A DNA stretch of 43,170 bases. Origin: a virus. The position numbers and the translations under genes were made by a program. Shown one piece after another: positions 1 through 43,170 of the stretch. The DNA lies in IMG/VR virus record IMGVR_UViG_3300028800_000024, positions 1-43,170 of that record; one strand, written 5' to 3'. Every line of letters starts with the position of its first letter. Within the stretch, counting starts at the first letter, position 1. The notes below the pieces were generated by a model, which was not told the origin of the DNA, did not search any database, and saw only the letters and a list, made by a program, of their open reading frames with translations.

Positions 1-28
1 CTTCTAGTGCAGGTGGCGGAGGGGGAGG
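1..28. repeat. Terminal direct repeat, left copy (circular join)
   Basis: These 28 bases are identical to positions 43143-43170. The glycine-rich reading frame that starts at 42362 stays open and in phase across the overlap, ending at 416. This shows a circular assembly, or a circularly permuted molecule, rather than a biological end. Unique length is 43,142 bp. Confidence 0.95.
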
Positions 29-416
29 CGGAGGTGCGGGGGCATTTGGAACGGGTGCGGCGGGCGGAGGGGGAGGAGGTGCGGGTGCGGCGGGAGGGAC
101 TTTATGGGTATGTGCCCCTACTGTCAGTGTTGGTACAACAGGAACTTTAGTATCTAATGGCGGGAATGGAGGCAATGGCGGGAATGGAGGCGTAGGGAGT
201 TCTTATGGAGGAGGCGGAGGAGGAGGCGGAGGAGGAGGGAATGGTGGACTAATACTTCTCCTTTGTTCTAGTTATTCCAACCTTGGTGCTGCTAATGTAA
301 ATGCAGGGACGGGGGGCACGGGAGGAGGATTAGGTACGGGTGGACGTGATAGTGGTCTTTCAGGAAGTAACGGAAGCAACGGGTCAGCAGGTTCAACCGT
401 TATCTATCCTTACTAA
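1..416 (+). CDS. Glycine-rich tail-fibre-like protein A, C-terminal part (gene crosses the circular join)
   Basis: This is the distal part of the gene that begins at 42362. Joined through the 28-base overlap it encodes about 398 residues, codons here being in the frame that starts at position 3. The fragment is a chain of Gly/Ala/Asn-rich runs interrupted by short hydrophobic beta-like stretches (LWVCAPTVSV, GLILLLCSSY) and ends STVIYPY. The stop TAA overlaps the next start in TAATG at 414-418, so the next gene is translationally coupled. Glycine-rich polypeptides with hydrophobic strands are common in phage fibres and adhesins. The role in receptor binding is inferred from composition and position in the late operon. 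Confidence 0.8.
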   Translation, partial: SSAGGGGGGGGAGAFGTGAAGGGGGGAGAAGGTLWVCAPTVSVGTTGTLVSNGGNGGNGGNGGVGSSYGGGGGGGGGGGNGGLILLLCSSYSNLGAANVNAGTGGTGGGLGTGGRDSGLSGSNGSNGSAGSTVIYPY

Positions 417-1660
417 TGGACTCCATAGAACAGAACGCACAGGATAATCAATATCAGGTATCGGCTATCCCTTCTCATACTCACAACGGGACAGATAGCT
501 TACAGATAGAAGTTTCTACGATGACAGGTTTTCCTTCTAGCGCAAATAAGGGAAGTATCGTTTATTTCAACGGGACGGGATGGGTTACTTTACCCCCTGG
601 CACGAACGGACAATCATTAGAAACTGGCAATCCTCCCTCATGGGGTGGATTTTCTGGTGATTTCGGTGATGGTTCGGATGGCGCAGTCGTTATCTCAGGT
701 GATACCACGCTTTCAAGGGATATGTTTTATTCCTCTCTAACTGTTAATTCGGGTGTTAATTTATTCCCCAACGGATATAGGATTTTCGTTTCAGGGACTT
801 TGACCGTGAATGGGACTATTTCCGTTGCGGGCGGGAATGGCGGTGCTGGTGGAACGGGAACGACTGCAAATGGTGCGGGGGTGAATGCTGCAGGCGGAAC
901 GGCGGGCACCGCAGGGACTGGGGTTGCTTCAGGGACTCTCAAACAACCGGGGAACGGAAAATCGGGAACGGTTGGAATGAATGGAGGAGCGAACGGAAAT
1001 CCTAATGGGCAAAATGGAAGCGCAGGAACGAACGAAACAAACGGTGCCTTGGGGAACAACGGAAAGAATGGAGGGAATAGCGGTAGCGGATCAATCGTAG
1101 GAGGGATAGGATTTACGGCTAATGGCAGCACGGGAGGTACAGGAGGAACAATCACACAAGTAACAAAATTATCATCTTTGCTTGTAACCTCATTTTTTGA
1201 GGATGTTTTAGGAGGGATAGGGATAAACCCCGCAGGGGGAAGTGGCGCGGGAGGAGGAGGCGGGATAGGGAAAAATTCAAACGACGCCCTTGGCGGTGGA
1301 GGCGGTGGCGGTGGTTCAGGCGCTTCGGGCGGCTTGATGTGGATTCTCGCCAATATCATAATCATAAACGCTTCGGGAATTTTGACTGCCGCAGGTGGAA
1401 ATGGTGGCAATGGTGGGATAGGTGGAGGTGCGATCAACGCCGGAGTAGGTGGGGCAAATTACGGCGCGGGCGGTGGAGGCGGTGGCGCAGGAGGAAACGG
1501 AGGCGTTATAGCTTTACTTTACGGTTCTTTGACGAATACTGGTGCTCTGACTACTTCCGCCGGAAATGCAAGCAATGGTGGCGCAGGACAATCGGGCGGC
1601 GGTTCTGGGAGTGGAGCGTCGGCTGGTACAGCTGGGACTAGCTATCTAGTACACGCCTAA
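416..1660 (+). CDS. Glycine-rich tail-fibre-like protein B (paralogue of the preceding gene)
   Basis: The 414-residue product is a close paralogue of protein A. Both start with a short acidic N-terminus, then QNQYEVSAIP-like and HNGTDSL motifs, a GFPSSA..GSI.YFNGT.W segment, and a conserved block (DFGDGSDGAV, RDMFYSSLTVNSG, LFPNG, TVNGTISVAGGNGG) at about residues 80-140. The rest is Gly/Asn/Ala-rich repeat with two hydrophobic strands. Start ATG overlaps the previous stop (TAATG). A receptor-binding or fibre role is inferred. The long antisense and +2-frame open frames over this region are shadows of the GGN repeats. The last codons (GTA CAC GCC TAA) lie inside the late-promoter box of the next gene. 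Confidence 0.8.
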   Translation: MDSIEQNAQDNQYQVSAIPSHTHNGTDSLQIEVSTMTGFPSSANKGSIVYFNGTGWVTLPPGTNGQSLETGNPPSWGGFSGDFGDGSDGAVVISGDTTLSRDMFYSSLTVNSGVNLFPNGYRIFVSGTLTVNGTISVAGGNGGAGGTGTTANGAGVNAAGGTAGTAGTGVASGTLKQPGNGKSGTVGMNGGANGNPNGQNGSAGTNETNGALGNNGKNGGNSGSGSIVGGIGFTANGSTGGTGGTITQVTKLSSLLVTSFFEDVLGGIGINPAGGSGAGGGGGIGKNSNDALGGGGGGGGSGASGGLMWILANIIIINASGILTAAGGNGGNGGIGGGAINAGVGGANYGAGGGGGGAGGNGGVIALLYGSLTNTGALTTSAGNASNGGAGQSGGGSGSGASAGTAGTSYLVHA

Positions 1661-1696
1661 AATGACACAAACCTTAGAAGGTATACGATAAAGATA
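1648..1696 (+). promoter_or_regulatory. Late-type leaderless promoter for the gene at 1697
   Basis: The box AGTACACGC (1648-1656) lies 49 nt before the start codon. It is followed by a -35-like ATGACA (1662-1667), a 16-nt spacer, TACGAT (1684-1689), then 7 nt to ATG 1697. The same arrangement occurs at 7166, 31917 and 34127. The first 20 bases are identical to 7166-7185. The predicted start of transcription coincides with the ATG. Confidence 0.6.
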
Positions 1697-2818
1697 ATGG
1701 CCAAGAGCTTTACTACGCTAACCAGTATGTTTACCACGTTGTCGCAGAACTCCTCTACTGCGAATCAGTCTTTAGCAGGGATCCTGATGAACGACGTACA
1801 TCGTTACTGCCTCTTGCGATTCTTTGATAATGAGCGCAGTTTTACTATGACAACCGTAGGGCCGCAGGTTCTAACTCTTACGGCCGCCACGCTTGCAGCG
1901 GGTTCTACTTCAGCAACTCTTACCGCCTTATGGCCATCCATTTCCTGCTCACAGCTTGTTGTATTCTCCGATTCAGAGCAGAGGACGGTTTTCTTCACAC
2001 AAGGTTCCGCCAGTATTTACTGGCAATCCCCTACTACAACCATCCAGAGTTCAGCTTCTATTTCTTGTGTGGGAGTGGGAACGTATCAACTTCCGGCTCA
2101 AATATCAAAACTTAAAACCTCAACCATCACTATCGGACAGTTGGTATATAATGCTGCTCCTGTTAATTCAATTCAGGAATGGGTCAAACTTAACGCACTC
2201 CCCTATACGGCAGCTTATCCTGCATATTTCTTCGTCTATAACGGGACTCTTTCCTTCTGGCCGATTCCTTCTACAACGGGTTACATAATAACTCTCTACG
2301 CACAGATAAACACCCCAGACCTTTACTATACCGATACCACGGGGACTATCGCTTCCGCAGGAATGGTACAGGGTTCAAACCTTATCACGACCACAGCAAC
2401 TCCTTTTAGCGCCCTCCCGCAGAACGTAGACTTGACATTCTTCAATTTTCAGATAACCGCAGCACCACCGTATGGGGACGGATTGAATTATCAGATACAG
2501 CAATTCACCGGAAACACGACCGCCAACACGATCAAACCGATTTCTTATTCCCCTAATGAATCCGGCACGGGAACATTTACCTTAGGTCAGTATCCCCTTT
2601 TAGACCCCAACTTCCACGACGTTCTGGTTTATGGAGCACTTCGTACTTATTTCTCTAGCATCGCAAAAGACACTGACAAGGCACAGTATTTCGGAGGAAT
2701 TTACAACGAAAAACTGAACCAAATGGAATACTATCTTTCAACCAAACAGGTTAATGTTGATCTAGGGTCTACACCGTTACCTCGCAATCCAAACGTATAT
2801 CCTTATCCAGTAAAATAA
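1697..2818 (+). CDS. Virion protein, possible head-tail adaptor
   Basis: The protein has 373 residues and no recognisable enzyme motif. The N-terminus has a helical segment (NQSLAGILMNDVHRYCLLRF, about 24-43), followed by beta-rich sequence. The C-terminus is helical around FHDVLVYGALRTYFSSIAKD, then a tyrosine-rich coil. A helical start, a beta middle and a late 'D-x-L-V-x-x-A-L-x-x-x-Y' helix recall adaptor or connector proteins of short-tailed phages, and the gene sits between fibre genes and the internal virion proteins. The assignment is by pattern only. It could instead be another tail structural protein. A late-type leaderless promoter lies directly upstream. Confidence 0.5.
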   Translation: MAKSFTTLTSMFTTLSQNSSTANQSLAGILMNDVHRYCLLRFFDNERSFTMTTVGPQVLTLTAATLAAGSTSATLTALWPSISCSQLVVFSDSEQRTVFFTQGSASIYWQSPTTTIQSSASISCVGVGTYQLPAQISKLKTSTITIGQLVYNAAPVNSIQEWVKLNALPYTAAYPAYFFVYNGTLSFWPIPSTTGYIITLYAQINTPDLYYTDTTGTIASAGMVQGSNLITTTATPFSALPQNVDLTFFNFQITAAPPYGDGLNYQIQQFTGNTTANTIKPISYSPNESGTGTFTLGQYPLLDPNFHDVLVYGALRTYFSSIAKDTDKAQYFGGIYNEKLNQMEYYLSTKQVNVDLGSTPLPRNPNVYPYPVK

Positions 2819-2819
2819 A

Positions 2820-4346
2820 ATGGCCAACACTATCAATAACACACTACCAGGACTGGTTTCAACGAACCCGTTTACGAGTGGGACGAGCGGTGCCAATTTA
2901 GGCATAGGAGGAACTACCACGCCGACGTTGGCTCCTTCTTCTACCACCCTATCTCCTAGTAACAATGGCCTTAGTCAAACAGGTACTTATCAAAACACTC
3001 CCATTTCCTCGTATATACCCTCTGGTAATATAGTTGCCAATAGGAGCACGGGGCCTGGAACTTCTAATATCTCCGCACCTGTTCCTACGTCTGCTCCGCA
3101 AACTGGTGGTTCAACGGGAGGGGCAGGAACGGGAGGTACGAATACATACGGTTTAACTTCGTCCTCGCCGAATTGGTATCAGCTTCAACCTGGAGAAACT
3201 ACGGCGAATTACTACGCTCGCACACAAGGACAAACCCAAACAGCGGCACTAGCGCAGACACAACCCACAGGAGGTTCAACGGGTTCAGGTACAGGCGGCG
3301 GAGCGGCTCCTGCGGGCATGATGTACAACGGACAGGGACAGTTAGTGCCGTTGGATAACTCTCAAACGGTGAACGGTGCGGGACAGAACACTTCAATCGC
3401 TTCCAACGTAGCCACGGGTGGTGGCACGCAAACGAACTTCCCTAGCATCGTAGGGGGATTGGCTTCAACATCGGCTTCACCTTCTGCGGCGTTTACCACG
3501 GCGCAAGGGCAGCAAGCGGCGGCACAGCAGGGTTTGCTTCAGACGCAGTTGAGCGAAGCATCGGCATTAGGCGATAACGCTTCTACGCCGATACCGATTG
3601 AGTTTCAACAAGGACGAGGCGCGATCATCCAAGCGGAAGGTTCACAACAGGCACAGGCATACGCAACACAGGAACAGAACGCTATCCAAGCCGAACAAGC
3701 CGCCACGGGGCAACAGGGAACCCAGCAGTCAGGTCTAGCAGCGGCGGGAGGTTTGGCACAGCCACAGCAAGTGAATCCAACTAACGTACCGTATAACCCT
3801 CTAAACGGACAATACGGTACACCAGCGATAACCAACTTCTCTAGTAATGGAAGTGTAGCTAGTGGCGCACAGGCATTAGGCGCATTTAATGGACAGCAAG
3901 CAGTAGGACAGAACATAACACAACTCAATTCTCAACTTGGTGGAGCGCAAGTGGCAGGACAGAATCTTCAGAGCTTGATAACCCAAAACAATATCAACCC
4001 ATCAGCATTGACGTTCGCTAACGGCGCATTGCAGTTGGGAGCGCAATATACTAGCAATCCCGCTTACGCTAAGTTTCAGGGTGCAGTAAATGATTTTATC
4101 AGTGCTATTGCGCCAGTTCTCGGCGCGGGAGGAAATGTAACCGACATGAAAACACAGATGTCCTCGCAGATTGTTAGTTCGCTTCAAAGTGGTTCAACGA
4201 TGAACGATGTTATCTCCTATTTCTTGCAACAAGCACAACAGAAGATTCAGGGTATGAGCACGGGAGGCGGTGCGGGAGTGGGAAGTACGCAAAACAATGG
4301 AACCTCAAACACCTCAAACCAATACAGCTGGAACTACACCAGCTAA
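2820..4346 (+). CDS. Low-complexity virion (possibly internal) protein rich in Q, A, G, S and T
   Basis: The 508-residue product begins 1 nt after the previous stop. Residues 1-200 are Gly/Ser/Thr/Pro-rich and disordered in appearance. Residues about 215-330 are Gln/Ala-rich and probably helical (AQGQQAAAQQGLLQTQLSEA). The C-terminal part includes a hydrophobic helix-like stretch (FISAIAPVLGAGG). It overlaps the transglycosylase gene by 50 nt. In podoviruses, Gln/Ala-rich proteins next to a transglycosylase-bearing protein are often ejected internal proteins. That role is inferred from the neighbour and composition, not from homology. Confidence 0.55.
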   Translation: MANTINNTLPGLVSTNPFTSGTSGANLGIGGTTTPTLAPSSTTLSPSNNGLSQTGTYQNTPISSYIPSGNIVANRSTGPGTSNISAPVPTSAPQTGGSTGGAGTGGTNTYGLTSSSPNWYQLQPGETTANYYARTQGQTQTAALAQTQPTGGSTGSGTGGGAAPAGMMYNGQGQLVPLDNSQTVNGAGQNTSIASNVATGGGTQTNFPSIVGGLASTSASPSAAFTTAQGQQAAAQQGLLQTQLSEASALGDNASTPIPIEFQQGRGAIIQAEGSQQAQAYATQEQNAIQAEQAATGQQGTQQSGLAAAGGLAQPQQVNPTNVPYNPLNGQYGTPAITNFSSNGSVASGAQALGAFNGQQAVGQNITQLNSQLGGAQVAGQNLQSLITQNNINPSALTFANGALQLGAQYTSNPAYAKFQGAVNDFISAIAPVLGAGGNVTDMKTQMSSQIVSSLQSGSTMNDVISYFLQQAQQKIQGMSTGGGAGVGSTQNNGTSNTSNQYSWNYTS

Positions 4347-6384
4347 CGGGTTAGACCCGCAAGCACTGGCGCTTACGAAAGCCATCGGTCAAACCGAAGG
4401 GGGTAATTTTACTGCTAAAGGAAAATCAGGAGAATATGGAGCGTACCAATATCTTCCTTCTACATGGGCGGCTGAATCCCAAGCCGCAGGCGTGAACGTA
4501 CCCCTTGATCAATCAACACCGGCACAGCAGAACGAAGTTGCTTACAAGTATGTAGAATCTCTAAAACAGCAAGGATATAATCCAGGCCAGATCGCTTCAA
4601 TTTGGAACGCGGGGTCAGGAGAACCCAACGCTTATACGGGCGAGTTTTCCAATGGTCAACCTTCAAAGGGAGTAAATCCCGAAGGAGTGCCCTATAACGT
4701 GCAAGGATATGCAGATACTGTCATGGCGAATTATGGGAAATTAAATCAGACAAGTTCGCAACCATCCTCAACTGGTGGTGGTAATCCTTTAGTAAGTTCA
4801 GCAGAAGCCGCAGGTTCAGCACCATCGGGCGGTTCTTCTGCTTCTTCAGGGCAACCCGCATGGCTTACGGCATTGGAAGGACTTGGGATCGCAGGGGTAG
4901 GTTGGCTCGGAGCTAATGCCGCGAAACCGATTGAGGATGCCGCTACGGGAGCCGTAGCAGGGGGTGTCGCGGGTAGTATACTTCCAGGTGCGGGAACGAT
5001 AGCAGGAGCCGTTACAGGGGGAGCAGGAGGTCTTGCTGAAGGCATCATCCAAGACATCACAGGGGCAGGAGGTAGTTCAACCCCTCCGGCATCAGGCGCA
5101 ACCGATACTTCAGGTTCAAGTTCCCAACCCGCCGCAACGCCTACTCCCGATACTTCGGTAGGTGAATCCGCACTCGCTTCATCCTTAGTTCAAAAGGCAA
5201 TCAATACGACGATGCAAGGCACGCAATCTAACCGCGTGTACGCCCAGAGCCAGCCAGGACAAGATGCTATTTCTACCGCCGCGCAATACAACCTCATCCA
5301 TCCCGATGAGCAAGGTAATTTACAGTTTGATGAGGAGAAGTTGAAATCCCTTGAAGCTGATATTGAACGGGGAAAAGATAGCGTTATAGGTTCACAGGGA
5401 GATAGCATGAACTCTACGAGTGCGGTAACGGGTCATGCGGGCAGTTTCATAGGCAAGGATAAGATGAACACCGCCGCCGATAGGCAGAAAGCAGAGAAGA
5501 TTGTGCAGGATGAGATAGGCGCTGATTCAGGTGGTAAGGAACAGATGAGTCTGCAATCCATGCGTGATGCCCAGAAAACGCACTACAAGGCCGCCCAAGC
5601 GAGTTATACGAACCCCAAGCCCAACGCAGAGATGTTGGCGCACAAGGCGTTAGGACACGCTTACGGGCAAGCCATACGGGAGAAGATTAGCGATGAGGAT
5701 AAGCCATTGTTTGATAAGCTCTCAAAAACCTCCCGCGATCTGACGAACGCCAAGCAGTTGAAGAAGCGTATCGTTGGCAAGAAAGCTCCCCAGAACAAAG
5801 GATTATGGGAATCTTTTTTGCGCCAAGGGGCTAGGGCGGCAGAGATATACATTGGTGATAAGCTCGGTGGCCCGATAGGAGCTATCATCGGAGGCTTGGC
5901 CGGAGAACATTTGAATAATAAGATAACCAAGAAGTTTGGGAAAAATATCTTTGAAACGAAAGGTATGAAAGCGGCATTGGATATGCTTGCAGACACGAAG
6001 CCGAAAGAGTATCAGGAACTTATTACGAAGTTGAAACAGCGCGGTATTGAGATTGCAAAGAACAAAAAGCCTACAGGAAAGGAAGGATTAGTTAAGGATA
6101 TAAATAAAGATATGTTAGCACTTCCGGCGGGAACGATACGCTTGCCCGCACGCAACAGCGATGATAGCAGAGGTATCGTTACGCGATCAAAAGAATCGCC
6201 AAAAGATTTTGCCACGGCTGAAGCTATGCAACATGGCAAACCTCAGTTTGGAGGCATCTATCAAAAAACGGAAGCTCTTAAACTAGCAAAGCAAGCAGCT
6301 TACGGAATAGGGCGCAGAAAGGGTAGACCAAAACGTCCCGCGCAGGTTCCTGAAAAATATCGTAGGCAACAGGTAGAGTATTAG
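4297..6384 (+). CDS. Internal virion protein with N-terminal lytic transglycosylase domain
   Basis: Residues about 20-125 of this 695-residue protein form a lysozyme-like/transglycosylase domain: AIGQTEGGNF with the probable catalytic Glu at residue 34, then GEYGAYQYLPSTW and ASIWNAGSGEPNAYTG. The middle has glycine-rich hydrophobic stretches (GVAGSILPGAGTIAGAVTGG; later GGPIGAIIGGLAGEHL) that could insert in a membrane. The C-terminal third is Lys-rich. This is the pattern of phage ejection proteins that open a passage through the cell wall during DNA entry. ATG 4297 is preferred over GTG 4270, which would lengthen the overlap with the upstream gene. The stop overlaps tail-to-tail with the minus-strand gene ending at 6381. 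Confidence 0.75.
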   Translation: MEPQTPQTNTAGTTPANGLDPQALALTKAIGQTEGGNFTAKGKSGEYGAYQYLPSTWAAESQAAGVNVPLDQSTPAQQNEVAYKYVESLKQQGYNPGQIASIWNAGSGEPNAYTGEFSNGQPSKGVNPEGVPYNVQGYADTVMANYGKLNQTSSQPSSTGGGNPLVSSAEAAGSAPSGGSSASSGQPAWLTALEGLGIAGVGWLGANAAKPIEDAATGAVAGGVAGSILPGAGTIAGAVTGGAGGLAEGIIQDITGAGGSSTPPASGATDTSGSSSQPAATPTPDTSVGESALASSLVQKAINTTMQGTQSNRVYAQSQPGQDAISTAAQYNLIHPDEQGNLQFDEEKLKSLEADIERGKDSVIGSQGDSMNSTSAVTGHAGSFIGKDKMNTAADRQKAEKIVQDEIGADSGGKEQMSLQSMRDAQKTHYKAAQASYTNPKPNAEMLAHKALGHAYGQAIREKISDEDKPLFDKLSKTSRDLTNAKQLKKRIVGKKAPQNKGLWESFLRQGARAAEIYIGDKLGGPIGAIIGGLAGEHLNNKITKKFGKNIFETKGMKAALDMLADTKPKEYQELITKLKQRGIEIAKNKKPTGKEGLVKDINKDMLALPAGTIRLPARNSDDSRGIVTRSKESPKDFATAEAMQHGKPQFGGIYQKTEALKLAKQAAYGIGRRKGRPKRPAQVPEKYRRQQVEY

Positions 6385-6506
6385 CCAGTTTTAATCGTGT
6401 ATAGTATATATCCGACAATCATAATGATTGAAGCGGGTATACCGTATCCTAAAACGATAGCCACTAGCATAACGAGAACTCCCGCTATCCCAGCTAGGAT
6501 TTTCAC
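6381..6506 (-). CDS. Small membrane protein (41 aa)
   Basis: The reading frame starts at GTG, overlapping the TGA of the upstream minus-strand gene (GTGA, 6503-6506). It encodes about 41 residues with two hydrophobic segments (ILAGIAGVLVMLVAIVLGYG and ASIIMIVGYILY) and a short basic tail. It is convergent with the 695-residue plus-strand gene and overlaps its stop by 3 nt. No function can be assigned. A membrane partner of the 199-residue neighbour is possible. The GTG start and small size make the call moderate. Confidence 0.5.
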   Translation of the reverse strand: MKILAGIAGVLVMLVAIVLGYGIPASIIMIVGYILYTIKTG

Positions 6507-7102
6507 AGTGCGAACTCGTAAGTGCAGGTAGCTTGGTCAAGTATAAGCTCAAACAACTGGTCTTGTTGCATGGTAAAGTTCCACGTTGCCCCTGACCCGA
6601 ATATCAAAGTTTGTCCGCTGGATGCGTTTACTGGATTCCCGCTAGGAATAAAAGTAGGGACTATCGTGCCGGGAGGATTACCTCCCATTTGCTCTTGCGT
6701 ATAGAATTGCCCATGAACTGAATCGGGCATATTTGTTGAAGTCCATGTAAAACTTCCCATGCGAGGATCGTAGGTTGCTCCGGCGGCACGAACCGTGAAA
6801 GAGCAGGTTTCTGGGATAGGTTGCATACTTCCTAATACTGGATTATTTTGCGGAGTAACAGGAGGATTTACCACCGGGTTCGTTACGTTTATTACTATCG
6901 GTTGTGCGTTGTCAGTAGACGTGGGAACTGTATAAGAAACGGTGGAAGTAGCCACCTGTAATGGGGTTTGCTCCTGTGCTAGTGCCGCTGTCGCTTCGCT
7001 TATTGCCTGCGACGCCAATGCCTGAACTTGTGGATTTTGTGCTGTCAAAGGGTTGCTTAACAAGGCCAGCACCAACTGCAACAGGGTTAATATATTGTTC
7101 AT
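6503..7102 (-). CDS. Accessory protein of unknown function on the minus strand
   Basis: The product has 199 residues. The N-terminus has a hydrophobic helix (LTLLQLVLALLSNPL, residues 5-19), then an Ala/Gln-rich helix and a Thr/Val/Pro-rich stretch to about residue 95. The C-terminal half is beta-like with two cysteines (ETCSFTVRAAG; DQATCTYEFAL) and an FGSGATWNFTM motif. It carries its own promoter, whose -10 box lies 6 nt before the ATG, and is transcribed against every other gene. This independence is typical of accessory (moron) genes. Secretion or surface display is possible but unproven. No family was recognised. Confidence 0.7.
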   Translation of the reverse strand: MNNILTLLQLVLALLSNPLTAQNPQVQALASQAISEATAALAQEQTPLQVATSTVSYTVPTSTDNAQPIVINVTNPVVNPPVTPQNNPVLGSMQPIPETCSFTVRAAGATYDPRMGSFTWTSTNMPDSVHGQFYTQEQMGGNPPGTIVPTFIPSGNPVNASSGQTLIFGSGATWNFTMQQDQLFELILDQATCTYEFAL

Positions 7103-7108
7103 AATTCT

Positions 7109-7136
7109 ATGATACTCCGTTCGTGGGGGATTGCAA
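7109..7136 (-). promoter_or_regulatory. Sigma70-like leaderless promoter with operator-like spacer
   Basis: On the minus strand TTGCAA (7131-7136), a 16-nt spacer and TATCAT (7109-7114) precede ATG 7102 by 6 nt. The spacer contains the 13-mer TCCCCCACGAACG, the reverse complement of 21075-21087 in another promoter. It also matches most of the spacer of the promoter at 23067. Confidence 0.6.
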
Positions 7137-7165
7137 GCCTTACCTGTGCATAAGTGGCAAAGGCC

Positions 7166-7213
7166 AGTACACGCCTAAAATGACAAGATTTAACAGTGTT
7201 TTATTATAAGGTT
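7166..7213 (+). promoter_or_regulatory. Late-type leaderless promoter for the gene at 7214
   Basis: AGTACACGC (7166-7174) lies 48 nt before the ATG. ATGACA (7180-7185), a 16-nt spacer and TATTAT (7202-7207) follow, with 6 nt to ATG 7214. The 20 bases 7166-7185 are identical to 1648-1667. Here the copy is in noncoding DNA just past the minus-strand genes. Confidence 0.65.
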
Positions 7214-7486
7214 ATGGCAACCGCGCGAAAAGACGCCAATTTTGTAACGACGCTTACGGCGGTTTTGAACACTGATGGGCAGACGATTGAATTGATTTTA
7301 TCAAACCCTTTGACACACGCTTTGAGGGTTAATGATGGGACTACTGGAATAGATAACGGCCCTAAGAACGCACTGAAAGACCTTAATAATACTTCAACGC
7401 TCCTTGCCACGTCGGCGGTGGACGGACTGACTCCTGTAGTTTGTTACTCCGATTCCAATGGTGCTCTTTTAATTCAATCAACCTAA
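7214..7486 (+). CDS. Small virion/fibre-associated protein
   Basis: The 90-residue product starts MATARKDANFVTTL. ATG 7214 is chosen over GTG 7196, which lies within the promoter. The C-terminal part, STLLATSAVDGLTPVVCYSD, is repeated in the next gene (TTLLATSSVDGKSPVNVYAD). This 'LLATSxVDGxxPVxxY' module is often found near the N-terminus of phage tail fibres in environmental phages. The gene overlaps the next start by TAATG. It probably forms an adaptor or fibre base, which is inferred from position. Confidence 0.65.
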   Translation: MATARKDANFVTTLTAVLNTDGQTIELILSNPLTHALRVNDGTTGIDNGPKNALKDLNNTSTLLATSAVDGLTPVVCYSDSNGALLIQST

Positions 7487-7833
7487 TGGCCGAAAACGCT
7501 AATCGGGATAAAAACTTTGCAACTACGCTCCTTGCCACATCATCAGTGGATGGTAAGTCCCCCGTGAATGTTTACGCCGATCCCAACACTCACCGTATTC
7601 TTGTTGATTTATCGGGTGGGATAGCAAGCCTTTTACAAAAAGATACGTTCACTTCAACTAATAACCAGACTACGTTTACGCCTACCCAAACGGTTGCATT
7701 TGATATGTACTTTTCTGTTAATGGTTCTATCCAAAGTCCTGCAACGGATTATTCAATAATTGGAGGTTCTTACGTCCTTAATTCAGGTATCCCTTCTGGT
7801 TGTGCAATAATCCTTTGCTACGCAACGGCATGA
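7486..7833 (+). CDS. Small virion/fibre-associated protein, related to the preceding gene
   Basis: The 115-residue product begins MAENANRDKNFATTLLATSS, paralogous to the module in the 90-residue neighbour (RKDANFVTT and the VDG motif). The C-terminal half (FTPTQTVAFDMYFSVNGSI, PATDYSIIGGSYVLNSGIP) looks like a beta-strand repeat typical of fibre tips. The ATG overlaps the previous stop and the TGA stop overlaps the next start (ATGA). Function is inferred as a tail or fibre accessory. Confidence 0.65.
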   Translation: MAENANRDKNFATTLLATSSVDGKSPVNVYADPNTHRILVDLSGGIASLLQKDTFTSTNNQTTFTPTQTVAFDMYFSVNGSIQSPATDYSIIGGSYVLNSGIPSGCAIILCYATA

Positions 7834-9338
7834 AGATAAAACATATTATCATAGGGGGTGCCGTTGTAGCAGGATTATTTGCTTTGCCTGTTCTTGCTTC
7901 TACTCTTCAAGGTTTTCAAGGGGGAACTGGCATTTCAACTACAACCGCTGGGAATGTAGGAAATTGCCTGCAAGTATCTTCATCTTCTCCTTTCCTTACA
8001 TGGAGCGTGGGTGCGTGCGGCTCCGGCGGCTCCTCTACCCTCATCTTCGCAGGCTCTTTCATTGGGGTCACGGCTTCGGGCACGAATGGATATATCATCT
8101 CAAATACAGGTGTCACAAGCACCGCAGGGTTGCTTACCACTTCCACCGCATCAAACACTTACTATCTCCTCACGAATCCCGCAGGATATGTTTCCTCCTC
8201 CATCATCAATGGTCTTATCTCATCCTCTTCTGCGTGGAGTTCGTTCTATCCGCTTTCAAACCCTGCGGGGTATGTCACTTCTACTGGTTCTTCCGCCACG
8301 GGCACTCCGACCTTTTATCTCTTTTGGAACAGTTCAGGCACCCCCGCGCAGACCTCAACCTTCTCGGTTGCCGGAGCCACTGGTAATCTTATTAACCCTA
8401 ACGGAATCTGGGTCACGGGTTCTTCCACGCCGAACTACAATGGCTTTTATGTCCAATCGGGAACGAACGCGGGACATCCCACCTACATCGGCCCGAACGG
8501 GGCTATCTGGTCGGAAGGGTACGACTGGTTCATCTCCCCCGCCGTGAACTCGCAGACATTGGACTTTTACGTTTCCCTTTCAGGGTTGGCGAACCAACCC
8601 CCTCCGTCCATCACTTCATGGAACGCGCAGAACGGCGCGAGCGGGAATGTTGCAACGATTTCCAACGGGTTGTCGGTCTATCAAGGGCTTACCGTGAACG
8701 CGACCTCCAATCCGCTCGCCGTGCCATTTCTCATTGAATATCCAGGAGGAAACAGCACGCCCGCGACTCCTATCTTTCAGATGGAAAACTCCGGCTCACA
8801 ATCAGGGTTCGCCTTCACGTTCGGAGGTGTCCCCCAATCCCAGATACGCGCCGACAACGCAGGGAATATGATTTACGCCTCAAAGGGAACGCAGTATTTC
8901 GGATACGCAACGGACTACAGTCAACTCGTCCCCATTTCCTTTGGTAACAATATCTCCAACCCCTATATGTACATCCCTGCGGCGGGGAACGTGGGAATCA
9001 ACACCACGGTTCCGAAATCAACACTCACGGTGAACGGTTCCCTCGCTACCCAACTTCAGGAAGTTTCCGCCTCCACCACACTCACTTCAAGCAGTTCTAT
9101 CGTCGGGGTGATAGCGACTTCCACTTCTCACGTCGTTATTACGTTGCCTGACGCGACCACGGTTGCGGTAGGAAGCGTGGTGACGGTGACGGATGAGATA
9201 GGGGCGGCGTCAAGCTATCCCATCACCGTTGCGGCGGCGGCGGGGCAGTACATAAACGGGAAAGCTACAACGACCATAGCGACGAATCAAATGTCGCTGG
9301 ATTTTTACGGGAACGGGACAAATTGGTACATAAAGTAA
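7830..9338 (+). CDS. Secreted-type fibre/adhesin-like protein with signal peptide
   Basis: The 502-residue product starts with a classical Sec signal: basic MKIKH, a hydrophobic core (IIIGGAVVAGLFALPV) and a probable cleavage after LAS. The mature part is Ser/Thr/Gly-rich with GFQGGTGIST, repeated 'NPAGYV' motifs (about residues 118 and 145), VGINTTVPKSTLTVNGSL and a C-terminal beta domain ending NGTNWYIK, which resembles the end of the 122-residue protein at 35092. Similar repeats occur in phage fibres and in surface proteins of candidate-phylum bacteria. A Sec signal on a virion-region gene is unusual, so the product may be exported to the host surface instead of, or before, assembly. Confidence 0.7.
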   Translation: MKIKHIIIGGAVVAGLFALPVLASTLQGFQGGTGISTTTAGNVGNCLQVSSSSPFLTWSVGACGSGGSSTLIFAGSFIGVTASGTNGYIISNTGVTSTAGLLTTSTASNTYYLLTNPAGYVSSSIINGLISSSSAWSSFYPLSNPAGYVTSTGSSATGTPTFYLFWNSSGTPAQTSTFSVAGATGNLINPNGIWVTGSSTPNYNGFYVQSGTNAGHPTYIGPNGAIWSEGYDWFISPAVNSQTLDFYVSLSGLANQPPPSITSWNAQNGASGNVATISNGLSVYQGLTVNATSNPLAVPFLIEYPGGNSTPATPIFQMENSGSQSGFAFTFGGVPQSQIRADNAGNMIYASKGTQYFGYATDYSQLVPISFGNNISNPYMYIPAAGNVGINTTVPKSTLTVNGSLATQLQEVSASTTLTSSSSIVGVIATSTSHVVITLPDATTVAVGSVVTVTDEIGAASSYPITVAAAAGQYINGKATTTIATNQMSLDFYGNGTNWYIK

Positions 9339-9359
9339 AGGTCAAAAAATAATAAAAAC

Positions 9360-9692
9360 ATGAACATCACACTTCCAGCATCAATTCAAGACGACATCAT
9401 CCTCGCCTACGCTTTAGCAAACGGCTACCAGCAGACCGTGAGTGCGCCGGAAACTTTGACCTATGACGCGCAAGGGAATCCAGTGCAGGTTCCTGCATCG
9501 TCCGGTCCGAATCCGCAGTCAGCTTCGGACTTCGTTTCAGCGCTCATAGCGAACCAGATGATACAGGTCTACCAACAGGCGGAGATCGCGGCGGCAGTGG
9601 CAGCGGCCACGGAGCAAGCGACACAGACCGTGCAGGCGAACATTGCCACCGCCGTACAAGCACAGCAATCCCTTAAAGTAACCCATGCGTAA
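9360..9692 (+). CDS. Small protein with C-terminal Ala/Gln-rich helix
   Basis: The 110-residue product has a mixed N-terminus (ITLPASIQDDIILAYALANG) and a long Ala/Gln/Thr helix (IYQQ-type sequence EIAAAVAAATEQATQTVQAN) over about residues 70-105, probably a coiled coil. It lies 21 nt after the 502-residue gene and overlaps the next start by 8 nt. It could be a trimerising or chaperone component for the adjacent fibre-like proteins. No family was recognised. Confidence 0.6.
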   Translation: MNITLPASIQDDIILAYALANGYQQTVSAPETLTYDAQGNPVQVPASSGPNPQSASDFVSALIANQMIQVYQQAEIAAAVAAATEQATQTVQANIATAVQAQQSLKVTHA

Positions 9693-12468
9693 ATATCTTT
9701 TACTTGGAAGCATCATAGCTGGAATCCTCGTCGCAGGGGGAATTTCCTATGCTTCCTTTATCGGGAATCTTGGTAGCGGGGTGGTCATTTCCAGCTCAAC
9801 GCCGAATGCCTATTCGGTGCAGGTTCCTTTGACGAATACTTACGGCGGAACGGGGACGACGACGGCTTTAGGTTCAAATGCTTTTAATAGCACGACGTTT
9901 CTCACGACTTCCACTGGTTTGACAGTAAGCAACTTCGCTTCGCCAAACATTTCGCAATGGACGAATAACGTAGGCTATGTCACTTCCACTTCGGGCGGTT
10001 CGGGTGTTGCCTCCACCTCTCCATTTACTGTCGGGAATCTTGTCGTGGTCAGTTCATCGGGTGCATTGGCAAGCATTTCCAGTTCAACCTATATCACCTC
10101 CAGCACGGCATCAACCTTTACCGATAACTTTGAATCCGAAAGTATAGGCAGTTTGTCGGGGCAGAACAGCTGGACTTCCAGCGATACCAATGTGGCTTAC
10201 GTTTCCAGTTCGCAACCTCTGGCGAACCTCCAATCCGTCTATACGGTGAACGACGGGTCAGGAAATGCTATCTCTATGTACCGCCAGTTCTCGGCCATCA
10301 CGACCAACAACGTCCCGTACTCTTTCTCGTATAGGGAATTAAAGAAAGCGGGAGGCACGGGGGTGGGCGCAGACTTCATGCTCTATTCCAGTGGGACGGA
10401 GGAGTTCGCAATAGGATTTATAAACGGCGATGTTAAGGTTCTTGCATGGCCTGGCCCTACTTGGCATGAACTTGGGAGTTCCACCGCGAATGGCGTGGAT
10501 TACATCACGGGAACTATCAACGGCGCATCTAGTTCTTACACCATTTCCTTTGACGGGCTGCCTTCCTATAGTTCAAGTTTGAACACTTCCGATACGATTG
10601 ACAGGGTAAGATTGAACAACGACGCAGGAGGAGCAACGCAGTTTGAGGGTATAGAGTACGACAACATAGCAATCGGAAGTCCAGTGTTCTATCCGTATTC
10701 AAATCCAAACGGCTATATCTCAACCAACAACCCTATTTCATTCACCGCAGGAGGGGATGTGTCAGGATCAACCAGCGGCACTACGGCATTAAGCCCTTCT
10801 TTGACCGTCACGGGAATACAGGGCAGTTCGGTGCCTTCCCTTACCACGGGGAGTCTTTACTACAGTTCTGGGTGGCACATCGGTAACGCGGTGGACGTGA
10901 GTGGAAACCAATATGTGACCTCTACGAGCGCAAACGTAACGAGCACCTACATCGCCTATGGGAGTGCTACAAACGGAATTACGAGCGACAATCAATTTGT
11001 CAGAACGAGCGTAATTAGTACCGCTTGCACAGGGGGGAGTATAACAACCGTCGCGACGCAGACCGTGGATACTTTCACCACGAGTGGAACCTTCTACTGC
11101 CCCGCGACAACGACGATTACGTTGCTTATGGCAGGTGGTGGTGGTGCGGGTGGATTCAGCTTGGGAGGTGGTGGCGGTGCGGGTGCGGTCATTTCAACGA
11201 CCACAACGCTTTCTCCGGGTACAACGACAATAACGATAGGTTCAGGTGGCATTGCTCCTACTTCCAGCGCGAGCACTTCTGCAAATTACGGAGCTAGCTC
11301 AACCTTCGGAGGATTTACCGAATCAGGCGGTGCCGTGGGTTCGGATGGTTCGTCGGGTGCGAACGGGACGCCGGGTTGTTCCGCTTCGGGAGGTTCTTCG
11401 GCTTCGGGAAAGACTACGGGAGGTACTGCGAGCTGTGCATCTAACAATCAGGGAAACAACGGTGGCAATGGTAGCCATACTAGTGGAGCAAATCTTGGTT
11501 CCGGCGGCGGTGGTGGCGCGGGTGGGGTCGGAGGGAACGCTGCCTCGGCTGCAGGAGGTAACAGTGGTCTAGGTATTTCAAGTTCCATTTCAGGCGCTTC
11601 CACGACCTACTCTTGCGGTGGAGCGGGAGGGGCGGATAAGACCGACACTCCAGCTTCCGTGGGTGGTACGACGTGCGGCGGGGTCGGTGGCGCGGGATTG
11701 CTTTATGGACAACCAGCTTCTTCCACGGCTGCCAACACGGGCAGCGGAGGTTCTTCGGGAGGCCCTGCAAGCGGCGTTGGTGCGAATGGAGGTTCAGGTA
11801 TTGTGATTGTGAGCTACGCGACCCCCGCAGGGGCAACGTATTACGTCGGCATCGGGACGGCAAACCCCAGTTCAACACTTCACGTCGTGGGAACCATGAC
11901 CGTGACGCAGACATCCACCTTCGCCACGGTATCTTCCACGAACATCTGCCTTTCGGGGACGTGCAATACGACATGGCCTTCTGGGGGAAGCGCATCAACA
12001 ACGAACGTAACAGGAGTGGCCCCCATCTCTGTATCGCAATCGGGCGCGAACGCCACGACATCCCTGAACATGGGTGCTTACCTCGCTACTTCGGGTTCCA
12101 ACCTCACCGTGTCATCCACGCTTGCCTCATCGTCCGTCACGTTCCTTTTCGGCAACGCGACGACGACCGCCCCCGCGTTTCAGGATATAGAAACCCCGAA
12201 CGCAAAGACCATCACGTCCATTGACTGTTCTGAGTATGCCGCCGCAACTTCAACAATGGAGCTGTTCTATGCCACCTCGTCAGCCAACAACACCGTGGCA
12301 AAAGGTAATATCATCCTCTCGTCCATTAACTGCACGAATACGCCCACCTCAACCACATCGTTCACCACGAGTTCTTTGCCGAGCGGTGACTGGTTGTTCG
12401 CCATCGTTTCGTCCACGGTCGGGACGCCTACGCTAACCACGTTGGATGTGATTATGACAAAGATATGA
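9685..12468 (+). CDS. Large secreted-type glycine-rich fibre/adhesin-like protein
   Basis: The 927-residue product, the largest in the window, begins MRKYLLLGSIIAGILVAGGI with a Sec-like signal and possible cleavage near SYAS. Domains in order: GTGTTT/VGYVTSTS repeats (about 50-110); a lectin- or LamG-like beta domain around FTDNFESESIGSLSGQNSW (about 145-330); a Gly-rich domain from FTTSGTFYCPATTTITLLMA to GGSGIVIVSYA (about 465-715); a GIGTANPSSTLHVVGTMTV segment; and a C-terminal Cys-containing beta domain. Such modules are frequent in phage fibres and in cell-surface proteins of Parcubacteria-like bacteria. Receptor binding or surface display is inferred. ATGA overlap with the next gene. 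Confidence 0.7.
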   Translation: MRKYLLLGSIIAGILVAGGISYASFIGNLGSGVVISSSTPNAYSVQVPLTNTYGGTGTTTALGSNAFNSTTFLTTSTGLTVSNFASPNISQWTNNVGYVTSTSGGSGVASTSPFTVGNLVVVSSSGALASISSSTYITSSTASTFTDNFESESIGSLSGQNSWTSSDTNVAYVSSSQPLANLQSVYTVNDGSGNAISMYRQFSAITTNNVPYSFSYRELKKAGGTGVGADFMLYSSGTEEFAIGFINGDVKVLAWPGPTWHELGSSTANGVDYITGTINGASSSYTISFDGLPSYSSSLNTSDTIDRVRLNNDAGGATQFEGIEYDNIAIGSPVFYPYSNPNGYISTNNPISFTAGGDVSGSTSGTTALSPSLTVTGIQGSSVPSLTTGSLYYSSGWHIGNAVDVSGNQYVTSTSANVTSTYIAYGSATNGITSDNQFVRTSVISTACTGGSITTVATQTVDTFTTSGTFYCPATTTITLLMAGGGGAGGFSLGGGGGAGAVISTTTTLSPGTTTITIGSGGIAPTSSASTSANYGASSTFGGFTESGGAVGSDGSSGANGTPGCSASGGSSASGKTTGGTASCASNNQGNNGGNGSHTSGANLGSGGGGGAGGVGGNAASAAGGNSGLGISSSISGASTTYSCGGAGGADKTDTPASVGGTTCGGVGGAGLLYGQPASSTAANTGSGGSSGGPASGVGANGGSGIVIVSYATPAGATYYVGIGTANPSSTLHVVGTMTVTQTSTFATVSSTNICLSGTCNTTWPSGGSASTTNVTGVAPISVSQSGANATTSLNMGAYLATSGSNLTVSSTLASSSVTFLFGNATTTAPAFQDIETPNAKTITSIDCSEYAAATSTMELFYATSSANNTVAKGNIILSSINCTNTPTSTTSFTTSSLPSGDWLFAIVSSTVGTPTLTTLDVIMTKI

Positions 12469-13853
12469 AAAAGTATCTCTTAGCCCTCGTAGGGCTTTGC
12501 TTCCTCCTTACCCCGCACGCCTACGCCGCGCTTGGATTCGGACTGGATACTTCAACGCTTACCCAGAACGTGAACCTCACGACGGTTTCAACAGCCATAA
12601 CGATCACGACGAGCAGCGTGAGCAACCTCATTCTCCTCGTTGACGTATGGGGCGTGAGTAACGCAGGAACCTCATCAGTGACCAGTGTGACATTCGGAGG
12701 TTCAAACCTCACGAAGTTAGTAGCCACGAGCACCGCAAGCACGACATGGCAATTATGGTATCTCCTGAATCCCGCCACGGGAGCAGGACACGCGACGACG
12801 ACATTTAACGAATCGCAGAACGCTTTTGAAATCTGTGCCCAGGACTTTTACGGAGTGAACCAGACCACTCCGTTTGACGCAAGTTCAAGCAATATCGTGC
12901 AACCCTCCGTGACCGTGGTCAGCACCTCAATGACGACGGCGACTTCTAACGACTGGATAGCGAGCTTCGTGGCAGACAACGCCGGAGCTGGTTCGGGTTC
13001 CGTAAGTCCCGCTCCTTCCACGGGGGATTATCAGGTTTGCTCCGGCAGCACAGGTGGCGAGCACGCGGGGTCTGGGTATCGCCTCATCCCCACCGCGCAG
13101 ACAACTTCCACGGGGTGGCAGAACGGAAGCTCCACCTACGGCATGGTCGCGGGTTCAATGGTTTTGAGTGATGTGACTGTCGTTGAAACTACGTCTACGA
13201 CTTGGGTCGCGCCTACGGGAGTAACCAGTGTGACGGTGAGGGCATGGGGCGGCGGTGGAGGCGGTGGGAAGGCTGGCTCTAAAGGCGGCGCGGGTGGCGG
13301 CGGTGGTGCGTTCGCCCAAGCTAATACAGTATCGGTGACACCGGGGAATTCTTACACCGTGACCGTGGGTACACCGGGACTAGCGTCAGGTTCTGACTCG
13401 TCTACCGCAGGAGGGGCGTCGTGGTTCAGTACGACGACTTTAGTGTATGCAGCACCGGGAAATCCAGGTTTGGACAATTCTACTGCTATCGCATCGGGAG
13501 GCACGGTGGCTTCTTCCACGGGAGATATAAAATTCAAAGGTGGCAGCGGCGGAGGCGGCGCGGCGGGTGATGTGGCTGGTGGTGGAGGCGGCGGCGCAGG
13601 AGCGCAAAATAACGGGACAGCCGCGCCCGGATTAGGCAATAGTGCAGCAGGAGCAGGGGGAGCGGTGGGGGGTGGGGCGGGGGGGGGGGGAGGGCATGTG
13701 GGCAACTCAAACGGAGGTGGAGGAGGCGGTGGGGTCAGTACGGTGGGGTTTGCTGGCGCACAGGGCGAAGTGGATATAATCTACACCGCTCCTGCCGCAT
13801 CTACATCTACCGCCCTCACACCCTACTTCAAAGTTTTAACTATGGACTGGTGA
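12465..13853 (+). CDS. Secreted-type glycine-rich protein
   Basis: The 462-residue product has a clear signal peptide (MKKYLLALVGLCFLLTPHAYA, cleavage likely after AYA). Residues about 25-235 form a beta-rich domain (ITITTSSVSNLILLVDVWG; FTGxNL-like FGGSNLTKL). A linker TTWVAPTGVTSVTVRAWGGG opens a Gly-rich C-terminal domain ending FAGAQGEVDIIYTAP. The 'W-x-P-x-G-V-T-x-V-x-V-x-x-W-G-G-G' opener is a common start of glycine-rich fibre or adhesin domains. It is the third consecutive exported-type gene and overlaps the previous one by ATGA. A 15-base G-run region near 13670-13695 may be prone to indels. Confidence 0.7.
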   Translation: MKKYLLALVGLCFLLTPHAYAALGFGLDTSTLTQNVNLTTVSTAITITTSSVSNLILLVDVWGVSNAGTSSVTSVTFGGSNLTKLVATSTASTTWQLWYLLNPATGAGHATTTFNESQNAFEICAQDFYGVNQTTPFDASSSNIVQPSVTVVSTSMTTATSNDWIASFVADNAGAGSGSVSPAPSTGDYQVCSGSTGGEHAGSGYRLIPTAQTTSTGWQNGSSTYGMVAGSMVLSDVTVVETTSTTWVAPTGVTSVTVRAWGGGGGGGKAGSKGGAGGGGGAFAQANTVSVTPGNSYTVTVGTPGLASGSDSSTAGGASWFSTTTLVYAAPGNPGLDNSTAIASGGTVASSTGDIKFKGGSGGGGAAGDVAGGGGGGAGAQNNGTAAPGLGNSAAGAGGAVGGGAGGGGGHVGNSNGGGGGGGVSTVGFAGAQGEVDIIYTAPAASTSTALTPYFKVLTMDW

Positions 13854-13854
13854 A

Positions 13855-13965
13855 ATGAAAACCGAAACTCTCCTAATAATTTTCGGTATTGTTCTTTTCC
13901 TTGCAGTGTACTGCGTTTCCCTTTTTGCGGGAAACCCATGGGATGAATCGCATAAGCATGACTAA
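13855..13965 (+). CDS. Single-pass small membrane protein (36 aa)
   Basis: ATG is 1 nt after the previous stop. The 36 residues contain one hydrophobic segment (LLIIFGIVLFLAVYCVSLFA) and a charged tail ending HKHD. It lies at the boundary between fibre genes and the lysis region, where small membrane proteins such as holins or spanin components occur. The specific function is unknown. Confidence 0.5.
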   Translation: MKTETLLIIFGIVLFLAVYCVSLFAGNPWDESHKHD

Positions 13966-13978
13966 TATGGGGCACTTT

Positions 13979-14041
13979 ATGACACAAGACAAATGGGAAA
14001 GGGTCATGGAGGTATACCGATTTTGGTACGGAATATTATGA
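13979..14041 (+). CDS. Possible 20-aa coupling ORF
   Basis: An ATG (13979, or 13967 for four more residues) opens a short frame MTQDKWERVMEVYRFWYGIL whose TGA overlaps the ATG of the next gene (ATGA, 14038-14041). The exact coupling is the only support. It may exist to deliver ribosomes to the holin-like gene. Confidence 0.3.
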   Translation: MTQDKWERVMEVYRFWYGIL

Positions 14042-14388
14042 AACAATCCGAAGCCAAGATAAAGCAATTAGCCGAAGAAGCAGCGGCGAAAATCCTCGCT
14101 GTAGCAACGGAGACCGCCAAGAACCTCGCGGCGGAAACTTCCCTTAAAATCTCCTACATTCAAAGGGATATTTCGGAGATTAAAACCATGCTGGACAACC
14201 GGTACGTCACGAAGATGGAGTTTGAACCCGTGCATCAGTTTGCCATAAAAGGGGAAGGGAGAATAAGAGAATTGGAAGATATTGCAACGGAACGGAAGGG
14301 CGGTTTTGCGTTATATGCCCTTACGGGAAGTATAGTCACCTTGATCGCGGTGATTCTGACCGCTTTGGCGGCGTTGCATATTCTATAA
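14038..14388 (+). CDS. Holin-like membrane protein with coiled coil (XhlA-like architecture)
   Basis: Starting at ATG 14038 the product has 116 residues; 13993 is an alternative that adds 15. It has an Ala/Lys-rich helix (IKQLAEEAAAKILAVATETA), a coiled-coil segment (YIQRDISEIKTMLDNRYVTK), then RIRELEDIATERKGG and one C-terminal transmembrane helix (ALTGSIVTLIAVILTALAAL). Short coiled coil plus C-terminal membrane helix is the architecture of XhlA-like phage proteins that assist lysis. The role in lysis is inferred from this and from the neighbouring small membrane proteins. Confidence 0.6.
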   Translation: MKQSEAKIKQLAEEAAAKILAVATETAKNLAAETSLKISYIQRDISEIKTMLDNRYVTKMEFEPVHQFAIKGEGRIRELEDIATERKGGFALYALTGSIVTLIAVILTALAALHIL

Positions 14389-14401
14389 ACTAACCTATAA
14401 A

Positions 14402-14410
14402 TGTTATAAT
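14402..14410 (+). promoter_or_regulatory. Extended -10 leaderless promoter
   Basis: TGT-TATAAT (14402-14410) is a perfect extended -10 element located 6 nt before ATG 14417, so the predicted transcript begins at the start codon. No good -35 hexamer is seen at 16-18 nt. Confidence 0.6.
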
Positions 14411-14416
14411 TAAGAT

Positions 14417-14863
14417 ATGCCAACGGGATATAGAAAGGACGGTACTAAAATAATTCCCCCTTCTTCAAAAGGAAAAAAATGGCCGAATAGAAAACCGTGG
14501 TCAAAAGAAGCACGAAAAAGGGCTAGTGAAACTCATAAAAGAATTGGCAGTAAGCCGCCGCCTTGGAAGGGGCCGCGCCCGAACTTACAAGGAGAAAATA
14601 ATCCTAATTGGAAGGGAGGAAGAGCTATGCAAACGAAAAGACGTTTGATTATACGCGCGGGTCGTCCTATATCTGAACAATGTGAAATATGTGGTTCATT
14701 TGGTGGGGGTGGCAAGAAGGGATTATGTTATGACCACGATCATCAAACTGATAAGTTTCGTGGATGGATTTGTGCTAGGTGTAATAGTGCGCTTGGCTTT
14801 GTGAAAGATAATACGGAAACATTACAAGCGATGATAAATTATTTATTAAAAAACCGTGGATAA
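14417..14863 (+). CDS. HNH / recombination endonuclease VII-like protein
   Basis: The 148-residue product has an N-terminal basic region (GKKWPNRKPWSKEARKRASE) resembling intron-endonuclease DNA-binding modules, ENNPNWKGGR at about 60-69, and a C-terminal endonuclease VII fold. That fold shows a zinc CxxC pair at Cys89/Cys92 and Cys119/Cys122 and the DHDH motif at 106-109 with the presumed catalytic His. Phage T4 endonuclease VII resolves branched DNA. Smaller homologues like this one are often free-standing homing or packaging-associated nucleases. It has its own leaderless promoter, which suits an independently mobile gene. Confidence 0.8.
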   Translation: MPTGYRKDGTKIIPPSSKGKKWPNRKPWSKEARKRASETHKRIGSKPPPWKGPRPNLQGENNPNWKGGRAMQTKRRLIIRAGRPISEQCEICGSFGGGGKKGLCYDHDHQTDKFRGWICARCNSALGFVKDNTETLQAMINYLLKNRG

Positions 14864-14888
14864 TAATCATTCTTGCGTTAGGGTAGAC

Positions 14889-15782
14889 ATGAAGCCGACG
14901 GACTATGTCGCGGGCGATGGGCATATTGTTCTCGGTGCTGTCCCTCCAGTTCTTTCAGGAGATTGGTCACCATATTATGAGTTTTTTGAACGACAAATGC
15001 TGAACTCCGGCGATTCGGAATCGTGTGTTTTATTCACAACTCAACAGGCAATGGATTCTCAGGTTGAACAACAGATTCAATCGGGTGTTATTTCGGCACA
15101 GACCGTTGCATGGTTTGATTCTTTAGGATATATGGACGTTGGAGCAGATGGGAAAAAGCACTTTCATTCCAGTCCCCGTTGGCTCGCCGCTTTGACAGGA
15201 AACGGACTTAGGGGAAACAATGTTGTGGATGGATGGGATGTTTTGAGAAAGTTCGGCGCGTTACCTTATAAAGATTTTCCCGTAGACCCGACTTTAACTC
15301 CCCAACAATTCGTTGACGCTACGGCGATCACTCAAGCGATGAAAAATAAGGGGCAACAGTTCCTTCTTGGCGTGGGAGGTAAAAACTTCGTCCAATATCA
15401 CTGGCTTCTGAATGGGACAGATAACTTTCAAGCGACAATTTCTCCGCTTCAATATAGCCCCCTGTGCGATGGTGTTAATGTAGGAAGCGATTGGAATGAA
15501 GTAAATCCAGTTCCGCCCGCATCAGGGGCAAACCCCGGCCACTGCGTAGGGAGAATAAAAGATGTATTGCCTTTGACCGCCGTGGAATACGACCATTATA
15601 TGCCTAACCCAAAGAATCTGATTAACTATCCCATAGCATATTCTTTACAAGCCATCGTCACTATTACTCCTCCCCCTCCGGCTCCCCTCCCTCCACCGAA
15701 CCCCACCCCCGTACAGGCCTCAACGTGGTTACAAAAATTGGTCACATGGTTACAAACAATACTGACAACAGTTCAGAATTAA
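14889..15782 (+). CDS. Putative papain-like cysteine peptidase (lysis region)
   Basis: The 297-residue product lacks a confident family match but shows an order consistent with a papain-like fold. It has Cys46 in DSESCVLFTTQQAMDSQ, an alpha domain with tryptophans (WLAALTGNGLRGNNVVDGWD), His218 in NPGHCVGRI, then YDHYMPNPKN with an Asn/Asp candidate and a final beta strand. The C-terminus is a Pro-rich linker (TPPPPAPLPPPNPTP) and an amphipathic WLQKLVTWLQTIL helix. ATG 14889 (AGGG 6 nt upstream) is preferred over GTG 14856, which overlaps the endonuclease gene. A role in peptide cross-link cleavage at lysis is an inference from the adjacent holin-like genes. Confidence 0.5.
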   Translation: MKPTDYVAGDGHIVLGAVPPVLSGDWSPYYEFFERQMLNSGDSESCVLFTTQQAMDSQVEQQIQSGVISAQTVAWFDSLGYMDVGADGKKHFHSSPRWLAALTGNGLRGNNVVDGWDVLRKFGALPYKDFPVDPTLTPQQFVDATAITQAMKNKGQQFLLGVGGKNFVQYHWLLNGTDNFQATISPLQYSPLCDGVNVGSDWNEVNPVPPASGANPGHCVGRIKDVLPLTAVEYDHYMPNPKNLINYPIAYSLQAIVTITPPPPAPLPPPNPTPVQASTWLQKLVTWLQTILTTVQN

Positions 15783-15985
15783 AGGCCGACCCAAATGAAA
15801 TCTTCGCACTAATGAATTATTCACTTCTTAAATCAAAGACTTTTTGGACGATTGCAGTTGGCGTGGCGATTTTTATCGCTACTAACCTCAAAAATCCGAC
15901 AGCAGACACGATTGCGGTGCTCCTCGGTATTGTGGCTTCCTACTTCCACCTTCAGACTGGACAATCTACGACGGGAAAAAATTAA
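15746..15985 (+). CDS. Small holin-like membrane protein
   Basis: The reading frame has alternative starts at 15746 (79 residues, overlapping the previous gene) and 15812 (57 residues, beginning MNYSLLKSKTFWTIAV). The core contains two short hydrophobic segments (TFWTIAVGVAIFIATNL and TIAVLLGIVASYFHL) and a polar tail. 'Sx-x-FW' followed by two membrane spans and 'YFH' is common in small phage membrane proteins next to endolysins. A holin role is inferred from position directly after the peptidase candidate. The shorter form looks more like that family. Confidence 0.6.
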   Translation: MVTNNTDNSSELKADPNEIFALMNYSLLKSKTFWTIAVGVAIFIATNLKNPTADTIAVLLGIVASYFHLQTGQSTTGKN

Positions 15986-15988
15986 CAC

Positions 15989-16153
15989 ATGATTTTGAAG
16001 ATAATAGAACTAGGTATAGCAATGGTTATCTTCTTTCTTTTTGTTTGTTCTATCTTGTATGTCGGAGCGATAGCAGAGGATGTGGAAAACGAGATTAACA
16101 AAAAGCCGCCCTTAAATCCCTTGAAAGAAATAGGCGGCTCTGTACATTATTAA
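15989..16153 (+). CDS. Small membrane protein (54 aa)
   Basis: ATG follows the previous stop by 3 nt. The N-terminal 30 residues are one hydrophobic helix (GIAMVIFFLFVCSILYVGAI) and the rest is charged (AEDVENEINKKPPLNPLKEI). It is the last of the tightly packed lysis-region membrane genes. A spanin- or holin-regulator role is possible but not shown. Confidence 0.55.
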   Translation: MILKIIELGIAMVIFFLFVCSILYVGAIAEDVENEINKKPPLNPLKEIGGSVHY

Positions 16154-16280
16154 ACGGATTGTCAATCTATTAGGTTACTAGCGATATATTGTGTCAAGGT
16201 ATGCCGCCGTTATGGGTTACCGTGAGGAACCCATACGGGAGCACATCTGCTCCTAGTTCTTTAACAAAAAGGAGGATTCT
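16154..16280 (+). promoter_or_regulatory. Leader region with two hairpins before the SD-rich gene cluster
   Basis: This 127-nt noncoding stretch contains a 7-bp hairpin (ATGGGTT 16212-16218 with AACCCAT 16228-16234) and a 6-bp hairpin (GGAGCA 16238-16243 with TGCTCC 16248-16253, 4-nt loop). An A-rich Shine-Dalgarno (AAGGAGG) follows. A TTGTCA (16159) and TATATT (16185) pair is spaced 20 nt, too long for a confident promoter. It looks like a transcribed structured leader. Confidence 0.45.
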
Positions 16281-16511
16281 ATGCGACTTCACCCTTGCTC
16301 GTTCGTTTGCCAGCATTGTTCGCGTCCGGCGCAGATACTTGAGGTCTGCTTTACTGCCGAAGGGCAGATTCAGATTGACGGCATCTGCATCAAATGCAAC
16401 ACCTCGGTCACCCTGACCTCAACCATCGGGGAAGTGTGCGCGAACTGCCATCTCTCCGATACGCAAGACTTAGGACTTTTCGTCCCGCAACAAAGCCAAC
16501 TCGTGAACTAG
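16281..16511 (+). CDS. Small zinc-ribbon-like protein
   Basis: The 76-residue product has three CxxC pairs: FVCQHCS (about 8-13), GICIKCN (36-40) and EVCANCH (51-55), enough for one or two zinc sites. It starts with a strong Shine-Dalgarno site (AAGGAGG, 6 nt spacing), unlike nearly all other genes here. It heads a cluster of four small genes (16281-17110). Role unknown; DNA, RNA or protein binding is likely from the zinc motifs. Confidence 0.65.
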   Translation: MRLHPCSFVCQHCSRPAQILEVCFTAEGQIQIDGICIKCNTSVTLTSTIGEVCANCHLSDTQDLGLFVPQQSQLVN

Positions 16512-16521
16512 GGAGGTTCCG

Positions 16522-16659
16522 ATGGTATGCCAATTTTGTAAGCGTTACATCCCTCTGAACGAGAGATCCACTGATTTCAAAGTCCCTTATTCCGAACCGC
16601 CCCGGTGGGTTTACTTCCATCCCGATTGCTGGGAAATCTGGAACCGAGGCGACCTATGA
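16522..16659 (+). CDS. Small zinc-binding protein (45 aa)
   Basis: A GGGAGG site precedes ATG 16522. The product has CQFC (residues 3-6) and FHPDCW (about 32-37), a CxxC...HxxC zinc site. The stop TGA overlaps the next start (ATGA). The same CxxC...HxxC layout recurs in the next gene, so the two look like paralogues. Confidence 0.55.
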   Translation: MVCQFCKRYIPLNERSTDFKVPYSEPPRWVYFHPDCWEIWNRGDL

Positions 16660-16838
16660 CCTGTACCGAATGCCGTACTGAAATTGAAAGCAAGTACATC
16701 AGCTTCAAGATATTCCGCGAAAACGTGCCGCCGGAGTACATGACGTTCCACTGGCACGATCATGAATGTTTCAGGGAGTATCTGAAGAAGAACCCCACCA
16801 TCCGGGCGGAGAATTACCAATCAAGGAGGTTAAATTGA
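16656..16838 (+). CDS. Small zinc-binding protein (60 aa)
   Basis: The product starts MTCTECRTEIES and ends basic. The CTEC and WHDHECFREYL motifs form a CxxC...HxxC zinc site comparable with the previous gene. The start overlaps the upstream stop. It contains the AAGGAGG site for the following TTG-start gene within its last codons. Function unknown. Confidence 0.6.
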   Translation: MTCTECRTEIESKYISFKIFRENVPPEYMTFHWHDHECFREYLKKNPTIRAENYQSRRLN

Positions 16839-17110
16839 AACTACTATGCCTCATTTTCTTGTGGTCGCTCGTCGTCTACTTCGTCCAAACGCTCTCTGCC
16901 GAGTCCCCACCCGTGAATACCGAGTGCTCAATCAGACAGGTTCAAGAACCGTCTGGCAACGTAAAGTTCCACGTGATGGGAACCGTTACTCGGAAAGATG
17001 GCTCGCGGAGCACCGAACAGTACGCGCAAACCGATAGCCAAAAAGACGGCTTCAAACGTTGCGTAGAGTGGCAAAAGATCGTAGCGAAGTCCGCTAGGGT
17101 TACGAAATGA
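16835..17110 (+). CDS. Secreted small protein, TTG start
   Basis: TTG 16835 is chosen because AAGGAGG lies 5-6 nt upstream and the translation then begins with a signal peptide (KLLCLIFLWSLVVYFVQTLSA). The 91-residue protein has two cysteines in the mature part (NTECSIRQ; FKRCVEW), which could form a disulphide. The stop of the previous gene overlaps the start (TTGA). It may be an exported or periplasmic accessory or lysis protein. Function unknown. Confidence 0.6.
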   Translation: MKLLCLIFLWSLVVYFVQTLSAESPPVNTECSIRQVQEPSGNVKFHVMGTVTRKDGSRSTEQYAQTDSQKDGFKRCVEWQKIVAKSARVTK

Positions 17111-17118
17111 CTCTAGTA

Positions 17119-17127
17119 TGGTATACT
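17119..17127 (+). promoter_or_regulatory. Extended -10 promoter for the noncoding region
   Basis: TGG-TATACT (17119-17127) fits an extended -10 promoter immediately after the stop at 17110. Transcription would start near 17134 into a region with no gene. No convincing -35 hexamer is present. Confidence 0.45.
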
Positions 17128-17133
17128 GTAACT

Positions 17134-17600
17134 AGCTCCTGCCCTTCTCCCAAAGGGCAAATATCCTCCAAAAGAAAGGGGGGGCGTCAAAATTAAAATT
17201 AAGCGTCCTCCCTTCCCTCCCATAATTGAACAGCGGTTTGCCCGTGGCTTGGTTAGCCGTAGTAAAAGGTTTTACGCCGTGTTCGTTCATTAGGCCGTAG
17301 TAGCTTGATAACCATTACAAAAGAAAAGACCCCATGCCGTGCCAAATGGTCTGTGGGGTCGGAAAGCATCACGCTTTTTCCTTGGATATACCCGGCGATG
17401 ACCTATGTTCGTCGGTATCTAAATGCTAGCACTGATTGCAAAAGGAGTTATGCACTTCTTTTGTAACGTGTAATGTGTCGTAGTTTATTGACAGCGTGGG
17501 ATAGGCTCACGAGGGTAAAAAGGTTAGTTAGATGGCCTCTCTCGCCCTGCGGCTAACACCCGCCCCGCTGTCAGCAAATTACCTGTTTAATAGAAAAATA
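17134..17600 (+). ncRNA. Candidate large structured noncoding RNA
   Basis: About 490 bases without a supportable gene contain an ordered set of strong helices on the plus strand. They are GCCCTT/AAGGGC (17141-17158); an 11-bp helix 17176-17186 with 17204-17214; GTAAAA/TTTTAC near 17270; GACCCCA/TGGGGTC (17328-17334 with 17354-17360); an AGCAT/ATGCT-closed domain (17365-17427) enclosing a 10-bp helix 17388-17398 with 17409-17418; a 10-bp stem-loop 17439-17463; and an 8-bp helix 17489-17496 with 17566-17573 that encloses GGGT/ACCC and GTTAG/CTAAC. GCCGTAGTA occurs twice. No known RNA family was recognised. No tRNA was found. Confidence 0.45.
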
Positions 17601-17601
17601 A

Positions 17602-17850
17602 GTTAGAACGGCGGTCAGCACCGCACCAATTATTGCCAAAATCAATGTATCTCGCATTATCCTTTCAGCAGTTTCTATCAGTACGACAGTAGCAGTCATC
17701 ATAGCCCTCCTTGCGTGGGCGATCTCCTATCTGGTAGTCCATGCCCAGACTTATCAGGTTTCGCCTTCAAACCTATCAAAACCGATAACCTTACAATCGC
17801 CCCCTGTAGCCCTTACAATATCGCCGGAAGCACCCCTAGAAGCCCCGCCT
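17602..17850 (+). other. In-frame N-terminal extension (signal/anchor) of the lysozyme-like gene, no ATG/GTG/TTG
   Basis: The frame of the next gene is open back to a TAA at 17599-17601. It encodes a hydrophobic segment (STTVAVIIALLAWAISYLVV) ending in VHA-Q, a good signal-peptidase site, then a Pro-rich linker. This strongly suggests the true protein starts upstream of 17851. Only ATT, ATC or CTG codons could serve as start, unless a base is missing near ATG 17645, which is in another frame. Confidence 0.5.
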
Positions 17851-18189
17851 TTGCCCAAAAACGCCCCGCCAAGCCCTTCGGAGGTGGAAAGCTATATAAC
17901 GGCTCAATCCCTCGCTTTTGGGGTAAATCCGGCCATTACAAGGTTCATCGTTTCCCATGAGAGCCAAGACGGCAGGAACATGGTCGGGCACGAACCGAAC
18001 GGATCAATTTCCTACGGTTATTGGCAGTTCAACAATCGAAACGACGGCTTTGATAAAGATTGCGCTATGGACTTAGCGTGCAGTACAAAAATGGCATTGA
18101 ACTGGATTCTCGCGGGTAAGATAGGAAAGTGGTCTACATGGTCGGGAAGGTGCAAGATGTACCCATACGACAATCCCCCGAACTGCTAG
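17851..18189 (+). CDS. Lysozyme/transglycosylase-like enzyme, probably exported
   Basis: Counting from TTG 17851 the product has 112 residues; the real start is likely further upstream. The domain has FIVSHESQDGRNMVGHEPNG, with the candidate catalytic Glu at residue 37, then SISYGYWQFN, the 'G-x-x-Q-F' element of lysozyme-like transglycosylases, and four cysteines (DKDCAMDLACS, GRCKMYP, PPNC) able to form disulphides. With the upstream signal or anchor sequence this looks like a secreted or signal-arrest-release endolysin. It would be the murein hydrolase for lysis, alongside the peptidase candidate at 14889. The family call rests on short motifs. Confidence 0.6.
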   Translation: MPKNAPPSPSEVESYITAQSLAFGVNPAITRFIVSHESQDGRNMVGHEPNGSISYGYWQFNNRNDGFDKDCAMDLACSTKMALNWILAGKIGKWSTWSGRCKMYPYDNPPNC

Positions 18190-18192
18190 GTA

Positions 18193-18221
18193 TTGCCATA
18201 AGGTTGAAGTTCGCATATACT
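18193..18221 (+). promoter_or_regulatory. Sigma70-like leaderless promoter
   Basis: TTGCCA (18193-18198), a 17-nt spacer and TATACT (18216-18221) lie 6 nt before ATG 18228, so the predicted transcript starts at the start codon. Confidence 0.65.
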
Positions 18222-18227
18222 AAGGGC

Positions 18228-18707
18228 ATGGCTCCCAAGATTGGAACTATGCCTTGGAATAAAGGAACCGCCGATTTGATCGCGCGGAAACAGCATATTC
18301 ATGAATATTATCTAAAGAATAGGGAACGTTTACTAGAATATCAGCGTCAACAACGCGTATCGGGACGGGCAGAGGAATTAAGAAAAATAAGACGTAAAAA
18401 AAACGTTGAACAGATGCGAAATAGAGAATCTCTTTGGGAACATCAACACAGAAAAGAACGTTATAAGAAAAAAAGGGAGTACAATAGAAGTCAATATGAG
18501 TATCTTATGGATAAAACTGGTGATGCTATTCGCTATCGTAAATGGACAGAAGAAGATTTCCAGTTTTTGCGCGATAATTATAAAACCATGAGTGATTTAG
18601 AAATGGCATTGGCATTGAGTAGAACGTGGGCGGCGACGCGAAGAAAAATGGAAGCATTGCGGCTCATAAAACAACCCCAGAGGATAAAAGATTTATTAGC
18701 TCATTAA
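18228..18707 (+). CDS. DNA-binding protein with SANT/Myb-like helix-turn-helix (homing-endonuclease-associated type)
   Basis: The 159-residue product begins MAPKIGTMPWNKGTADLIAR, a 'PWNKG' module also seen at the start of phage homing endonucleases. The middle is very basic and helical (residues about 20-100, rich in K, R, E and Y). The C-terminus holds a SANT/Myb-type domain, WTEEDFQFLRDNYKTMSDLE followed by MALALSRTWAATRRKMEALRL. No nuclease motif is visible. It may be a regulator or a degenerate homing gene. AT-rich codon use and its own leaderless promoter suggest an independently acquired gene. Confidence 0.65.
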   Translation: MAPKIGTMPWNKGTADLIARKQHIHEYYLKNRERLLEYQRQQRVSGRAEELRKIRRKKNVEQMRNRESLWEHQHRKERYKKKREYNRSQYEYLMDKTGDAIRYRKWTEEDFQFLRDNYKTMSDLEMALALSRTWAATRRKMEALRLIKQPQRIKDLLAH

Positions 18708-18761
18708 GCATCTCCAAGATAAACTGCCCTAATTAACGGTAGTAAAAAGAGCTCGCGAAAG

Positions 18762-18779
18762 TTATCCCCACATTATCCC
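18762..18779 (+). promoter_or_regulatory. Paired TTATCC motifs upstream of the RNA promoter (possible DnaA-box-like or activator sites)
   Basis: TTATCCCCACA (18762-18772) and TTATCCC (18773-18779) are adjacent and abut the -35 hexamer. Related TTATCC/ATCCACA motifs occur just upstream of the promoters at 19383, 21071 and 23067. A perfect DnaA box (TTATCCACA) lies at 23050-23058. Confidence 0.35.
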
Positions 18780-18807
18780 TTAACTAATCCTGTACGCTTG
18801 GTATAAT
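18780..18807 (+). promoter_or_regulatory. Strong promoter for the structured RNA
   Basis: TTAACT (18780-18785), a 16-nt spacer and TATAAT (18802-18807), the latter preceded by TGG (extended -10). The predicted start, 7 nt after the -10 box, is 18814, exactly the first base of the RNA closing helix. Confidence 0.65.
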
Positions 18808-18813
18808 CTAAGA

Positions 18814-18940
18814 GGTGCTTTGATGGTGGGGAAATACTAGTTGAACCCCAATAAGCTATAAAGTCCTGGAACAGATAATATAGCGAGTAGGGTTGGGAGT
18901 GTCCTTACATAACAGCTCCCTCTCCACCATCAGAGCATCC
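18814..18940 (+). ncRNA. Compact three-way-junction RNA with 16-bp terminal helix (undescribed)
   Basis: The 5' end (18814-18829) pairs with 18924-18939 in a 16-bp helix containing two G-T wobbles. Inside are P2 (AACCC 18844-18848 with GGGTT 18890-18894, extended by GCTATA 18855-18860 with TATAGC 18879-18884) and, with no gap, P3 (GGGAG 18895-18899 with CTCCC 18916-18920). The promoter start coincides with the 5' base of the helix. The next gene starts 8 nt downstream, so this is either a cis-acting 5' leader or an independent small RNA. No U-tract terminator follows. Confidence 0.6.
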
Positions 18941-18947
18941 CTACCCT

Positions 18948-19127
18948 ATGAAAAAGAAAAAGGAAACTAAATTGCAAGAACTTGAACGGCGCATTGCAGA
19001 ATTAGAGCGTCGTCCTATTATCTATCCTTGTACCGCGCCACATTATACGCCCATGCAAGGGCAAATGGGATATTACTGTAATTATTGTAAGCAATGGAAC
19101 TGCGGGCAAACTCATGTTATTTGTTAG
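18948..19127 (+). CDS. Small Cys-rich protein (59 aa)
   Basis: The product begins with a Lys-rich coiled coil (MKKKKETKLQELERRIAELE) and has YYCNYCKQWNCGQTHVIC at the C-terminus, a likely zinc site (CxxC...C...H). It starts 8 nt after the structured RNA and has no Shine-Dalgarno site, so translation may depend on that RNA. Function unknown. Confidence 0.6.
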   Translation: MKKKKETKLQELERRIAELERRPIIYPCTAPHYTPMQGQMGYYCNYCKQWNCGQTHVIC

Positions 19128-19347
19128 CCCCCCCAAGCAAGCGAATGAAATGACCCCTGATCCCCTGAACGAAGCACTGAAAGATGATTTACATGAAGCT
19201 CTAGTAGACTTTGTGGCCGCATGGTACGCCTATCGCTGGAAAAGACATCACGAAGTAGCAGATAGAATGGTGGCTAAGTTCTATCCTAATGTCTGTAGGT
19301 ACTGCCCGCGCCGGACTAAGCAGGAATTGTGCTTTGAGCACAGGTAA
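19114..19347 (+). CDS. Small zinc-binding protein
   Basis: Either ATG 19114 (77 residues, overlapping the previous gene by 14 nt) or ATG 19150 (65 residues, MTPDPLNEALKDDLHEALVD) may be used. The core is helical (VDFVAAWYAYRWKRHHEVAD), ending with NVCRYCPRRTKQELCFEHR, a CxxC...CxxH zinc site. It precedes the replication gene region. Function unknown. Confidence 0.6.
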   Translation: MLFVSPPKQANEMTPDPLNEALKDDLHEALVDFVAAWYAYRWKRHHEVADRMVAKFYPNVCRYCPRRTKQELCFEHR

Positions 19348-19356
19348 CCAGAGGCC

Positions 19357-19411
19357 ATCCACAGCCAATCCACAGTTTTGACTTGATGGTACGGACGAGA
19401 TGGTGTATGAT
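19357..19411 (+). promoter_or_regulatory. Leaderless promoter with twin upstream ATCCACAG sites
   Basis: ATCCACAG occurs at 19357-19364 and 19368-19375, 11 bp apart (one helical turn). TTGATG (19383-19388), a 17-nt spacer and TATGAT (19406-19411) follow. ATG 19418 is 6 nt after the -10 box. Confidence 0.6.
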
Positions 19412-19417
19412 TACAAT

Positions 19418-19510
19418 ATGAAAAGCTACGAAAAAGTTAGGTTAGTTATTAAAAAGTCGGCCGCATCGGGTTGTTTCGTAGCTTTCCTGATGTTGCCGAC
19501 TTTTTGTTAA
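19418..19510 (+). CDS. Leader peptide overlapping a terminator (30 aa)
   Basis: A 30-codon frame starts exactly at the predicted transcription start and encodes a basic N-terminus (MKSYEKVRLVIKKSAASGC) and hydrophobic end (FVAFLMLPTFC). Its second half is the terminator hairpin 19451-19505, so translation of the peptide would compete with hairpin folding. The replication gene starts 5 nt after its stop. An attenuator role is inferred. Confidence 0.5.
   Translation: MKSYEKVRLVIKKSAASGCFVAFLMLPTFC
19451..19505 (+). terminator. Intrinsic terminator/attenuator hairpin in front of the replication gene
   Basis: AAAAAGTCGG (19451-19460) pairs perfectly with CCGACTTTTT (19496-19505). An inner helix pairs CATCGGG with CCTGATG. 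The stem runs into a T-tract, as in Rho-independent terminators. It lies between the promoter at 19383 and the gene at 19516. Confidence 0.65.
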
Positions 19511-19515
19511 ATAAC

Positions 19516-20253
19516 ATGGCACAACGACGATTAATAAGCCCCATGATAGTTGAAAGCGATGCGTTCCTTGATATGCCCATTTCAAGCCAAGCGTTGTATT
19601 TTCACCTTTGCATGAACGCCGATGATGATGGCTTCGTGAACCCTAAGAAGATAATGCGTTTGATCGGCGCGGCGGTGGATGATTTGAACGTACTACTTAC
19701 AAAAAGATTCGCTTTGAAGTTTGAGAATGGGGTAATAGTTATAAAGCATTGGCTCATTCATAACTCCATTCGGAAGGATAGATACCACGAAACAATCTAT
19801 GCCGAGGAAAAGAAGCTCTTAAAAGTCAAGGAAAATGGGGCTTATACGGAAGTTGGCAACCAAATGGCAACCAGTCGGCACCTGAAGTTAAGTAAAGCTA
19901 AGGTAAGTGAAGCTAAATCCCCCGCGAGCGGGGATGGAAAAGAGGTTAATGAAATAATCTTTTTATTCAAAGAAGTGAACCCCATGATTGAAAAGTATTA
20001 CGGCCGCGATTCAGAACGTAAAGCTATTGAAAGAATGTTAAAGCAATTTGGCCGCGAAAAACTGGAAGGGATGATCGCGTCGTTACCAAAAATCAACGGT
20101 CAAAAATACTGGCCCAAAAGCACCACTCCAATACAGTTGGAAAATAATATAGCGCACTACATTGCGAAAAGGTCGGAGCTTGTGGAGAAGCAGATAGCAA
20201 AAACAAATAAAATGGCGATAATGCCAACAAAAACAAATGAACCATCGTTATAA
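19516..20253 (+). CDS. Phage replisome organiser / replication initiation protein
   Basis: The 245-residue product has the N-terminal pattern of phage replisome organisers: RRLISPMIVESDAFLDMPIS, QALYFHLCMNADDDGFVNPK, KIMRLIGAAVDDLNVLLTKR and VIVIKHWLIHNSIRKDRYHE. This is a winged-helix-type origin-binding domain. The C-terminal region (ERKAIERMLKQFGREKLEGM) is helical, as in DnaD-type helicase-loading modules. Such proteins bind the phage origin and recruit the host helicase. ATG 19516 follows the terminator and leader peptide. It overlaps the next gene by 17 nt. No phage polymerase, primase or helicase was seen, so replication probably relies on host enzymes. Confidence 0.85.
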   Translation: MAQRRLISPMIVESDAFLDMPISSQALYFHLCMNADDDGFVNPKKIMRLIGAAVDDLNVLLTKRFALKFENGVIVIKHWLIHNSIRKDRYHETIYAEEKKLLKVKENGAYTEVGNQMATSRHLKLSKAKVSEAKSPASGDGKEVNEIIFLFKEVNPMIEKYYGRDSERKAIERMLKQFGREKLEGMIASLPKINGQKYWPKSTTPIQLENNIAHYIAKRSELVEKQIAKTNKMAIMPTKTNEPSL

Positions 20254-20632
20254 GTTTATTGACGAGAACTTTATCCTCATGGAAGCGGAGCATCAGTATA
20301 TTTTGGAGTGCTTAAAAAACGGGTTGACCCTTGTAAACCTGCGCGACGGAAAACTGATAATGAACCTATCTCTGGGTTTCTTTTCAACGGAAACGGACTC
20401 GCTTACGGATGAACAGGAAGTGAAGAAGTATCAGCCAAAACTTCTAGGGACAAAACCCGAAGTGATGAAGCTACTGGGAGAAGAAGACCGGCAGACCGTT
20501 CAAGGATTCGCGCCGACAAAAAATATCCATCAGGAGTTTATGCAAAGAATGGCGGAAAAGTTTGGCGGCAAATGGAACACGGCGTGGGATGAAAGTATAT
20601 GGAACCCGAAAAACAGAACAGCAAAAGTTTAG
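20237..20632 (+). CDS. Replication-region protein of unknown function
   Basis: The 131-residue product starts inside the end of the replisome organiser gene. It has an aromatic N-terminus (MNHRYKFIDENFILMEAEHQ), a mid region with KLLGTKPEVMKLLGEED and an acidic-aromatic C-terminus (MAEKFGGKWNTAWDESIWNP). No family was recognised. Location between the initiator and the NinG-like gene suggests a part in replication or recombination, which is inference only. Confidence 0.6.
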   Translation: MNHRYKFIDENFILMEAEHQYILECLKNGLTLVNLRDGKLIMNLSLGFFSTETDSLTDEQEVKKYQPKLLGTKPEVMKLLGEEDRQTVQGFAPTKNIHQEFMQRMAEKFGGKWNTAWDESIWNPKNRTAKV

Positions 20633-20638
20633 CCCCTT

Positions 20639-21067
20639 ATGAAGCGTAAATATAAAAAATCGCTTTATCAAGTTGCGATACGTCGTTTGGATATCGCGTT
20701 CGCCAAAATGATCCGCGAGCGCGACGAGAAAAAAGGATGTATCACAAGCGGTAGGATGGTTCCCCTAGATTGCGGCCATTTCAGGTTCCGTTCGCTTATG
20801 CCTACGCGGTGGCACCCAATGAATTGCAACGGGCAGAGCTTGAAAGATAACAGGTTCATGGGCGGCAGGACGTTTGAATACGGGCTGGCGATAGATAAGA
20901 GATATGGGATGGGGTGGGCGTTGTTTTTAGAGAAGCTCTCCCACGATTACGCCGGATGGTCTATGGATGATATAGCTTATTTAACGGACGCGGCGCGGCG
21001 GGGATCACGCGTATACGAACAGGCATACTTTCAGCTAAAGCCGGAACATAAGTTATCCCCCTTCTAG
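20639..21067 (+). CDS. NinG/Rap-like recombination protein
   Basis: The 142-residue product has the order of motifs of lambda NinG (Rap) proteins: LDIAFAKMIRERDEKKGCIT, then LDCGHFRFRSLMPTRWHPMN, the 'GHF-R' His/Arg core followed by 'N-x-N-x-Q' (MNCNGQSLKDN), and EYGLAIDKRYGMGWALFLEK. Lambda Rap is a structure-selective nuclease acting on recombination intermediates. The usual zinc CxxC pairs are reduced here to single cysteines, so activity might differ. Position after the replication gene fits a recombination role. Confidence 0.7.
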   Translation: MKRKYKKSLYQVAIRRLDIAFAKMIRERDEKKGCITSGRMVPLDCGHFRFRSLMPTRWHPMNCNGQSLKDNRFMGGRTFEYGLAIDKRYGMGWALFLEKLSHDYAGWSMDDIAYLTDAARRGSRVYEQAYFQLKPEHKLSPF

Positions 21068-21070
21068 GGT

Positions 21071-21100
21071 TTGACGTTCGTGGGGGAACGGTGGTAGAAT
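21071..21100 (+). promoter_or_regulatory. Sigma70-like leaderless promoter with operator-like spacer
   Basis: TTGACG (21071-21076), an 18-nt spacer and TAGAAT (21095-21100) lie 7 nt before ATG 21108. The spacer carries CGTTCGTGGGGGA (21075-21087), identical to 7118-7130 in the minus-strand promoter. TTATCCCCC (21054-21062) lies just upstream. Confidence 0.65.
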
Positions 21101-21107
21101 GGAGGGT

Positions 21108-21383
21108 ATGGAACGGACAGTTATAAACTTTATGGGTATGGAATTGGATAAATGGACGAACGGCGATTGTGAAGCAGAGTTCGGGACGGGAAAAGATTTT
21201 GCGACGCTATATCGTATTGAAACAAAACTAGAAGCACGCAATAAAGGATTAGCAACGGCACTTCTTACCGAAGCGAAGCGAGTATATGAAAGCGAGGGGA
21301 AAAAGTTTGGCAGCACGATATTTTTAAGCGCACCGATGGCGCATATAGGAAAAAAGTTAAACATTGAAGAATACACCTCATGA
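21108..21383 (+). CDS. Small GNAT-like acetyltransferase domain protein
   Basis: The 91-residue product has the acetyl-CoA-binding signature of GNAT enzymes, ARNKGLATALLTEAKRVYES (R-x-x-G-x-A), at about residues 40-59, preceded by a beta strand (DFATLYRIETKL) and followed by the final strand region (SAPMAHIGKKLNIEEY). It is shorter than a full GNAT (about 140-150 residues), like several phage mini-GNATs. Substrate unknown. ATG 21108 is used because the -10 box ends 7 nt upstream; ATG 21099 lies inside the promoter. The stop overlaps the next start (ATGA). Confidence 0.6.
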   Translation: MERTVINFMGMELDKWTNGDCEAEFGTGKDFATLYRIETKLEARNKGLATALLTEAKRVYESEGKKFGSTIFLSAPMAHIGKKLNIEEYTS

Positions 21384-21559
21384 CTCCCCCTAAACCTAAT
21401 AAGAAGAAAGTTATAAAAGCGTGGGCGATCGTCAGAAAGGGAAAAATTGCTAAGGTAGGAGTTCATGTTTTATTGAGTGATTGCCCGTTTGCTATTTTTG
21501 ATAATTCTAACCCCTCAGAAGGGAAAACTATTCCCGTCATCATCACCTATGAAACCTAA
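21380..21559 (+). CDS. Small protein of unknown function (59 aa)
   Basis: The start overlaps the GNAT stop (ATGA). The 59 residues begin with a basic stretch (MTPPKPNKKKVIKAWAIVRK) and continue as beta-like sequence (AKVGVHVLLSDCPFAIFDNS). The next gene starts 11 nt before its end. No family recognised; retention in a coupled early operon is the support. Confidence 0.55.
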   Translation: MTPPKPNKKKVIKAWAIVRKGKIAKVGVHVLLSDCPFAIFDNSNPSEGKTIPVIITYET

Positions 21560-21905
21560 CCCCTTAAATAGAAAAGCGTTACTAAAAAAGCCGTTCCGCA
21601 AAGCAGATAGAGAATATAAGGCCATTCTTATTGTCCCCGCAGGAACTAAGCACGAAAGTGGGTATATGCACATAGCAGTCATAGGAGAGTATGTTGTGGA
21701 CGGAAAACTGAAGTATGAGATTTGCGCTTATCCTGATGATATTGAATGGGATTTGTCGGGGGTAACTCAAAAATATCCTTCATCTGGTATGAGAACTGAT
21801 TGTTGGTATCCTGAAGGCATTTTGCACGTTTGGGGGGGCGGAGCATTCAAAGTAGAGTTTCCCGCTATGTCATCAACGGAAATAAAGTTTGTACCTCGCT
21901 CATGA
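21549..21905 (+). CDS. Early protein of unknown function (118 aa)
   Basis: The product has a basic N-terminus (MKPNPLNRKALLKKPFRKAD) and an alpha/beta-like body (YKAILIVPAGTKHESGYMHI; YEICAYPDDIEWDLSG; TDCWYPEGILHVWGGGAFKV). ATG 21549 is used; the frame upstream overlaps other genes. The stop overlaps the next start (ATGA). No family was recognised. Confidence 0.6.
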   Translation: MKPNPLNRKALLKKPFRKADREYKAILIVPAGTKHESGYMHIAVIGEYVVDGKLKYEICAYPDDIEWDLSGVTQKYPSSGMRTDCWYPEGILHVWGGGAFKVEFPAMSSTEIKFVPRS

Positions 21906-21958
21906 ATCCCTTAAAAGGAAAAGCCCGCGCAAAGGTCGTTAATAAATATCAAGTATGA
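21902..21958 (+). CDS. Micro-ORF (18 aa) in coupled operon
   Basis: The peptide MNPLKGKARAKVVNKYQV is basic and is joined by ATGA overlaps on both sides. It may serve translational coupling. A similar 18-residue micro-ORF occurs at 22469. Confidence 0.4.
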   Translation: MNPLKGKARAKVVNKYQV

Positions 21959-22119
21959 CAACTATCTTAGGGAATCCCAATACACTTTGGTCGCGGTCGT
22001 GGTCGTGGTCGCGGTCGTGGTCGGGGTCGTGGTCGGGGTCGCGTTCGTGGTCGCGGTCGTGGTCGGGGTCGCGGTCGTGGTCGTGGTCGCGGTCGCGGTC
22101 GTGGTCGGGGTCGGTATAA
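21955..22119 (+). CDS. Repetitive Ser-Trp/Arg/Gly dipeptide protein (54 aa)
   Basis: After an 11-residue lead (MTTILGNPNTL) the protein is a run of alternating Ser and Trp, Arg or Gly (WSRSWSWSRSWSGSWSGSRS and onward), encoded by a 6-base repeat TCG-NGG. ATGA overlap with the preceding micro-ORF supports this frame over the Val-rich and antisense alternatives. The dipeptide pattern resembles nothing recognised. Alternating Trp and Arg residues could bind nucleic acid or membranes, which is speculative. The -10-like TATAAA at 22115 overlaps its stop. Confidence 0.5.
   Translation: MTTILGNPNTLWSRSWSWSRSWSGSWSGSRSWSRSWSGSRSWSWSRSRSWSGSV
21988..22114. repeat. Hexanucleotide tandem repeat (TCG-NGG)n
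   Basis: About 21 copies of a 6-base unit TCG-[C/T/G]GG, varying only at the fourth base. Both strands lack stops in several frames, which produces spurious long open frames. Length variation by slippage is expected. Confidence 0.9.
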
Positions 22120-22133
22120 AAATAATTACTTAC

Positions 22134-22472
22134 ATGAAAACATTAAACATTTCGGACGACACATATGAGCTGATAAAAGACCAGTTGGGCGTGGGAGAAA
22201 AAATGGACGTGTCAAAGATGGAGGATTTTATCGGCAACAAAGTGTTCATCAGGACGGTTACATATCATTTGACGGGCAAGATAGAGAAAATCGTTGGGCA
22301 GTTTTTGTTGCTTTCATCGGCGGCGTGGATCGCGGACAGTGGAAGATTCATGCAGGCTATAAAAGACGGCGTGCTTAAAGAAGTGGAACCCGTAGGCGAG
22401 GCGTTTGTATCTTTGAACGCAATCGTTGATATGTTCCCGTGGAAACACAAACTTCCAACGGAACAAAAATGA
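22134..22472 (+). CDS. Conserved-looking early phage protein (112 aa)
   Basis: The product has an acidic N-terminus (MKTLNISDDTYELIKDQLGV), a beta-like core (FIRTVTYHLTGKIEKIVGQF) and SSAAWIADSGRFMQAIKDG, then VEPVGEAFVSLNAIVDMFPW. The pattern 'T-x-H-x-x-G...A-W-I-A-D-[ST]-G-R' looks like that of uncharacterised proteins found in several phages, but no function is known. ATG 22134 follows a TATAAA at 22115-22120. The stop overlaps the next start. Confidence 0.65.
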   Translation: MKTLNISDDTYELIKDQLGVGEKMDVSKMEDFIGNKVFIRTVTYHLTGKIEKIVGQFLLLSSAAWIADSGRFMQAIKDGVLKEVEPVGEAFVSLNAIVDMFPWKHKLPTEQK

Positions 22473-22525
22473 TGAATCGTGCTGAAAAAGGAAAAGCCCT
22501 AGAAGAATATATCGCGCAAAAATGA
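22469..22525 (+). CDS. Micro-ORF (18 aa)
   Basis: The peptide MMNRAEKGKALEEYIAQK is joined by ATGA to the gene before and after. A coupling or leader function is possible. It shares size and basic K-x-K-A motif with the micro-ORF at 21902. Confidence 0.4.
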   Translation: MMNRAEKGKALEEYIAQK

Positions 22526-22665
22526 GCGACGTATCAAGATATGAAGTTGCTGGCATGGCTTCAAGGGTTGCTGAAGAGTACAACCGATTGCACTGGTGGC
22601 AGTTCAAGAAAAAACGACTTTTTGAGGAAATAATAATCTGGTGCTATAAGACGATAACAAGATGA
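22522..22665 (+). CDS. Small basic protein (47 aa)
   Basis: The product has a helical N-terminus (MSDVSRYEVAGMASRVAEEY) and an aromatic basic segment (LHWWQFKKKRLFEEIIIWCY). ATGA overlaps on both sides show operon coupling. Function unknown. Confidence 0.5.
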   Translation: MSDVSRYEVAGMASRVAEEYNRLHWWQFKKKRLFEEIIIWCYKTITR

Positions 22666-22886
22666 ACGATAAAGAATATATAGAATTATTTAATCCCCCT
22701 CTGAAGAAGAAAGCTAAAAAACCGCGCTGGCCCGATTATAAGTTAGTGAAACCGCCGGAAGGGATTATTACATTCGGCACTTCCTTATTTTTGAGAAAAG
22801 ACGGCATGGCGTTGAGAGTATTATTTCCGGCGGGGCAAGCGGTAACATTCGCGCCGATGGATGAAGAAAAATCTAAACTTACATGA
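22662..22886 (+). CDS. Small early protein (74 aa)
   Basis: The product is Lys/Pro-rich at the N-terminus (LFNPPLKKKAKKPRWPDYKL) and beta-like after it (GIITFGTSLFLRKDGMALRV). It overlaps its neighbours by ATGA. No family recognised. Confidence 0.55.
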   Translation: MNDKEYIELFNPPLKKKAKKPRWPDYKLVKPPEGIITFGTSLFLRKDGMALRVLFPAGQAVTFAPMDEEKSKLT

Positions 22887-23044
22887 AACCCAAATCCTAT
22901 TACGCCGCGCTCGGAAGAAAAAGCTGGGCGGCAAGGAAGAAGAACGGTAACAAGGCCATGAAAGCTCTTAGAGCTAAGGTGAAGCACCCCCATATAGGGA
23001 AACAGGACGCGAAAACTGGACGGTTCGTGAAGGTTGTTGTTTGA
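22883..23044 (+). CDS. Small very basic protein (53 aa)
   Basis: The product is rich in Lys and Arg (YYAALGRKSWAARKKNGNKA; MKALRAKVKHPHIGKQDAKT), consistent with nucleic-acid binding. Start overlaps the previous stop (ATGA). The operon ends here before a promoter and a perfect DnaA box at 23050. Function unknown. Confidence 0.55.
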   Translation: MKPKSYYAALGRKSWAARKKNGNKAMKALRAKVKHPHIGKQDAKTGRFVKVVV

Positions 23045-23049
23045 TAATC

Positions 23050-23058
23050 TTATCCACA
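23050..23058 (+). promoter_or_regulatory. Perfect DnaA-box sequence
   Basis: TTATCCACA matches the bacterial DnaA-box consensus. It lies 8 nt upstream of the promoter at 23067. A second ATCCACA (23072-23078) overlaps the end of the -35 hexamer and the start of the spacer. It could be a replication or transcription control site. Confidence 0.4.
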
Positions 23059-23066
23059 AGGGGCAC

Positions 23067-23095
23067 TTGCAATCCACAACGAACGGGATTATACT
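23067..23095 (+). promoter_or_regulatory. Sigma70-like promoter, operator family member
   Basis: TTGCAA (23067-23072), a 17-nt spacer and TATACT (23090-23095). TTGCAATCCACAACGAACGG is nearly identical to the minus-strand promoter at 7136 (TTGCAATCCCCCACGAACGG). Transcription would start near 23102, giving a ~33-nt leader for the gene at 23135. Confidence 0.65.
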
Positions 23096-23134
23096 GGTTA
23101 GGTAGTAAAGGCCGAAACAAATTAAACAAAACCA

Positions 23135-23290
23135 ATGAACGAAAATACCGAAAGAGAAACTGCGGAGTGCAGTATTTGCCACGAACCATTTGAGCGAGAA
23201 GTGAATAATCCTGAAGGTAGGTTAATTTCATGTCCAGCTCATAGTTTTGGAGAAGTAAGAGCTGAAGATTATCCTCTAGAACCAAAATAA
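23135..23290 (+). CDS. Small zinc-finger-like protein (51 aa)
   Basis: The product has ECSICHEPFE and LISCPAHSFG, giving a CxxC...CxxH zinc site, and is otherwise acidic. The stop is followed by C and the next ATG (TAA-C-ATG), a junction repeated several times here. Function unknown. Confidence 0.6.
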   Translation: MNENTERETAECSICHEPFEREVNNPEGRLISCPAHSFGEVRAEDYPLEPK

Positions 23291-23291
23291 C

Positions 23292-23408
23292 ATGACAGAT
23301 TATTCAAACGAGTTTACCAACCAATTCAAAGAAAAAACTTGGCAGAAGATTGCAGTTAGTTTCCTGTTCATCCTTACCGTGTTGGTCGTAATCTTCGGGG
23401 TACTCTAA
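23292..23408 (+). CDS. Single-pass small membrane protein (38 aa)
   Basis: A polar N-terminus (MTDYSNEFTNQFKEKTWQKI) is followed by a hydrophobic C-terminal segment (AVSFLFILTVLVVIFGVL), giving a tail-anchored topology. Joined to the previous gene by TAA-C-ATG. Function unknown. Confidence 0.5.
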   Translation: MTDYSNEFTNQFKEKTWQKIAVSFLFILTVLVVIFGVL

Positions 23409-23412
23409 AACA

Positions 23413-23650
23413 ATGATAATCTCAACAAAATGGTCTTGTGAGCTGTGCGGCAAAAGTAGTGGACACTCCCTATGCCGTGCGCGATCAGGTGGTCGTGATG
23501 AACGGTGAGAACGATAGGGCATACACTTATGTGTGCGTAAAGTGTATCAAGGGCGTGGCAGAAGCATTAGATGACCTTTTCCCAAACAATAAGTATGCGG
23601 TGCGGGCGCGGGATCAGGCAAAAGCGTATGAGAAGTTTGCGGTAAAATAA
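23413..23650 (+). pseudogene. Small zinc-finger gene apparently split by a +1 frameshift
   Basis: ATG 23413 opens MIISTKWSCELCGKSSG and runs out of frame after 32 codons. The overlapping +1 frame from about 23453 encodes VVDTPYAVRDQVVVMNGEND with VCVKCIKGVAEALDDLF to 23650. Skipping one A in AAAA (23449-23452) would join CELC and CVKC into one four-Cys zinc protein. A sequencing or assembly indel, a true mutation or a programmed shift could explain it. A GTG start at 23438 giving 70 residues is the alternative intact reading. Confidence 0.45.
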
Positions 23651-23722
23651 ATGTGGGACGCGCCCGTCCCTCGCGGAGATTGCGGCGTCGCACGTCTCCA
23701 ACAGGGACGAGCATAAAATACA
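23651..23722 (+). promoter_or_regulatory. GC-rich hairpin leader before the 251-aa gene
   Basis: GGGACG/CGTCCC (4-nt loop) lies near 23656-23671. It is followed by GGAGA...TCTCC enclosing TGCG/CGCA near 23677-23701. A 21-codon frame (MWDAPVPRGDCGVARLQQGR) also covers it. The hairpins suggest a regulatory leader for the repeat-bearing gene. The peptide may be incidental. Confidence 0.35.
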
Positions 23723-24478
23723 ATGACAATCAAAAAAGCAAAACCAATATATTTATGGAAAAGTATGCAAGCCGGAATGAAATCCGCGCATGGAAAAGTA
23801 GCATGGAAGAAAGGAGTGTGGCAAAAGAAATCAGACATAGCTATTTGTAAACGCGGCTTTCACGCTTCCGAGCAACCCGTTCACGCAATGGGATATGTGA
23901 ACTGCGAAGTATTAGCGAAGGTTGAAGTCAAAGGTAAGTCAATCGTGCAGAGTGATAAGCAATGCTGGTCAGAAATGCGGATCGTGGAAACCTTTGAATG
24001 GACTAAGGAAGATTCAGTGCGGTTAGCTGTCTATGCGGCAGAACTGGTGATAGATATTTATGAAAAGAAATATCCCAAAGATGATAGGCCAAGAAAGGCG
24101 ATTGAGGCGGCAAAGAAGTGGTTGAAAGAACCGAATGATAAAACCTCCGCCTCCGCCGCCTCCGCCGCCGCCTACGCCTCCGCCGCCGCCTCCGCCGCCT
24201 CCGCCGCCGCCTACGCCTCCGCCGCCGCCTACGCCGCCTACGCCTACGCCGCCTACGCCTCCGCCGCCGCCTACGCCGCCTGCGCCGCCGCCTCCACCAC
24301 CAGCCACAGCACCCGCCGCGCCGCCTACGCCGCCGCCAACGCCTCCGCCGCCGCCTCCGCCGCCTCCGCCGCCGCCAACGCCTCCGCCGCCTCCGCCGCC
24401 AACGAAATAAGAGAAAAGTGTAATAAGTTTGTGCTAAAACTAATCTCAAAAAATGACATTAACCTACGAAAAGTGTAA
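23723..24478 (+). CDS. Phage protein with Cys-Gly-His N-terminal domain and Ala-rich repeat (putative Imm5-like type)
   Basis: The 251-residue product has an N-terminal domain with ICKRGFHASEQPVHAMGYVN (the 'C-x-x-G-x-H-A' motif) and VEVKGKSIVQSDKQCW. A bridging helix follows (DSVRLAVYAAELVIDIYEKK YPKDDRPRKAIEAAKKWLKE in two parts), then about 90 residues of Ala/Ser/Tyr repeat (ASAASAAAYASAAASAASAA), and it closes with EKCNKFVLKLIS. This layout of a 'DDRPRKAIEAA' helix leading into (A-Y-A-A)n repeats resembles phage proteins annotated as putative immunity (Imm5-like) repeats. The repeats are probably helical. The actual role in phages is not established. Confidence 0.6.
   Translation: MTIKKAKPIYLWKSMQAGMKSAHGKVAWKKGVWQKKSDIAICKRGFHASEQPVHAMGYVNCEVLAKVEVKGKSIVQSDKQCWSEMRIVETFEWTKEDSVRLAVYAAELVIDIYEKKYPKDDRPRKAIEAAKKWLKEPNDKTSASAASAAAYASAAASAASAAAYASAAAYAAYAYAAYASAAAYAACAAASTTSHSTRRAAYAAANASAAASAASAAANASAASAANEIREKCNKFVLKLISKNDINLRKV
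24145..24410. repeat. GCC-rich trinucleotide-type repeat (Ala/Ser/Tyr codons)
   Basis: The stretch is built from GCC, TCC and TAC codons in variable order. All six frames are largely open, producing spurious Pro-, Gly- and Arg-rich frames. Only the plus-strand Ala frame is continuous with a folded domain on both sides. Confidence 0.9.
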
Positions 24479-24626
24479 TAGTCAGGAAGAAGTAAGAAAG
24501 CATATCCAAGAATGTGAAGGACGGCATACACAGCAAGCGATTTATTCCACCTTCCATGATTGTTTGACGCAGATATGCTATGGATGTAAAAAGGTTCGCA
24601 GTACACTACAAATGAACGAAAACTAA
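24453..24626 (+). CDS. Small Cys/His protein (57 aa)
   Basis: The product has five cysteines and four histidines (EKCNSQEEVRKHIQECEGRH; FHDCLTQICYGCKKVRS), likely binding zinc through CxxC plus other Cys/His. It starts within the end of the 251-residue gene and its stop is joined to the next ATG by TAA-C-ATG. Function unknown. Confidence 0.55.
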   Translation: MTLTYEKCNSQEEVRKHIQECEGRHTQQAIYSTFHDCLTQICYGCKKVRSTLQMNEN

Positions 24627-24627
24627 C

Positions 24628-24780
24628 ATGAAACAATTATCAAAGAAACAAATGGCGGCGATAGATGAACTCTACGCGCCGGAGAGAGCACCAGAAGATG
24701 ACCCTGCTAGTGAAGTATACCGTGATAACTTCAACGCGGCGCAGGAAGACCAGCACCAGTATGATAGCCAAAACGAATAA
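24628..24780 (+). CDS. Small acidic protein (50 aa)
   Basis: The sequence is helical and acidic (MKQLSKKQMAAIDELYAPER; NFNAAQEDQHQYDSQNE). TAA-C-ATG junctions flank it on both sides, which supports it as a real gene despite its size. Function unknown. Confidence 0.5.
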   Translation: MKQLSKKQMAAIDELYAPERAPEDDPASEVYRDNFNAAQEDQHQYDSQNE

Positions 24781-24781
24781 C

Positions 24782-25045
24782 ATGAAAATAGTAGATAAAC
24801 AATTCATAGAAAGCTTACACGTCGCCGCAAACTATCGTCCTAATCCAGTAAGAGAGGAAGCTGCGAAAATGGCTATTGGCGAATCACTCTTTATTTCCAA
24901 AGAAGAATGGGCACAGATGGGGTTCAAGAGCGATCCAGCCAATCTCCTTACGAGCGGAACGTATCAGCCAAGAGCAAAGATGTTCGGATGGAGATTTAGT
25001 ATTAAAACGGCTGTTGAAGGATGGGTAATCACACGAACAAAATGA
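24782..25045 (+). CDS. Early protein of unknown function (87 aa)
   Basis: ATG 24782 follows the previous stop by 1 nt. The protein has a helical N-terminus (MKIVDKQFIESLHVAANYRP), FISKEEWAQMGFKSDPANLL and a basic end (MFGWRFSIKTAVEGWVITRT). The stop overlaps the next start (ATGA). No family recognised. Confidence 0.6.
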   Translation: MKIVDKQFIESLHVAANYRPNPVREEAAKMAIGESLFISKEEWAQMGFKSDPANLLTSGTYQPRAKMFGWRFSIKTAVEGWVITRTK

Positions 25046-25347
25046 AAACTAAGAAAACAAACAAAACATTAAAGGTATCAGGTAAGTTACAGTTGATCGC
25101 GCCGGAACCGATGGTGAAGGTTACACGGTCATTTACCTATCCCGTATCTATGGGACAGTACATGGGTAATATGGACTTCTTTGCATCTCAGACGGCGGAA
25201 TGTAAGCCAGCCGACGCGGAAAAAGTGAGCGCGGCACTGTATGAGTTCGTAAAAAATGAGGTTCTAAAATCCGTCAATCAGTTCAAAGCGTTAGACAACA
25301 AAAAGGTCGCGGATGTTTCCAAAGAATCAGCTGAACTGGACTCATAA
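25042..25347 (+). CDS. Early protein of unknown function (101 aa)
   Basis: The product starts with a basic segment (MKTKKTNKTLKVSGKLQLIA), then TRSFTYPVSMGQYMGNMDFF and a helical C-terminus (FVKNEVLKSVNQFKALDNKK). Start overlaps the upstream stop (ATGA). Joined to the next gene by TAA-C-ATG. Function unknown. Confidence 0.6.
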   Translation: MKTKKTNKTLKVSGKLQLIAPEPMVKVTRSFTYPVSMGQYMGNMDFFASQTAECKPADAEKVSAALYEFVKNEVLKSVNQFKALDNKKVADVSKESAELDS

Positions 25348-25348
25348 C

Positions 25349-25498
25349 ATGGACGACATAGCAGAAATAGAAGCGTTCAATAGTGGCATAGACGCGGCGA
25401 TAGAAGTAGTATCGGGCGAGCTATGGAACGACTGCCGTTGCCCCATGTGCGAACGGATGAGGGAGATAATCTTTGACCTTAAACAATTAAAAAAATGA
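25349..25498 (+). CDS. Small acidic CxxC protein (49 aa)
   Basis: The product begins MDDIAEIEAFNSGIDAAIEV and carries DCRCPMCERMRE, a possible half zinc site. It is linked by TAA-C-ATG upstream and by ATGA downstream. Function unknown. Confidence 0.55.
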   Translation: MDDIAEIEAFNSGIDAAIEVVSGELWNDCRCPMCERMREIIFDLKQLKK

Positions 25499-25938
25499 TA
25501 ACAAAAATAACCATTGACCGCGTGTTCTTTTCCTCCCAGCCGAAAGCAGGTGGACTTCCCTACACGGACAAGTTTTCCGGCAAGCCAAAGAAGTTGGTAA
25601 CCCTGTATTCTTCCCAGCTTCCAAAGGACGTAAAGTCAGTAAGTTGTTTCGCGGTGGAAGGATCGCCCCTGTGGGACTGGAAAGAAAAGCAGGAAGTGGT
25701 CATAGAGATAACAAAAAACGGGGAGTGGCACAATTTCAAACCAGCTTCAGAGGGAATGTTACAGCTCATGAAGCTAGAGGAACGCGTAGCCAAGCTGGAA
25801 GACCAGATGCTTGGCGTGACCCGTGAGCAACGCGAGGTGAGAGGCGTGGGAATAAGCGTGAAGCCAAAGAAACAGCTCACGGAGGATGAGGAGATAGAAA
25901 GGTTGAATAAGGAGATGAACGGACTCCCTCCACTGTAA
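25495..25938 (+). CDS. Possible single-stranded-DNA/OB-like or early regulatory protein (147 aa)
   Basis: The N-terminal half is beta-rich (MITKITIDRVFFSSQPKAGG; KKLVTLYSSQLPKDVKSVSC; KQEVVIEITKNGEWHNFKPA), compatible with an OB-like fold binding a ligand or DNA. It is followed by a coiled-coil segment (LMKLEERVAKLEDQMLGVTR) and an acidic tail (QLTEDEEIERLNKEMNG). Beta domain plus acidic tail recalls small phage DNA-binding proteins, but no diagnostic motif is present. Coupled at both ends by overlaps. Confidence 0.55.
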   Translation: MITKITIDRVFFSSQPKAGGLPYTDKFSGKPKKLVTLYSSQLPKDVKSVSCFAVEGSPLWDWKEKQEVVIEITKNGEWHNFKPASEGMLQLMKLEERVAKLEDQMLGVTREQREVRGVGISVKPKKQLTEDEEIERLNKEMNGLPPL

Positions 25939-26285
25939 TGGCTGAAAGCATCCGCGATCTGTGCGACAAAAAAATAATCCTGTTCCGTGACTTGGACTCT
26001 CTCGGCCCGGAGCAGGTCGCGCAGGAAGTCGTGGAGTTATCATCACTTTGGGCTTCTATTCAGAAGGAGCTGATCGCACGCGAAATGGTGTATAATGTAC
26101 TTATGCGGGACTTGATAATTGAGCATAAAACCGCCGCTAAAGCTAACGTTTTTGGGAAGGCTAGTATCGCTTACGAGGAGTTTTTAACCGCGACGGCATA
26201 CAGCAAGTCAATCCAGGAACTTATCAGGACGGGAAAAAAGTTCGTGTCGTTGAATGAAAGCGTGATGAGGGAATCAAAATACTGA
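25938..26285 (+). CDS. Helical early protein (115 aa)
   Basis: The product is almost wholly alpha-helical (LDSLGPEQVAQEVVELSSLW; YEEFLTATAYSKSIQELIRT) with one N-terminal Cys. Start overlaps the previous stop (TAATG). An internal TATAAT (26091-26096) lies 6 nt before an in-frame ATG at 26103 (Met56), a possible internal start for a shorter form. Function unknown. Confidence 0.6.
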   Translation: MAESIRDLCDKKIILFRDLDSLGPEQVAQEVVELSSLWASIQKELIAREMVYNVLMRDLIIEHKTAAKANVFGKASIAYEEFLTATAYSKSIQELIRTGKKFVSLNESVMRESKY

Positions 26286-26286
26286 A

Positions 26287-26556
26287 ATGTCGCTCAAATC
26301 TTCACTTCAAAAGTTAATCTCCCAGAAAGGGTATATGTCCATAGATGAGGTGGAAGTGTACTGCAAGGCGAATAAGTACAAGCTAAGCAACGCAGAACGC
26401 CGCCTACGGCCTTCAGAAAGCCCCATGATCGCCGCAGTAGAGGAAAAAGGATATATTGTGGGCTATCGTACCAAGCGTCCAGTCATCACCCTCCCTCCTG
26501 CCTTCAAAGTCGCGCCGCTAGCAAAGCCGGAAATAAACCAACCATTTTTTTCATGA
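26287..26556 (+). CDS. Small winged-helix-like protein (89 aa)
   Basis: The sequence SSLQKLISQKGYMSIDEVEV followed by YCKANKYKLSNAERRLRPSE reads as a helix-turn-helix or wing arrangement ('x-x-v-e-x-y-C-x-x-x-x-y-k-x-s-x-A-E-R-R-L'), similar to small phage and plasmid regulators. The C-terminus is Pro-rich. It may bind DNA. No firm family. The stop overlaps the next start. Confidence 0.55.
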   Translation: MSLKSSLQKLISQKGYMSIDEVEVYCKANKYKLSNAERRLRPSESPMIAAVEEKGYIVGYRTKRPVITLPPAFKVAPLAKPEINQPFFS

Positions 26557-26855
26557 AAGTCTGGCCTATCGTAATTCTTACCATCCTAGCAGTTCTCCTG
26601 ATCGCCGCAGTTCTTTTCGGGCTGGGGTTTTGGTATAGGGCGGCGACGGAACCGAAAGTATTAAATACTTATCTATCGGCATGTGATGAAAAATCAGCAT
26701 ACTTTGACCTAGGAACGTGCATGGGAAGCGAATATGAAGGGAATCCCGGCAATGCGATGTATATTGATTTAACTCTGAGCGGCCCAAAGGTTTATAAAAA
26801 TGACACTTATCCCGCCGCGACGAGCACACAAACCATCACCCCTCATACCAAATGA
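26553..26855 (+). CDS. Membrane-anchored small protein (100 aa)
   Basis: An N-terminal transmembrane helix or signal anchor (VWPIVILTILAVLLIAAVLF) is followed by a polar, probably extracytoplasmic domain with two cysteines (YLSACDEKSAYFDLGTCMGS). Coupled by overlaps to both neighbours. Function unknown. Exclusion or envelope-associated roles are possible. Confidence 0.6.
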   Translation: MKVWPIVILTILAVLLIAAVLFGLGFWYRAATEPKVLNTYLSACDEKSAYFDLGTCMGSEYEGNPGNAMYIDLTLSGPKVYKNDTYPAATSTQTITPHTK

Positions 26856-27139
26856 AAAAGAAAATTATAAAATTAACAATAGACGGCATTGTACCATCCG
26901 CCCCCGCCCCGCGTTGGACACAAGAAGATTTAGAGAGAGTGGCACAAAAAGCGAATGAGATGCAACGTGCAACTGTCGCCGCCTCGCAGGACGATTCCAT
27001 AGCCGCAATGGTGCGTGATTTTTGCGCGGTAGGAACTCATGTGAAAAGCGAAGTGCGCCGGAGATTACTGGAAGCGAAGTCAAAGTGGGAGATAGCCGCA
27101 CGGGAGGATGAACGCCGTTTGCAAAAAGGACGGAAATAG
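26852..27139 (+). CDS. Basic helical early protein (95 aa)
   Basis: The product starts with a beta strand (KKKIIKLTIDGIVPSAPAPR) and continues as helices rich in Arg, Glu and Ala (WTQEDLERVAQKANEMQRAT; VRRRLLEAKSKWEIAAREDE). The gene end contains the -35 box of the groES promoter. Function unknown. Confidence 0.55.
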   Translation: MKKKIIKLTIDGIVPSAPAPRWTQEDLERVAQKANEMQRATVAASQDDSIAAMVRDFCAVGTHVKSEVRRRLLEAKSKWEIAAREDERRLQKGRK

Positions 27140-27147
27140 GGTATGAT
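27119..27147 (+). promoter_or_regulatory. Leaderless promoter for groES-groEL
   Basis: TTGCAA (27119-27124), a 17-nt spacer and TATGAT (27142-27147), then 7 nt to ATG 27155. This supports ATG 27155 over ATG 27143, which lies inside the -10 box, as the groES start. Confidence 0.65.
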
Positions 27148-27154
27148 TAAACCA

Positions 27155-27463
27155 ATGATTCAGCCAGTGAACGGTCACATTTTAATAAGTCCCCTAGAAC
27201 ACAAATCCTATCTTCCAACGGATAAGGGGACATATGAGGAGATAGGTGTGGTTATTGACGCAGCTGATGGTATAACTGAAAAACGGGAATGGAATGGTAA
27301 GGAATATCCCCCCGAACTTTCTAAAGGCGACAAAGTATATTTTGATTCATGGTTGGCAAGTAAGTTTCCCACAGGAGAAGGTGATGAGTATTTCTGGCTC
27401 GTGCCTTTCAAAGACGTAAAGGCTGTTGAAAAACAAAATGGAACCGACACGGTATCAAAATAG
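27155..27463 (+). CDS. groES: Phage co-chaperonin GroES
   Basis: The 102-residue product begins MIQPVNGHILISPLEHKSYL, the usual first strand of GroES (compare M-x-I-x-P-L-x-D-R-V-x-V). It has GTYEEIGVVIDAADG, ELSKGDKVYFDSWLASKF for the 'G-D-x-V-x-F' core strand, and EYFWLVPFKDVKAVE at the end. Length is close to bacterial GroES (about 97). The mobile-loop region lacks the typical GG-I-V-L tripeptide, so pairing is probably specific to the phage GroEL. Both genes lie in one unit behind their own promoter. It would cap the chaperonin ring to fold phage proteins, most likely the capsid. Confidence 0.85.
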   Translation: MIQPVNGHILISPLEHKSYLPTDKGTYEEIGVVIDAADGITEKREWNGKEYPPELSKGDKVYFDSWLASKFPTGEGDEYFWLVPFKDVKAVEKQNGTDTVSK

Positions 27464-27674
27464 CGTGTGCGGGGAGCATAGGGGTTGGCTTCACAAGTGG
27501 ATTCACCTTTCCTATACTCCTAAAGGTGAACTTACGCGGTGTGAGCGGTGCGGAACGAAGATGCATTTTCCGTATGAGATGCCGCGACACATTGTGCTGT
27601 CATACATGATAAGGTCGGTTTTGAGGGCAGACGATCCGCTCTTTTCCCGCGAGTATCCAAATATAAAAATATGA
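27438..27674 (+). CDS. Small zinc-finger-like protein between groES and groEL (78 aa)
   Basis: The product, starting at ATG 27438 inside the end of groES, has SVCGEHRGWLHKWIHL and LTRCERCGTKMHFPYEMPRH, giving CxxH and CxxC pairs for one zinc. The stop overlaps the groEL start (ATGA). Its HKW motif recurs in the gene at 29444. Being translationally locked between groES and groEL, it may be functionally linked to them. Role unknown. Confidence 0.6.
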   Translation: MEPTRYQNSVCGEHRGWLHKWIHLSYTPKGELTRCERCGTKMHFPYEMPRHIVLSYMIRSVLRADDPLFSREYPNIKI

Positions 27675-29269
27675 TTAAAACCAATCTCTATACAGGCAAA
27701 GAAGCCCGGGAGCGCATGATGAAGGGTGTACAGCGTGCAAGTGATGCGGTGGCTGTTACATTAGGAACGTCTGGAGCGAACAGTGTGATTGAGGTAATTG
27801 AGTCACCTGGACATTTTGTGAGCAATGACGGCGCGACAATTTTGAGCCGTATTAGATTTGAAGACCCCCTTGAAGAGATGGGCAGGAAGATACTTTTAGA
27901 GGCCGTAGGTCGCGCAAATCGGGCGAGTGGCGATGGTAGTTCAACGGCGACAGTGCTCACCGCAGCTATTTTGGAAGAAGGCGTGAAACATATAGGCGAA
28001 GTTGCCCCTATGGAGATAAAGCGTAGTTTAGATGCTTGCTTACCGCTTATAGAAAAATCGCTAAAAGCCCAGAAAAAAGATTTGATTGACGCGGAAGGCA
28101 ACATAGATTTCAAACTATTGGAGCAGGTTGCATCCATCAGTGCCGAGGATGAATCCATAGGTAAGATGATAGCCGAGATTTACGGCAAAATTGGCAAGGA
28201 AGGGATTATAAACTGGGAAGCGAGCAAGACGAATGAGGACAGCTATTCTCTCGGTTCAGGTTTGAAGATTGACGGCGCTACCTATGTTTCACGGTATATG
28301 TGCGACTTCATCAATGGTGAGTATACAAAACAAGCTACCTTAGAAGCTCCGTATGTTCTTTTAGCCAAGGCGAAGATGACCGGACAATACGAAATGGAGA
28401 AGTTGATCGCGGAACTTCAGGACAAAGGGGTGAAAGAATTGGCTATTTTCTGCGATGAAATGGATGCGCCGATGATAAACAGCTTTGTTCTGGCCCGCGC
28501 ACCACAGACGCTAGGAATGAGATTCGTAGTTATTAAGATGCCTACAGTGTTCAACGATGACTGGTGGGAAGACCTAGAAAAAGCCACGGGAGGGAGGATT
28601 ATCAGTGCTAGCACGGGAATCAGAATGAAAGACGCTAAGATGGAGTTTTTGGGTGTAGTAGGCAAGATTGTCGTCACCCCCGAAGATACGTTTATTGACG
28701 GTGTAGCGAGCATGAAAGACCACATTAGAAGTTTAGAGGCAGAAGGAACCGAATTATCTTTAGCCCGCGCTGCAAGGTTGAACACTAAGACGGCCAAGTA
28801 TTGCGTTGGAGGGATAAGCGAATCAGGGTTGGCATATAGGAGGTTGAAGGTTGAAGATGCTATAAACTCTGCATGGTGCGCGATGCAGCACGGGATTGTG
28901 GCGGGGGGAGGTGCCGCGCTACAACATTCAGCAAACGCTTTGGATATATATAATAAGGAAAATATCGGAGCGGTTATACTCAATGAGGCATTACGAACTC
29001 CACAAAAGCAGATAATAAAAAATTCAAGTGGTGATTATAAAGAATTAATGCCTAAAATGGGTGGCAATCTATCATTTAATTCAAAAACTGGCAAAGTAGT
29101 GGATATGTTTGAAGCCGGAATTGTAGATAGCTATGACGTGGTGCTCGGCGCAGTGAAGAATGCAATCGGTGTAGCTTCAGGTATTCTGACTTGCGGCACA
29201 GTAGTCCTATTGCCCCGCCAAGAAGAATCCATAGAGGGAATCATTAGGAACATCGTACAAACGCCATGA
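27671..29269 (+). CDS. groEL: Phage chaperonin GroEL
   Basis: The 532-residue product is full length for a group I chaperonin (548 in E. coli). It keeps the catalytic and nucleotide-binding aspartates: VSNDGATILSRI (Asp53), ASGDGSSTATVLTAAI (Asp88) and KVEDAINSAWCAMQHGIVAG GGAALQ (Asp near residue 396). It differs at the first ATP loop, LGTSGANSV instead of the usual LGPKGRNVV, so the normally conserved Lys is Ser. It lacks the GGM-repeat tail, ending IIRNIVQTP. Apical-domain sequence is divergent. It folds proteins in the cytoplasm with GroES, and a dedicated chaperonin suggests a demanding capsid or fibre. ATGA overlaps link it to both neighbours. Confidence 0.95.
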   Translation: MIKTNLYTGKEARERMMKGVQRASDAVAVTLGTSGANSVIEVIESPGHFVSNDGATILSRIRFEDPLEEMGRKILLEAVGRANRASGDGSSTATVLTAAILEEGVKHIGEVAPMEIKRSLDACLPLIEKSLKAQKKDLIDAEGNIDFKLLEQVASISAEDESIGKMIAEIYGKIGKEGIINWEASKTNEDSYSLGSGLKIDGATYVSRYMCDFINGEYTKQATLEAPYVLLAKAKMTGQYEMEKLIAELQDKGVKELAIFCDEMDAPMINSFVLARAPQTLGMRFVVIKMPTVFNDDWWEDLEKATGGRIISASTGIRMKDAKMEFLGVVGKIVVTPEDTFIDGVASMKDHIRSLEAEGTELSLARAARLNTKTAKYCVGGISESGLAYRRLKVEDAINSAWCAMQHGIVAGGGAALQHSANALDIYNKENIGAVILNEALRTPQKQIIKNSSGDYKELMPKMGGNLSFNSKTGKVVDMFEAGIVDSYDVVLGAVKNAIGVASGILTCGTVVLLPRQEESIEGIIRNIVQTP

Positions 29270-29451
29270 TTTTCAAGAGGTGTGGGAACCGAAGTTGCAA
29301 GCGAATATGGTTATGGTTTAACGTCCAGTACCCCATCATAAAACTTCCTAACTCAAGTATAACCATGCAACCCCACTCCCAAAGCCTCAAACTATGCAGG
29401 CGATGCCGAAAACTGGTAGAAAAAGTAGCGAGTGAAATGAAAAATGTGTAA
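29266..29451 (+). CDS. Small zinc-finger-like protein (61 aa)
   Basis: The product has FKRCGNRSCKRIW and LKLCRRCRKLVEK, a four-Cys zinc site, and is very basic. It overlaps the groEL stop (ATGA) and the next gene. Its layout is close to the gene at 29444. Function unknown; nucleic-acid binding plausible. Confidence 0.55.
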   Translation: MIFKRCGNRSCKRIWLWFNVQYPIIKLPNSSITMQPHSQSLKLCRRCRKLVEKVASEMKNV

Positions 29452-29578
29452 ACTATGGCACAAGTGGATATTTTGGAAGGCATTGGAAGGTTCCAAGGGC
29501 TTTCTAGCGTTGTTTTTCTGTCAAAGGTGCGGCATAATGAAAACATTACCAATACATGGAAAATCTAACCCCAGCTGA
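29444..29578 (+). CDS. Small Cys-containing protein (44 aa)
   Basis: The product MCKLWHKWIFWKALEGSKGF continues with LALFFCQRCGIMKTL; Cys2 with CQRC could bind zinc. It overlaps both neighbours. Very small, supported mainly by coupling and the recurring CxxC design. Confidence 0.4.
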   Translation: MCKLWHKWIFWKALEGSKGFLALFFCQRCGIMKTLPIHGKSNPS

Positions 29579-29780
29579 ATCAATTAAACAAGCGGAAGGA
29601 TTAGCGGGAATGAGTATAGACCACTACGATCTAAGCCCCTTGAATAACCCCGACGTTATCAGCATCCTTAAACTACCCGACGGCAGTTATAAGGGATGGA
29701 TGCAGAAAAACGGCAAGCTGATTGAGGAAAGGCAGATCAAACCAGAGGACGTGCTTATTAGCTTGTTGACACACGGATAG
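29556..29780 (+). CDS. Small early protein (74 aa)
   Basis: The product has a helical N-terminus (MENLTPAESIKQAEGLAGMS) and PDVISILKLPDGSYKGWMQK, a beta-hairpin-like stretch, ending in a helix (KPEDVLISLLTHG). The end of the gene contains the -35 box of the terminase promoter. Function unknown. Confidence 0.6.
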   Translation: MENLTPAESIKQAEGLAGMSIDHYDLSPLNNPDVISILKLPDGSYKGWMQKNGKLIEERQIKPEDVLISLLTHG

Positions 29781-29794
29781 GGATAGGTGATAAT
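29766..29794 (+). promoter_or_regulatory. Strong promoter in front of the terminase genes
   Basis: TTGACA (29766-29771, perfect), a 17-nt spacer and GATAAT (29789-29794). The start would be near 29801, leaving an 18-nt leader. TAATCATGATATTA (29791-29804) at the start region is nearly palindromic and may be an operator. Confidence 0.65.
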
Positions 29795-29818
29795 CATGAT
29801 ATTACGAGATAACATATC

Positions 29819-30103
29819 ATGGCATTTCCAAAAGGTAATAAACTCGGAGGACGACATAAGGGTTCTTTGAACAAGGAAACTTTGGTCAAAGAAGAACGGC
29901 GTGCGATGTTTGATGCTAAAGCATCAGAGAACTGGGAAAAGGTTATAGCTGCTTTGATAGAGAAGTATCCAACCTATGTAGCCGATCAGTTTATGGAAAA
30001 GGCCAAGGAGCGTGTAGAACACGAGATAAAGACCGACAACCCCATCATTAAGAAAGCAACCGAACAACTTAATGAACTCCATAGGACTGGAAAACTTGAC
30101 TGA
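29819..30103 (+). CDS. terS: Terminase small subunit (probable)
   Basis: The 94-residue product opens MAFPKGNKLGGRHKGSLNKE, the 'P-x-G-N-x-x-G-G-R-x-x-G-S-x-N-K' DNA-binding lead seen in many phage terminase small subunits and related packaging proteins. It is helical afterwards (ENWEKVIAALIEKYPTYVAD). It overlaps the large subunit gene by 32 nt, the classical terS-terL arrangement. It would recognise the packaging site and regulate TerL. Confidence 0.75.
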   Translation: MAFPKGNKLGGRHKGSLNKETLVKEERRAMFDAKASENWEKVIAALIEKYPTYVADQFMEKAKERVEHEIKTDNPIIKKATEQLNELHRTGKLD

Positions 30104-31724
30104 AGAGCAGGTTAGTGAAGCGTACGAAGGTAATCCGGCGTTATGGGTCATTAAGCACGAAATAAAGAATGAGGTTGGTATTCCTATTGAGTTCAAGAAG
30201 CGGAAGTTCTTATGGGATATTTATAACGATCTCAGTCCCTATCAAGTGATTTTGAAGGCACCGCAGATTGGAGCGACGGTGATGAATACCTTAAAGAGCT
30301 TGTATGTGGCTAAGAAATTGAATCGGCAGATTATCTATACCTTACCGACGTTGAGCGACGTACAAGACATGGTAGGCGGTTCGTTCAATCGTATCATCGC
30401 GCAAAACCCAGTTTTAATGGAGTGGGTAAAAGACCATGACACGGTGGAACAGAAGCAGGTTGGTGATTCAATGATATTCTATCGCGGCACGTTCACCGCA
30501 AAACAGGCCATGATGATTCCTTCTGGCCTGAACATTCATGACGAGGTGGACGCCTCCGACCCGCAGGTCATCACGCAATATGAAACTCGTCTGCAAGCGC
30601 AAGAAGATGGCGGATGGCGATGGTACTTCTCCCATCCTTCTTTATCCGGCCACGGAGTTGATGTATACTGGAACCAGTCGGACAAAAAAGAATGGTTTGT
30701 TAAATGTTCCAATGGACACGAACAATATCTTAGCTGGCCGGAAAGCATTGACCAAGCAAGAGAAATCTATATCTGCAAAGAGTGCAAAGCAGAACTTACG
30801 GACGATCAGCGTATTAACGGCCGATGGATGGCAACAAGCAAGGGTGAGTTCAGCGGGTACCACATATCCCAACTTCAGCTCTATAACAAGTCAGCCAAAG
30901 ACATCCTCAAGGCATTCAACGACCCACAAAAGGACAAGCAGTATTTCTATAACTACGTCTTAGGTTTACCCTACATCGGTTCGGATGACAGGATAGACCC
31001 CACCGTGGTTCTAAGGAACTGCGTGGATGAGGTGAATGATTATTACAATCAGCGAGCGTTCTTTGGCGCAGACACAGGACATGGGATTCACTATCTTGGC
31101 ATGAACGCGCAAGGGGCGTTTATCTATGAGAATGTTAACGAGATAACCGCGAGTAAAGACCCTTATGACCGTGTAAGAATGTTGTTGCGCCGTTTTCCAA
31201 GGTCTATATGGCTCTTTGACCAAGGGGGAGATTTGATCGGCGTGAGAAAACTACAAGCCGAGTTCCCCGGTCGGGTTTTCTTGTGTTACTTCCGCAAGGA
31301 TAGAAAGACCAACGACTTTGTTGAATGGGGTGCGAACGACCAATACGGCAAGGTCATGGTGGATAGGAACCGACAGATAACCCTAATGGTGGAAATGATA
31401 AGGGATATTGGGAGATTAAGGTTGGCTGGTACACAGGAAGATTGGGGCGAGTTTGCTTCGCACTTCGGAAACATCTACCGGGAGGTGATTGAGGTCAAAA
31501 CCCAACCGGGCAAGGACGATAGAAGCCTCTACGGTAATGAGTATGTGTGGAAGCGGAATGGCCCCGACCACTTCTGCTTTGCTTTACTTTACGCGATTGT
31601 GGCGTATCAGCATTTTGAAGGGCAGATGGCAAAGTTCATCCCGGCAGGGAACATAAGAGCTGGTATCTCAAAAGCCCCTATCGTGTCGGACGAGGGAGTG
31701 CAACTTATGTGGCCAGTGCGATGA
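30072..31724 (+). CDS. terL: Terminase large subunit
   Basis: The 550-residue product has a Walker A-like motif LKAPQIGATVMN (61-72, a variant P-loop as in lambda GpA-type terminases), a Walker B NIHDEVD (Asp157-Glu158), a zinc-like CSNGHEQYL...YICKECK segment (about 220-245), and a nuclease-domain start FFGADTGHGIHYLG (about 330). WLFDQGGDL follows with a conserved Asp and GNEYVWKRNGPDHFCFAL near the end, typical of the RNase H-like nuclease. It packages DNA through the portal. Start ATG 30072 overlaps terS. The stop overlaps the next start. Confidence 0.9.
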   Translation: MNSIGLENLTEEQVSEAYEGNPALWVIKHEIKNEVGIPIEFKKRKFLWDIYNDLSPYQVILKAPQIGATVMNTLKSLYVAKKLNRQIIYTLPTLSDVQDMVGGSFNRIIAQNPVLMEWVKDHDTVEQKQVGDSMIFYRGTFTAKQAMMIPSGLNIHDEVDASDPQVITQYETRLQAQEDGGWRWYFSHPSLSGHGVDVYWNQSDKKEWFVKCSNGHEQYLSWPESIDQAREIYICKECKAELTDDQRINGRWMATSKGEFSGYHISQLQLYNKSAKDILKAFNDPQKDKQYFYNYVLGLPYIGSDDRIDPTVVLRNCVDEVNDYYNQRAFFGADTGHGIHYLGMNAQGAFIYENVNEITASKDPYDRVRMLLRRFPRSIWLFDQGGDLIGVRKLQAEFPGRVFLCYFRKDRKTNDFVEWGANDQYGKVMVDRNRQITLMVEMIRDIGRLRLAGTQEDWGEFASHFGNIYREVIEVKTQPGKDDRSLYGNEYVWKRNGPDHFCFALLYAIVAYQHFEGQMAKFIPAGNIRAGISKAPIVSDEGVQLMWPVR

Positions 31725-31942
31725 ATGTCGTAGAAAGAAGGGCGTACAACGCACGAAAGCAAAGGGAGTATAGGCTTAAACGGAGGAAACCGTTTACCAA
31801 GGCAGAGGCTATATTCCACGCGGCAGGACATTGTGCTTATTGTGGGATGATGTTGGACGCGGAATATCACAAGCTCCACCCCTTAGTAGGGTGTCAGAAG
31901 GCAGCGGAAGCGAACCAGTACACGCAAGATAAGACAAGTTAG
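31721..31942 (+). CDS. Small basic zinc-binding protein (73 aa)
   Basis: The product has a basic helix (RRAYNARKQREYRLKRRKPF) and GHCAYCGMMLDAEYHKLHPL with Cys later, a CxxC...H...C zinc site. It sits between terL and portal, where HNH-type packaging nucleases or small DNA-binding proteins often occur. The HNH catalytic motif is not complete. The late-promoter box of the portal gene lies in its last codons. Confidence 0.6.
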   Translation: MNVVERRAYNARKQREYRLKRRKPFTKAEAIFHAAGHCAYCGMMLDAEYHKLHPLVGCQKAAEANQYTQDKTS

Positions 31943-31966
31943 CGGGGATGTGTGATAGTTTGAGGA
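31917..31966 (+). promoter_or_regulatory. Late-type leaderless promoter for the portal gene
   Basis: AGTACACGC (31917-31925) lies 50 nt before ATG 31967. A -35-like AAGACA (31931-31936), a 17-nt spacer and GATAGT (31954-31959) follow, with 7 nt to the ATG. GAGGA abuts the ATG, too close for normal Shine-Dalgarno spacing. Confidence 0.55.
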
Positions 31967-33985
31967 ATGGCAGATAGCTTCACCGCTAACATTCTGGGAG
32001 TTTCCGACCTTGTGGAATCCGACACGAACAAAATCCGTGGCGAAGGAGGCTTGCGACCCGAAGGTAAAGTAGGCGACGAGATTGATGTTTTGGATTTGCC
32101 GATGTCGGACGAGAAGCTCTTGAAGCTTCGGGACGACTGGGAAAGTCAGTACGCCCTTTATGAGGGGAAGGTAGCGAAACCCACAAGGGACAGGAACCTT
32201 CAAAGTTATCTTGGCAGGAACGCACAGGGGATGCTTCCTAGTTCGGACGAGATAGTAGCGGCCAATTTGCAGTTTGAATCGGAGGAGACATTCTTACCCG
32301 CAGCGACGGCGCAAGACCCGACTCCCTTCGTGTTCTGCGACAACACGCCCGAAGGCAACAAGCTCGCTGACGATTGCCAGACCATGCTCCAGTTCCATGC
32401 GCAACAGCTTTTGATCCGCAGGAAGATAGCGCTTATGGTCAGGCAGTGGTCAATAAACCACTTGGCAGCCCTCAAAATGGGCTGGGAACGGTTTGAGGTG
32501 GATGGGAAGGAATTTGGCGATGTGGCCGTGGAGAACCGCAAGATACAGGACTTTATATTTGACCCCAATGGGTACGTTGATGTTCATGGACATTTCACTT
32601 CATGGATGGGGGAGAGGATTTATAGCACCGCCGAGGAACTGGCAGACCTGTTTCCTAAGTTTTCGCCTGAAATCATCCTTACCGTGGATGGGAGGATGGG
32701 AACGGAGGTCTGTCGGACGGAGTGGTGGAACGATGAGTATTCCTTTACGACCTTCAGTGTCGGTGGTTCCAAGAGCGGGGTTGTGTTAGACAAGCACAAA
32801 AACGAGTTTTTTAACTACAACAAGAAACAGAAGCCGAATCCTTTGACGGGGCAGGTAGAACCGCCAAAACGGAATCATTTTTCCACGCCCCGAAAGCCCT
32901 ATGTATTCCTTTCTGTGTTCTCCCTTCAGGAACGTCCTCACGACATAACGGGACTGATTGAGCAGAACATCGCCAATCAGAGGAAGATAAATAAACGCGT
33001 TGAGCAGATTGACAATAACGTAAGCCAGGCCAATAACGGTTTGTTGTTCAGCGAAAAGAACTTCAATCAGGAAACTGGCAAACAGGCTTATGACGCTTTG
33101 ACCACGAAAGGACACGGAGGGGTGTTGGTCCCTGAAGGAACGAACCCGAATGGCGCGGAAGGGGCTATCGTCCGGTTGGACGCGCCGAACTTCCCAGAAT
33201 CGGGATTCAAGGACTTGGAGAACTCCGAGAACCATCTTAGGTCTTCATGGGGTACGCAAGGAATAGCCAGCCAGCAAGCCAAGCCGGACGAAACAGCGAG
33301 GGGTATGACGCTGAACCAACAGAGGGATACGTCACGGATCGGCGGTGGAATAGTGGATGTGATTGAGCAGACTGTAGCAAAGGGAGTATTTGACTGGTTG
33401 ATTCAGCTTTACTGTGTGTTTTACGATGAACCGCACTTTGGGGCCGTTATGGGGACGAACGAAGCCACAAACTACGTTACTCTTTCAAGCCAAATAATGA
33501 CGCGGCAACTTATCGTGGGTGTAGCACCAAACTCCATGCAGCCGAAAGACCCCATCTCGGAAGGCAATCAGGCCATGAGTTTGTTCCATGAGAAAGCCAT
33601 CGGCCCGAAGGTTCTTTTGGACACTTTGAAGTTCCCGAACGCAGACGAGGCGGCAGGGGATGGAGTTCTGTGGGCTATTGACCCACAGGCCTATTTAGCC
33701 ATGAACTTCCCTGAATTGGCCCAGAAGCTCCAACAGATGCAACAGCAAGCCCAACAAGCCCAGCTTCAGCAGCAGCAGCAACAAGCCCAGTTGGAAGCGC
33801 AGTCCGGTCAGCAACAACTCCAGCAGAAAGGCCAAGCCGGAGCACAGCAGCTCCAGCAGGGCGAGGCCAGTCATCAGCAGAAACTTCGTCAGGAGCAGGA
33901 GAGTCACGCGCAGAAACTTCAACTTAGCAAAGAGGCGGCGTCGGCAGCCCTGCACGCAAAAACGGCAGGGACGCAACCAAAATGA
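31967..33985 (+). CDS. Portal protein
   Basis: The 672-residue product follows the terminase genes and has the layout of large portals of short-tailed phages. It has an alpha/beta N-terminus, a core with FIFDPNGYVDVHGHFTSWMG-like sequence (about 195-215), KRNHFSTPRKPYVFLSVFSL (about 304-323), and a long helical region (ITGLIEQNIANQRKINKRVE). The Gln/Ala-rich C-terminus (residues about 575-670, QQAQLQQQQQQAQLEAQSG) is probably a coiled-coil barrel. It forms the dodecameric DNA channel. Stop overlaps the next start (ATGA). Confidence 0.85.
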   Translation: MADSFTANILGVSDLVESDTNKIRGEGGLRPEGKVGDEIDVLDLPMSDEKLLKLRDDWESQYALYEGKVAKPTRDRNLQSYLGRNAQGMLPSSDEIVAANLQFESEETFLPAATAQDPTPFVFCDNTPEGNKLADDCQTMLQFHAQQLLIRRKIALMVRQWSINHLAALKMGWERFEVDGKEFGDVAVENRKIQDFIFDPNGYVDVHGHFTSWMGERIYSTAEELADLFPKFSPEIILTVDGRMGTEVCRTEWWNDEYSFTTFSVGGSKSGVVLDKHKNEFFNYNKKQKPNPLTGQVEPPKRNHFSTPRKPYVFLSVFSLQERPHDITGLIEQNIANQRKINKRVEQIDNNVSQANNGLLFSEKNFNQETGKQAYDALTTKGHGGVLVPEGTNPNGAEGAIVRLDAPNFPESGFKDLENSENHLRSSWGTQGIASQQAKPDETARGMTLNQQRDTSRIGGGIVDVIEQTVAKGVFDWLIQLYCVFYDEPHFGAVMGTNEATNYVTLSSQIMTRQLIVGVAPNSMQPKDPISEGNQAMSLFHEKAIGPKVLLDTLKFPNADEAAGDGVLWAIDPQAYLAMNFPELAQKLQQMQQQAQQAQLQQQQQQAQLEAQSGQQQLQQKGQAGAQQLQQGEASHQQKLRQEQESHAQKLQLSKEAASAALHAKTAGTQPK

Positions 33986-34140
33986 ACGCGAAATCTAAAG
34001 CCCTTCATAGGAAGATTACGATGAGCGTGGGCGATTTCGTCAAGGAACATAAGAAACTAACCAAGGCATTGAAGACAGGCAAAGGCATCAAAGACGAGTA
34101 CAAGGAACAGAAGGCAGAATTGGATGAGTACACGCGATAA
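33982..34140 (+). CDS. Small basic helical protein (52 aa)
   Basis: The product is Lys-rich (MNAKSKALHRKITMSVGDFV; KEHKKLTKALKTGKGIKDEY) and overlaps the portal stop (ATGA). It may be a DNA-associated head protein or scaffold accessory. The late-promoter box of the next gene lies in its last codons. Confidence 0.5.
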   Translation: MNAKSKALHRKITMSVGDFVKEHKKLTKALKTGKGIKDEYKEQKAELDEYTR

Positions 34141-34174
34141 ATGACAACTTATAAAAACATTATAAACTAACAAT
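34127..34174 (+). promoter_or_regulatory. Late-type leaderless promoter for the gene at 34175
   Basis: AGTACACGC (34127-34135) lies 48 nt before the ATG. ATGACA (34141-34146), a 16-nt spacer and TAAACT (34163-34168) follow, with 6 nt to ATG 34175. TATAAA at 34161 is an alternative -10. Confidence 0.6.
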
Positions 34175-34906
34175 ATGAAGCTAAAAGACAAGTTCAAGGT
34201 AGGGTTCGGGTGGGGATTTGTGTTGGTGGCGTTGGTTCTCGCTTTCCGCATCGCTCCTTCCGTTCATGCTTTACAGCTTTACAATCAGCAGGACAATTAC
34301 ACTTACTTTGCGGGCAACACAGGAACTTCCACGGCGGCGATCGTGCAGGAATATCCTGGGACTTTGCATACGCTCGTCATAGCGACGCCCGTAGCGGGAG
34401 ATGCGATTACGCTCTACGACACGGCAACTGGAGTGATAACCGCTCCTACTACGGCAACAGCGACGATTACGATTCTTCCCTCTACATCAACTTCCACGGC
34501 AACGGGAACGTATACTGCGGTCATTAACGGGGTAACGGTAACGAGCACTTCAACTTTGAACGGTGCTTCTACTACTCTTGTGGCGACCAACCTTACTTCG
34601 GCAATCAATGCGACAACCAATGTATCGGCAACTTCCTCTGCGAACGTAATAACGCTTACTGCGCTTTATCCTGGCTTCATTGGGAACATCGTCATAGGGG
34701 TTTCCAGTACGCAGAACGGTTTGAGCTTTTATCCTTTCGTCACGAACTCCACGGGAACGCCCATTATCGCGCAGTTCACCCTTCCCGCCACGACGACCTA
34801 CCTAAGCTTCCCCGTTACGGAGACCTTTGACGCAGTTTACAAATATGGCCTCGGCATCCAGCAAACCGCGAGTTCGTCCCTTACGGTGTCATGGCAACAG
34901 CAATAA
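34175..34906 (+). CDS. Secreted-type Ser/Thr-rich virion-region protein
   Basis: The 243-residue product starts MKLKDKFKVGFGWGFVLVAL with a longer hydrophobic core to SVHA, a likely signal-peptidase site, followed by LQLYNQQDNYTYFAGN. The mature part is nearly all beta and Thr/Ser/Val-rich (ITAPTTATATITILPSTSTS), ending SSSLTVSWQQQ. It is located between portal and scaffold genes, where decoration proteins are found, but has an export signal and its own late promoter. It may decorate the host surface or the virion. No family recognised. Confidence 0.65.
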   Translation: MKLKDKFKVGFGWGFVLVALVLAFRIAPSVHALQLYNQQDNYTYFAGNTGTSTAAIVQEYPGTLHTLVIATPVAGDAITLYDTATGVITAPTTATATITILPSTSTSTATGTYTAVINGVTVTSTSTLNGASTTLVATNLTSAINATTNVSATSSANVITLTALYPGFIGNIVIGVSSTQNGLSFYPFVTNSTGTPIIAQFTLPATTTYLSFPVTETFDAVYKYGLGIQQTASSSLTVSWQQQ

Positions 34907-34907
34907 C

Positions 34908-35075
34908 ATGGCAAACCACACTACGGGAGCGCAAAGATATAACAAGCGGATGGACGAGATTTTCAGAAAATCAGAAGAAGCTGGACATCATACTTTGCAT
35001 GGGTCTACCGAGAAGAAAGGTCGCATAGCGAAGCACGACCATAAGTCAAAAGCATTACAAAACAAACTAAACTAA
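34908..35075 (+). CDS. Small basic His-rich protein (55 aa)
   Basis: ATG follows TAA-C after the previous gene. The product (MANHTTGAQRYNKRMDEIFR; HHTLHGSTEKKGRIAKHDHK) is basic and His-rich, possibly DNA- or metal-binding. Function unknown. Confidence 0.5.
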   Translation: MANHTTGAQRYNKRMDEIFRKSEEAGHHTLHGSTEKKGRIAKHDHKSKALQNKLN

Positions 35076-35091
35076 GACAAAAAACAAAAGT

Positions 35092-35460
35092 ATGTCAACC
35101 TATAACATTCCGCTTCACCAGTACGAACCAGCATTCTACTCAGGAGCAAAAGTCAGGCATTCGGAAGTCAGTTACGAGTACAACGCAGTTTCAGCGAACA
35201 CGACCTTGGTAATGAACACCATCGGGAACGTCGGAAACTGTCACTCGTTAGTGGAAGTAACGGCAAACAGTCCTACGATAACCCTGCCGTCGGCAACGGG
35301 AGCGTATGGTATGTATTTCGTCATAAAGAACACAGGAGCAGGGACGGCGACCTTAGCGGCAAAATCAGGGCAGACGATTGACGGTGCGAGCACACAGAGC
35401 ATTACGCAGTATCAGTCATTAACGGTCGTGTCAAATGGAACTAACTGGATACTAATCTAA
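35092..35460 (+). CDS. Beta-rich virion protein (head-fibre or decoration-like)
   Basis: The 122-residue product ends with SPTITLPSATGAYGMYFVIK, NTGAGTATLAAKSGQTIDGA and NGTNWILI. This 'ITLP-S/D-A-T ... G-Q-x-I-x-G ... N-G-T-N-W-x-x-x' pattern is a beta domain common at the C-terminus of phage fibres and head fibres. The protein at 7830 ends with the same pattern. A decoration or head-fibre role is inferred from this and the position next to capsid genes. Confidence 0.6.
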   Translation: MSTYNIPLHQYEPAFYSGAKVRHSEVSYEYNAVSANTTLVMNTIGNVGNCHSLVEVTANSPTITLPSATGAYGMYFVIKNTGAGTATLAAKSGQTIDGASTQSITQYQSLTVVSNGTNWILI

Positions 35461-35978
35461 TGAAAAACTATTTAATTGGCGCAGGAGTTCTCGTAGTCGC
35501 GGTGGCATTGTTCTTTGTGGGTCGCGTGACGGCACCAAGCCAGCCGCTTGGCGGATACAATCCTCCGGCGCAGTCCTATGCGGGATTCTCGCAGTCACTT
35601 TCCACGTCATCGGTGTTGGCAGCGACGAGCTTCTGCTCACCGACGAATATCCAGTACTTAGGCTCTTCGGCACTTGTGACCTCAACGCTTCCGGCAGCGA
35701 CCTCAACCTACGCAGCGTGCGCTAACTTCGTGAACTTCGGTGCATCGGTACAGGGTAAGATAGTGAACGATTCTACGAATACAGTGGCATTCGCCACCGC
35801 AACAGGGGATGTATTCAAATGTGAAACAGTGGCGGCGGGTACAAGCACGGTGGGAACGGGAGGTACTTGCACTTCATCGGCATTCACGCTGCTTGCCAGC
35901 TCTACGATAGATTACTCAATCTTCTTTGATAGCTCTTCATCCACCTTGGTATTCCTGGTTGGTAATAACTACAAATAA
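35460..35978 (+). CDS. Signal-anchored Cys-containing protein
   Basis: The 172-residue product begins MKNYLIGAGVLVVAVALFFV, an uncleaved-looking signal anchor, then GRVTAPSQPLGGYNPP. Four cysteines in the mature part (TSFCSPT, YAACANF, VFKCETV, GGTCTSS) could form two disulphides, pointing to an extracytoplasmic location. The body is Ser/Thr/Ala beta-rich. It overlaps the previous stop (TAATG). Export signals next to capsid genes are unusual. Confidence 0.65.
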   Translation: MKNYLIGAGVLVVAVALFFVGRVTAPSQPLGGYNPPAQSYAGFSQSLSTSSVLAATSFCSPTNIQYLGSSALVTSTLPAATSTYAACANFVNFGASVQGKIVNDSTNTVAFATATGDVFKCETVAAGTSTVGTGGTCTSSAFTLLASSTIDYSIFFDSSSSTLVFLVGNNYK

Positions 35979-35980
35979 CC

Positions 35981-36160
35981 ATGAAAAACGCCAAAACAGA
36001 GGCATTGCATAAAAAGCTCGGCAACGTCATTTTCTGCAAGTCCTGCGGCAAGAAGCACGCACAGGGTAAGCACGACAAAGGAGCAACGAAGGAAGAGCAC
36101 CACAAGGGTTCGGAAGAGAAGGCCGAAAAGGAGGTAGAAAAGGAAGAGGACGAAGAATAA
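35981..36160 (+). CDS. Small charged CxxC protein (59 aa)
   Basis: The product has FCKSCGKKHAQGKHDKG, a CxxC...H...H zinc candidate, followed by a Lys/Glu-rich tail (EEKAEKEVEKEEDEE). Flanked by TAA-CC-ATG and TAA-C-ATG junctions. Function unknown. Confidence 0.55.
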   Translation: MKNAKTEALHKKLGNVIFCKSCGKKHAQGKHDKGATKEEHHKGSEEKAEKEVEKEEDEE

Positions 36161-36161
36161 C

Positions 36162-36362
36162 ATGGAAGAAAAATGGCCACAGGGCAAGAAAGCGGGCAGT
36201 ATGTCCCACCTTTCAGGTAAGAAAGCAAAGAGCGAGGCGTTGGAGAAGAAGAAAGATTTTGACTATGGTAAGCCAGGTAGCGCGAGGTTGAAGCATCACA
36301 TGAGAGCTTCGCATAAGTGGACTGAAGGATGTTGTGGAACATCAGAGAAAGAAGGTAAATAG
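36162..36362 (+). CDS. Small basic protein (66 aa)
   Basis: The product is Lys/Gly-rich (MEEKWPQGKKAGSMSHLSGK) with HHMRASHKWTEGCCGTSEKE at the end. Joined to the previous gene by TAA-C-ATG. Located before the scaffold gene. Function unknown. Confidence 0.5.
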   Translation: MEEKWPQGKKAGSMSHLSGKKAKSEALEKKKDFDYGKPGSARLKHHMRASHKWTEGCCGTSEKEGK

Positions 36363-36463
36363 GTTTCTGTCCTGCTCGTAAAGCCCTCGGACGTTAAAGA
36401 TGGAAGGCTTGTATAAAAACTCCCTGCGAAGGGTAAAGTAACGCCTGAAAAGGCACAAAAATA

Positions 36464-37213
36464 ATGGCAAGTGAATTAGAAAATTTCCTATCGGATGTCA
36501 GTAAACCAGAGTCCCTCTTGGACAAGCCCTTAGAAGTTACGGCACCAGAACCTGAAAAGGTAGAGGATTCGGAAGCTGAAAAGGAAGCGAAGTTCAAGAA
36601 CCGAGCGTACAGGCGCTTGGAGAAAAAGTACCAGGAAGAGCGCGAAGCAGGTATAGCGATGGCAGAACGTATCAAAGTCCTTTCCGAAGTTGATAAGTTC
36701 AAGGCTGATGTGGGCGAAGACCATTTGAAGAAAGTGGAGGCCATATTCGGCACGAACACTCCCGAAAAGCTCGCGGCGACGAACATTCTTAAAGAAGCAC
36801 TTATGGGTATGTCTGAAAAGGCAAAGACCGATGTTTTGAAGGAATGGGAATCAAGGCAGGGCAACGAAGCCCAAGAGCAAAAGGAGGCAGACAACGAAGT
36901 GGATGAGATATTGGAACGCGTTGAGGATGAGTACGGTCTTGATATGTCGGATGAAGACGTACGGAGAGGATTCATCACCTTAATGGAAAAGATGTCTCCT
37001 AAGTACGACGACGGCAACATCAAGGAGTACGCAGACGCAGACGCGGTGGCGGAAACGCTATTGGAGTTCCAAAAGAAGGGGACCTCCGACAATTCGCGGG
37101 CCAAAGAGCTTGCAAGTCGGGGCATCAGCCGGTCAGGGGAATCCCAACCATCCAAGCTAGAGCAGAGTACCGTAGAGCGCTTTATGAAGGAACAGGGACT
37201 TGAGTGGAGCTAA
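36464..37213 (+). CDS. Scaffolding protein (probable)
   Basis: The 249-residue product is acidic, hydrophilic and mostly coiled coil (AEKEAKFKNRAYRRLEKKYQ; EEREAGIAMAERIKVLSEVD). There are no cysteines, and a basic helix-rich patch ends in TVERFMKEQGLEWS. A charged coiled-coil protein immediately upstream of the major capsid gene is the standard position and composition of a phage scaffold, which directs procapsid assembly and leaves before maturation. The 101-nt gap upstream has only weak promoter-like sequence (TATAAA at 36412). Confidence 0.75.
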   Translation: MASELENFLSDVSKPESLLDKPLEVTAPEPEKVEDSEAEKEAKFKNRAYRRLEKKYQEEREAGIAMAERIKVLSEVDKFKADVGEDHLKKVEAIFGTNTPEKLAATNILKEALMGMSEKAKTDVLKEWESRQGNEAQEQKEADNEVDEILERVEDEYGLDMSDEDVRRGFITLMEKMSPKYDDGNIKEYADADAVAETLLEFQKKGTSDNSRAKELASRGISRSGESQPSKLEQSTVERFMKEQGLEWS

Positions 37214-37258
37214 CACTGATAAGGATTCGGTAAATAAACCTAATCTTTACAAAAAACT

Positions 37259-38305
37259 ATGGCAGGCGGAACAGCTCCGAATGTCACAATCCAGACGGTA
37301 ACTAACCAGTACCTCGCCCCAAGATGGGTGGATTTGACACTTCGTGACAATTACTTTTTTGGTAAGATCATGGAGAAGACGAAAAAGTGGGACGGCTCAC
37401 AGATGCTCTTCCCGATGAAGTATCAAAAAGGTGTTTCTTCGGTTGCATTTAATGGTTACGACCTTCTCCCGATAACGCAGCAGCCGGTATCGGTCAACAT
37501 GACGTTCTATCCGAGCTTTATCGCTACGAACGTGTCATTGGCAGGTACTGACCTCTCCATCAACAACACGGATATGCAGACCATCAAGTTGATGTCCGTA
37601 ACGATGGAATCCCGCGCGCAGGATGGCGCAGATGATGTCGGTAACTTCCTTCAGGGCGACGGTACGTCTTTCGGCGGCAAGGCCCCGAACGGTCTTGCCA
37701 ATACGATTGACAACGGCACGGTAGCGGCAACCTACGGAGGTTTGCCCCGCGCGACGTATTCAGGTTTGAACTCCACAGTCACGGCTTCCACGAATAATGC
37801 TATCTCCCTCGTCCAGATTCGGACGTTGTGGAACAACATTTCGGATGGTGGCGTTATCCCTGACTTCATTCTTACGGATTACACGACATGGGGCTACCTT
37901 GAGCAGCTCCAGACCCCGTTCCAGCGGAATAACATGGACTTCTCTCCGAGAGAACGGACGGTCGCGCAGTCTTCGGGTTACTCCGAACAGCGGTGGGACG
38001 GCATGATATTCTCCCGCGATAAGAAAGTCACGACGGGTAACTTCTACATGATGAACCTGAACTTCCTTGAGTGGTTCGGTTTGAAGTGGTGGAAGGGGGA
38101 GAGAGTCAGCCCGAAAGCAAAGATAATTGAAGGCAACGTGTACAAGGAATCTATGTACGCGCCGGGCGATGCTTTCACTTGGACGGGCATGATAGAGGCC
38201 TACAACCAGGGAACCATAAACGGTTTCATGATTCTCGGCGGCCAGCTTATCTGCCGCGCTCCATTCCGTCAGGGCGTCTTGACGGGTATCACAGCCGCAG
38301 CGTAA
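37259..38305 (+). CDS. Major capsid protein
   Basis: The 348-residue product follows the scaffold. It has the composition of HK97-fold coat proteins: N-terminal arm (TIQTVTNQYLAPRWVDLTLR), a spine helix region (DMQTIKLMSVTMESRAQDGA), then a loop with GNFLQGDGTSFGGKAPNGLA, and a C-terminal segment (DAFTWTGMIEAYNQGTINGF) with the final strand GQLICRAPFRQGVLTG. The spacing upstream is 45 nt and lacks a Shine-Dalgarno site. A degenerate late-promoter box (ACACTGATAA at 37213) is present. A likely substrate of the phage GroEL. Confidence 0.85.
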   Translation: MAGGTAPNVTIQTVTNQYLAPRWVDLTLRDNYFFGKIMEKTKKWDGSQMLFPMKYQKGVSSVAFNGYDLLPITQQPVSVNMTFYPSFIATNVSLAGTDLSINNTDMQTIKLMSVTMESRAQDGADDVGNFLQGDGTSFGGKAPNGLANTIDNGTVAATYGGLPRATYSGLNSTVTASTNNAISLVQIRTLWNNISDGGVIPDFILTDYTTWGYLEQLQTPFQRNNMDFSPRERTVAQSSGYSEQRWDGMIFSRDKKVTTGNFYMMNLNFLEWFGLKWWKGERVSPKAKIIEGNVYKESMYAPGDAFTWTGMIEAYNQGTINGFMILGGQLICRAPFRQGVLTGITAAA

Positions 38306-38331
38306 AGGTCATAAACTAATAACACACAAAA

Positions 38332-39114
38332 ATGTCATTCATTACACAGCGTGGGGCTAATGGGCCTTTGTCCTTGACGGCGGCGGCAGGTGGTGTTTCG
38401 GGAGCCTTCCAGTCATCCACGGACGTTTCGCTTCAGACCCTCGTGGGAACGAAGTGGGACCTCTCGGATGGTCGCGAAGTAGTTTTGGTGTACTCATCCT
38501 CGGCAACCACGGTTGTCCCTGGATATTTCTACCAGAACGCTGCATTGATCGCAGGCGAGCAGGGCGTGACGTTGGCTTCTTTCACGGCAGCTTCCGTGAA
38601 CGGCAACGTTCCAGCTTCGGTCACACTTACTTCCGGCAGCACAACGGCGGTAACGGCGGGTCAGTTTGCGGGTGGTTACTTGGTAGTGCAGTCGGGCACG
38701 GGCATCGGCCAGACGCTCCGTATCTCTAACAACACGGCAGCAACGGCAGGAAACTCGTACCTCTACACGATTGTCCTTGAAGATAGCCCGGTAACGGCGC
38801 TTTCAACGAGTTCGGTCGTGAACGTCATCCCGCAGGTCGGCTACAACGTCGTCATCAGCCCCGCAGCAGCTTCGCTTACGAACACGGTGGTCGGAACAAG
38901 CTTGTACGGATTCCCGGCATCCAACTATGGATTCTTGGTTTCGCGTGGTAACGTGGGCATGGTAGCGGTTTCGGCGGGCGTAGCAGCGGGTTCTTCGGTA
39001 TCCGTAGGCGCGGCAGGCGCAGCGGTCATCTTGTCTGCGGGACTTCCGGTGCTTGGCCACAATGGTGCGGCCTTGGCAGCAAGCGATGCGAACATCGTGG
39101 AGGTCAACATCTAG
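38332..39114 (+). CDS. Head decoration / structural protein
   Basis: The 260-residue product is Ala/Val/Ser/Thr-rich and beta-like throughout (LQTLVGTKWDLSDGREVVLV; VTLTSGSTTAVTAGQFAGGY), with a glycine- and alanine-rich C-terminus. Its location right after the capsid gene and lack of membrane or enzyme motifs fit a capsid decoration or second head protein. A strong hairpin follows at 39125. Confidence 0.65.
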   Translation: MSFITQRGANGPLSLTAAAGGVSGAFQSSTDVSLQTLVGTKWDLSDGREVVLVYSSSATTVVPGYFYQNAALIAGEQGVTLASFTAASVNGNVPASVTLTSGSTTAVTAGQFAGGYLVVQSGTGIGQTLRISNNTAATAGNSYLYTIVLEDSPVTALSTSSVVNVIPQVGYNVVISPAAASLTNTVVGTSLYGFPASNYGFLVSRGNVGMVAVSAGVAAGSSVSVGAAGAAVILSAGLPVLGHNGAALAASDANIVEVNI

Positions 39115-39124
39115 TATTCGGTCG

Positions 39125-39148
39125 GCCCCCGGCTATCGGGTCGGGGGC
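39125..39148 (+). terminator. GC-rich hairpin after the head genes
   Basis: GCCCCCG (39125-39131) pairs with CGGGGGC (39142-39148) around a 10-nt loop. There is no T-tract, so it may act as an mRNA-stabilising or attenuating hairpin that reduces tail-gene expression relative to capsid. Confidence 0.5.
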
Positions 39149-39190
39149 ATAAGCCCTGTAAAGGGAAATTAATTAAACCTGTATAAGGTA

Positions 39191-39736
39191 ATGGAACAAA
39201 AAAAAGACGTTATGGAGCGGGTCAAGATGATCCCAGAAAACTTTGATGGGATAGTTCGGTTCACGAACTGGTCGGATGAGGATTTTACCGGGAAGTACAA
39301 CTCAAAGGAGTATTTCTTCAAGGCAAACACCACCTCTCCCCTGTTCAACGTGGATATTTCCACGGCTACCGAAACTAGACTTGCTTCACCGTTGGAACTT
39401 CTGAACATAGTCAAAAAATTCGCATTGGATTTGGCGGTCAGGGAGTGGGGAAAGACCCAGTGGTACAAAGATTCCCTGAAGAGGGAACGGAACGTGGACG
39501 GTTCGCCCCGTGGACAGGGAATGTCTGGCGCGGCAAGCTACTCCATAGACCAGTTAGCTCCTCTTATCCAGAAAGGTTTGTATATCTACACTTCTGGTAA
39601 GACCTCTATTAAAGAGATGGACAAACCTAAATTGGAGGACAAACTGCACACGGACGATGAGGGTAAAATCGTCACTAAAGCCGTGAAGCGGAATAGCTCC
39701 ATGAAAGACCTTGCGGATTCGTTTGACGGAAAATAA
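39191..39736 (+). CDS. Virion-region protein of unknown function (181 aa)
   Basis: The product has an N-terminal beta domain (DGIVRFTNWSDEDFTGKYNS; KEYFFKANTTSPLFNVDIST), a helical middle (LELLNIVKKFALDLAVREWG) and a Lys-rich C-terminus. The pattern '[F-T-N-W-S-D-E-D-F-T-G-K-x-x]...Y-x-F' occurs in phage head proteins of unknown role. Possibly a head-completion or internal protein. Confidence 0.6.
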   Translation: MEQKKDVMERVKMIPENFDGIVRFTNWSDEDFTGKYNSKEYFFKANTTSPLFNVDISTATETRLASPLELLNIVKKFALDLAVREWGKTQWYKDSLKRERNVDGSPRGQGMSGAASYSIDQLAPLIQKGLYIYTSGKTSIKEMDKPKLEDKLHTDDEGKIVTKAVKRNSSMKDLADSFDGK

Positions 39737-39741
39737 CTCTA

Positions 39742-40455
39742 ATGATAAAACTTCTTGAAAAATCCAAGCTTAACGAACTAAAAGCGAAAAACGAAGCGCG
39801 GGAAATTCAAGAAGGCATGAAACTCTCTACGCGAGTGGATGGGTTGCGGAAATTACAGGCAAAGACCGAAGAGGACTTTGAAAAGTACAAGAACGCAACC
39901 CTCTCCGCGCTGGGAGAGGAAGTAAAGATACTGGAAAGAAAGAAAGACGTTGCTACGGCCAACTTAAAGGCAGTAGAAGCCCAACTAGAGGCTACCTTAT
40001 CCAAAACGGAGCAGAAAGCTCTTGAGGATTTGAGGAAAAAGCTCTCAGAAAAGGAAAAAGAGCTTAAAGACAGGGCTTTCAAGGTTGATTTGGCTTGGGT
40101 TGATGTTATGACGACCCAAAAAGAGGCAAATAAACTGGTTGTGGAACAGAAAAAGATGGAAGAAGATGCACTGCGGAAGCTTTTAGCAGCTTCTGGGAAG
40201 GAAACGGATGCCGAAAGAAGGTTCAGAGAAGCACAGGAGCGTGAACAGAAAGTGGCAGAGGATGAAAGGCAAAAGAATGTGGAGATTGGATTGAAGGAGA
40301 ACGTTTTGAAGCGAAAAGAGCAGGATATTTTACAAACGCAGGTCAAGCTTGAAAATGAAAGGAAGGAATTGGACATAGAAAAAGTACAGGTCGCGGATAT
40401 GCGTGCCACCTTGGAACGCGCTCTTGAAAGAATCCGTAAAAATAATTTATTATAA
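39742..40455 (+). CDS. Coiled-coil protein (237 aa)
   Basis: Nearly all of the 237 residues form a charged coiled coil (KAKNEAREIQEGMKLSTRVD; KEKELKDRAFKVDLAWVDVM; RFREAQEREQKVAEDERQKN) without cysteine or membrane segment. The stop overlaps the next start (TAATG). It could be an elongated tail or internal structural protein or an assembly chaperone for the following tail gene. Confidence 0.65.
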   Translation: MIKLLEKSKLNELKAKNEAREIQEGMKLSTRVDGLRKLQAKTEEDFEKYKNATLSALGEEVKILERKKDVATANLKAVEAQLEATLSKTEQKALEDLRKKLSEKEKELKDRAFKVDLAWVDVMTTQKEANKLVVEQKKMEEDALRKLLAASGKETDAERRFREAQEREQKVAEDERQKNVEIGLKENVLKRKEQDILQTQVKLENERKELDIEKVQVADMRATLERALERIRKNNLL

Positions 40456-42362
40456 TGTATCAAATTGATCCGAGCAATGGTGACATCGTAATCACGGGAT
40501 CACAGAATGGCATAGGAGATTCCCCTTATGATGGGTTTACAGATTTGAAGAATGTAAACATAATTTCTGTACCTAATGAGGCTTCGGTGGGGTTCGCAAC
40601 GACTGCAAACTCTCTTACCTTAAATGGAGGAACGGTAACGAGTGCTTCAGGGACTACTCTTACCTATACCGGCGCTGCTAATCTCCCCACAGTCCCAACG
40701 GGCGGCTTTGCTTTACAATTCACTAGTGTAGATTCTTATTCGGGTATCAGTACGGCCACACCATATTGGATGAAGTCATCAGTATTAGGGCAAATGACTA
40801 TCTATTCTGATTACGCACTTACAACACCTATCACCGTTACTGGAACGGGAAATGCCACATTCACTTTTTATACTGTTAATTTCTCAAATTATCAGGGCAA
40901 TCAGCCCAACAAGTTCTGCCGTAGTAGTCAAACGGGATATGTTTTCATGGTTGATGCGATAGGGCAAGTATGGACTAATACGGTCGTCGCAGGATTCTCA
41001 TCTATATATTTTAGATTTGCTGGTAACACAGCGCATGTTGCGGGTGATTCGTCAAGTGGAAACGGAATAGTCTACTATAAACCAACTGGTGCATCGGGAT
41101 ATATTTTCGTATTTAGTGACAGTTCAATAGATTATTTTCAGGAGAACGGAGGCGTTATTGCTTGGCAATATGGATGGCAACCAAGCACTGCATCAAATAA
41201 CAATGCAGGGCCATACTTGAACGCTGGAGGAGCCTCTGGTGCTTCCCATGAAGCCCTCGTAGGGCAGGATAACGTGGTCTATTACTGCGATTCAAATTAT
41301 ATTGGTTCTTTTTTTGAGGTTCAGGGATCAACCTTTAGTCCTACAAGCGCGGCGACATTCACTCAAGCTAAACAAGCTCTTGAGATACCTATTATTGACC
41401 AATGTTTGTGCTTGGCTGAATTAGGTATCAATCTTTTAGTAGGCGGTGCGAGAAACCTCATCTACCCGTGGAACAGGACGGGAACCGTATCGGGGTTATC
41501 AATTTTGAACTCATATTCCTATCCTATCTTCCTTTCAGAAAGCGTTGTGCAGAAGATGATAACGATAAATACCAATACCTATATTTTCGTTGGCAATCGT
41601 GGAAGGATTTATGTCACTAACGGTTCACAGGCTTCGCTTTGGAAGAAGCTGCCTGACCATGTTTCTGGCACGGTAGAACCTTACTTCCAATGGGGCGGCG
41701 TTGTATCAACAAAGAATCAGATGTACTTCAGTGCGCTTGCGACAACGAACGGTAGCGCGGCACTTTCTACCTATGGTGGATTGTGGGCAATAGATATGGA
41801 CACGCAAGCTATTCGTTTAGTGAATCAACTCTCTTACGGAACATATGCAGGATACTCACCCGCTTTATTCGCTATTGTGCCTTTGCCGACTTCAACAGCC
41901 TCTAATCCTTCAGGGTATGGATTGCTCGCGGGGTGGAACAGCGGGGCATCAACCTATGGGATAGACGGGACGGTATCCACTCCCTACACGGGAGGACAGT
42001 CAGTGATAGTTTCCGACATGATTCCCGTGGGGACGTTATTGCACGAAAACACTCCGACCCAGGTGGAGTTCAAACTCGCTCGGCCTCTTTTGGCAGGAGA
42101 ATCGGTACAGCTTCTTGTTGGTTCCTCATTCGCTGACTACGCTAATAATACTTTCACAAATGCAGGGACTACAACTGGTACAGGTGTGGAATTGTCGGGT
42201 AACTTCGGTATGCCGATACAGGGACTACAGTGGCTTTTAGTTAAAGCAATTTTGACGGGGACAGGGAACGGTTCTCCTTCTCAAACGTCCTTTAATCGGG
42301 TAGTTCAACTTCGGGTCATTGGTTCCTCGGTAAAGATAACCGGCTATTCGGCCGTACAATAA
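40455..42362 (+). CDS. Tail-associated beta-structured protein (635 aa)
   Basis: The product is beta-rich. It has YQIDPSNGDIVITGSQNGIG near the start and recurring motifs of the type G-x-V-F/Y-x-x-D (GYVFMVDAIGQVWTN; GYIFVFSDSSIDYF; NVVYYCDSNYIGSF; YIFVGNRGRIYVTNG; GGLWAIDMDTQAIRL) that look like blades of a propeller. The C-terminus ends with a beta sandwich-like region (TLLHENTPTQVEFKLARPLL; VVQLRVIGSSVKITGYSAVQ). Its place before the two fibre-like paralogues suggests a tail hub, needle or fibre-attachment protein. The propeller fold is inferred from the repeats only. TAATG overlaps link it to both neighbours. Confidence 0.6.
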   Translation: MYQIDPSNGDIVITGSQNGIGDSPYDGFTDLKNVNIISVPNEASVGFATTANSLTLNGGTVTSASGTTLTYTGAANLPTVPTGGFALQFTSVDSYSGISTATPYWMKSSVLGQMTIYSDYALTTPITVTGTGNATFTFYTVNFSNYQGNQPNKFCRSSQTGYVFMVDAIGQVWTNTVVAGFSSIYFRFAGNTAHVAGDSSSGNGIVYYKPTGASGYIFVFSDSSIDYFQENGGVIAWQYGWQPSTASNNNAGPYLNAGGASGASHEALVGQDNVVYYCDSNYIGSFFEVQGSTFSPTSAATFTQAKQALEIPIIDQCLCLAELGINLLVGGARNLIYPWNRTGTVSGLSILNSYSYPIFLSESVVQKMITINTNTYIFVGNRGRIYVTNGSQASLWKKLPDHVSGTVEPYFQWGGVVSTKNQMYFSALATTNGSAALSTYGGLWAIDMDTQAIRLVNQLSYGTYAGYSPALFAIVPLPTSTASNPSGYGLLAGWNSGASTYGIDGTVSTPYTGGQSVIVSDMIPVGTLLHENTPTQVEFKLARPLLAGESVQLLVGSSFADYANNTFTNAGTTTGTGVELSGNFGMPIQGLQWLLVKAILTGTGNGSPSQTSFNRVVQLRVIGSSVKITGYSAVQ

Positions 42363-43170
42363 TGGACCCGACGCAGGATCAAATAGATGCTTCGGCTCAA
42401 CAGAATCAGTATGAGGTTTCCGCCATCCCTGCACACGTTCATAATGGAACCGATAGCTTACCTGTAGCTATTCAGAACGCAACGGGGTTTCCTTCTTCTG
42501 CTACTCAAGGCAGTATTTTATATTTCAATGGCACCTCGTGGGCTTCATTACCTCCAGGGACTAATGGGCAGTTTTTAGAATCGCAAGGCGCAGGGCAGAA
42601 CCCCATCTGGGGTAGCGGTGGAGTGGACTTCGGGGATGGTTCTGACGGTGCAGTAACGATTTCTGGCAATACTACTCTCACGCGAGATATGTTCTATTCC
42701 TCTCTTACGGTCAATTCAGGCCAAACGCTTTTTCCTAATGGGTTCAAAATCTTCTGTTCAGGAACGGTGACCGTGAATGGGACGATAAGTGTTGCAGGAG
42801 GAAACGGCGGCAATGGCGGCGCAGGGAGTGCTGGTTCAGGAGGCATCGCAGGGACAGCAGGAACAGGTATTTCTTCAGGCACTTTGAAGCAACCAGGTAA
42901 CGGTGGAATAGGTGCAATAGGAAGTGGTGGTGTCGGTAATAACGCAACTGGAACCGCAGAAACTAATTGTATCCTTGCTAATAATGGTGCTGCCGGAGGG
43001 GCAGGAGGTCGTGGCGGCGGAGATGGGTCAGATAATCCTGGCGGGTCAAGTACTGGTGGCGTCGCAACGCAAGTTACTAAAGCATCGGCTCTTTTTATTG
43101 TTGAGAATCTTGTAAATACTATTGGAGGTATCGGTTGTAATCCTTCTAGTGCAGGTGGCGGAGGGGGAGG
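42362..43170 (+). CDS. Glycine-rich tail-fibre-like protein A, N-terminal part (continues at position 29)
   Basis: ATG overlaps the previous stop (TAATG, 42360-42364). The frame stays open to the end of the window and continues to the stop at 414-416, giving about 398 residues in all. The N-terminus (MDPTQDQIDASAQQNQYEVS; VHNGTDSLPV) and the conserved block with RDMFYSSLTVNSG and TVNGTISVAGGNGG match protein B at 416 closely. The remainder is Gly/Asn/Ala repeat. Probable receptor-binding fibre or its adhesin-like tip. Confidence 0.8.
   Translation, partial: MDPTQDQIDASAQQNQYEVSAIPAHVHNGTDSLPVAIQNATGFPSSATQGSILYFNGTSWASLPPGTNGQFLESQGAGQNPIWGSGGVDFGDGSDGAVTISGNTTLTRDMFYSSLTVNSGQTLFPNGFKIFCSGTVTVNGTISVAGGNGGNGGAGSAGSGGIAGTAGTGISSGTLKQPGNGGIGAIGSGGVGNNATGTAETNCILANNGAAGGAGGRGGGDGSDNPGGSSTGGVATQVTKASALFIVENLVNTIGGIGCNPSSAGGGGG
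43143..43170. repeat. Terminal direct repeat, right copy (circular join)
   Basis: Identical to positions 1-28. It keeps the reading frame of the glycine-rich gene continuous, indicating a circular or circularly permuted genome. Confidence 0.95.

Follow-up and report, generated by a model that had tools for sequence, protein, structure and literature searches.

A predicted phage RNA family with a conserved helix foot and differing interiors, lying mostly ahead of genes

What is the RNA encoded at positions 18814 to 18939 of an uncultivated phage genome, whose two ends pair with each other and whose first paired base falls on a predicted transcription start? We analyzed this locus within the complete 43,170 bases of the virus record (the window) and in relatives of the phage. 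The original prediction had presented it as an undescribed three-way-junction RNA with its own promoter, possibly acting as a cis-regulator, a trans-acting small RNA or an RNA of replication or packaging. As stated there, the element belongs to the replication region: a 192-aa gene (18129-18707) stands before it, and after it come the small genes preceding a replication-region protein (19471..20253, + strand; Rep), which has no Pfam match and whose relatives, 74 to 35% identical, occur in many phage contigs. The first downstream ORF encodes a Cys-containing product of 59 aa without a PHROG match (18948..19127, + strand); its ATG does lie 8 nt past the helix, and no Shine-Dalgarno sequence was seen between the two. 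Pfam and PHROGs matches identify NinG (20639-21067), a Cpn10-type GroES (27143-27463), GroEL (27671-29269), TerL (30072-31724) and the major head protein (37259-38305). Phage-encoded chaperonin genes such as GroES and GroEL here (27143-29269) are also found in the related TM7 phage MG269973 and in MW202566, and the TM7 phage DolZOral124_53_65, a distant capsid relative of the window phage, encodes Cpn60 too. We infer that a host among the Patescibacteria is possible; a TerL search of GTDB genomes gave no match, and the MCP search led to two metagenome-bin contigs only, which allowed no safe host call. Two further repeats were observed in the window: a long run of GGTCGYGGTCG-type repeats with self-folding capacity (21984-22130) and an imperfect inverted repeat of 26 positions across the start of the Rep gene (19436-19520).

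The predicted fold of the RNA is exceptionally stable for this genome. The stretch 18814-18940 has a minimum free energy (MFE) of -54.8 kcal/mol versus -31.8 for shuffled sequences (z -5.94; 0 of 200 shuffles as good), and among 2152 stretches of 140 nt on both strands no folding z in the window is more extreme than that of the RNA (-6.66); the second most extreme (-5.75) belongs to 7801-7940, where two ORFs join. The terminal helix P1, which had been put at 16 bp, is present but really measures 19 bp (18814-18832 with 18921-18939), with G-U at 3 pairs; no other near-perfect long-range helix in the window is as long, the runners-up on either strand having 12-15 bp. Its 5' strand (18814..18832, + strand, 19 nt) starts with the 10 nt GGTGCTTTGA and its 3' strand (18921..18939, + strand) ends with the 10 nt TCAGAGCATC, which together form the conserved foot described below. 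P1 encloses a three-way junction consisting of J1/2 (18833..18843, + strand; 11 nt unpaired in the model), the P2 arm (18844..18894, + strand) and the P3 hairpin (18895..18920, + strand). P2 is predicted, in MFE and centroid structures alike, to pair as 18844-18848/18890-18894, 18855-18860/18879-18884 and 18863-18865/18874-18876, that is, 5 bp + 6 bp + 3 bp, and P3 has 6 bp in the MFE form (18895-18900/18915-18920, 14-nt loop), with 2 further pairs within the loop in the centroid. In agreement with the contiguity originally described, the predicted fold leaves zero nucleotides between P2 and P3, and likewise between P3 and P1. Inspection by eye revealed no kissing loop of the pRNA type between the P2 and P3 loops, ARAGORN found no tRNA or tmRNA in the window, and Rfam 15, including its riboswitches, leaders, pRNA and 6S, returned no match at the gathering threshold or at E<=10, so that the RNA can still be called undescribed.

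The position of the promoter was equally borne out. A perfect extended -10, TGGTATAAT (18799..18807, + strand; predicted +1 at 18814), is preceded at 16 nt by a weak -35-like hexamer, TTAACT (18780..18785, + strand), and its TATAAT (with TGG upstream) ends 6 nt ahead of 18814, so the usual +1 would be the first paired base. The window has only two exact copies of the extended -10 TGNTATAAT, at 14402 and 18799. From these counts we estimate a probability of the order of 1e-4 that one of two such sites would lie within ~1 nt of where the longest helix starts; the original prediction had also called this chance low. P1 is followed by CCTACCCT, which lacks the GC-rich hairpin and T run of an intrinsic terminator, and none was found on the + strand between 18000 and 20000. 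A discrete transcript of ~127 nt, as had been proposed, is therefore not indicated. Taken together, a promoter that starts where P1 begins and the lack of a terminator suggest a module at the 5' end of an early, replication-region mRNA, and from the sequence the window module is most simply read as the 5' leader of the genes downstream.

Nucleotide searches did not lead to relatives of the RNA. The whole RNA gave a single 37-nt match in annotated phages (E=0.3), attributable to chance; an exact 19-mer of it recovered no homologue in IMG/VR, TerL-related and MCP-related contigs showed 15-base matches only, two other members, compared with annotated phages by BLAST, gave ~30-nt chance matches or none, and no relative was reached via the upstream 192-aa gene or the NinG gene. 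Because these searches were empty, relatives were fetched by TerL, replication protein and capsid protein and scanned, blind to motif, for long helices enclosing loops of tens to ~240 nt. Several unrelated-looking elements turned out to share their ends, GGTTCNTTGA ... TCAGNGAATC, and a scan combining foot motif and helix was run second, after these motif-blind scans. With a motif matrix whose training set took in most of the known members it scored, known members of the capsid-gene group reached at least 35.9, versus at most 28.6 for shuffled sequence and at most 30.3 for control contigs other than L060; the G010 member was not among the matches listed in the first matrix scan and attained 35.9 only with the retrained matrix. 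Retrained scanning of 444 fetched loci added three members from a distant TerL group, L030 (score 32.5), L033 and L038. The 3' end of the G005 and G024 copies, used as a search pattern, matched 83 IMG/VR stretches, and motif scans over their loci gave no clear member besides G005 and G024 themselves.

The collection thus obtained holds at least 16 members, spanning 65-217 nt, from about 12 phages, a count that hinges on the chosen helix and motif thresholds; the contigs scanned are incomplete, and absence from a record means little. The window itself carries two, the RNA at 18814 (+ strand, 126 nt) and a second, AGTTTATTGA ... TCAGCAAATT, at 17482..17580 (+ strand, 99 nt). Two lie on the minus strand of their contigs, at 15778 in G051 (L315; 82 nt) and at 16207 in G007 (L099; 96 nt). 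Two genomes have two copies each: G005 (L111) at 1194 (217 nt) and 5564 (141 nt), and G025 (L338) at 1771 (97 nt) and 3102 (194 nt). The remaining ones are found at 9363 in G044 (L301; 89 nt), 1335 in G024 (L115; 110 nt), 6235 in G041 (L292; 210 nt), 19426 in G010 (L102; 140 nt), 1996 in L060 (214 nt), 4395 in L038 (108 nt), 2349 in L033 (82 nt) and 316 in L030 (65 nt). Outside these 16, L046 probably holds a further member (371, minus strand, 144 nt; foot p=0.003): within 345-530 of the minus strand, a perfect TTGACA-16-TATAAT stands just ahead of the helix, and the paired-ends RNA of 144 nt is in turn followed by a small gene. The stretch past its P1 contains GGTCGAA, which may be compared with GGYCGAAA in G005 and G024. 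A second element of G007 (p=0.0002, inner register), the fourth of G010 (p=0.001) and an element upstream of the L030 member (p=0.005) are candidates only. An uncurated match in L355 (35.8 in the first matrix scan) and a tRNA-like element of G047 (foot p=0.002 only) were left out of the count, and the foot motif is absent from the tandem neighbours G010_2, G010_3, G025_1 and G051_2. The G047 element (L307, 3602-3751, minus strand) has a T-arm, GGTTCGAATCC, and a D-arm-like stretch within a long extra stem and is not called by ARAGORN.

What these members share is the base of P1. The outer ~10 bp form a sequence-conserved foot, GGUUCNUUGA / UCAGNGAAUC, in which the wobble G2.U39 is present in 15 of the 16 members and U7.G34 in 13; the window copy, GGUGCUUUGA/UCAGAGCAUC, has both (pairs 2 and 7). 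When each phage in turn was left out, the foot of every one of the first 13 members still matched at p <= 5e-5 versus random helices. The original prediction held that compensatory changes would speak for the structure, and the terminal helix is indeed kept in the homologues through two-sided changes: across the 16 members, 93% of P1 cells are paired, two-sided changes occur at 14 of 18 pairs and the covariation score is 0.77 versus 0.20 for shuffled and at most 0.18 for slid strands, counts that are inflated by the choice of members partly for their long helices. This selection has less bearing on the wobble positions, the leave-one-out test and the ratio of G-U to A-C on the transcribed strand, where G-U is in excess (27:8, p=0.002). 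The conserved wobbles together with this excess argue that the element acts as RNA, as had been supposed.

The interior behaves differently from the foot. Alignment of four ~200-nt members over their whole length showed clear similarity at the ends only, and relatives lack an arm homologous to P2 of the window copy. In each of the 16 members the interior is slightly more stable than its shuffles (mean z -1.4); it has two branches, hence a three-way junction, in eight and one or three in the others. Since the interior differs in both sequence and length, the junction is a property of the window copy rather than the defining feature it had been taken for. On sequence grounds, the RNA is best described as belonging to a previously undescribed phage RNA family, with a conserved helix foot and differing upper parts.

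Most members lie in sense and immediately precede a gene, the start codon following after 8-36 nt in about ten of them. L038, L033 and L030 are syntenic orthologues directly upstream of one small gene, which is 32-52% identical among the three; they keep P1, with two-sided changes at some pairs, over spans of 108, 82 and 65 nt. In L033 and L038 the first bases of the element overlap the stop codon of the preceding gene, and the element fills exactly the space from there to the Shine-Dalgarno sequence of the next. A promoter start within ~2 nt of the first paired base is predicted for the window RNA (18814), both copies of G005, the G025 copy at 3102 and G024, and also for L046. The order promoter, P1 at about +1, short A-rich stretch and ATG recurs in both G005 copies and G024, L046 has the same, and G025_3 has the promoter. 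A convincing promoter at P1 was found in only about a third of the members, the others being inside operons or tandem arrays, and in a crude shuffle test a -10 matching at least 5/6 was present in 3 of 16 members versus 0.74 expected (P=0.03). HNH-type or NinG-type genes adjoin about half of the members (L099, L338, L060, L033, L038, L111 and L115), a proportion given without a background rate, and no common regulon is visible because many downstream genes are of unknown function. In the sequence covered, G025 and L060 have only the replication gene in common with the window phage, and no relative of its TerL, MCP or GroEL was found, L060 being one 10-kb locus only; the family thus appears to cross phage lineages. 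The packaging role originally considered is disfavoured, since members occur where the terminase and capsid genes of the window phage were not found.

Other structured elements were observed around several members. The second window member belongs to a non-coding cluster (17119-17590) that also comprises a 12-bp hairpin and a four-armed paired-ends element (~17311-17470); the folding z of 17290-17480 is -4.1. The likely promoter of the cluster is an extended -10, TGGTATACT, presumably at 17119..17127 (+ strand). In G010, four paired-ends elements in tandem (L102 19426 to L103 663) precede a tRNA-Met in which leader-trailer pairing lengthens the acceptor stem to ~14 bp (~7 extra pairs), and 351 nt of this array fold at z -8.0. 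A larger second paired-ends structure lies directly upstream of the L030 member (~150-315). The relatives G042 (L294-L295) and G043 (L298) carry large tRNA sets, of ~19 and ~27 tRNA genes, respectively.

Regarding function, the element is perhaps best taken for an RNA module of an early mRNA, situated in the 5' leader or between cistrons. The conserved foot, the free interior, the position ahead of genes, the free ribosome-binding stretch and the absence of a terminator fit a module acting in cis on its own transcript, with a foot recognised by some factor, and we hold this reading of the family tentatively, at slightly less than an even chance. Candidates for the factor that would bind the foot are a ribonuclease, the RNA polymerase of the host and an RNA-binding protein of phage or host. 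The module would act on the transcript that carries it in one of two ways: it could alter the polymerase that is transcribing it, much as HK022 put does, or it could protect and process the 5' end of the mRNA, leaving the short unstructured stretch past P1 free for the ribosome. Plain 5'-end protection or processing would be the plainer alternative of the two.

Among the functions initially listed a cis leader fits best, although operon and tandem-array members fit processed trans-acting RNAs equally well. A stable small RNA could be cut from the leader or operon transcript, with P1 as its processing and stability handle, and its variable interior would then do the work as a decoy, antisense or protein-binding RNA. 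The tandem paired-ends arrays (two in G025, two in G007, two in L030 and four plus tRNA-Met in G010), the exact fit of the element between stop codon and Shine-Dalgarno sequence in L033 and L038 and the hypervariable interior all speak for such an RNA; yet the window copy has no terminator after it, nearly all members lie in sense directly ahead of a gene, and the tRNA-Met element of G010 (p=0.08) and most other tandem neighbours have no significant foot motif. We retain it as a possible but rather unlikely rival on both counts, the processing and the working interior. A translational regulator or riboswitch, in which a ligand or protein at the junction would open or close the downstream start site, could account for the close ATG (8-36 nt in ~10 members), but the Shine-Dalgarno sequences visible in L030, L033 and L038 lie outside P1 and are not sequestered, the downstream genes are unrelated to one another, and the interior lacks both the conservation expected of an aptamer and an Rfam riboswitch match; we consider it improbable.

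The inverted ends could also be a feature of the DNA: imperfect inverted repeats at the termini of a mobile element or of a site bound by protein, with an incidental RNA fold. Conserved inverted ends around a varied interior, several copies per genome at differing genomic sites and HNH or NinG genes adjoining several copies would all be expected of it, but not the sense orientation, the fixed wobble positions, G-U far above A-C on the transcribed strand, an interior that folds better than shuffles and a promoter whose +1 is the first paired base, which make this very improbable. Hardly any probability goes to an origin transcript or primer acting in replication: a replication gene does follow the module at 0.15-0.9 kb in the window, G051, G044 and G025, and at ~2.8 kb in L060, but the members in G041, G005, G024, L030, L033 and L038 were not seen beside one.

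For the cis-acting module favoured here, HK022 put would be the nearest described mode of action. The putL and putR antiterminators are folded RNAs that head early transcripts, occur as two non-identical copies and act directly on polymerase (PMC9378689). Like them, the window RNA stands at a predicted transcript start upstream of replication genes, presumably early ones, and more than one non-identical copy per genome has been found with a presumably early operon behind. Unlike put (~70 nt, two stem-loops), the present elements have a branched interior closed by P1, with 126 nt in the window and 65-217 nt in the family, and because of this difference in shape we do not file the RNA as put. 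The phi29 pRNA has paired ends, a three-way junction and its own promoter in about 120 nt. The window RNA resembles it (RF00044) in these respects, although the junction is not family-wide, Rfam gives no match and members occur in phages in which the terminase and capsid genes of the window phage were not found. 6S RNA likewise has a long terminal stem pairing its 5' and 3' ends, but this encloses a single large bubble, whereas the interior here is branched and an Rfam match is lacking. In ompA-type leaders, a stabilising 5'-terminal stem starts at +1, a free ribosome-binding stretch comes next and no conserved sequence is needed; the helix from +1 ahead of such a stretch is alike, but the foot here is conserved with fixed wobbles and is present inside operons too. 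GOLLD and ROOL are also structured phage RNAs of unknown function, often near tRNA islands (PMC12286853). They share this description with our RNA but are far larger, with elaborate conserved folds, and Rfam again gives no match.

Few structured RNA families of uncultivated phages have been described, and a common host factor is suggested by the recurrence of a foot with fixed wobbles in phages without structural genes in common. It is tempting to speculate, though we regard it as doubtful, that the family is an RNA chassis, in which a wobble-marked foot read by a common host factor carries exchangeable, phage-specific interiors, several per genome and across unrelated lineages; with the same reserve, such an arrangement would be unlike any described phage RNA. 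Action on polymerase would make the module an antitermination-like system that needs no protein and lies outside the HK022 group; processing would make it a chassis for small RNAs of phages.
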